Made by a program: the position numbers and the translations under genes. Below the pieces are notes generated by a model. It did no database searches. It was given only the letters and a program-made list of their open reading frames with translations, and had not been told where the DNA came from. From positions 1 to 25,023 of IMG/VR virus record IMGVR_UViG_3300010885_058698: a DNA stretch of 25,023 nucleotides; one strand, written 5' to 3'. This document shows positions 1-25,023 of the stretch, in pieces; position 1 is the stretch's first letter; every line of letters starts with the position of its first letter. The stretch is from a virus.

Positions 1-803
1 CCACATACGGCGGGCCGATTAATGCTAATATAATTACAGGAACTGCCAATGCAACTATTAACGGATTAACAGTAAACACATCGGGTGTGTTTACAACCAC
101 ATTACAGGCAGCAGGCGGCCTACAGAATACTCCAATTGGCAATGTTACAGCCAGCACAGGCCAATTTACTACGGTGAGTACAACTGGTAATATTACCGGT
201 GCTGCGTTGACATCAAATACATCCATTACCGCAATTACAACGATTAGTGCATTGGGTGGATTACAAAATACTCCAATTGGTAATGTTACAGCAAGTACCG
301 GCCAATTTACTACAGCTAATGCAACTGGTAATATTACTGGATCAGCATTGACTATTAACAATTCAGCAACCATTGGTACAACATTGGGTGTGACTGGTAA
401 TGCCACAGTGGGTAATTTAAGTACTGTTGGTGTAATAGTTGGCAATGCGTCCCCGGGCGCCGCAGGCACTATCAGCAACGCCGTTGGCTATTTAGGTATA
501 CCGCAGAATAGCCAAAGTACAAACTACACATTGGCATTAACTGACCAAGGCAGACATATCTATTTGACTGCAAATAGTAACATTACTATACCGGCCAACT
601 CCAGTGTTTCATTCCCTATAGGATCTGCAATCAGTGTGGTCAACGGCCCCAATGTACGGTCTAATGTATTAATAACCTCAGATACATTGTATCTAGCAGC
701 CAATGGCGCAACTGGTACAAGAAGTATCAGTACATACGGCATGTTTACATTGGTCAAAGTTACTAATACGGTATGGTATATTAACGGATCGGGGATAACC
801 TAA
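1..803 (+). CDS. Tail-fibre-like repeat protein (5' end outside window)
   Basis: The frame is open from base 3 with no stop, so the GTG at 87 is an internal valine and the gene begins upstream of the window. The visible part is Thr/Asn/Gly/Ala-rich with almost no charge, typical of phage tail-fibre shafts. A 47-residue unit beginning GGLQNTPIGNVTASTGQFTT occurs twice in tandem (bases 114-254 and 255-395), followed by a degenerate third copy (TLGVTGNATVGNLS). After about base 430 the repeats give way to a C-terminal domain of short hydrophobic strands ending NTVWYINGSGIT. By analogy with fibre proteins the repeats would form a trimeric beta shaft with the C-terminal domain at the tip. It stops one base before the next gene's ATG. 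Structural role is likely; the exact fibre is unknown. Confidence 0.8.
   Translation, partial: TYGGPINANIITGTANATINGLTVNTSGVFTTTLQAAGGLQNTPIGNVTASTGQFTTVSTTGNITGAALTSNTSITAITTISALGGLQNTPIGNVTASTGQFTTANATGNITGSALTINNSATIGTTLGVTGNATVGNLSTVGVIVGNASPGAAGTISNAVGYLGIPQNSQSTNYTLALTDQGRHIYLTANSNITIPANSSVSFPIGSAISVVNGPNVRSNVLITSDTLYLAANGATGTRSISTYGMFTLVKVTNTVWYINGSGIT
114..395 (+). repeat. Two tandem 141-bp coding repeats in the fibre gene
   Basis: Two copies (114-254 and 255-395) each encode 47 residues. The first 20 residues are identical in protein but differ at several third codon positions (for example GGC CTA CAG against GGA TTA CAA). The synonymous drift points to old duplication kept by protein-level selection. 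Confidence 0.85.
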
Positions 804-804
804 T

Positions 805-1506
805 ATGACCGGCTCAATGATGATAATGTCATCTCATCGGCAAATTACTACGGCCAGTGATCCTGTATTAGTCTACGATTTAGACGCAGCCAACTATTCG
901 GCTGTGCCCACTACATCAAACATAGTAGCTGGTACGGGTGCATACACTATCACAGTGACTAATGCTGGATCTAGTATCTCCTGGCAAGCTGACAACGGTG
1001 GATTATTTAGAAAAAGCACCAACTCTGGCACAGATGTTATGTACGGTGGACCTAACTGGGTTACAGGACAGAGTTACAGCGTGTTCATGGCTTACAGACG
1101 CATAGCCACATCTGATGGTAGACTGTTGAACACACAAAGTGAAGCATCAAAAGACTGGCTCATGGGCCTGTACAACGGCAACCCCAATACATTCTATCCC
1201 AACTTCTCGGTAAATTTGCCCGGGTCGGGTGCTGATCTAGTGTGGCGCTTTGGGTGGGCTACGTGGAACACCACAACAAGTTTGGGACAACTGTACACTG
1301 CAACAAGTGCCCAACCAACTGGCACATCGTTCACAGGCACCAATGCCGGTGGCGGAGGTTTCAATCAGTTGCGATTGTTTAGTCGTTCAGCAGGCAGTGA
1401 AGTGCAAACTGCTGACATAGGATTTATCAAAGTCTACGACGGTGTTTTAAGCTTGGCCACAGTACAATCCTTGTATGCCACTTATGCGGCAAGATTTGGT
1501 TACTAA
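805..1506 (+). CDS. LamG/concanavalin A-like domain virion protein
   Basis: The 233-residue protein has the layout of a LamG-like jelly roll. It opens with VLVYDLDAANYSAVP after a short leader, has a beta-rich middle rich in Trp/Tyr/Gly (WQADNGGLFRKS, YSVFMAYRRI, WRFGWATWNT), and closes with IGFIKVYDGVLSLATVQSLY, the usual last strands and helix of such domains. In phages these domains sit on tail fibres or other virion surfaces and are thought to bind glycans. The ATG lies one base after the previous stop (TAATATG), so translation is probably coupled to the upstream fibre gene. The fold is inferred from pattern memory and the ligand cannot be told. Confidence 0.7.
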   Translation: MTGSMMIMSSHRQITTASDPVLVYDLDAANYSAVPTTSNIVAGTGAYTITVTNAGSSISWQADNGGLFRKSTNSGTDVMYGGPNWVTGQSYSVFMAYRRIATSDGRLLNTQSEASKDWLMGLYNGNPNTFYPNFSVNLPGSGADLVWRFGWATWNTTTSLGQLYTATSAQPTGTSFTGTNAGGGGFNQLRLFSRSAGSEVQTADIGFIKVYDGVLSLATVQSLYATYAARFGY

Positions 1507-1517
1507 CCACATATTAA

Positions 1518-1525
1518 TATAAATA
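1518..1525 (+). promoter_or_regulatory. T4-type late promoter TATAAATA
   Basis: This is a perfect match to the T4 late -10 box. It lies 23 bases before the ATG at 1549, and a Shine-Dalgarno-like ACAGGA follows at 1535-1540. Predicted transcription start is near 1531. It would drive the small virion-like gene at 1549. Confidence 0.8.
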
Positions 1526-1548
1526 ACAATAATAACAGGATTTTAGAT

Positions 1549-1863
1549 ATGGCATCATATACAATAGTAACAGCAACAGCGGCAAATGTAGCTGGTAACA
1601 CTAACACCATAGCCAGCACAAAAGTTAAAATAGTAGCAAATGCAGCCTGCGTTTACGCTATTAATGCACCGGCAACACTTACTGCAAACGTGGGCGCAAT
1701 GATTCCCGCAAACTTTCCCACATACATAAACATGACAGGCATTGGAAACAGAATTTCAGTTTTACCAGTTGCCGGCACCAGCACTGCTATTACACTAACA
1801 GAATGTGGCACAGTTTTTCAGAGTGCAGTGAATCAAAACAGCACAACATTTTTGAACACATAA
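1549..1863 (+). CDS. Small beta-rich, probable virion protein
   Basis: The 104-residue protein is rich in Thr, Ala, Val and Asn with few charged residues: MASYTIVTATAANVAGNT, then VYAINAPATLTANVG, MTGIGNRISVLPVAGTS and AITLTECGTVFQS. The alternation of short hydrophobic strands and turns suggests a small all-beta structural protein. It has its own perfect late promoter, a good ribosome site (ACAGGA 1535-1540), and follows two fibre-type genes, so a structural or accessory virion role is likely. I do not recognise a named family. Confidence 0.7.
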   Translation: MASYTIVTATAANVAGNTNTIASTKVKIVANAACVYAINAPATLTANVGAMIPANFPTYINMTGIGNRISVLPVAGTSTAITLTECGTVFQSAVNQNSTTFLNT

Positions 1864-1867
1864 TACT

Positions 1868-1954
1868 ATGAAATCACATGAATTTATCCAAGCCGCAGCT
1901 AATATGTTGGCCGCATTTGGCAACAACGAACAACAGTCTATAACGCCTAAATAA
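1868..1954 (+). CDS. 28-residue ORF, possible leader-peptide remnant
   Basis: ATG at 1868 opens a 28-codon frame (MKSHEFIQAAANMLAAFG, then NNEQQSITPK) ending with TAA at 1952-1954, just before the promoter of the primase gene. Its N-terminus resembles the capsid-targeting-like leaders elsewhere in this window (MKVNEIITEA, MRANDFILES) and T4 IPIII (MKTYQEFIAEA). However, it lacks the Ile-x-Glu cleavage pattern and any mature domain. It starts 4 bases after the previous stop with no clear ribosome site. It may be a relic of an internal head protein, a real micro-protein, or chance. Confidence 0.35.
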   Translation: MKSHEFIQAAANMLAAFGNNEQQSITPK

Positions 1955-1983
1955 TTGATTTTGTACAAAAATTAGTGTATACT
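1955..1983 (+). promoter_or_regulatory. sigma70-type promoter for the replication operon
   Basis: TTGATT (1955-1960), 17 bases, TATACT (1978-1983). Transcription should begin about 7 bases on, at 1990-1991, which is the A of the primase ATG, so the mRNA would be leaderless. Confidence 0.65.
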
Positions 1984-1990
1984 AACACTG

Positions 1991-3040
1991 ATGTTCAACT
2001 CTGTACAGGATTATACCCTAAGCATACTGCCCGCTAAGAAGAAACGTAGCCAAAGTGGTTGGTTAAGTTTCAATGCAGTCTGCTGTCATCATAACGGTGA
2101 TAATGTAGATACCCGAGGCCGCGGCGGAGTCATTACCAATCCAGATGGTGGGGTGTCCTGCCATTGCTTTAATTGTGGATTTAAAACTGGTTACCAACCT
2201 GGCAGACCACTGAGTTTCAAATATCGAAAATTTCTGAGTTGGTTGGGTGCGGACGTCAACGAAATACAACGGTTAGTGGTTGAGGCATTGAGAATCAAAG
2301 ACCTAGTAGACCCCCGAGATGTCAAGCCTGTAATCGAAGAAGAAATCACGTTTACTGCTCGAGCATTGCCAAAAGAATCTTTGAGTTTTATGGCATTGGC
2401 TGAATTTTATGAATTGGCTGATAAAAATTTCCCCAAACTTTTTGTGGACGCTGTGAGTTACGTCAGTGATCGAAAAATAGATTTTAGAAAATATGAATTT
2501 TATTGGACTCCTGAAGTAGAATATAAATTATCATACCGTGTTATTATTCCTTTTAAATACAAAGGTGAAATAGTAGGTTATACAGCAAGGGCATCAAATA
2601 ATGATATTAAACCCAAGTACCACAGTGACCATCCTGCCCATTTTGTTTTTAATTTAGATGAACAAAAAGTAGACAGCAAATTTGTCATTGTCTGCGAAGG
2701 CCCGTTTGATGCTATGAGTGTAGACGGTGTAAGCACACAGACCAATGACATCACTGAGCAGCAGGCAGAACTAATAGAATCGTTGGGGCGAGAAGTAATA
2801 GTAGTCCCAGATTTTGACAAACACATTAATAAGCAAAACAAAGAAGTGTGGCCCGGACAACAAACTATTAATCGTGCAATAGAATACGGATGGTCAGTGA
2901 GTTTTCCTGTGTGGAAAGATACCGCAAAAGATATTAATCATGCAGTTCAATTATACGGAAAATTGTTTGTTATGAAATCTATTCTGGATGCTAAAGAATC
3001 CAATCCATTGAAAATTAAATTGTTAGCTAATAAAATATGA
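1991..3040 (+). CDS. DNA primase, T4 gp61 type
   Basis: The 349-residue protein is the primase partner of the gp41-type helicase and makes RNA primers at the fork. It has an N-terminal zinc-binding region, CCHH at residues 31-34 and CHCFNC at 57-62, like T4 gp61 and its marine relatives. A Toprim-like core follows, with VIVCEGPFDAMS (acidic residues of the first Toprim motif) and EVIVVPDFDKH (the second). The ATG at 1991 has no Shine-Dalgarno sequence but sits at the predicted transcription start. The N-terminus MFNSVQDYTLSILPAKKK agrees with the family as I recall it. The stop overlaps the helicase start (ATGA at 3037), as expected for coupled replisome subunits. Confidence 0.88.
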   Translation: MFNSVQDYTLSILPAKKKRSQSGWLSFNAVCCHHNGDNVDTRGRGGVITNPDGGVSCHCFNCGFKTGYQPGRPLSFKYRKFLSWLGADVNEIQRLVVEALRIKDLVDPRDVKPVIEEEITFTARALPKESLSFMALAEFYELADKNFPKLFVDAVSYVSDRKIDFRKYEFYWTPEVEYKLSYRVIIPFKYKGEIVGYTARASNNDIKPKYHSDHPAHFVFNLDEQKVDSKFVIVCEGPFDAMSVDGVSTQTNDITEQQAELIESLGREVIVVPDFDKHINKQNKEVWPGQQTINRAIEYGWSVSFPVWKDTAKDINHAVQLYGKLFVMKSILDAKESNPLKIKLLANKI

Positions 3041-4488
3041 CTAAAGACTATAGTGTTGATCTCCAAAAATTATTTTTAGAAATGATGCAACAGAATCCTG
3101 AAAGTTATGTAAGGGTTCAAAACATTTATAATCCAGAGAACTTTGATAGAAGTCTCCGTGAAGCCGCACGTTTTATCAAAGAACATGTGGACACACATAA
3201 GATTATGCCCACTCCTGAACAGATTAAAGCAGTGGCAGGCACAGATCTGAAATCAATTCCAGATCTCGGAGAAAATCATTATGATTGGTTCATGGTTGAA
3301 TTTGAAGGATTTACTAAAAAATATGAACTAGAACGTGCAGTGCTCAAAGCCGCAGACATGATTGAAAAAGGAGACTTTGACTCCATTGAAAAGATTATTA
3401 AAGATGCAGTACAGATCAGTCTAACCAAAGACATGGGCACAGATTACTTTGCTGATCCCCGTGCTCGATTGATGAAAATTAAAAGCAACAATGGGCAAAT
3501 TAGCACAGGCTGGCCCACCATGGACAAGAGATTGTTTGGTGGTATGAACCGAGGGGAACTAAACATTTTTGCCGGTGGCTCGGGTTCAGGTAAGAGTCTG
3601 TTTATGCAAAACATTGCATTAAATTGGGTCATTGCTGGCTTGAACGGTGTGTTTTTAACGCTAGAACTCAGTGAAGAACTGTGCGCTATGCGTATTGACA
3701 GTATGGCTGCAAATGTCAGCACTAGGGAAATTTTTAAAGAACTTGACACAGTGGAATTAAAGATTGGTATGCTGGGTAAGAAGTCTGGCAGCATGAGAAT
3801 CAAATATATGCCAGCGCAGAGTAATGTGAATCAGATTCGTGCATATCTTAAAGAGCTTGAAGTGCAGACTGGCCGTAAAACAGATTTTATCATGGTAGAC
3901 TATTTGGATCTTGTTATGCCAGTCAGTGCCAAAGTCAGTCCCAACGATTTGTTTGTCAAGGACAAGTATGTTTCGGAAGAGTTACGAAATTTAGCCAAAG
4001 AATTCAGTGTATTAATGATCACTGCCAGTCAGTTAAATAGAAGTGCAGTAGAGGAGATTGAATTTGATCACAGTCATATCAGTGGCGGTATTAGTAAGAT
4101 TAATACAGCAGACAATGTATTTGGAATCTTTACATCCAGAGCTATGCGTGAACGTGGCCGCTATCAGATACAATTAATGAAAACTCGTAGCAGTAGTGGT
4201 GTGGGCATGAAAGTAGACTTAGACTATGACGTCGACACCCTGCGTATTACAGATCCGGGTGAGGAGGCACAGGGTACTCCGGGTACACTAAAACCTCAGG
4301 TTGGTAGTATTATGAATAGTATTAAAACCAGATCCACTAGTGCCGACGACTCTGACACAACTAGAAAATTTGAAAGAGCACAGGGAACTCCTGCATGGGA
4401 ACAACCTGCAGGCAGCGGAATTGGCGGTGGGGCAGCTCAAAACGTAAAGCTTAAACAAATGCTAGCTGGATTGAGGAAAGTAGAATAA
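3037..4488 (+). CDS. Replicative DNA helicase, T4 gp41/DnaB type
   Basis: The 483-residue RecA-fold helicase should form the hexamer that unwinds DNA on the lagging strand. Residues 1-130 are the helical N-terminal region. The catalytic part starts with STGWPTMDKRLFGGMNRGEL (about 156-175), the usual DnaB-family entry. Walker A is GGSGSGKS (180-187, Lys186). LTLELSEELCAMRID (208-221) carries the catalytic-Glu motif, Walker B is FIMVDYLDL (Asp288), and a SQLNR-type sensor motif follows. The C-terminal 80 residues are Gly/Ser/Thr-rich and look disordered. It overlaps the primase by four bases upstream and the radical SAM gene by one base downstream (TAATG), so all three are probably one operon. 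Confidence 0.93.
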   Translation: MTKDYSVDLQKLFLEMMQQNPESYVRVQNIYNPENFDRSLREAARFIKEHVDTHKIMPTPEQIKAVAGTDLKSIPDLGENHYDWFMVEFEGFTKKYELERAVLKAADMIEKGDFDSIEKIIKDAVQISLTKDMGTDYFADPRARLMKIKSNNGQISTGWPTMDKRLFGGMNRGELNIFAGGSGSGKSLFMQNIALNWVIAGLNGVFLTLELSEELCAMRIDSMAANVSTREIFKELDTVELKIGMLGKKSGSMRIKYMPAQSNVNQIRAYLKELEVQTGRKTDFIMVDYLDLVMPVSAKVSPNDLFVKDKYVSEELRNLAKEFSVLMITASQLNRSAVEEIEFDHSHISGGISKINTADNVFGIFTSRAMRERGRYQIQLMKTRSSSGVGMKVDLDYDVDTLRITDPGEEAQGTPGTLKPQVGSIMNSIKTRSTSADDSDTTRKFERAQGTPAWEQPAGSGIGGGAAQNVKLKQMLAGLRKVE

Positions 4489-5606
4489 TGAGTGAATTGT
4501 ACTGCCCCATGATTCACGGGGGGCTGAATATAGATTTAAAACAAAACGGCCAACTGTCTTTTAACCAATGTTGTTTAAGCACAGTAAATTTATCAATACC
4601 TTCAGACATAACAAATATTTGGAATAATGAGAAATTAATTGAAATCAGAAATCAAAATAATCAAAATGTTTGGAATAAAGATTGCTGGGAATGTGAACGA
4701 TTAGAAAATGCAGGAATGCGAAGTTTTAGACAGGCAATGATTGATAAATTTGGTATAAAGAAAAATTTATCGGGACCACAACGAATAGATTTGTTGTTTG
4801 ATCGTAGTTGTAACCTGGCATGTATGACTTGTGGGCCAAGTTCTAGTACATTGTGGCAAAAACATCTTAAAGAACATAAACTACTTTTGTCTGAATATTC
4901 TAATAAAACAACTATAGATGATATTTTTAAAACTTTAAAGTCACTGGATCTGAGTAACTTAGAACTAATACAATTTTGTGGCGGGGAAACTTTATTAGGT
5001 AATACATATTGGGACACTGCTGATTTTATAGCAAATCTTGTCCCCGATTGTGCAAATAAAATAGATATTGCATTTCAAACAAACGGAACTCAGCCAATTG
5101 ATAAAAAATATTTTAATATTATTGAAAAATTTAGACTGGTAAAATTTTTCATTAGCTTAGATTCAACGCACAATAAGTTTGAATATCTAAGATGGCCAGC
5201 CAGTTGGGATCAAGTGACAGATAACATTATGAGATTACGAGAAGAATTGCCAGTAAATGTTATGTTCTCAGTTCAAGAAGTTGTTAGTTGTTTAAATATG
5301 TATTATTATTTGGATGTGCCAAATTGGTTGAATGAACATTTTAAAACAAATAGGCTCGGGGACATTGTCGACTACTCTACACAATTAGCTATACACAAAT
5401 ATCTGGATGTTAATAACGTTACACAAGAATATATAGATGCAATAGCACATACCCCAATGAAAGATATTTTACGGGCAAATTGGAAAGAAAACCCACAAAG
5501 TATTAAAAATATGTTAGAAAAAATAAAACTATTTGATTCAATGCGAAACAAAAACTGGCAAGCTGATTTCCCTGAAGTGGCACAGTTTTATTCTAGGTAT
5601 CTTTAA
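4488..5606 (+). CDS. Radical SAM protein with N-terminal SPASM/twitch-like Cys domain
   Basis: The 372-residue enzyme has the radical SAM triad CNLACMTC (Cys108, Cys112, Cys115), which binds the [4Fe-4S] cluster that cleaves S-adenosylmethionine, and a GGE motif (165-167) for SAM binding. Before this core lies a Cys-rich segment with Cys6, Cys28-Cys29 and CWEC (66-69), separated by GGLNIDLKQNGQLSFNQCC and ITNIWNNEKLIEIR. That is the signature of a SPASM/twitch auxiliary-cluster domain, here placed N-terminally as in phage twitch-type proteins. SPASM enzymes often modify peptides, but the substrate here is unknown. The start overlaps the helicase stop by one base, so it belongs to the replication operon. 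The base use looks more AT-rich than the helicase. Confidence 0.87.
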   Translation: MSELYCPMIHGGLNIDLKQNGQLSFNQCCLSTVNLSIPSDITNIWNNEKLIEIRNQNNQNVWNKDCWECERLENAGMRSFRQAMIDKFGIKKNLSGPQRIDLLFDRSCNLACMTCGPSSSTLWQKHLKEHKLLLSEYSNKTTIDDIFKTLKSLDLSNLELIQFCGGETLLGNTYWDTADFIANLVPDCANKIDIAFQTNGTQPIDKKYFNIIEKFRLVKFFISLDSTHNKFEYLRWPASWDQVTDNIMRLREELPVNVMFSVQEVVSCLNMYYYLDVPNWLNEHFKTNRLGDIVDYSTQLAIHKYLDVNNVTQEYIDAIAHTPMKDILRANWKENPQSIKNMLEKIKLFDSMRNKNWQADFPEVAQFYSRYL

Positions 5607-5612
5607 TAAATA
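5605..5612 (+). promoter_or_regulatory. Late-promoter-like box AATAAATA
   Basis: One mismatch to TATAAATA, overlapping the stop of the radical SAM gene and 22 bases before the TTG at 5635. The same TTAATAAATATA context recurs at 12544-12555 before the fibre-type gene, which supports a real site. Confidence 0.5.
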
Positions 5613-5634
5613 TACTTAATCTGGAGCCAGTATT

Positions 5635-5886
5635 TTGCAGAAAAAAACTCGTAGTTTATTAGAAGAACTAGATTCGTTACGGTTACACAAAGATAAAGAA
5701 AATCTTGTGGAAAGCCGTGCCAATCATGTCATTACTGGCGCTATAAATCTTATTAATTTTATTCGTGAAAATTACGATAAAGAACAGTCTGAAGAGTTAG
5801 AACGTAGATTAATCAACAGCATCAGGGCTCAGGATACAGCTAAATTTAGTCGTGGTGTTAAAAGGATTTCGAATGAAAGTAAATGA
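5635..5886 (+). CDS. Small helical conserved phage protein
   Basis: The 83-residue protein is highly charged and almost wholly helical in character: LLEELDSLRLHKDKENLVES, then ANHVITGAINLINFIRENYD and ELERRLINSIRAQDTAKFSR. I recall similar small proteins in T4-like cyanophages but no assigned function. The TTG start is chosen because TGGAG at 5622-5626 stands 8 bases before it and no ATG/GTG fits better. The 3' end overlaps the next gene by 14 bases, indicating coupling. It stands behind a late-promoter-like box and before two putative head-targeted proteins, so a virion or assembly role is possible. Confidence 0.75.
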   Translation: MQKKTRSLLEELDSLRLHKDKENLVESRANHVITGAINLINFIRENYDKEQSEELERRLINSIRAQDTAKFSRGVKRISNESK

Positions 5887-6577
5887 AATTATAACAGAAG
5901 CTGGCGTATGGCAAGGCATAAAGAATGTGGCTGGTAATGTTGCAACTGGTGCAGTTAAGGGGTTAGATTTACTTGCGGGCGGATCAGGTAATGTCGGTAC
6001 TGTAAAGCAGCGAGTACAGCGTAAATTAAATCAAACTACCAAAAATTTAGCTAGAATAAATCGAGAGTTGCCCGAACAAGCATTGGCAAATTTTGAAGTT
6101 CAAATGGGCGAACAAGGCATTGATATAAATGACCCCAGAACGTTTAATCCGCAAACAGTGAGAAATTCTTTACGTGACTTTGGATTACAATTTTTTGCAG
6201 GCGGCGAAGAAGATGCTATAAAAGCATACATTGCTCAAACTATTCAATTTGAACCTTTACCTGGCAAAATTGATAATAAAACTGTATTAAACTATTTTAA
6301 AGAGTTAACAAAAATTAGATCTAATGCGGTATTGTGGGTAGCACAAAATCAATCGTCTCAAGAAATTCAACAAACACAACAAACACAACAAACACAACAA
6401 GGTCCTGCATTGACACAGGGAGTTAGTGTAGTCAATTCTGCAGACCCATTAATTTTACGATATAAAAATACAGACTTTGCTCTTACCAGTAATGACAGAT
6501 GGGTATATCTTGGTAGTGATAAGGAAGCAAGTCCTGAAATGACACAATTTTTAAATAAACAATTAAGCAGATTATGA
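5873..6577 (+). CDS. Putative internal head protein with capsid-targeting-like leader
   Basis: The 234-residue protein begins MKVNEIITEAGVWQG. Residues 5-10 (EIITEA) resemble the T4 IPIII leader EFIAEA, with the prohead-protease pattern I-x-E before Ala10. A Gly-rich stretch (LLAGGSGNVG) and a helical segment follow, then a Gln/Thr repeat (QQTQQTQQTQQ) as linker, and a C-terminal domain with LRYKNTDFALTSNDRWVYLG. The ATG at 5873 is preferred to an upstream GTG at 5852 because AAGGA (5861-5865) sits 7 bases before it and because the leader motif then starts the protein. It overlaps the next ATG by four bases. No enzymatic family is recognised; packaging into the head is inference. Confidence 0.7.
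   Translation: MKVNEIITEAGVWQGIKNVAGNVATGAVKGLDLLAGGSGNVGTVKQRVQRKLNQTTKNLARINRELPEQALANFEVQMGEQGIDINDPRTFNPQTVRNSLRDFGLQFFAGGEEDAIKAYIAQTIQFEPLPGKIDNKTVLNYFKELTKIRSNAVLWVAQNQSSQEIQQTQQTQQTQQGPALTQGVSVVNSADPLILRYKNTDFALTSNDRWVYLGSDKEASPEMTQFLNKQLSRL
6368..6400 (+). repeat. 9-bp microsatellite (CAACAAACA, 3.7 copies)
   Basis: Perfect tandem copies in frame encode the Gln/Thr linker. The unit length is a multiple of three, so copy-number change would alter linker length without frameshift. Confidence 0.9.
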
Positions 6578-7836
6578 AACTATTTGAAATCCGCCAAACA
6601 CCGCCAAGGTGGCTAATACTAGAAGGAGCCGAAGGTAAGAATTTACATTTGGAGCACATTGAAGATCTTGTATTCAATGAGGGATACATGGGAGCTCAAC
6701 GTGCGTTAAGCTATATGGAAAGTCTTCGCCAAATGTTTGCTGAAGGCAAAGGCACCGCTACCAAACTCACCGTTAAATGGGATGGCGCCCCTGCAATTAT
6801 ATGTGGCATAGATCCTGCTGATGGCAAATTTTTTGTAGGCACAAAAAGTGTTTTCAGTAAAGATTCTAAAGCTTGTAAAACACAAAAAGACATTACAAAA
6901 TTTTACGGAGAGCAAGAAGGGCTAGCCACTAAATTATCTGTGGCATTAAAATATCTACCAAAACTAGGGATTGGTAGTGTACTGCAAGGGGACCTAATGT
7001 TTACCCCCGGTGATCTTCAAACTGGGGTTATTGACAATGAAGAAGTTTATTTTTTTACACCAAATACCATAACATACGCGGTTCCTGTGGCCAGTGAATT
7101 AGGTAATCGTATAGCAAGAGCTAAACTAGGTATAATTTTTCATACAGCATATGAAGGTGTGAGCTTACCTGAAATGTCTGCCAGATTTGGTGCAGAAGTA
7201 GCTGGGTTAAACAGAACTAACGATGTTTGGTTCGACGATGCTACTTACAAAGACTACACAGGAATAGCTAGTTTGACTCCAGAAGAAAATAGCCAAATAT
7301 CCAGAACTATCGGGCAGGCAGCTATTACACTTAGAAAAATTAACGCAAAGAAATTTGACATTATTTTGGGTAATCCTGAATTCGCAAATTACATTAAACC
7401 TTTTATCAATAATATGGTCAGAGCTGGTGAACAAGTAGGTGAACCCATAGCTTTTTTAAATAGATTTTTGGCTTTTTACAAGAGTAAGCAGGAAGGCGAA
7501 ATAGCTAAATTGCGGGGCGGTCCAGAAAGTGCCGCTGCCAAAGCCAGAATTGCTAAAATAGAACAAAATGAAAAATTTATAGAAGATAATAGTAATACTT
7601 TATTGGGAATACTGGCAATTTACAAAAGAATAATCGAACTTAAATTAATGATACTTGCAAAAATACAAAAAGTCGAAAGCATTGGTACTTTTATTAAAAC
7701 TGACAATGGTTATAAAGTAACTGCACCTGAAGGATTTGTTGCTATAGGACACGACGGCGGAGCAGTGAAACTAGTTGATAGATTAGAATTTAGCAAACAG
7801 AATTTTTCAGCAACAAAAGCTTGGAAGAAAAGCTAA
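6574..7836 (+). CDS. Nucleotidyltransferase/ligase-fold protein with capsid-targeting-like leader
   Basis: The 420-residue protein carries motifs of the covalent nucleotidyltransferase superfamily (DNA/RNA ligases, capping enzymes). Motif I is KWDGAPA (68-74), where Lys68 would take the nucleotide. GTKSVF (89-94) resembles motif III, LQGDLMFT (137-144) resembles the acidic motif IIIa, PEGFV (385-389) fits motif IV, and VKLVDR (398-403) fits motif V with Lys399. The spacing from III to IV is unusually long, and no OB-fold domain is obvious after motif V. The N-terminus MKLFEIRQTPPRWLILEGAEG contains I-L-E before Gly18, matching the prohead-protease site rule. It overlaps the preceding leader-bearing gene by four bases. 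The likely role is nucleic-acid end repair or nucleotidylation; substrate and packaging are inferred. Confidence 0.7.
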   Translation: MKLFEIRQTPPRWLILEGAEGKNLHLEHIEDLVFNEGYMGAQRALSYMESLRQMFAEGKGTATKLTVKWDGAPAIICGIDPADGKFFVGTKSVFSKDSKACKTQKDITKFYGEQEGLATKLSVALKYLPKLGIGSVLQGDLMFTPGDLQTGVIDNEEVYFFTPNTITYAVPVASELGNRIARAKLGIIFHTAYEGVSLPEMSARFGAEVAGLNRTNDVWFDDATYKDYTGIASLTPEENSQISRTIGQAAITLRKINAKKFDIILGNPEFANYIKPFINNMVRAGEQVGEPIAFLNRFLAFYKSKQEGEIAKLRGGPESAAAKARIAKIEQNEKFIEDNSNTLLGILAIYKRIIELKLMILAKIQKVESIGTFIKTDNGYKVTAPEGFVAIGHDGGAVKLVDRLEFSKQNFSATKAWKKS

Positions 7837-7858
7837 CATCAAATAAAAATCAAAAAGG

Positions 7859-7866
7859 CATAAATA
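7859..7866 (+). promoter_or_regulatory. Late-promoter-like box CATAAATA
   Basis: One mismatch to TATAAATA, placed 42 bases before the ATG at 7909. An AAAGGA ribosome site (7896-7901) follows. Its position between a closed operon and a gene with its own terminator supports promoter function. Confidence 0.6.
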
Positions 7867-7908
7867 TTTACATGCGTTAAGTCGCAGAATTTTTAAAGGA
7901 AATATAAA

Positions 7909-8316
7909 ATGGCAGTTTTTACACGTACAAATGGTAATGCACAAAACGTAGTCAGCGTTGGCAATATTGCTCTAAGCACAGAAGCAGCAAGTGCAAACGT
8001 ATTGATCAGCACAGGTATCGGCAAGCCAGTTCAGGCTTTTGCTATTAACTCTAACGTCTCTATGACCACACAATTTGGTACAGGCGAAGGCGTTGAAACA
8101 ATCCTACGTACTATTGGATTGAATGCTACATTGCTAGCTTACCAAGTTGGCACAGCCAACAACGGCGCTGTTGCAAATGGTCTAATGAGCGTTCTTATTG
8201 AAGAATCAGCATGGACTGCAACAGACCTACAAGCTAACATCGTCGCAGCTACCGCTAGCGGTTACAACACAACTGGTATTGTAGTTACCCAGCCTGGACT
8301 ACGTCTAGCTCAGTAA
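7909..8316 (+). CDS. Small, probably abundant virion protein
   Basis: The 135-residue protein opens MAVFTRTNGNAQNVVSVGN. It is Ala/Thr/Val/Gly-rich with few charges, and codon use is more regular and C-richer than in neighbours (many AAC, ATC, GCA, CTA), as in highly expressed phage genes. The centre reads FGTGEGVETILRTIGLNATL and the end IVVTQPGLRLAQ. It is a single-gene unit, with a late-promoter-like box upstream, a strong AAAGGA ribosome site, and a strong terminator 20 bases after the stop. Together this fits a structural protein needed in many copies, such as a decoration or fibre subunit. No family is recognised. Confidence 0.75.
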   Translation: MAVFTRTNGNAQNVVSVGNIALSTEAASANVLISTGIGKPVQAFAINSNVSMTTQFGTGEGVETILRTIGLNATLLAYQVGTANNGAVANGLMSVLIEESAWTATDLQANIVAATASGYNTTGIVVTQPGLRLAQ

Positions 8317-8335
8317 TTTTAACTTAGGTTAAAAC

Positions 8336-8363
8336 AAAAAGGCACTTTAATAGTGCCTTTTTT
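8336..8363 (+). terminator. Rho-independent terminator
   Basis: AGGCACT (8340-8346), loop TTAAT, AGTGCCT (8352-8358), with an A5 tract before and a six-T run at 8358-8363. A weaker hairpin (TTTTAAC/GTTAAAA, 8317-8334) precedes it directly after the stop codon. It should end transcription of the 7909 gene. Confidence 0.9.
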
Positions 8364-8369
8364 GTTGAC

Positions 8370-8377
8370 TATAAATA
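8370..8377 (+). promoter_or_regulatory. T4-type late promoter TATAAATA
   Basis: Perfect box 6 bases after the terminator T-run and 5 bases before the ATG at 8383. T4 late start sites lie about 6 bases past the box, which here is the A of the ATG, so the transcript would be leaderless. Confidence 0.75.
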
Positions 8378-8382
8378 TTTTT

Positions 8383-8787
8383 ATGAAAACGTTTATATGT
8401 GCTACTCTAATAGATATAACTCCCACTGATGTTATTAAAGGTGACGGTCTTACTCGCGATCAACAACGTAACTGGGAAACAGTGTTACAGGTCTTGGGTT
8501 TAAAAACTCAACCCATAATTTTAGGGGGACCTGAGCTTTTGTCAGATATAGACGGTGTTAGTAAAATTTTTGGAGAATTTTATCAAACCATGCAACAAGT
8601 TTGGATATTTAAATTTGCCAGCGAACAAGATATCTACACTGTGGATCAATTATATGAGGACTTCGAACAGGTACCAGTTATAACTGGGCTTGAAGAATCT
8701 GCTAGGTTCATGCTGCCGATTTTTCATAGCTATGGGATATTAAAAAACATATATTTTTCTACCGTAGATGAGCTAAATATTAATTGA
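8383..8787 (+). CDS. Conserved phage protein of unknown function
   Basis: The 134-residue protein begins MKTFICATLIDITPTDVIKG. The middle is TRDQQRNWETVLQVLGLKTQ, followed by FASEQDIYTVDQLYEDFEQV and a final mixed region. I recall similar proteins in T4-like cyanophages, function unknown. The in-frame GTG at 8353 lies inside the terminator stem and is rejected; ATG 8383 starts the recognisable N-terminus. No Shine-Dalgarno sequence precedes it, in keeping with leaderless translation from the adjacent late promoter. It may serve late in infection. Confidence 0.75.
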   Translation: MKTFICATLIDITPTDVIKGDGLTRDQQRNWETVLQVLGLKTQPIILGGPELLSDIDGVSKIFGEFYQTMQQVWIFKFASEQDIYTVDQLYEDFEQVPVITGLEESARFMLPIFHSYGILKNIYFSTVDELNIN

Positions 8788-8790
8788 TGC

Positions 8791-8830
8791 TACGGCACCA
8801 TTAAGGCTTCTCTTTACGGCACATTTAGGC
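8791..8830 (+). repeat. Imperfect direct repeat TACGGCAC-ATT-A-GGC
   Basis: TACGGCACCATTAAGGC (8791-8807) and TACGGCACATTTAGGC (8815-8830) start 24 bases apart in the 78-base gap between two genes. They could be an operator or duplication scar; no further evidence. Confidence 0.4.
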
Positions 8831-8865
8831 AACAAATTAAAAAGCATCCTAATACAGGATATATA

Positions 8866-9129
8866 ATGAGCAAAACCACCGATATTGAAAAGAAAAACCT
8901 TGAAGCGCACGTAGAACTTTGTGCGGAAAGGTATGCAGCGTTGGAAACTAAACTCGACAATCTAGACAATCGTATGACTGAGATTGAACGTCACATTTCA
9001 GAAATTAAAGACAGTATCACCAATGAAACAGGTGGCATTAATAAACAAATGATAACCATTGGAACTACTGTAGTGGGTGTTATGTTTACAGCCATTATTA
9101 CCCTACTAATTCACTTGGCATCAAAGTGA
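8866..9129 (+). CDS. Coiled-coil protein with C-terminal membrane anchor (holin-like?)
   Basis: The 87-residue protein has a charged heptad-like N-terminal part (ALETKLDNLDNRMTEIERHI, about 25-44) and one hydrophobic segment at about residues 62-84 (MITIGTTVVGVMFTAIITLLI) ending HLASK. This is the layout of XhlA-type accessory lysis proteins, so a membrane or lysis role is possible, though small anchored proteins of other functions look the same. An AATACAGGA sequence lies before the ATG. The next gene starts on a GTG overlapping its stop. It is far from the lysin gene at 21150, which weakens the holin idea. Confidence 0.7.
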   Translation: MSKTTDIEKKNLEAHVELCAERYAALETKLDNLDNRMTEIERHISEIKDSITNETGGINKQMITIGTTVVGVMFTAIITLLIHLASK

Positions 9130-9338
9130 AAATTGTAGAACTTACGCAAAACATAAATGTGGCCATCACAAATGAAGAGGCGGATGTACTGTCTCAATTT
9201 GACGAAGAAACACCTGTTATGGCCAGAGGTGACCTGGATGACCGACAACAGCTTATGGCTAATCAATTAGTAAATAAAAATCTATTAACAAGAAAAAATG
9301 AAAACGGCCGTACCACATACCAAAGAAGAACTAGGTAA
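9126..9338 (+). CDS. Small conserved phage protein, GTG start
   Basis: The 70-residue protein (MKIVELTQNINVAITNEEAD and later LVNKNLLTRKNENGRTTYQR) starts at GTG overlapping the previous TGA (GTGA). The C-terminal half resembles the wing of a winged helix (helix, then LLTRK...GRTTYQRR), but this is weak. Its 3' end overlaps the next gene by 41 bases in another frame, so the two are probably coupled. Function unknown. Confidence 0.6.
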   Translation: MKIVELTQNINVAITNEEADVLSQFDEETPVMARGDLDDRQQLMANQLVNKNLLTRKNENGRTTYQRRTR

Positions 9339-9819
9339 AATCTTAGTTAATTTAGCAATTCACAAAATCAATGATTGGGCAAAATCTGAGCTCAATTATA
9401 TTCGACATGCACTTGAAAAACCATTATTGATACCTATCAGTGATAAATTATGGGTTATAGGAGACTACGTTATACAAAATATCGACAGTCGCCGATTTAA
9501 AGTAACAAAAAATAAAATTATAATACACACATTTTATAGTAAAAGGGCTGCTATATTTTATGCAGCCCTTAGTAAAGTTAAACAATATAAAATAGCAGAT
9601 AAATTGCTAGATGAAGATATTAAAGTAGCCCGACTATATGATGAATGTGAATTTTATTCAAACAAAATTACTTCGAAACACAAAAAAGATAATTTTAAAT
9701 TAACTCTTTGGTCTAATAGATATCTAAATTTTAAAATGCAATTACATCCTGCTAAAAATGATTTAGAGAAAACTATAAGATCTGCTAAATATATGAAAAT
9801 CTGGGAATCTTTAACATGA
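9298..9819 (+). CDS. Conserved phage protein of unknown function
   Basis: The 173-residue Lys-rich, basic protein begins MKTAVPHTKEELGKILVNLA and has a central strand-rich part (ISDKLWVIGDYVIQNIDSRR, KNKIIIHTFYSKRAAIFYAA) followed by helices. It overlaps the preceding gene by 41 bases and the following one by four (ATGA at 9816). I recall similar proteins in marine T4-like phages beside leader-bearing virion genes but no assigned function. The basic charge would fit nucleic-acid contact; this is speculation. Confidence 0.7.
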   Translation: MKTAVPHTKEELGKILVNLAIHKINDWAKSELNYIRHALEKPLLIPISDKLWVIGDYVIQNIDSRRFKVTKNKIIIHTFYSKRAAIFYAALSKVKQYKIADKLLDEDIKVARLYDECEFYSNKITSKHKKDNFKLTLWSNRYLNFKMQLHPAKNDLEKTIRSAKYMKIWESLT

Positions 9820-10487
9820 ATTTAAACGAACTTGCACCAAAAAAAACACAACGATTAAACCGTATAATGGAAAGTCGGTTTGGTTTTGCTATAAATTATA
9901 ACAATCTTACATATGCTAAAGCACAACGATTGAGCATTGCATTAGATGAAAATCTGAACAACATCAGAAAAAGCTACGGTGCTCATACCGCAGAAAAGAA
10001 TCCTAAATATATGGAAATGTTTATGGTTCGAGAAGGGCTAACTGCTTGGTTGGATCAGCACGAAACTCTATTAGAAGGCGAGTTGGAAACAGCAGAAGCC
10101 GTACTAGCAGCCAAAGACATGGTTGACAGCGTTCAGGACATGATCACCGATGCTAGTAAAATGATGAACGAAGAACTTCCTCCTCTACTAGATACCATCA
10201 GGGACCAAATAGGCACTGCTCAAGCAGACAGTTATAAGCAAACTGTAACAGCCGCATTGCAAGGACTAATGGATTCTCTCAATGGTGCCAGAGATGCATT
10301 GGATAACGGTGCTAGAGTACTAGCTGGAGAACAACCTGATCAAGCAATGAATATGGGTGGAGAATTGCCAGGACAATTGCCTCCGGTACTAGATGCGAGC
10401 AGCGACTTGGATGCAGAAGATGACGGATTTGCCGCAACTGATGCCGCGGCCGGCGGCCAAGAAGATCTGGGCAGAGAACGTCGTTAA
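9816..10487 (+). CDS. Putative internal head/core protein with capsid-targeting-like leader
   Basis: The 223-residue protein begins MNLNELAPKKTQRLNRIMES. Ile17-Met18-Glu19 before Ser20 matches the prohead-protease rule, so the first 19 residues may be a removable leader. Residues 60-175 are strongly helical and acidic (LLEGELETAEAVLAAKDMVD, NEELPPLLDTIRDQIG, LMDSLNGARDALDNGA), recalling scaffold or core proteins of T4-like heads. The C-terminal 50 residues are Gly/Asp/Ala/Pro-rich and probably disordered. ATGA overlap joins it to the gene before; its TAA overlaps the next ATG (TAATG). Similar proteins occur in cyanophages as I recall. Head-core function is inferred from composition and leader. 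Confidence 0.65.
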   Translation: MNLNELAPKKTQRLNRIMESRFGFAINYNNLTYAKAQRLSIALDENLNNIRKSYGAHTAEKNPKYMEMFMVREGLTAWLDQHETLLEGELETAEAVLAAKDMVDSVQDMITDASKMMNEELPPLLDTIRDQIGTAQADSYKQTVTAALQGLMDSLNGARDALDNGARVLAGEQPDQAMNMGGELPGQLPPVLDASSDLDAEDDGFAATDAAAGGQEDLGRERR

Positions 10488-10855
10488 TGAGAGCAAACGA
10501 TTTTATATTAGAGTCTGACGGTGAGGATTTCGGAAAAATCCTCACTGCCGTAAATCTATTGCATAATAAAGTTACAGATGGTGAACTTACTCAACAAATA
10601 CCCACAGGTATGGTTATTCGTTATATAAGAAACACCGGAATAACAAATTTTTCTTATGCTGATTTATTGTTAGCCAATGATAAAGAACCAGCTCTTAAAA
10701 ATTTAATCAAAAATATCAATACAGACACTATCACTTTCACGTCTGACACTACTCAAAATATAACCAATCCAGAAAAATATATCGGCGCTGCCGATAATCC
10801 AGAACAAACTGTGTCGAACATGGCCAAAAGCGCCATGAAGCGTAGACAAGACTAA
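10487..10855 (+). CDS. Small protein with capsid-targeting-like leader
   Basis: The 122-residue protein begins MRANDFILESDGEDFGKILT. Ile7-Leu8-Glu9 before Ser10 gives a short leader of the IPIII kind. The body has a helix-rich region (PTGMVIRYIRNTGITNFSYA) and a Thr-rich part (NINTDTITFTSDTTQNITNP), ending in the basic tail KSAMKRRQD. It starts on the stop of the previous leader-bearing gene, so they form a pair as at 5873/6574. A promoter for iscU begins inside its last codons. A role as a packaged head protein is inference. Confidence 0.65.
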   Translation: MRANDFILESDGEDFGKILTAVNLLHNKVTDGELTQQIPTGMVIRYIRNTGITNFSYADLLLANDKEPALKNLIKNINTDTITFTSDTTQNITNPEKYIGAADNPEQTVSNMAKSAMKRRQD

Positions 10856-10871
10856 TTAAATACTGTATAAT
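10843..10871 (+). promoter_or_regulatory. sigma70-type promoter for iscU-iscA
   Basis: TAGACA (10843-10848), 17 bases, TATAAT (10866-10871): one mismatch in 12. Start of transcription would be near 10878, at the AGGAG ribosome site (10878-10882), leaving a leader of only about 11 bases before ATG 10889. Confidence 0.8.
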
Positions 10872-10888
10872 AAACTTAGGAGATTATT

Positions 10889-11281
10889 ATGGCCTATTCA
10901 GAAAAGGTTGTAGATCATTACGAACATCCACGAAATGTGGGCAGCTTTGCTAAAGATGAAGAAGATATTGGCACCGGTATGGTTGGTGCACCTGCTTGCG
11001 GCGATGTAATGAAGCTACAGATAAAGGTAAACAATAAAACGGGCATTATTGAAGATGCGAGATTTAAAACGTATGGCTGCGGGTCGGCGATTGCAAGCAG
11101 TTCTCTTGTTACAGAATGGGTCAAAGGTAAAACACTTGACCAGGCAGCAAGCATTAAGAATTCTCAGATTGCAGAAGAACTCGCCCTCCCTCCGGTCAAA
11201 ATACATTGTAGCATATTGGCCGAGGATGCCATTAAAGCCGCTGTAGAAGACTACAGAAAGAAGCATGATCTCTCTCACTGA
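10889..11281 (+). CDS. iscU: Fe-S cluster scaffold protein IscU
   Basis: The 130-residue protein is full length (E. coli IscU has 128). All functional residues are present: Cys37 with Asp39 (GAPACGDVMK), Cys64 (KTYGCGSAIASSS), and His106-Cys107 (VKIHCSILAEDA). LPPVK at 100-104 is the site bound by the HscA chaperone. It should accept sulfur from a cysteine desulfurase and assemble [2Fe-2S]/[4Fe-4S] clusters. No desulfurase (IscS), HscA/HscB or ferredoxin gene lies in the window, so host partners would be needed. It has its own strong sigma70-type promoter and AGGAG ribosome site, and its end overlaps iscA by 17 bases. The intact active site argues for a working phage-borne metabolic gene. Confidence 0.95.
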   Translation: MAYSEKVVDHYEHPRNVGSFAKDEEDIGTGMVGAPACGDVMKLQIKVNNKTGIIEDARFKTYGCGSAIASSSLVTEWVKGKTLDQAASIKNSQIAEELALPPVKIHCSILAEDAIKAAVEDYRKKHDLSH

Positions 11282-11588
11282 TCGTGCGTACACCAAAGTA
11301 AAACGCCTACTGCAAGCCAAAGACTATGCTGGTATTCGCCTTGGGGTAAAAACTACCGGTTGCTCTGGGCTGGCATATGTGTTAGAATATGTACAAGAAT
11401 ACACGCCTTCGGAATCTGATATAAACTATGGCCAGCAAGACTTTGTGGTACTAGTTGATAAAAAAAATGATGTGTATCTCAAAGGCATCACAGTAGACTA
11501 TGTGCGCCAAGGTCTCAACGAAGGCTTTGAATTTCAAAATCCAAATGAACGCGATCGTTGTGGTTGTGGAAATAGCTTCCGAATTTAA
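11265..11588 (+). CDS. iscA: A-type Fe-S carrier protein (IscA/HesB family)
   Basis: The 107-residue protein has the three cluster-binding cysteines of the family: Cys33 in TTGCSGLAY, and Cys99 and Cys101 in the C-terminal CGCGNSF. Length and order match E. coli IscA (107 residues). A-type carriers take Fe-S clusters from a scaffold and hand them to target apoproteins, especially [4Fe-4S] enzymes. The ATG lies within the last codons of iscU (17-base overlap), so the two are made together. IscA, ErpA and SufA cannot be told apart by eye; the symbol follows the iscU linkage. Confidence 0.93.
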   Translation: MISLTDRAYTKVKRLLQAKDYAGIRLGVKTTGCSGLAYVLEYVQEYTPSESDINYGQQDFVVLVDKKNDVYLKGITVDYVRQGLNEGFEFQNPNERDRCGCGNSFRI

Positions 11589-11661
11589 AATCTGTACGAA
11601 TAATAAAACCTAAAAATTTCGCAAAGGCGGATACACACATATTAGAGAACATCAATACATA

Positions 11662-11877
11662 ATGGAAATACATTTAAATAGGGCACTTAAAAAAGGTGAG
11701 ATAGTTCACCATATCGATGGTAATAAACTAAACAACAGCCTAGACAATTTGTTTTTAACTACAGTTGCCGAACATAATAAACTTCACGCATCATCTGAAA
11801 GTATTGTATTTGAGTTATACAAAAAAGGTGCAGTTACATTTGATAAAGAAACAGGAAGATATAAAATTGCTAATTAA
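11662..11877 (+). CDS. Compact HNH endonuclease, 5' end damaged or unusual
   Basis: The 71 codons from ATG 11662 hold the HNH core VHHIDGNKLNNSLDNLFL followed by TVAEHNKLH, the usual His-His/Asn/His metal site. The same frame continues upstream without a stop to 11614 and encodes family-like sequence (KGGYTHIREHQYI), yet no ATG, GTG or TTG lies there. So either the gene has lost its true start, uses a rare start (ATT at 11641), or is translated from 11662 without its first strand. It stands alone between iscA and the exonuclease gene, as homing-type nucleases do. Its 3' end holds the ribosome site (AGGAAG, 11853-11858) for the next gene. Confidence 0.7.
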   Translation: MEIHLNRALKKGEIVHHIDGNKLNNSLDNLFLTTVAEHNKLHASSESIVFELYKKGAVTFDKETGRYKIAN

Positions 11878-12547
11878 TAAATTTAATTATACAACCATTA
11901 ATAGGGAAACAGTCGATGGAAAACGTCACTATTGTTTACCCGACGGCTCTAAGGTTCCCAGTGTTACTACTATCTTAGATCGTACAAAGCCTGAAGAAAA
12001 ACGACAAGCATTGGCAAATTGGAAACGTCGTGTAGGGGAAGTCCAAGCACAACAAATTACCACTGAAGCAGCTAGTCGTGGCACACGAATGCACAAATGG
12101 TTAGAAACTTATGTCAAAGACGGAGACATGGGGGTTCCTGGCACCAATCCGTTTAGCAAGCAAAGTCATTCAATGGCCAATGTTATTATATTTGAAGGAC
12201 TAGGTAAAAACGTCAGTGAATTCTGGGGAGTAGAAGTTCCTGTTTATTATAGTGGACTATATGCGGGCACCACTGACTGTATTGGCGTGTGGAAAGGCCG
12301 TCCTGCTATAATAGACTTTAAACAGACTAATAAACCTAAAAAACGTGAATGGATTGAAGATTATTTCTTGCAGTTAACTGCTTATGCACTGGCCCATAAC
12401 GAAATGCACGGAACAGATATTAAAACTGGCATTATTTTGATGTGTAGTGCTGACAATCAATATCAGGAATTTGAAATTACGGAACAAGAATTTGACCATT
12501 GGTCCAATGAATGGCTTAAACGAGTGGAACTCTACTACCTGAGTTAA
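11867..12547 (+). CDS. RecB-like PD-(D/E)XK exonuclease
   Basis: The 226-residue nuclease (from the TTG start) has the motif order of RecB/Cas4-type exonucleases: RGTRMH (71-76), a conserved Glu in WGVEVPV (about 123), TDCIGVW (Asp137), IIDFKQT (Asp150, Lys152) and QLTAYALA (Gln169, Tyr173). It should degrade or process DNA ends in replication, recombination or host DNA breakdown. A longer open frame to 11765 overlaps the HNH gene out of frame and has no family-like sequence. TTG 11867 has AGGAAG eight bases upstream and begins the recognisable domain (NKFNYTTINRETVDGKRHY). It overlaps the HNH end by 11 bases, so the HNH insertion may have forced this start. Confidence 0.85.
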   Translation: MLINKFNYTTINRETVDGKRHYCLPDGSKVPSVTTILDRTKPEEKRQALANWKRRVGEVQAQQITTEAASRGTRMHKWLETYVKDGDMGVPGTNPFSKQSHSMANVIIFEGLGKNVSEFWGVEVPVYYSGLYAGTTDCIGVWKGRPAIIDFKQTNKPKKREWIEDYFLQLTAYALAHNEMHGTDIKTGIILMCSADNQYQEFEITEQEFDHWSNEWLKRVELYYLS

Positions 12548-12553
12548 TAAATA
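12546..12553 (+). promoter_or_regulatory. Late-promoter-like box AATAAATA
   Basis: One mismatch to TATAAATA, overlapping the exonuclease stop and 20 bases before ATG 12574. ATCAGGA (12559-12565) serves as ribosome site. The context TTAATAAATATA equals that at 5603-5614. Confidence 0.55.
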
Positions 12554-12573
12554 TAGTATCAGGAATAGACAAA

Positions 12574-13113
12574 ATGGCCATAGTACAAATTTCACAAATT
12601 AAACACAGACACGGTGTACAAACAGATTTACCGCAGTTAGCAACAGCGGAATTGGGTTGGAGCGTTGACACTAGGAAACTATATATTGGTAACGGAACTC
12701 TGTCAGAAGGAGCTCCAGAAGTCGGTAATACCGAAATTCTTACCGAACATAGCAATATACCCAATTACACTGTTTACACTCAGGGGATATCCCCGGGCAC
12801 CACAGCAAATTTGAACTATGGCATTGTTGATTATAATAAACCAGCAGTGTACATACAATACGCCGTTATCAGAGACAACGATGCCCGAACAGGATGGTTC
12901 AAACTTGCATGGAACCGCGGTAATGTAGCGGCGCCCGGTGCTATATCTTACGACGAAGAATACACCGAAACTGCTAATATAGGAATGACATTTGGTGTTA
13001 TTCCAGTGGGAACAACTGGCAGCGGTGCTTATGTACAAATAACAGCCACTACTACATCTTCACCAAGTTTCAGTTCTAATATTCAATATACTGTAAGTAC
13101 TTTAAGTTTTTAA
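12574..13113 (+). CDS. Fibre/tail-type virion protein
   Basis: The 179-residue protein opens MAIVQISQIKHRHGVQTDLP, continuing ATAELGWSVDTRKLYIGNGT and EGAPEVGNTEIL. This start is common in aquatic phage tail-fibre and baseplate-attached proteins: a short domain that reads like a folded structural tag, followed by beta-rich sequence. The rest (YVQITATTTSSPSFSSNIQY) is Thr/Ser-rich and ends TVSTLSF. A late-promoter-like box and ATCAGGA ribosome site precede it. Virion structure is likely from the N-terminal pattern and promoter; the exact location is unknown. Confidence 0.75.
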   Translation: MAIVQISQIKHRHGVQTDLPQLATAELGWSVDTRKLYIGNGTLSEGAPEVGNTEILTEHSNIPNYTVYTQGISPGTTANLNYGIVDYNKPAVYIQYAVIRDNDARTGWFKLAWNRGNVAAPGAISYDEEYTETANIGMTFGVIPVGTTGSGAYVQITATTTSSPSFSSNIQYTVSTLSF

Positions 13114-13125
13114 TTTTATCAAACT

Positions 13126-13572
13126 ATGTGGAATCTATTACCCAGCGAACGCCTTCGCTGTTGGCATGAATTTCGTAAATCAATTAGTCAAAAGAAATTC
13201 GAAGATGCATTAAAAGATACAGTGCATCTTTGGTGCTATGCACCTTATGTAGCCCATTATTTGACCACTGATCAAATTGATCAATGGCCCGGGCCCTGGG
13301 AATTAATTTACGAAAACTATTATTGTGATCTTGCTAAAGCACTTGGAATGCTGTATACTCTATATCTAAGTAGTCATCAATGCGAAATCGAAATAAGAAC
13401 ATATAATGATCCTTCGGCCATGGAACAATATAATTTAGTTTATATTGACAAAGGGAAATATGTTCTTAATTATATCCATGACGAGGTTGTAAATAAGACA
13501 CACGTTAAAAATAATCTAGAATTAGTAGCACGTTTAAATGCTACTGATTTAAATTTAGAAAAAATAAAATAA
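13126..13572 (+). CDS. Conserved phage protein of unknown function
   Basis: The 148-residue protein begins MWNLLPSERLRCWHEFRKSI and has a Trp/Tyr-rich core (DQWPGPWELIYENYYCDLAK, ALGMLYTLYLSSHQCEIEIR) followed by NLVYIDKGKYVLNYIHDEVV. I recall related proteins in T4-like cyanophages, often near structural or nucleotide genes, with no assigned role. It starts 12 bases after the fibre-type gene with no clear ribosome site and ends 12 bases before nrdA. A folded mixed alpha/beta protein is likely; function unknown. Confidence 0.75.
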   Translation: MWNLLPSERLRCWHEFRKSISQKKFEDALKDTVHLWCYAPYVAHYLTTDQIDQWPGPWELIYENYYCDLAKALGMLYTLYLSSHQCEIEIRTYNDPSAMEQYNLVYIDKGKYVLNYIHDEVVNKTHVKNNLELVARLNATDLNLEKIK

Positions 13573-13584
13573 GAGAAAAAATCA

Positions 13585-15885
13585 ATGACACAAATTCAAG
13601 TTACAAAAAGGGATGGTAGCAAAGAACCACTAGATTTAGAAAAATTGCATAAGGTTGTATTCTGGGCAACAAAAGATACCACAGGAGTAAGCGCCAGAGA
13701 ATTAGAAATTAAAAGTCATATTCAGTTTTACAACGGAATCAAGACCAGCGACATTCAGGAAACAATGATCAAGAGTGCCGCTGACCTAATCAGCGAAGAA
13801 GCGCCTAATTATCAATATGTGGCAGGTAGATTAATCAATTATCATTTACGTAAGCAAGTCTACGGCGATTACCAACCTTGTAGTCTACTAGAATTAGTAA
13901 AGAGGAATGTTAACAGAAAGTTTTATGATTCGCCTTTATTAGATGCTTACAGCGAAGATGAATGGAATGAATTAAACAAAGAAATCGATCACAGTAAAGA
14001 CGAAAATTTTACATATGTTGCCATGGAACAATGGCGAGGAAAATATCTTGTACAAAATCGTGTAACAGGTGAAATTTACGAAACTCCACAAATAGCATAC
14101 ATGCTGATTGCAGCAACTCTATTCCAAAATTATTCTAAAGAAACAAGACTACAATGGGTAAAGGATTATTATAATGCAGTATCTAATCATGATATTAGTT
14201 TGCCTACCCCCATTATGGCTGGTGTACGTACACCACAAAAACAATTTAGTTCGTGCGTTCTTATTGAGACTGATGATAGCTTGGACAGTATTAATGCTAC
14301 TGCTAGTAGTATCGTACGATACGTCAGTCAAAAAGCCGGAATTGGTATTGGAGCAGGACGAATTAGGGCATTGGGTTCGCCTATTAGGAGTGGAGACGCT
14401 TACCATACGGGTGTAATTCCTTTTTACAAACACTTTCAAAGTGCAACTCGAAGTTGCAGTCAGGGCGGAGTACGCAATGGCGCCGCTACTTTGTACTATC
14501 CTATATGGCATTTGGAAGTAGAAGACTTGTTGGTGCTTAAAAACAATAAAGGCACTGAAGACAATCGCGTACGACACATGGACTATGGTGTGCAATTTAA
14601 CAAACTAATGTACGAACGATTGATCACTGGCGGCGACATTACTTGTTTTAGTCCACACGATGTACCAGAAATGTACGAAGCATTCTTCAATGATCAAGAC
14701 AGATTTAAAGAACTGTATGAACGTGCAGAACGTAACACTAAACTACGTAAAAAAACTTATAAAGCATTAGACTTATTTGGTAAGTTTATGCAGGAGCGTA
14801 AAGATACTGGCAGGGTCTATTTAATGAATGTAGATCATGCTAATACTCATAGTCCGTTTAAAGAAAAAATTGCTCCAATTAAAATGAGCAATTTATGTAC
14901 TGAAATTGACTTGCCTACAGTACCACTTAAAGATCTAAATGATCCCAACGGAAGAATTGCACTATGTACTTTAAGTGCAACCAATTGGGGAAATGTTAAG
15001 ACACCAAAAGACTTCGAACGTATGTGTACATTAGCAGTTCGAGGATTAGATGCATTGCTGAGCTATCAACATTATCCAGTGTTAGCTGCTAAATTGGCCA
15101 CAGATGAATTTAGGCCATTGGGTATCGGTATTATTAATTTTGCATACTTTTTAGCCAAGCATGATGTTAGTTACAGCGACCCGCAGGCATTAACATTAGT
15201 TGATGAATACGCAGAAGCATGGAGTTACTATCTGATTAAAGCCAGTGTAGATCTTGCAAAAGAGCAAGGAGCTTGTGGTCGTTGGAAAGATTTAAAGTCA
15301 GCTGATGGCATATTGCCAATTGACACACGTAAGTCGGAAGTTGATGAACTAGTACCGCATCAAGAGCGTATGGATTGGGAAAGTCTAAGAGCAGATGCAG
15401 CACAGTACGGGCAAAGAAATGCCACCCTAATGGCGTTAATGCCTGCTGAAACATCTGCACAGATCAGTAATAGCACAAATGGCATCGAACCTCCACGTAG
15501 TTATGTCAGTGTTAAACAGAGTAAGCATGGTGTGTTGAAGCAAGTTGTTCCGGAGTATCGTAAATTAAAAAACAAATACGAACTGTTGTGGGATCAAAAG
15601 TCTCCTGAAGGTTATTTGAAAATTTGTGCAGTGCTTCAAAAGTATATCGATCAAGGCATCAGTGTTAATACCAGCTACAATCCGCATCATTACGAAGATG
15701 AAAAAATTCCAATGAGTGAAATGATTGGCCACTTGTTACTCTGCTATAAGTATGGTACTAAGCAGCTATATTATTTTAACACCATGGACGGCCAAGGTGA
15801 AATTGACATCGACAAATTAGCAGTTAAAAAAGAAGAACTTACTATACCTGTCGATCAAGAAGATTGTGATAGTTGCGTCATTTAA
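13585..15885 (+). CDS. nrdA: Ribonucleotide reductase class Ia, large subunit NrdA
   Basis: The 766-residue alpha subunit reduces ribonucleoside diphosphates to deoxy forms for phage DNA synthesis. It has the N-terminal ATP cone (TKRDGSKEPLDLEKLHKVVF, 7-26), so overall activity control by ATP/dATP is probably kept. Catalytic residues by alignment with E. coli are Cys224 (FSSCVLIE), Asn436, Cys438 and Glu440 (SNLCTEID), Cys461 (ALCTLSATNWG), and the radical-transfer pair Tyr729-Tyr730 (QLYYFN). The C-terminal shuttle cysteines Cys761 and Cys764 (DCDSC) accept electrons from glutaredoxin or thioredoxin. nrdB and a glutaredoxin gene follow, separated by a broken exported-protein gene. All key residues are present. 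Confidence 0.97.
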   Translation: MTQIQVTKRDGSKEPLDLEKLHKVVFWATKDTTGVSARELEIKSHIQFYNGIKTSDIQETMIKSAADLISEEAPNYQYVAGRLINYHLRKQVYGDYQPCSLLELVKRNVNRKFYDSPLLDAYSEDEWNELNKEIDHSKDENFTYVAMEQWRGKYLVQNRVTGEIYETPQIAYMLIAATLFQNYSKETRLQWVKDYYNAVSNHDISLPTPIMAGVRTPQKQFSSCVLIETDDSLDSINATASSIVRYVSQKAGIGIGAGRIRALGSPIRSGDAYHTGVIPFYKHFQSATRSCSQGGVRNGAATLYYPIWHLEVEDLLVLKNNKGTEDNRVRHMDYGVQFNKLMYERLITGGDITCFSPHDVPEMYEAFFNDQDRFKELYERAERNTKLRKKTYKALDLFGKFMQERKDTGRVYLMNVDHANTHSPFKEKIAPIKMSNLCTEIDLPTVPLKDLNDPNGRIALCTLSATNWGNVKTPKDFERMCTLAVRGLDALLSYQHYPVLAAKLATDEFRPLGIGIINFAYFLAKHDVSYSDPQALTLVDEYAEAWSYYLIKASVDLAKEQGACGRWKDLKSADGILPIDTRKSEVDELVPHQERMDWESLRADAAQYGQRNATLMALMPAETSAQISNSTNGIEPPRSYVSVKQSKHGVLKQVVPEYRKLKNKYELLWDQKSPEGYLKICAVLQKYIDQGISVNTSYNPHHYEDEKIPMSEMIGHLLLCYKYGTKQLYYFNTMDGQGEIDIDKLAVKKEELTIPVDQEDCDSCVI

Positions 15886-15896
15886 GGAATTAAAAT

Positions 15897-16193
15897 ATGA
15901 AAAAAATCTTTTCGGTACTTTTATTTGTTTTTTCGCTGTCTGCGTTTGCACAACAACCAGCACTTACTATTTGCCAAGGAAAATTTGCTTTGTGCGCGGC
16001 CAGTACTTGCACTAAAACCGGTAAAACTATTACCACTAATAACGGAGTTACCTATCCCGAAGTGGTTTGTAAATGTCCTGTATTAGAAGGACCTAGCATT
16101 GCTGATTTAAGTGCGGGGGTTATGAAAGGTAGTTGCAGTGTAGACGACCCCAATACTCAAGTATGGAGTTTATTTGCACCGCGACTGGTTTAA
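15897..16193 (+). CDS. Exported Cys-rich protein, N-terminal half (ends at an in-frame TAA)
   Basis: The 98-residue reading begins with a clear signal peptide (MKKIFSVLLFVFSLSAFA, probable cleavage before QQPAL), so the product would cross the inner membrane. The mature part has paired cysteines (TICQGKFALCAASTCT, VVCKCPVLEGPS) and ends VWSLFAPRLV at TAA 16191-16193. The same frame then runs on for 101 more codons with the same style of sequence, so this is the first half of a 200-codon gene. AAGGA four to eight bases after the nrdA stop gives a good ribosome site. It resembles secreted bacterial proteins of unknown function and may be a host-derived cargo gene inserted between nrdA and nrdB. 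Confidence 0.75.
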   Translation: MKKIFSVLLFVFSLSAFAQQPALTICQGKFALCAASTCTKTGKTITTNNGVTYPEVVCKCPVLEGPSIADLSAGVMKGSCSVDDPNTQVWSLFAPRLV

Positions 16194-16499
16194 GGATTTC
16201 ACTATCCACAAGAAGCCAACAATTTTGTACGAACCCCGCCCAGTGCCACTAAAGCTAAAATTCAAAGTTGCCCAGGCGCCATTGCTGAAGGGTCAACTAA
16301 CTGCTGGGGAATGATGTGTAGATATGATAAGAATCCAACAAATGGAACCGTAACTGCTACTTGTAGTTGTCCGATCGGTCAAATTGCCAAAGGCACAGAA
16401 TTTTTAACAGAAGCAGGACAAGGTAATAAAGCGGCCTGTGCAAAACATCCAGTGGCTGCACCGAACCCACTGGCAACACCGACTAATCCGACAAAGTAA
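16194..16499 (+). pseudogene. C-terminal half of the exported Cys-rich protein, beyond the in-frame stop
   Basis: Directly after TAA 16191-16193 the frame stays open for 101 codons to TAA 16497-16499. It reads GFHYPQEANNFVRTPPSATK, IQSCPGAIAEGSTNCWGMMC, TVTATCSCPIGQIAKG, and a Pro-rich tail. TCSCP echoes VCKCP in the first half, showing one Cys-rich protein split by a single codon. The only ATGs (16311 and 16314) fall mid-domain and have no ribosome site, so independent translation is unlikely. Causes could be a point mutation (for example CAA, AAA or GAA to TAA), a sequencing error, or readthrough. Confidence 0.75.
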
Positions 16500-16514
16500 G
16501 GAATCGAATTTAAA

Positions 16515-17642
16515 ATGAGTGTTTTTAATATTAATAACAAAGGTGATCACACCAAAGCATTGGCATTTTTAGATCCAAACGGACCTGTAAATATTCAACG
16601 TTACGAAACGTTAAAATACAGACAGTTTGAAAAACTAACAGACAAGCAACTGGGGTTCTTTTGGAGACCTGAAGAAGTCGATTTGCTTCGCGATGCAAAA
16701 GACTTTAAAGAGTTGACTGATTTCGAACAACACATTTTTACCAGCAATTTGAAACGTCAAATTCTATTAGACAGTGTTCAAGGTCGAAGCCCTAACTTAG
16801 CATTTCTTCCACTGGCCACAATTCCGGAATTAGAAACATGGATCGAGACTTGGGCATTTAACGAAACCATTCACAGTAGAAGTTATACACATATTATTCG
16901 AAATGTTTTTAGCGATCCCAGTAAAGTATTTGACGACTTGCTGACCATTGAGCCCATTGTTACATGTGCTAAAGATATCAGCAAGTATTACGATGATTTA
17001 ATTCAAGCCAGTCTTTGGTACCAGACGCTAGGGGCGGGCAAACACATTGTCAACGGTAAGGAAATCATTGTTGATCTTTATGAATTAAAGAAAAAATTGT
17101 GGTTGTGTTTAAATTCTGTTAATGCACTAGAAGGCATAAGATTTTATGTAAGCTTTGCCTGCTCGTGGGCTTTTGCCGAACTTAAGAAAATGGAGGGCAA
17201 TGCTAAAACAATTAAGTTAATTGCTCGTGATGAAAACATCCATCTCGGAAGTACACAAACATTGCTTAAACTATTGCCACAAGACGATCCCGATTATGCA
17301 AAGTTAAAAGTAGAAACAAAACAAGAATGCGAACGCATGTTCCTGAGTGCAGCCGAGCAAGAAAAAACTTGGGCAGAGTACCTTTTTAAAGATGGATCAA
17401 TGATTGGTCTCAACACACAGTTGTTATGTCAGTATGTTGATTGGTTGACTTGTAAGCGCATGACTGCGGTGGGATTAGACTGTGGTATAAAGCCAGGAAG
17501 TAACCCTTTGCCATGGACTGCTAAATGGATTGCCGGTGCCGAAGTTCAAGTGGCACCCCAGGAAACAGAGATAAGTAGTTATGTAATTGGCGGCACTAAA
17601 CAAGATGTCGACCAACTGACGTTCAAAGGATTTAAATTATAA
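16515..17642 (+). CDS. nrdB: Ribonucleotide reductase class Ia, small subunit NrdB
   Basis: The 375-residue beta subunit (the same length as E. coli NrdB) makes the tyrosyl radical. Di-iron ligands are Asp86 ([10 protein letters not shown]), Glu117 and His120 (NETIHSRSY), the Glu of NALEGIRFY, and Glu/His of RDENIHLG. The radical tyrosine is Tyr124, so this is a classical Ia subunit rather than a Phe-type one. The C-terminus ([13 protein letters not shown]) should bind NrdA. The sequence is strikingly close to the E. coli type ([28 protein letters not shown]). The start follows a weak AAGGAATCG site. Its stop overlaps the glutaredoxin ATG by one base (TAATG), coupling the two. Confidence 0.97.
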
Positions 17643-17896
17643 TGATTATTGTATACACAAAAAATAACTGCCCGTTTTGCGAACAAACAAAATACTTTTT
17701 AGATAATAAAAAGGTCTCTTATTCAATTGTAAATATTGACGATGATGCCAATGCAAAACAATTTGTAATAGATCAAGGCCACAGAACAGTGCCACAAATT
17801 TACAATGACGATACACTAATAGTCGAAGGCGGCTATAACGGTCTTGTCAAGCTAACTGAAGATCAACTCAAGGAAAAATTAAATGTTGCAGAATAA
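17642..17896 (+). CDS. Glutaredoxin
   Basis: The 84-residue thioredoxin-fold protein has the dithiol site CPFC (Cys10, Cys13), the cis-proline motif TVPQIY (Pro51), and the GGY segment (63-65) that contacts glutathione. Length and layout match GrxA/GrxC-type and T4 NrdC-like proteins. It should pass electrons from glutathione to the C-terminal cysteines of NrdA. The one-base overlap with nrdB fits that job. Its end overlaps the next gene by 14 bases. Confidence 0.95.
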   Translation: MIIVYTKNNCPFCEQTKYFLDNKKVSYSIVNIDDDANAKQFVIDQGHRTVPQIYNDDTLIVEGGYNGLVKLTEDQLKEKLNVAE

Positions 17897-18194
17897 AAGT
17901 TATAACACCGGCGATATTACTTGTTTTAAATTAGTAAACGGCGACGAAGTTGTTGCTAAAATTGTTGACGCTCATTTAATGGGGTGGACTGTAAACAGAC
18001 CCTGCACAGTTATACCAAGTCCACAAGGATTAGGTTTGATGCAAAGTCTATTTTCTGGTGATATAAATAAAGATGTAGAGCTTAAAAAGGAGCATGTAAT
18101 GATGCACTCTCCAGTAATTAAGCAACTAGAGGATCATTATTTACAGACTACTACTGGGATTCAAACTGTAAGCAAAGGTCCTATTGTTATTTAA
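17883..18194 (+). CDS. Small conserved phage protein, possible beta-barrel
   Basis: The 103-residue protein opens MLQNKSYNTGDITCFKLVNG. The run CFKLVNGDEVVAKIVD, then GWTVNRPCTVIP, reads as the first strands of a small Sm-like or SH3-like barrel (strand, GD turn, strand). It goes on QGLGLMQSLFSGDINKDVEL and ends HYLQTTTGIQTVSKGPIVI. I recall similar T4-like phage proteins beside PAAR or glutaredoxin genes; function unknown. AAGGA at 17870-17874 precedes the ATG, which overlaps the glutaredoxin end. A perfect late-promoter box (18062-18069) lies inside it and would serve the PAAR gene. Confidence 0.75.
   Translation: MLQNKSYNTGDITCFKLVNGDEVVAKIVDAHLMGWTVNRPCTVIPSPQGLGLMQSLFSGDINKDVELKKEHVMMHSPVIKQLEDHYLQTTTGIQTVSKGPIVI
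18062..18069 (+). promoter_or_regulatory. Intragenic T4-type late promoter TATAAATA
   Basis: Perfect box within the 17883 gene (codons for DINK), 134 bases before the PAAR gene's ATG. T4 late promoters are often placed inside the gene before a virion gene, and the next three genes are probable virion genes, which supports it. Confidence 0.6.
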
Positions 18195-18202
18195 GGACGG
18201 TT

Positions 18203-18736
18203 ATGTCAGTAGTTAGGTTAGGTGATCTTTTTGGTATGGGAGGTATTGTTACTGTCCCGGCTAGTTCTTCGGTTACAGTTAATGGAAGACCTGTGGCATT
18301 GCAAGGAGCAGTGTATACTCCACATATCGGTTGTACACCAAAAACACCACAACATTGTTTTGGTGTAATTTTTGATATACCTGCAGGGGTTACCATAGAA
18401 GGACAAACACCTTTAACCAAAGGAGCTAAAGGAATTTGTGGTCATAGTCCAACTACTGCTAGTTCAGATGTATTCATAATAGGTGGTGGATTTGGTGTAC
18501 TGGGTGCATTTGCTGGACTAGCTCTGGGCGGCATTGATTTTGGAACATCGGATCTCGGAGGACTAGCTTCGGGCTTTGCTGATTTTGCAGCTCCTGTTAC
18601 AGAAGGATTATCATCAATCGGTTCCGCTGCCAGTGGTTTAGTTGGTGGGGGAGTACTTGGTCAAATTGCATCGGGGATAGCAACATCTACGGTAACTGGA
18701 ATAGCAACAGGGGCAGTTAACCGAGCAATAAATTAA
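18203..18736 (+). CDS. PAAR-domain spike-tip protein (T4 gp5.4-like)
   Basis: The first 100 residues follow the PAAR fold: VVRLGDLFGMGG, VTVPASSSVTVNGRPVALQG, CTPKTPQHC, and GICGHSPTTASSDVFI. PAAR proteins cap and sharpen the tail spike that pierces the outer membrane, often binding a metal through His/Cys residues (candidates near HIGC, QHC and CGH). The C-terminal 75 residues are a Gly/Ala/Ser-rich hydrophobic stretch (GGGFGVLGAFAGLALGG and later SGLVGGGVLGQIASG), longer than T4 gp5.4 and of unclear use. AAGGA overlaps the previous stop and serves as ribosome site. Two probable tail genes follow within three bases and with a one-base overlap. Confidence 0.88.
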   Translation: MSVVRLGDLFGMGGIVTVPASSSVTVNGRPVALQGAVYTPHIGCTPKTPQHCFGVIFDIPAGVTIEGQTPLTKGAKGICGHSPTTASSDVFIIGGGFGVLGAFAGLALGGIDFGTSDLGGLASGFADFAAPVTEGLSSIGSAASGLVGGGVLGQIASGIATSTVTGIATGAVNRAIN

Positions 18737-18738
18737 TT

Positions 18739-19281
18739 ATGGCAACATCCTTTAACAGCACTATCCCTTCTCAATTTGCCGGAACTCAACCGTCTATACA
18801 GTCTGGCAATTTGAGCCCCCTTCAGTTGGCCGCAGCATACTATCTAAATCAAGGCATTGATATTCCTTTTTTTGTAAATGCAGCATTTGTAGAACAATTT
18901 AAAATTTTTTGTACCTCTGGCCAAGTTACTCCAGCTAACATTGCAGCCCCGGCAGGTGCTATTTCGGTGGTCAGTAGAGGCAATGATATTTACGTGCAAA
19001 AACCAGCAGTAGATTGCGGCCCAGATGACACTGATAGATATGAAGAACTATATATAGGAACAAGAAACAGTGTAGCACCAGACTCGTGGTCTTTTGACGG
19101 TACATTAGTCAGAGGCGGATCAGTGGCAGAAGGCGCTGGTGGACCGTGGGGAACTGGAGGACTAACTAGTCAAGATCCAACTCCCAATAACGGAGAAGAT
19201 CGAGCACCTGATATAGTATCAAACGTTTTTGCAACTTACGGTACATCTACTACTATCACTGTAAACAACGGAATATCATAA
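18739..19281 (+). CDS. Probable baseplate/tail protein
   Basis: The 180-residue protein begins MATSFNSTIPSQFAGTQPSI and has a helical middle (LSPLQLAAAYYLNQGIDIPF, NAAFVEQFKIFCTSGQVTPA). Then come a beta part (ISVVSRGNDIYVQKPAVDCG) and a Gly-rich C-terminal half. It starts two bases after the PAAR gene and its stop overlaps the next ATG (TAATG), so it is in one late operon with them. It lacks signals or enzymatic motifs. Virion role is inferred from context; no family recognised. Confidence 0.7.
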   Translation: MATSFNSTIPSQFAGTQPSIQSGNLSPLQLAAAYYLNQGIDIPFFVNAAFVEQFKIFCTSGQVTPANIAAPAGAISVVSRGNDIYVQKPAVDCGPDDTDRYEELYIGTRNSVAPDSWSFDGTLVRGGSVAEGAGGPWGTGGLTSQDPTPNNGEDRAPDIVSNVFATYGTSTTITVNNGIS

Positions 19282-21023
19282 TGCCTTTAAATACTCTCGG
19301 ACTTACTAGTGCCGGTCCATCTACTCCATCTAGCAGTGCGTTACCCACAGACAACAATTTTTATTACACTATATCACTGCCGCAAAATTCTAATATACCA
19401 TCAGTAAGTGGAGTTTATAATGGTAGTTTATCGGCACAGGGCAACTTAGTTGCCATGCAATTAAACATAGGCGGTCCAAAACTATTATTAGTTGATCCAG
19501 GCGGACGAACACCGGAGGACGGACCTACTTACATCAGAATTCCATGGTTAACTGGTTACTTCAGAGAATATTGGAAAGATCCTGTTTCGTGTACGTTTGG
19601 AGCAGACAGTGCTATACCTGCATTAACTGGGGTAATGCCTGCTAATAATATTATTCAAGGAAATGCTGTGTACTACACTGACTTACAGTTGACCAGACTG
19701 TCAGGCAGCAATTTTTGGAATAATTTTAAATTTATTAATAGTTTTAATCAAGTGCTAAGTTGGGTAACCAGCAGTAATTCTTACCTAGTAGCGTTAAAAA
19801 GCAGTGAAGAAAAAAATCTCGAATATTTTAGAAGTAAGACCTATTTGGAATTAACCACTCAGGGATTTTCTAATTACGACATTGGTAATGCACTAAAATT
19901 AGCAATTGGTAATATAGGAAAATTGATTCAAGACGTGCCTTCTGGTTATTTTGGCACACCAAATAGTGTGACTAAGGTGTTAGTAGCCGCAGGGCTAGGC
20001 GCCATCGGTAATTTAAGTGAAAAGCTGGTAGCCGCTGAAATTAATTTTGCAGACATATACAATCCAATTTATACTCAGGATCTTACTACTATTTTGCAAA
20101 CAATTAATAACAAAAGTGATCTTGAAACCATACAATTTGTATTGCAAACCAATGTTCAAAATATAACTAGTCCATTGGATTACATTAGTATAGAAAAATG
20201 TAGTGGAGTTCTCACTGACAGTATTTTTCAATCATTTGCAGATTTTGGCAAAGATTTATTTCAACGAGCTCCTGGAATCATTTTGACTACCGGCACAGCT
20301 TTTCTTACTTTGTTGACTGAGGTGCTGGCTCGAGTGCCTGCCACAGTTGAATCTTTGGCCACACCTGACAGTTTGTTGCCACCTGCCATAACAGAAAATT
20401 TAAGAAGATATTTGCCTGAGAGTCCCACCGGTGGGCCAATTAGTATGTTAGATGTTATTGGAGTAGCATCGGGGTATCTAATAGATGAAATAACTTATGT
20501 TAATTCGTTAATACAACAATTATACGAAACCAAATATGGACCGCAGATAAGAGTAGCACTTGCCGAAGTAAGTCAAAGATATACTCAGTATTATATTGTA
20601 GCAAATCCAGATCCAGAAGCGCCAGCAGGTCCAGTGGGCCCAGCGGAAAGATTATATCAACAAGCAGTTGACAACTATAGATCGTTATTAGTTACAATAG
20701 TGCTTGACCCAGCAACCAATGCCATTGCTTCAAATATAAACGAAACCTGGTCCAAATATTGTCAAAAATTAGGTTATGAAGTAGTCAATTATAATAAAGC
20801 TAATATTACTCCTTCGAGTTATACTGACAATTCTATAATTTATAGTTTTGTAGAAAGTTTGCCCAGCTATGCTGCTGATGCTCAAAATATTGGCACCGAT
20901 TTATTGTTATATGGCCTTTGCCAAAATAATCAATCGGGCGATGTCGTTAAAACTATTTTGGGTCAATTTAAAAATAATCAAACATTATCCAATGTGGGTG
21001 TTCGAATTTCCGGCATTGTTTAA
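19281..21023 (+). CDS. Large probable baseplate/tail protein
   Basis: The 580-residue protein begins with a Ser/Pro/Thr-rich stretch (MPLNTLGLTSAGPSTPSSSA), then a mixed domain (GGPKLLLVDPGGRTPEDGPT, YIRIPWLTGYFREYWKDPVS). It continues with a long, mainly helical region (YDIGNALKLAIGNIGKLIQD, APGIILTTGTAFLTLLTEVL) and a Pro-rich linker (NPDPEAPAGPVGPAERLY), ending VGVRISGIV. It is last in the PAAR operon. In some marine T4-like phages a large VrlC-like protein stands near the PAAR gene, but I cannot confirm homology by eye. A structural tail role is likely; specific identity unknown. Confidence 0.7.
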   Translation: MPLNTLGLTSAGPSTPSSSALPTDNNFYYTISLPQNSNIPSVSGVYNGSLSAQGNLVAMQLNIGGPKLLLVDPGGRTPEDGPTYIRIPWLTGYFREYWKDPVSCTFGADSAIPALTGVMPANNIIQGNAVYYTDLQLTRLSGSNFWNNFKFINSFNQVLSWVTSSNSYLVALKSSEEKNLEYFRSKTYLELTTQGFSNYDIGNALKLAIGNIGKLIQDVPSGYFGTPNSVTKVLVAAGLGAIGNLSEKLVAAEINFADIYNPIYTQDLTTILQTINNKSDLETIQFVLQTNVQNITSPLDYISIEKCSGVLTDSIFQSFADFGKDLFQRAPGIILTTGTAFLTLLTEVLARVPATVESLATPDSLLPPAITENLRRYLPESPTGGPISMLDVIGVASGYLIDEITYVNSLIQQLYETKYGPQIRVALAEVSQRYTQYYIVANPDPEAPAGPVGPAERLYQQAVDNYRSLLVTIVLDPATNAIASNINETWSKYCQKLGYEVVNYNKANITPSSYTDNSIIYSFVESLPSYAADAQNIGTDLLLYGLCQNNQSGDVVKTILGQFKNNQTLSNVGVRISGIV

Positions 21024-21033
21024 TTCAAATAGG

Positions 21034-21062
21034 TAGCAAAAAATCAAAAAACCTACTATAAT
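21034..21062 (+). promoter_or_regulatory. Possible sigma70-type promoter before the lysin gene
   Basis: TAGCAA (21034-21039), 17 bases, TATAAT (21057-21062). The -10 is perfect and the -35 weak. It lies in the 126-base gap before the lysin gene, leaving a leader of about 80 bases. That gap also holds a TATAAC at 21114-21119. No terminator is evident in the gap. Confidence 0.45.
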
Positions 21063-21149
21063 AAGATATGTTAACTGGTTAAGTTAGCAGTTTATTGTAT
21101 TTTAGTGTTGGTATATAACACTACACTGTCTAATAAAGGAGAAAGTAAT

Positions 21150-21725
21150 ATGGCGCAAGCTATATCAAATCGCTACTACGACAGCATGATGAAGGTAGTA
21201 CAAATTACCTTGTTAATTTTGGGACTATGTTTAACGGGTTATTTTATAACTTCGGTGACTACCCATAAATTAGAATCTTTGCGTAGCAAAATTTTAACAA
21301 CCGATTCAACTCTAGTGTCGGCCGCAGAACGTACCAAACAATTGGACTGTCTTGCAAAAAATATATATTGGGAAGCAGCCTCAGAACCATTTGAAGGTAA
21401 AGTTGCAGTTGCACAAGTGACCATGAATCGAGTCGATGCCGGCAATTTTGGCAACGGTGTATGTGGTGTTGTTTTTCAAAGAAACATCTTTTATGAAAAA
21501 GTCGTTTGCCAATTTAGTTGGGCATGTGAAACCACACACAAGTTTAAACCTATTCATCCTAAATTATATGCCGAGAGTGAAGAAGTGGCTAAAAAAGTTC
21601 TATTAGAAAATTTTAGATTACCCGGGCTAACTAATGCAATTTATTATCATGCAGATTATGTAAACCCAGGCTGGAAAAAAGAGAAAATTATCAAAATTGG
21701 TCGTCATATTTTTTATAAAGGTTAA
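21150..21725 (+). CDS. SleB/CwlJ-type cell-wall hydrolase with N-terminal anchor (endolysin)
   Basis: The 191-residue protein has one hydrophobic segment at about residues 15-36 (VVQITLLILGLCLTGYFITS), followed by the hydrolase domain: CLAKNIYWEAASEPFEGKVA, VTMNRVDAGNFGNGVCGVVF, CQFSWAC and AIYYHADYVNPGW. The Glu of YWEA is the probable catalytic residue of this lytic-transglycosylase-like family. The anchor suggests export by the Sec system, as in signal-arrest-release endolysins. ATG 21150 is chosen over an upstream TTG at 21105 because AAAGGAGA (21137-21144) sits 5 bases before it. A three-helix membrane protein gene follows two bases after the stop, making a likely lysis pair. Confidence 0.87.
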   Translation: MAQAISNRYYDSMMKVVQITLLILGLCLTGYFITSVTTHKLESLRSKILTTDSTLVSAAERTKQLDCLAKNIYWEAASEPFEGKVAVAQVTMNRVDAGNFGNGVCGVVFQRNIFYEKVVCQFSWACETTHKFKPIHPKLYAESEEVAKKVLLENFRLPGLTNAIYYHADYVNPGWKKEKIIKIGRHIFYKG

Positions 21726-21727
21726 TT

Positions 21728-22048
21728 ATGTCTGTAAATATCAAAATGCTTCGATTATTGGTTTACATTAAACAGTTCTTTTTAGACCATTTAAAAAAGC
21801 TTACAGCTAATACACTGGGATGGTTAGCAGCCATTGTGTTACATTGCGCTACTCTTCCTAGCTTGCTGGCCATTATGGCTGGACTCAATGATAAACTGCC
21901 CAGTATTGATGTAATTTTATTCATTTGGGCTGGTCTTGTTCTGTTGTTTGCAAGAGCTATTCTTTTGAAAGATCAGTTAAATATTATTACTATCGGAATA
22001 GGGTTTATTGCTCAATCCGTTTTGATGGCATTTATACTGTACAAGTGA
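21728..22048 (+). CDS. Three-helix membrane protein, holin candidate
   Basis: The 106-residue protein has three hydrophobic segments, at about 31-52 (GWLAAIVLHCATLPSLLAIM), 60-80 (IDVILFIWAGLVLLFARAIL) and 84-104 (LNIITIGIGFIAQSVLMAFI), after a basic N-terminus (RLLVYIKQFFLDHLKKL). It sits two bases after the lysin stop. Size, topology and position fit a class I holin, which would open the membrane at lysis. No family motif is recognised, and T4 itself uses a different holin (gp t), so this is inference from layout. Confidence 0.7.
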   Translation: MSVNIKMLRLLVYIKQFFLDHLKKLTANTLGWLAAIVLHCATLPSLLAIMAGLNDKLPSIDVILFIWAGLVLLFARAILLKDQLNIITIGIGFIAQSVLMAFILYK

Positions 22049-22049
22049 T

Positions 22050-22712
22050 ATGAACTACTTCCAATTATTAAGAAAGTTATACGACATTTACGATAATTTG
22101 GAAGGCAAAGAAGTTAATCATTTACAAATCATAAAAAAAATCAAAAAAACTATCCCATGGACTAATTGTAAGATTCATGGGATAAAAACTCTATCAGTGG
22201 CCACAAACAATTGGTCTGTTTCAGGTCTTTATGATCCTGAAGCAGACGAATTTGGCGAAACGTGCGTAGAAATTGAAATAGGTTTTCCGGCAAGAAAAGA
22301 TGTATTTCATTTTTCGGAAGCAGACGTCAGTAGAAGCCACTGGGGTGAATTTTGTATTGATTTTGCTCAAATTTTAGGTCATGAATATGTTCATATGAAT
22401 CAGTTCAGAAAAAGAAATTTCAAATGGTCTAAGCCCTATTGCAGTGTAACATTAAATCCCACTCTTAAAGAAAAACAAGAATACTACGGTGATTGCGACG
22501 AAATAGATGCGTATGCATTTACTGCCGCGGCCGAGATTATTCTTAATAAGATTATAAAAAGCTCATCCCAGCAGTTAGTAGAGAGAAGTAATCTATATAA
22601 GACCTATGTAAGCACATTTAATAAAACCGACCCCGTAGTTTTAAAATTTAAAAAACTGACAGAAAGATATATTAAACGATTGGAGAGACAATATCATGCC
22701 ACGAACTTCTAA
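22050..22712 (+). CDS. HExxH metallopeptidase-like protein
   Basis: The 220-residue protein has a zinc-metallopeptidase site, HEYVH (111-115), in the helix AQILGHEYVHMNQ. Downstream, DEIDAYAFTAA (150-160) could supply the third ligand (Glu151), as in gluzincins of the ImmA/IrrE kind. A strand-rich region precedes (VATNNWSVSGLYDP, ETCVEIEIGF). It starts one base after the membrane-protein stop and its end overlaps the next gene by 17 bases. It could cleave a host or phage protein. The fold is probable and the substrate unknown; no signal peptide, so it acts in the cytoplasm. Confidence 0.75.
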   Translation: MNYFQLLRKLYDIYDNLEGKEVNHLQIIKKIKKTIPWTNCKIHGIKTLSVATNNWSVSGLYDPEADEFGETCVEIEIGFPARKDVFHFSEADVSRSHWGEFCIDFAQILGHEYVHMNQFRKRNFKWSKPYCSVTLNPTLKEKQEYYGDCDEIDAYAFTAAAEIILNKIIKSSSQQLVERSNLYKTYVSTFNKTDPVVLKFKKLTERYIKRLERQYHATNF

Positions 22713-22917
22713 GAGTGAAATCGAGGACGTCGAAGAACCCGACTTTTTAGATAATATAGGAGATGAAGATTTTGTTTTAATCTTGGATTGCAATGGAGAT
22801 TTAAAAACAATATTATTGCCCGAATCATTGACAGAAAATATGCCTAAAAACTTAGTGCAAATATTAAAAGTATTAGGCATCGATGATCACAATTTACAAT
22901 CTAGAACTATTCATTGA
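22696..22917 (+). CDS. Small acidic phage protein
   Basis: The 73-residue protein (MPRTSKSEIEDVEEPDFLDN, EDFVLILDCNGDLKTILLPE, then a short helix VQILKVLGIDD) is rich in Asp/Glu with a two-strand core. It overlaps the metallopeptidase-like gene by 17 bases. An AGAGA stretch (22685-22689) before the ATG is a weak ribosome site. Function unknown; similar small acidic ORFs are common in T4-like phages. Confidence 0.7.
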   Translation: MPRTSKSEIEDVEEPDFLDNIGDEDFVLILDCNGDLKTILLPESLTENMPKNLVQILKVLGIDDHNLQSRTIH

Positions 22918-22918
22918 C

Positions 22919-23176
22919 ATGTTAAAAACTTTTCTCCTAAATAGACCTTTTGTAGTATTTGATCCCTCTAACAAAGATCATCGACGAATTTATAGGCATT
23001 TTTTAAAAACAGGTAGTTGGAAAAGTTGCGACTATCACTTTGTCTGTGAGGCACCTTACCTTGACTTACCGTCTTGTATTAATTTAAAGCTAGTAGAATA
23101 CTACATTGGACAGGAATTTAGATATAAATCTAAGACTAAAACTAGTACTACCGACAGAAAGAAATCGGTTGCATAA
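22919..23176 (+). CDS. Small conserved phage protein
   Basis: The 85-residue protein begins MLKTFLLNRPFVVFDPSNKD, then HRRIYRHFLKTGSWKSCDYH, and ends in a basic Ser/Thr/Lys tail (KTKTSTTDRKKSVA). The ATG at 22919 is one base after the previous stop and starts the recognisable hydrophobic strand. An alternative ATG at 22883 would add 12 residues and overlap the previous gene by 35 bases; neither has a strong ribosome site. I recall related small proteins in cyanophages (FDP.N..HR..Y..F), without function. A promoter for the next small gene begins in its last codons. Confidence 0.65.
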   Translation: MLKTFLLNRPFVVFDPSNKDHRRIYRHFLKTGSWKSCDYHFVCEAPYLDLPSCINLKLVEYYIGQEFRYKSKTKTSTTDRKKSVA

Positions 23177-23197
23177 AATTCAGTGATATGCTATACT
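23169..23197 (+). promoter_or_regulatory. sigma70-type promoter with extended -10
   Basis: TTGCAT (23169-23174), 17 bases, TGCTATACT (extended -10, TATACT at 23192-23197). Predicted start near 23204, about 14 bases before ATG 23218. Confidence 0.7.
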
Positions 23198-23217
23198 GTA
23201 TGTCAGTTGGGAAAGAT

Positions 23218-23364
23218 ATGATGCAATACACACTGATTACAAAAAACGGTAAAATTTTGCAATTTTATGTCGAGGCTGTGGCAGAAATGTATAAACAAAT
23301 ACATGGCGGCTATGTTATTTCCAACGATATTTTGGTTGACAAAACTCGCCAATCCGTAGTATAA
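23218..23364 (+). CDS. 48-residue phage protein
   Basis: ATG 23218 opens a 48-codon frame: MMQYTLITKNGKILQFYVEA, then AEMYKQIHGGYVISNDIL and VDKTRQSVV, ending TAA 23362-23364. A strand-turn-strand then helix pattern and a normal residue mix support coding. An extended -10 promoter stands directly before it, and TGGGAAAG (23209 on) may act as ribosome site. Its last codons contain the next gene's -35 and -10. An ATG directly follows the first ATG, so the start may be 23221. I recall small ORFs like this in T4-like phages; function unknown. Confidence 0.65.
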   Translation: MMQYTLITKNGKILQFYVEAVAEMYKQIHGGYVISNDILVDKTRQSVV

Positions 23365-23365
23365 T
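23336..23365 (+). promoter_or_regulatory. Near-consensus sigma70-type promoter
   Basis: TTGACA (23336-23341), 18 bases, TATAAT (23360-23365): both hexamers perfect. It is written into the last codons of the 48-residue gene. Predicted start near 23372, 19 bases before ATG 23391. Confidence 0.85.
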
Positions 23366-23390
23366 AGCATTTTTACGAAAGTAAACTATC

Positions 23391-23594
23391 ATGGGTTTTA
23401 AAGTTCTTGGACAACGCGACAGTCGTTTTCAGCCCATCAAAGGTCTGGAAGGTCCTTTTTATTTTGCCAACAGTAGAGTTTTGTACTACGATCCCAAAGA
23501 GGGCGAGTACTACGATAGTACTACCGATTTCTACGTGCCCCGGGAAGAAGTGGACCAATTGCACACAGAATTGGCACGATTATTGTCAAGATAA
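23391..23594 (+). CDS. Small phage protein, strong early promoter
   Basis: The 67-residue protein (MGFKVLGQRDSRFQPIKGLE, FYFANSRVLYYDPKEGEYYD, EEVDQLHTELARLL) has a Tyr-rich strand region then one C-terminal helix. It is the first gene after a perfect-consensus promoter, and a hairpin terminator follows 32 bases after its stop, so it may be a single-gene early unit that is strongly expressed at infection onset. The product could be a host-takeover factor; that is inference from expression signals only. No family is recognised. Confidence 0.75.
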   Translation: MGFKVLGQRDSRFQPIKGLEGPFYFANSRVLYYDPKEGEYYDSTTDFYVPREEVDQLHTELARLLSR

Positions 23595-23625
23595 CGGGCT
23601 TGTTGTAAAAATACAACAAAAATAG

Positions 23626-23656
23626 ATGCTTTTTGCTTAAAAAACAAGCATTTTTT
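23626..23656 (+). terminator. Probable rho-independent terminator
   Basis: ATGCTT (23626-23631) pairs with AAGCAT (23646-23651), followed by five Ts; an alternative inner stem is TGCTT/AAGCA (23634-23638 and 23646-23650). The stem is AT-rich and modest. Another hairpin (TTGTTGTA/TACAACAA, 23600-23619) lies just upstream without a T-run. Confidence 0.55.
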
Positions 23657-23658
23657 GA

Positions 23659-23687
23659 TTGCTCGAAACTCACCATTTTGTTATAAT
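23659..23687 (+). promoter_or_regulatory. sigma70-type promoter for the GIY-YIG gene
   Basis: TTGCTC (23659-23664), 17 bases, perfect TATAAT (23682-23687). Start should be near 23694, the A of the ATG, giving a leaderless mRNA. Confidence 0.65.
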
Positions 23688-23693
23688 ACTATT

Positions 23694-24008
23694 ATGATGA
23701 AACGTAAAGCACGCCAAGACCGCAAGCACGCCGTATACATGATGATGAACACCCAAACGGGCGAGTTCTATTTGGGTATTACTGTTTGCGCTCAACAGCT
23801 CAAGAAAGCTATCAAAGTTCGCTTCCAAAAACATGTTCGTCGTGCATTGACTGAAAACAAAGATTGGACTCTGTGCCGCAACATTCGCGAGCATGGTGCT
23901 GAAGCGTTCGAAGTTGAAGTAGTGGAAGTTCTGCGTGGTCGTAAACCTGCTCATGCACGTGAACGTGAATTGATTGCAGAACTGCACCCCTCACTTAACC
24001 AGTATTAA
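23694..24008 (+). CDS. GIY-YIG endonuclease domain protein
   Basis: The 104-residue protein matches a single GIY-YIG domain: AVYMMMN (13-19) and FYLGIT (25-30) are the two tyrosine motifs, HVRRAL (47-52) carries a conserved Arg, and ERELIAELHPSLN holds the expected Glu and terminal Asn. Such domains cut DNA; small stand-alone ones in T4-like phages include Seg-type homing nucleases. No DNA-binding extension follows, so target choice is unclear. An upstream in-frame TTG at 23655 lies before the promoter and is rejected; the start is ATG 23694 or the next codon, 23697. Codons are C-richer (CGC, CGT, GCG) than in many neighbours. Confidence 0.85.
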   Translation: MMKRKARQDRKHAVYMMMNTQTGEFYLGITVCAQQLKKAIKVRFQKHVRRALTENKDWTLCRNIREHGAEAFEVEVVEVLRGRKPAHARERELIAELHPSLNQY

Positions 24009-24029
24009 AAACATTAGGAGTATATTACG

Positions 24030-24278
24030 TTGATTGACTATACTAGCCAAATTCAAGAATTCGAAGATAATCTCTACGACCGGCGCCATGGCGGCCCATG
24101 GGACCGCGGAGCCTCTGACAGCTACTACTATCGTAACTTTGATCCACACTACTATGTGGAGGGAACTCGCACCAGTCCAAGAGTGGACTTGGCTGTCATG
24201 ACTGCGGAAGAAATCACTGCCTACACCGCAGGCTATCGTTATAATGAGCTGATTGGTAACAAAAAGGATTGGGGTTGA
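24030..24278 (+). CDS. Small phage protein, TTG start
   Basis: The 82-residue protein (MIDYTSQIQEFEDNLYDRRH, then DSYYYRNFDPHYYVEGTRTS, VMTAEEITAYTAGYRYNEL) is very rich in Tyr, Asp and Arg. The TTG start has AGGAG (24016-24020) nine bases upstream and no ATG competes. A Tyr-dense middle followed by a helix is all that can be seen. The next ATG is two bases after its stop. Function unknown. Confidence 0.65.
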   Translation: MIDYTSQIQEFEDNLYDRRHGGPWDRGASDSYYYRNFDPHYYVEGTRTSPRVDLAVMTAEEITAYTAGYRYNELIGNKKDWG

Positions 24279-24280
24279 AC

Positions 24281-24475
24281 ATGGACTTTATAATCAAATC
24301 AACCGCATACGGCGAAGTTGGCATTGACACAAAAGCCAGTCCTGGCAACGGTAAGTTCTATGTTAAACTTTATGATGGCAGTTACGATGCCGTAGGGTTT
24401 GACTCCTTCGAAGAAGCATGGGCAGAGTTGGAGTTCGTTGCCTGCGGTATCGTTGATGTGGAGTACGAAAAATGA
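24281..24475 (+). CDS. Small phage protein
   Basis: The 64-residue protein (MDFIIKSTAYGEVGIDTKAS, GKFYVKLYDGSYDAVGFDSF, AELEFVACGIVDVEYEK) looks like a small alpha/beta fold with strands FIIKS, FYVKLYDGS and VDVEYEK. ATG 24281 is chosen; an upstream TTG at 24269 overlaps the previous gene. An AAGGATTGGGG stretch may serve as ribosome site. It overlaps the next gene by four bases (ATGA). Confidence 0.7.
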   Translation: MDFIIKSTAYGEVGIDTKASPGNGKFYVKLYDGSYDAVGFDSFEEAWAELEFVACGIVDVEYEK

Positions 24476-24735
24476 AAAACCGTAACGGCGATGAATATCG
24501 TTTTGAAAAAGTCAGCGACAGCACTTACACCATTGTAGGTGAACTCAAGTATTGGCGCTTTGGTGGCCGAGAAGGACAAGAGCGCATGGACCTCACTGAC
24601 TTGGGTTTTGTCGATCCTAGTGGAGGCCCGTTTATTTCTGTGGGCAGTGTTATCGAAAGTCGTAAAATTATTCGCATCAGGGTCGACGGTGACTTGGACG
24701 GGTGCCCAACTATTTTGTTTGAGGTTGAACAATGA
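24472..24735 (+). CDS. Small beta-rich phage protein
   Basis: The 87-residue protein (MKNRNGDEYRFEKVSDSTYT, GELKYWRFGGREGQERMDLT, then FISVGSVIESRKIIRIRVDG) consists mostly of alternating strands and turns. It is joined to both neighbours by ATGA overlaps (24472 and 24732), so these three are one translation-coupled set. Function unknown. Confidence 0.7.
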   Translation: MKNRNGDEYRFEKVSDSTYTIVGELKYWRFGGREGQERMDLTDLGFVDPSGGPFISVGSVIESRKIIRIRVDGDLDGCPTILFEVEQ

Positions 24736-24845
24736 CGTCCTTTATAGAATTTGCTACTGGATTTATCTTGTTCGCAATGACATTTTTTATTTGTCTATAC
24801 GGTTCCATGTTTTTGATTGGTGCTCTGTTGAGTGTGTTAAAGTAA
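24732..24845 (+). CDS. 37-residue single-pass membrane peptide
   Basis: ATG 24732 overlaps the preceding TGA and opens a 37-codon frame (MTSFIEFATGFILFAMTFFI, then CLYGSMFLIGALLSVLK) ending TAA 24843-24845. About 28 of the residues are hydrophobic, with one Glu at the start and one Lys at the end: one membrane helix. Tiny hydrophobic peptides in early phage regions can change host envelope behaviour; the role here is unknown. Confidence 0.65.
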   Translation: MTSFIEFATGFILFAMTFFICLYGSMFLIGALLSVLK

Positions 24846-24865
24846 GGAAATTTTGGAGTTGAAGA

Positions 24866-25023
24866 ATGAATAAGTCTTTTATCGTTGTTTGTACTGAGTG
24901 TTCCGAAGAACATGAAACTGAAACCGTTAAATTCTTAAATATAGAGGAAGACATTCAAGGTCGTGATATCATGTACTTTGAATGCCCTGTAACTAACTTG
25001 GAGGCTAGAAGTCTGGTCTATGC
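24866..25023 (+). CDS. Small Cys-motif protein (3' end outside window)
   Basis: ATG 24866 opens a frame that runs off the window after 52 codons: MNKSFIVVCTECSEEHETET, later DIMYFECPVTNLEARSLVY. CTEC (Cys9, Cys12) plus FECP suggest a small zinc-ribbon-like site, with the fourth ligand perhaps beyond the end. GGAG at 24855-24858 is a good ribosome site 7 bases before the ATG. Partial; function unknown. Confidence 0.65.
   Translation, partial: MNKSFIVVCTECSEEHETETVKFLNIEEDIQGRDIMYFECPVTNLEARSLVY

Follow-up and report, generated by a model that had tools for sequence, protein, structure and literature searches.

The locus and its gene family

The window analyzed here, a stretch of 25,023 nts of viral DNA, carries on its plus strand an operon (5635/5873-7836) that ends with an open reading frame (ORF) of 420 amino acids. 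The features of this operon, and a related one further downstream, are the following.

5606..5612, plus strand: ATAAATA, a T4-late-promoter-like site by its placement upstream of a gene start, heading the operon
5873..6577, plus strand: basic ORF of 234 amino acids with leader MKVNEIITEAG (a match to the leader pattern), overlapping the DUF6267 start by 4 nts
6574..7836, plus strand: DUF6267 coding sequence (PF19782, PHROG 455), 420 amino acids from an ATG start, ligase-superfamily nucleotidyltransferase-like
6574..6624, plus strand: leader MKLFEIRQTPPRWLILE, a predicted capsid-targeting propeptide with a gp21-type site I-L-E before G18 (site conserved in homologs; disordered in the model)
10487..10855, plus strand: ORF starting MRANDFILESDGED, a second leader-like N terminus, missed by the pattern because it has Ala at the first hydrophobic position

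A profile search assigns the 420-amino-acid protein over its full length to the Pfam family DUF6267 (PF19782), with an E-value of 2.3e-109 and a score of 366.6 bits (cut-off 27), and to PHROG 455 with an E-value of 2.2e-112. Both are families without an assigned function so far, and none of the papers in the collection searched names DUF6267. An NCBIfam scan of the protein gave zero matches, and so did searching PDB sequences with this one protein; repeating the PDB search with the DUF6267 profile brought up only coiled-coil and other noise.

Using tblastn, we find DUF6267 in 467 phage records, each at 60% identity or less to the window protein. Nearly all are T4-like phages of Synechococcus or Prochlorococcus, together with Pelagibacter and Methylophilales phages, and the carriers come from oceans and lakes. 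A compact subfamily in cyanophages, of which gene 189 of S-SM1 is typical, has 301-324 amino acids, with a helical insert of about half the length. Matches from the bacterial and archaeal collections lie on contigs of marine MAGs or single cells, which most likely are phage sequence. The contigs L109-L124, for instance, have been assigned to bins of archaea, Planctomycetes, Chloroflexi, and further groups, and carry DUF6267 phage genes; they are probably viral sequence in marine MAGs.

As a separate observation on the window, positions 10889-11588 and 4488-5606 hold genes that resemble iron-sulfur scaffolds (IscU-like and IscA-like on visual inspection) together with one for a radical SAM protein (PHROG 14086), near nrd genes.

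Active-site motifs and predicted fold

The preliminary description of this DNA, made from its letters alone, had proposed a ligase/nucleotidyltransferase-like protein on the basis of four segments taken as motifs I, IIIa, IV, and V in the order found in covalent nucleotidyltransferases: KWDGAPA (from K68), LQGDLMFT (137-144), PEGFV (385-389), and VKLVDR (398-403). Motifs I, IV, and V stand, and they are invariant or nearly so in the family. LQGDLMFT, on the other hand, is better taken as motif III, with D140 where Glu is usual, and motif IIIa is F161-x-PNTITY168, which aligns with P-x-NRIVLAY of T4 Rnl1. An Ia-like K91 and an invariant H190-T-x-Y had been overlooked. The complete set is as follows.

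6646..6666, plus strand: conserved HLEHIED block, where the folded part begins (H25, H28, and E30 invariant in a 66-homolog alignment)
6775..6786, plus strand: motif I KWDG, with candidate nucleophile Lys68 (K, D, and G invariant in 66 homologs and in the compact subfamily)
6841..6849, plus strand: motif Ia-like T-K91-S (K91 invariant)
6985..6993, plus strand: motif III Q138-G-D140, with Asp where ligases have Glu (Q and D invariant)
7054..7077, plus strand: motif IIIa F-x-PNTITY (P163 and Y168 invariant)
7141..7152, plus strand: H190-T-x-Y193, in the strand following motif IIIa (invariant in the alignments)
7279..7668, plus strand: family-specific insert of six helices that takes the place of the short connection from motif IIIa to motif IV, with roughly half this length in the compact forms of cyanophages (AlphaFold2 secondary structure and alignment)
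7729..7740, plus strand: motif IV E386-G-F-V (alignments), in register with motif IV of Rnl1
7768..7782, plus strand: motif V K399-L-V-D-R403 (alignments), 13 residues past E386

In an alignment of 66 diverse homologs, the invariant positions are K68, D70, G71, P73, K91, Q138, G139, D140, P163, Y168, H190, T191, Y193, E386, G387, V389, K399, and R403. A set of 51 sequences that includes the compact subfamily keeps all of them except G139, which is often Ala; the residues invariant there include K, D, and G of motif I, Q and D of motif III, E, G, and V of motif IV, and K and R of motif V. The family-wide forms, invariant or nearly so in 51-66 homologs, are then KxDGxP for motif I, a lysine for Ia, QxD for III, PN-x-I-x-Y for IIIa, EGxV for IV, and K-x-x-x-R for V. 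Out of 896 distinct ORFs other than DUF6267, the pattern KxDG...EGx[VIL]...K picks out 28, each of them a T4-type DNA ligase or Rnl1. These background ORFs (at least 200 amino acids, from the phage DNA that we fetched) included Rnl1 loci on purpose, so the informative part of the result is that there are zero non-ligase matches. Judged by sequence, the ligase-type motifs of DUF6267 exceed chance.

The spacing between the motif IV Glu and the motif V Lys is 13 residues both in DUF6267 (386-399) and in Rnl1 (227-240). The distance from D140 to E386 is 246 residues, close to the gap of roughly 240 residues between motifs III and IV noted in the preliminary description, with the correction that the helical insert within it covers only about residues 236-365. 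When motif V is examined for the K-x-K form, the second lysine is mostly Val (Val401 in the window protein), and K399 and R403 are invariant. Because the first motif V lysine is kept and the second replaced, we speak of a distant relative and not of a canonical ligase. Only 17 residues follow R403, which leaves no OB-fold domain, just as the earlier reading had it. Given Val401, the Asp in motif III, and the absent OB domain, activity could be altered or lost. The invariance over wide divergence of the Lys nucleophile, the Ia Lys, the motif IV Glu, and the motif V Lys points instead to catalysis.

Structure prediction and fold comparison had been proposed as a check on the motif reading. The AlphaFold2 model of the window protein (pLDDT 83.8, pTM 0.76) is mostly disordered over residues 1-23. 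In a viral structure library, RNA ligases are the first matches that do not belong to the family (E-value 4e-3, probability 0.95), followed by weaker ones. A PDB fold search with this full-length model gives no useful match, T4 DNA ligase ranking third but at an E-value of 2, presumably because of the helical insert. Since the full-length model was uninformative in the PDB search, a compact homolog was folded instead (pLDDT 92.7, pTM 0.87). Of the 50 PDB structures that match it best, 48 are RNA or DNA ligases, and none of the matches is significant by itself (best E-value 0.06, TM-scores at most 0.26). Archaeal and Naegleria RNA ligases, along with DNA ligases, rank at the top, and T4 Rnl1 is also in the list.

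In a profile-profile alignment, DUF6267 and T4 Rnl1 have motifs IV-V in register. Column shuffles score as high against Rnl1 in 2 of 100 trials for the compact set and in 1 of 100 for the long set; with Rnl2, an established relative, the figure is 11 of 100. The same kind of comparison finds no match between DUF6267 and Rnl2, but the comparison of Rnl1 with Rnl2 fails too at the same depth; thus, the test has low power. From the invariance of the motifs, the results of the fold search, and the bias of the structural neighbors toward RNA ligases, the ligase-like assignment is well supported, and DUF6267 is very probably a divergent member of the superfamily of covalent nucleotidyltransferases that includes ligases and capping enzymes.

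The leader, late-promoter-like sites, and gene neighbors

A site of the form [LIVMF]-x-E lies within 10 amino acids of the conserved HLEH block or the enzyme domain in 79 of 85 homologs from the lineage of the window phage, so that the preliminary call of a capsid-targeting-like leader on this ORF is upheld. Common starts in the lineage are MKFTEYLTEA, MKSYKQFLVEA, and similar ones. The protein of HTVC008M starts with MYNDLLVEDKN, in which a plausible site can be read. A strict leader pattern is found in 46% of DUF6267 starts versus 5% of other starts in the neighborhood and 0.2% of internal Met. The window protein has a longer leader, MKLFEIRQTPPRWLILE, which retains the I-L-E site but falls outside the strict pattern; the only window ORF that does fit is that at 5873..6577 (pI 8.8-9.1), for which family searches gave no match. 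As a check, a similar pattern run over a 49-kb stretch of T4 finds gp24 and Alt, plus two probably false matches. Cyanophage homologs of DUF6267 are without a leader. We take the leaders of the DUF6267 lineage to be of the same design as the capsid-targeting peptide of T4 IPIII. In that sequence, residues 4 and 7 serve targeting, and residues 8 and 10 are required for processing (PMC9026906).

ATAAATA occurs in the window at 1519, 5606, 7860, 8371, 12547, and 18063, all six on the plus strand. Five of the six sites lie at most 50 nts upstream of a gene start, and this placement is suggestive of late expression; the number of sites itself is not above chance. Across the DUF6267 loci, ATAAATA is found on the coding versus the other strand in a ratio of 346:31, as expected of T4-type late promoters, and composition or coding bias may contribute.

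In relatives, DUF6267 lies downstream of gp41, with gp61 and nrd genes close by, and it adjoins or is fused to a CTP_transf_like cytidylyltransferase, T4-GC190. The original S-PM2 record splits the DUF6267-cytidylyltransferase fusion in two, and the record of an S-PM2 deletion mutant has one 591-amino-acid protein (L125:5992-7771 versus L128:3992-5767); since the latter reads through, the division into two genes is perhaps erroneous. The S-SM1 GC190 starts with MKKFSAFLNEA and has been found in purified virions (PMC3037559). Similarly, the cytidylyltransferase S-SZBM1_140 starts with MRFRQFIIEA and is present in purified virions, and the adjacent leaderless DUF6267 protein, SSZBM1_141, is absent from the list of 30 virion proteins of S-SZBM1 (PMC9146016). 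A cytidylyltransferase is also present in virions of S-CREM2 (PMC10665884), a phage absent among the matches listed in our homology search of the phage collection. In the published proteomes that we looked through, we found no virion report of DUF6267 itself.

Genome-wide, S-SZBM1 has three genes with clear leaders, and only one of the three products is in the virion list, so a leader is suggestive and not proof. Its genes 191 and 192 (L239:32312-33126), for small proteins with leaders MKSFKSFLSES and MKTFKQYITEA, adjoin a virion structural gene, and their products are missing from the list.

Other neighbors in related loci bear the same leader. They are HAD phosphatases (which match the polynucleotide kinase (PNK) family PHROG 415), P-loop kinases (which match PHROG 505, also PNK), and an adenylate kinase, the PNK-family matches being weak (E-values 1e-4 to 1e-7). 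S-CRM01 has an annotated protein kinase gene whose product starts with the leader MISFDQFLSE. In all, same-leader enzymes of unrelated families occur at L060:5466, L065:5188, L107:2954, L080:6588, L106:7640, L118:7628, and L236:6673. Going by their leaders, the HAD phosphatase, P-loop kinase, adenylate kinase, cytidylyltransferase, and annotated protein kinase are possibly a set of injected enzymes. The PNK-like partners are found in a minority of loci and not in the window. A reading of every P-loop partner as a PNK was rejected, since an adenylate kinase is among them and others match Zeta_toxin/AAA_33 as well.

Packaging in the head, as the preliminary description had predicted, gains from the conserved T4-type leader with its gp21-type site, the late-promoter-like start of the operon, and the same leader on neighbors of virion families; the absence of the leaderless S-SZBM1 homolog from the virion list speaks against it. 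On this evidence, DUF6267 is likely packaged in the lineage of the window phage.

Possible roles of DUF6267 and comparison with known systems

The family membership, the invariant motifs, the ligase-like fold, the leader, and the neighborhood are computed directly, and DUF6267 is probably a divergent, head-packaged member of the ligase superfamily. Beyond this, we infer leader cleavage, packaging of DUF6267, Lys68-NMP chemistry, and a nucleic-acid substrate. Made late, DUF6267 would be drawn into the prohead core by its capsid-targeting leader, and the gp21 protease would cut off the leader after I/L-x-E. The mature enzyme would be ejected into the host with the DNA. There, an NTP would give AMP (or GMP) to Lys68, and from Lys68 the nucleotide would go on to the end of a nucleic acid, most likely the 5′ end of broken RNA or DNA. 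Partners could be the similarly tagged PNK-like kinase and HAD phosphatase, encoded nearby in relatives, and the NMNAT-like cytidylyltransferase. A head-packaged, injected enzyme that forms Lys68-NMP and acts on a nucleic-acid end is our best explanation of the whole, held tentatively and with a little less than even confidence. Sealing of nucleic-acid ends is the leading predicted role, and a nucleic-acid end as the acceptor is close to an even call. The functional half of the preliminary description, which named sealing or capping of ends and nucleotidylation of a host target, thus stays a hypothesis.

The same fold and packaging could also serve a protein or small-metabolite acceptor, for AMPylation or GMPylation of a host target, or for NAD or dinucleotide chemistry with the NMNAT-like partner. 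DUF6267 has no OB or other nucleic-acid-binding domain, it is fused or adjacent to the NMNAT/cytidylyltransferase, the tagged cargo also includes the adenylate kinase and the S-CRM01 protein kinase, and T4 Alt is a precedent for an injected modifying enzyme (PMC9026906). But the structural neighbors are polynucleotide ligases, the partners of HAD and P-loop type have their matches in families of polynucleotide kinases, and we find such an acceptor rather unlikely. If packaging itself is set aside, DUF6267 could be an ordinary intracellular DNA or RNA repair enzyme, the leader being a peculiarity of the family or a mark of prohead association only. The gp21-type site in 79 of 85 lineage homologs, the late-promoter-like site at the head of the operon, and a tagged neighbor that is a virion protein make this unlikely, even with the gene beside gp41, MazG, gp61, and nrdA, cyanophage homologs without a leader, and S-SZBM1_141 missing from the virion list. 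Finally, a ligase fold that is catalytically dead might persist for a role in head structure or assembly. The change of the second motif V lysine to Val, the motif III Asp, and the loss of the OB domain would suit it, but the nucleophile Lys, the Ia Lys, the motif IV Glu, and the motif V Lys are strictly invariant over wide divergence, and we consider a dead enzyme quite improbable.

For the preferred reading, an injected enzyme acting on nucleic-acid ends, a leader like those of T4 means that DUF6267 may enter with the DNA and be active as soon as infection starts. A cargo that seals nucleic-acid ends would be a ready-made repair against early attack by host nucleases, whereas T4 must first express its repair enzymes. 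It is conceivable, although doubtful, that T4-like phages of abundant aquatic bacteria package an end-healing and sealing kit (DUF6267, PNK-like kinase, HAD phosphatase, and NMNAT-like enzyme, each leader-tagged), injected to mend cut genome ends or cleaved tRNAs before phage gene expression; because the P-loop partners are not uniformly PNKs, we hold this idea loosely. If the reading is true, it would give a function to a gene conserved in hundreds of marine phage genomes, and the ligase superfamily would gain a deviant branch. To our knowledge, few injected proteins are known for phages of Pelagibacter, methylotrophs, and cyanobacteria, and a simple sequence rule to spot injected enzymes in such phages would follow as well.

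In comparison with known systems, DUF6267 resembles T4 Rnl1 (gp63) and the RNA ligase families, including the archaeal and Naegleria ones (PDB 2c5u, 8uce, 6vt5), in the motif order I, Ia, III, IIIa, IV, V and as matches in the fold search, and it shares with Rnl1 the 13-residue spacing from the motif IV Glu to the motif V Lys. Unlike RNA ligases, it has a six-helix insert between IIIa and IV, Q-x-D as motif III, and K-x-V-x-R as motif V, with no C-terminal RNA-binding domain and with a head-targeting leader. With ATP-dependent DNA ligases (T4 gp30, human LIG1 and LIG4, archaeal), it has in common the KxDG motif I and matches to the nucleotidyltransferase fold, but neither an OB fold, nor a DNA-binding domain, nor overall sequence similarity. 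The leader, hydrophobic-x-x-aromatic-[IL]-x-E, is like that of the gp21-processed T4 proteins IPI-IPIII and Alt, and the Alt cargo is also an injected enzyme (PMC9026906); in contrast to these, the DUF6267 cargo belongs to the ligase superfamily, and its packaging is predicted from sequence. The cyanophage T4-GC190, an NMNAT-like cytidylyltransferase of the virion, has a nucleotidylyltransferase fold of the HIGH type, with no relation to the ligase fold of DUF6267, but its gene is the neighboring or fused one, and in several phages it carries the same type of leader.
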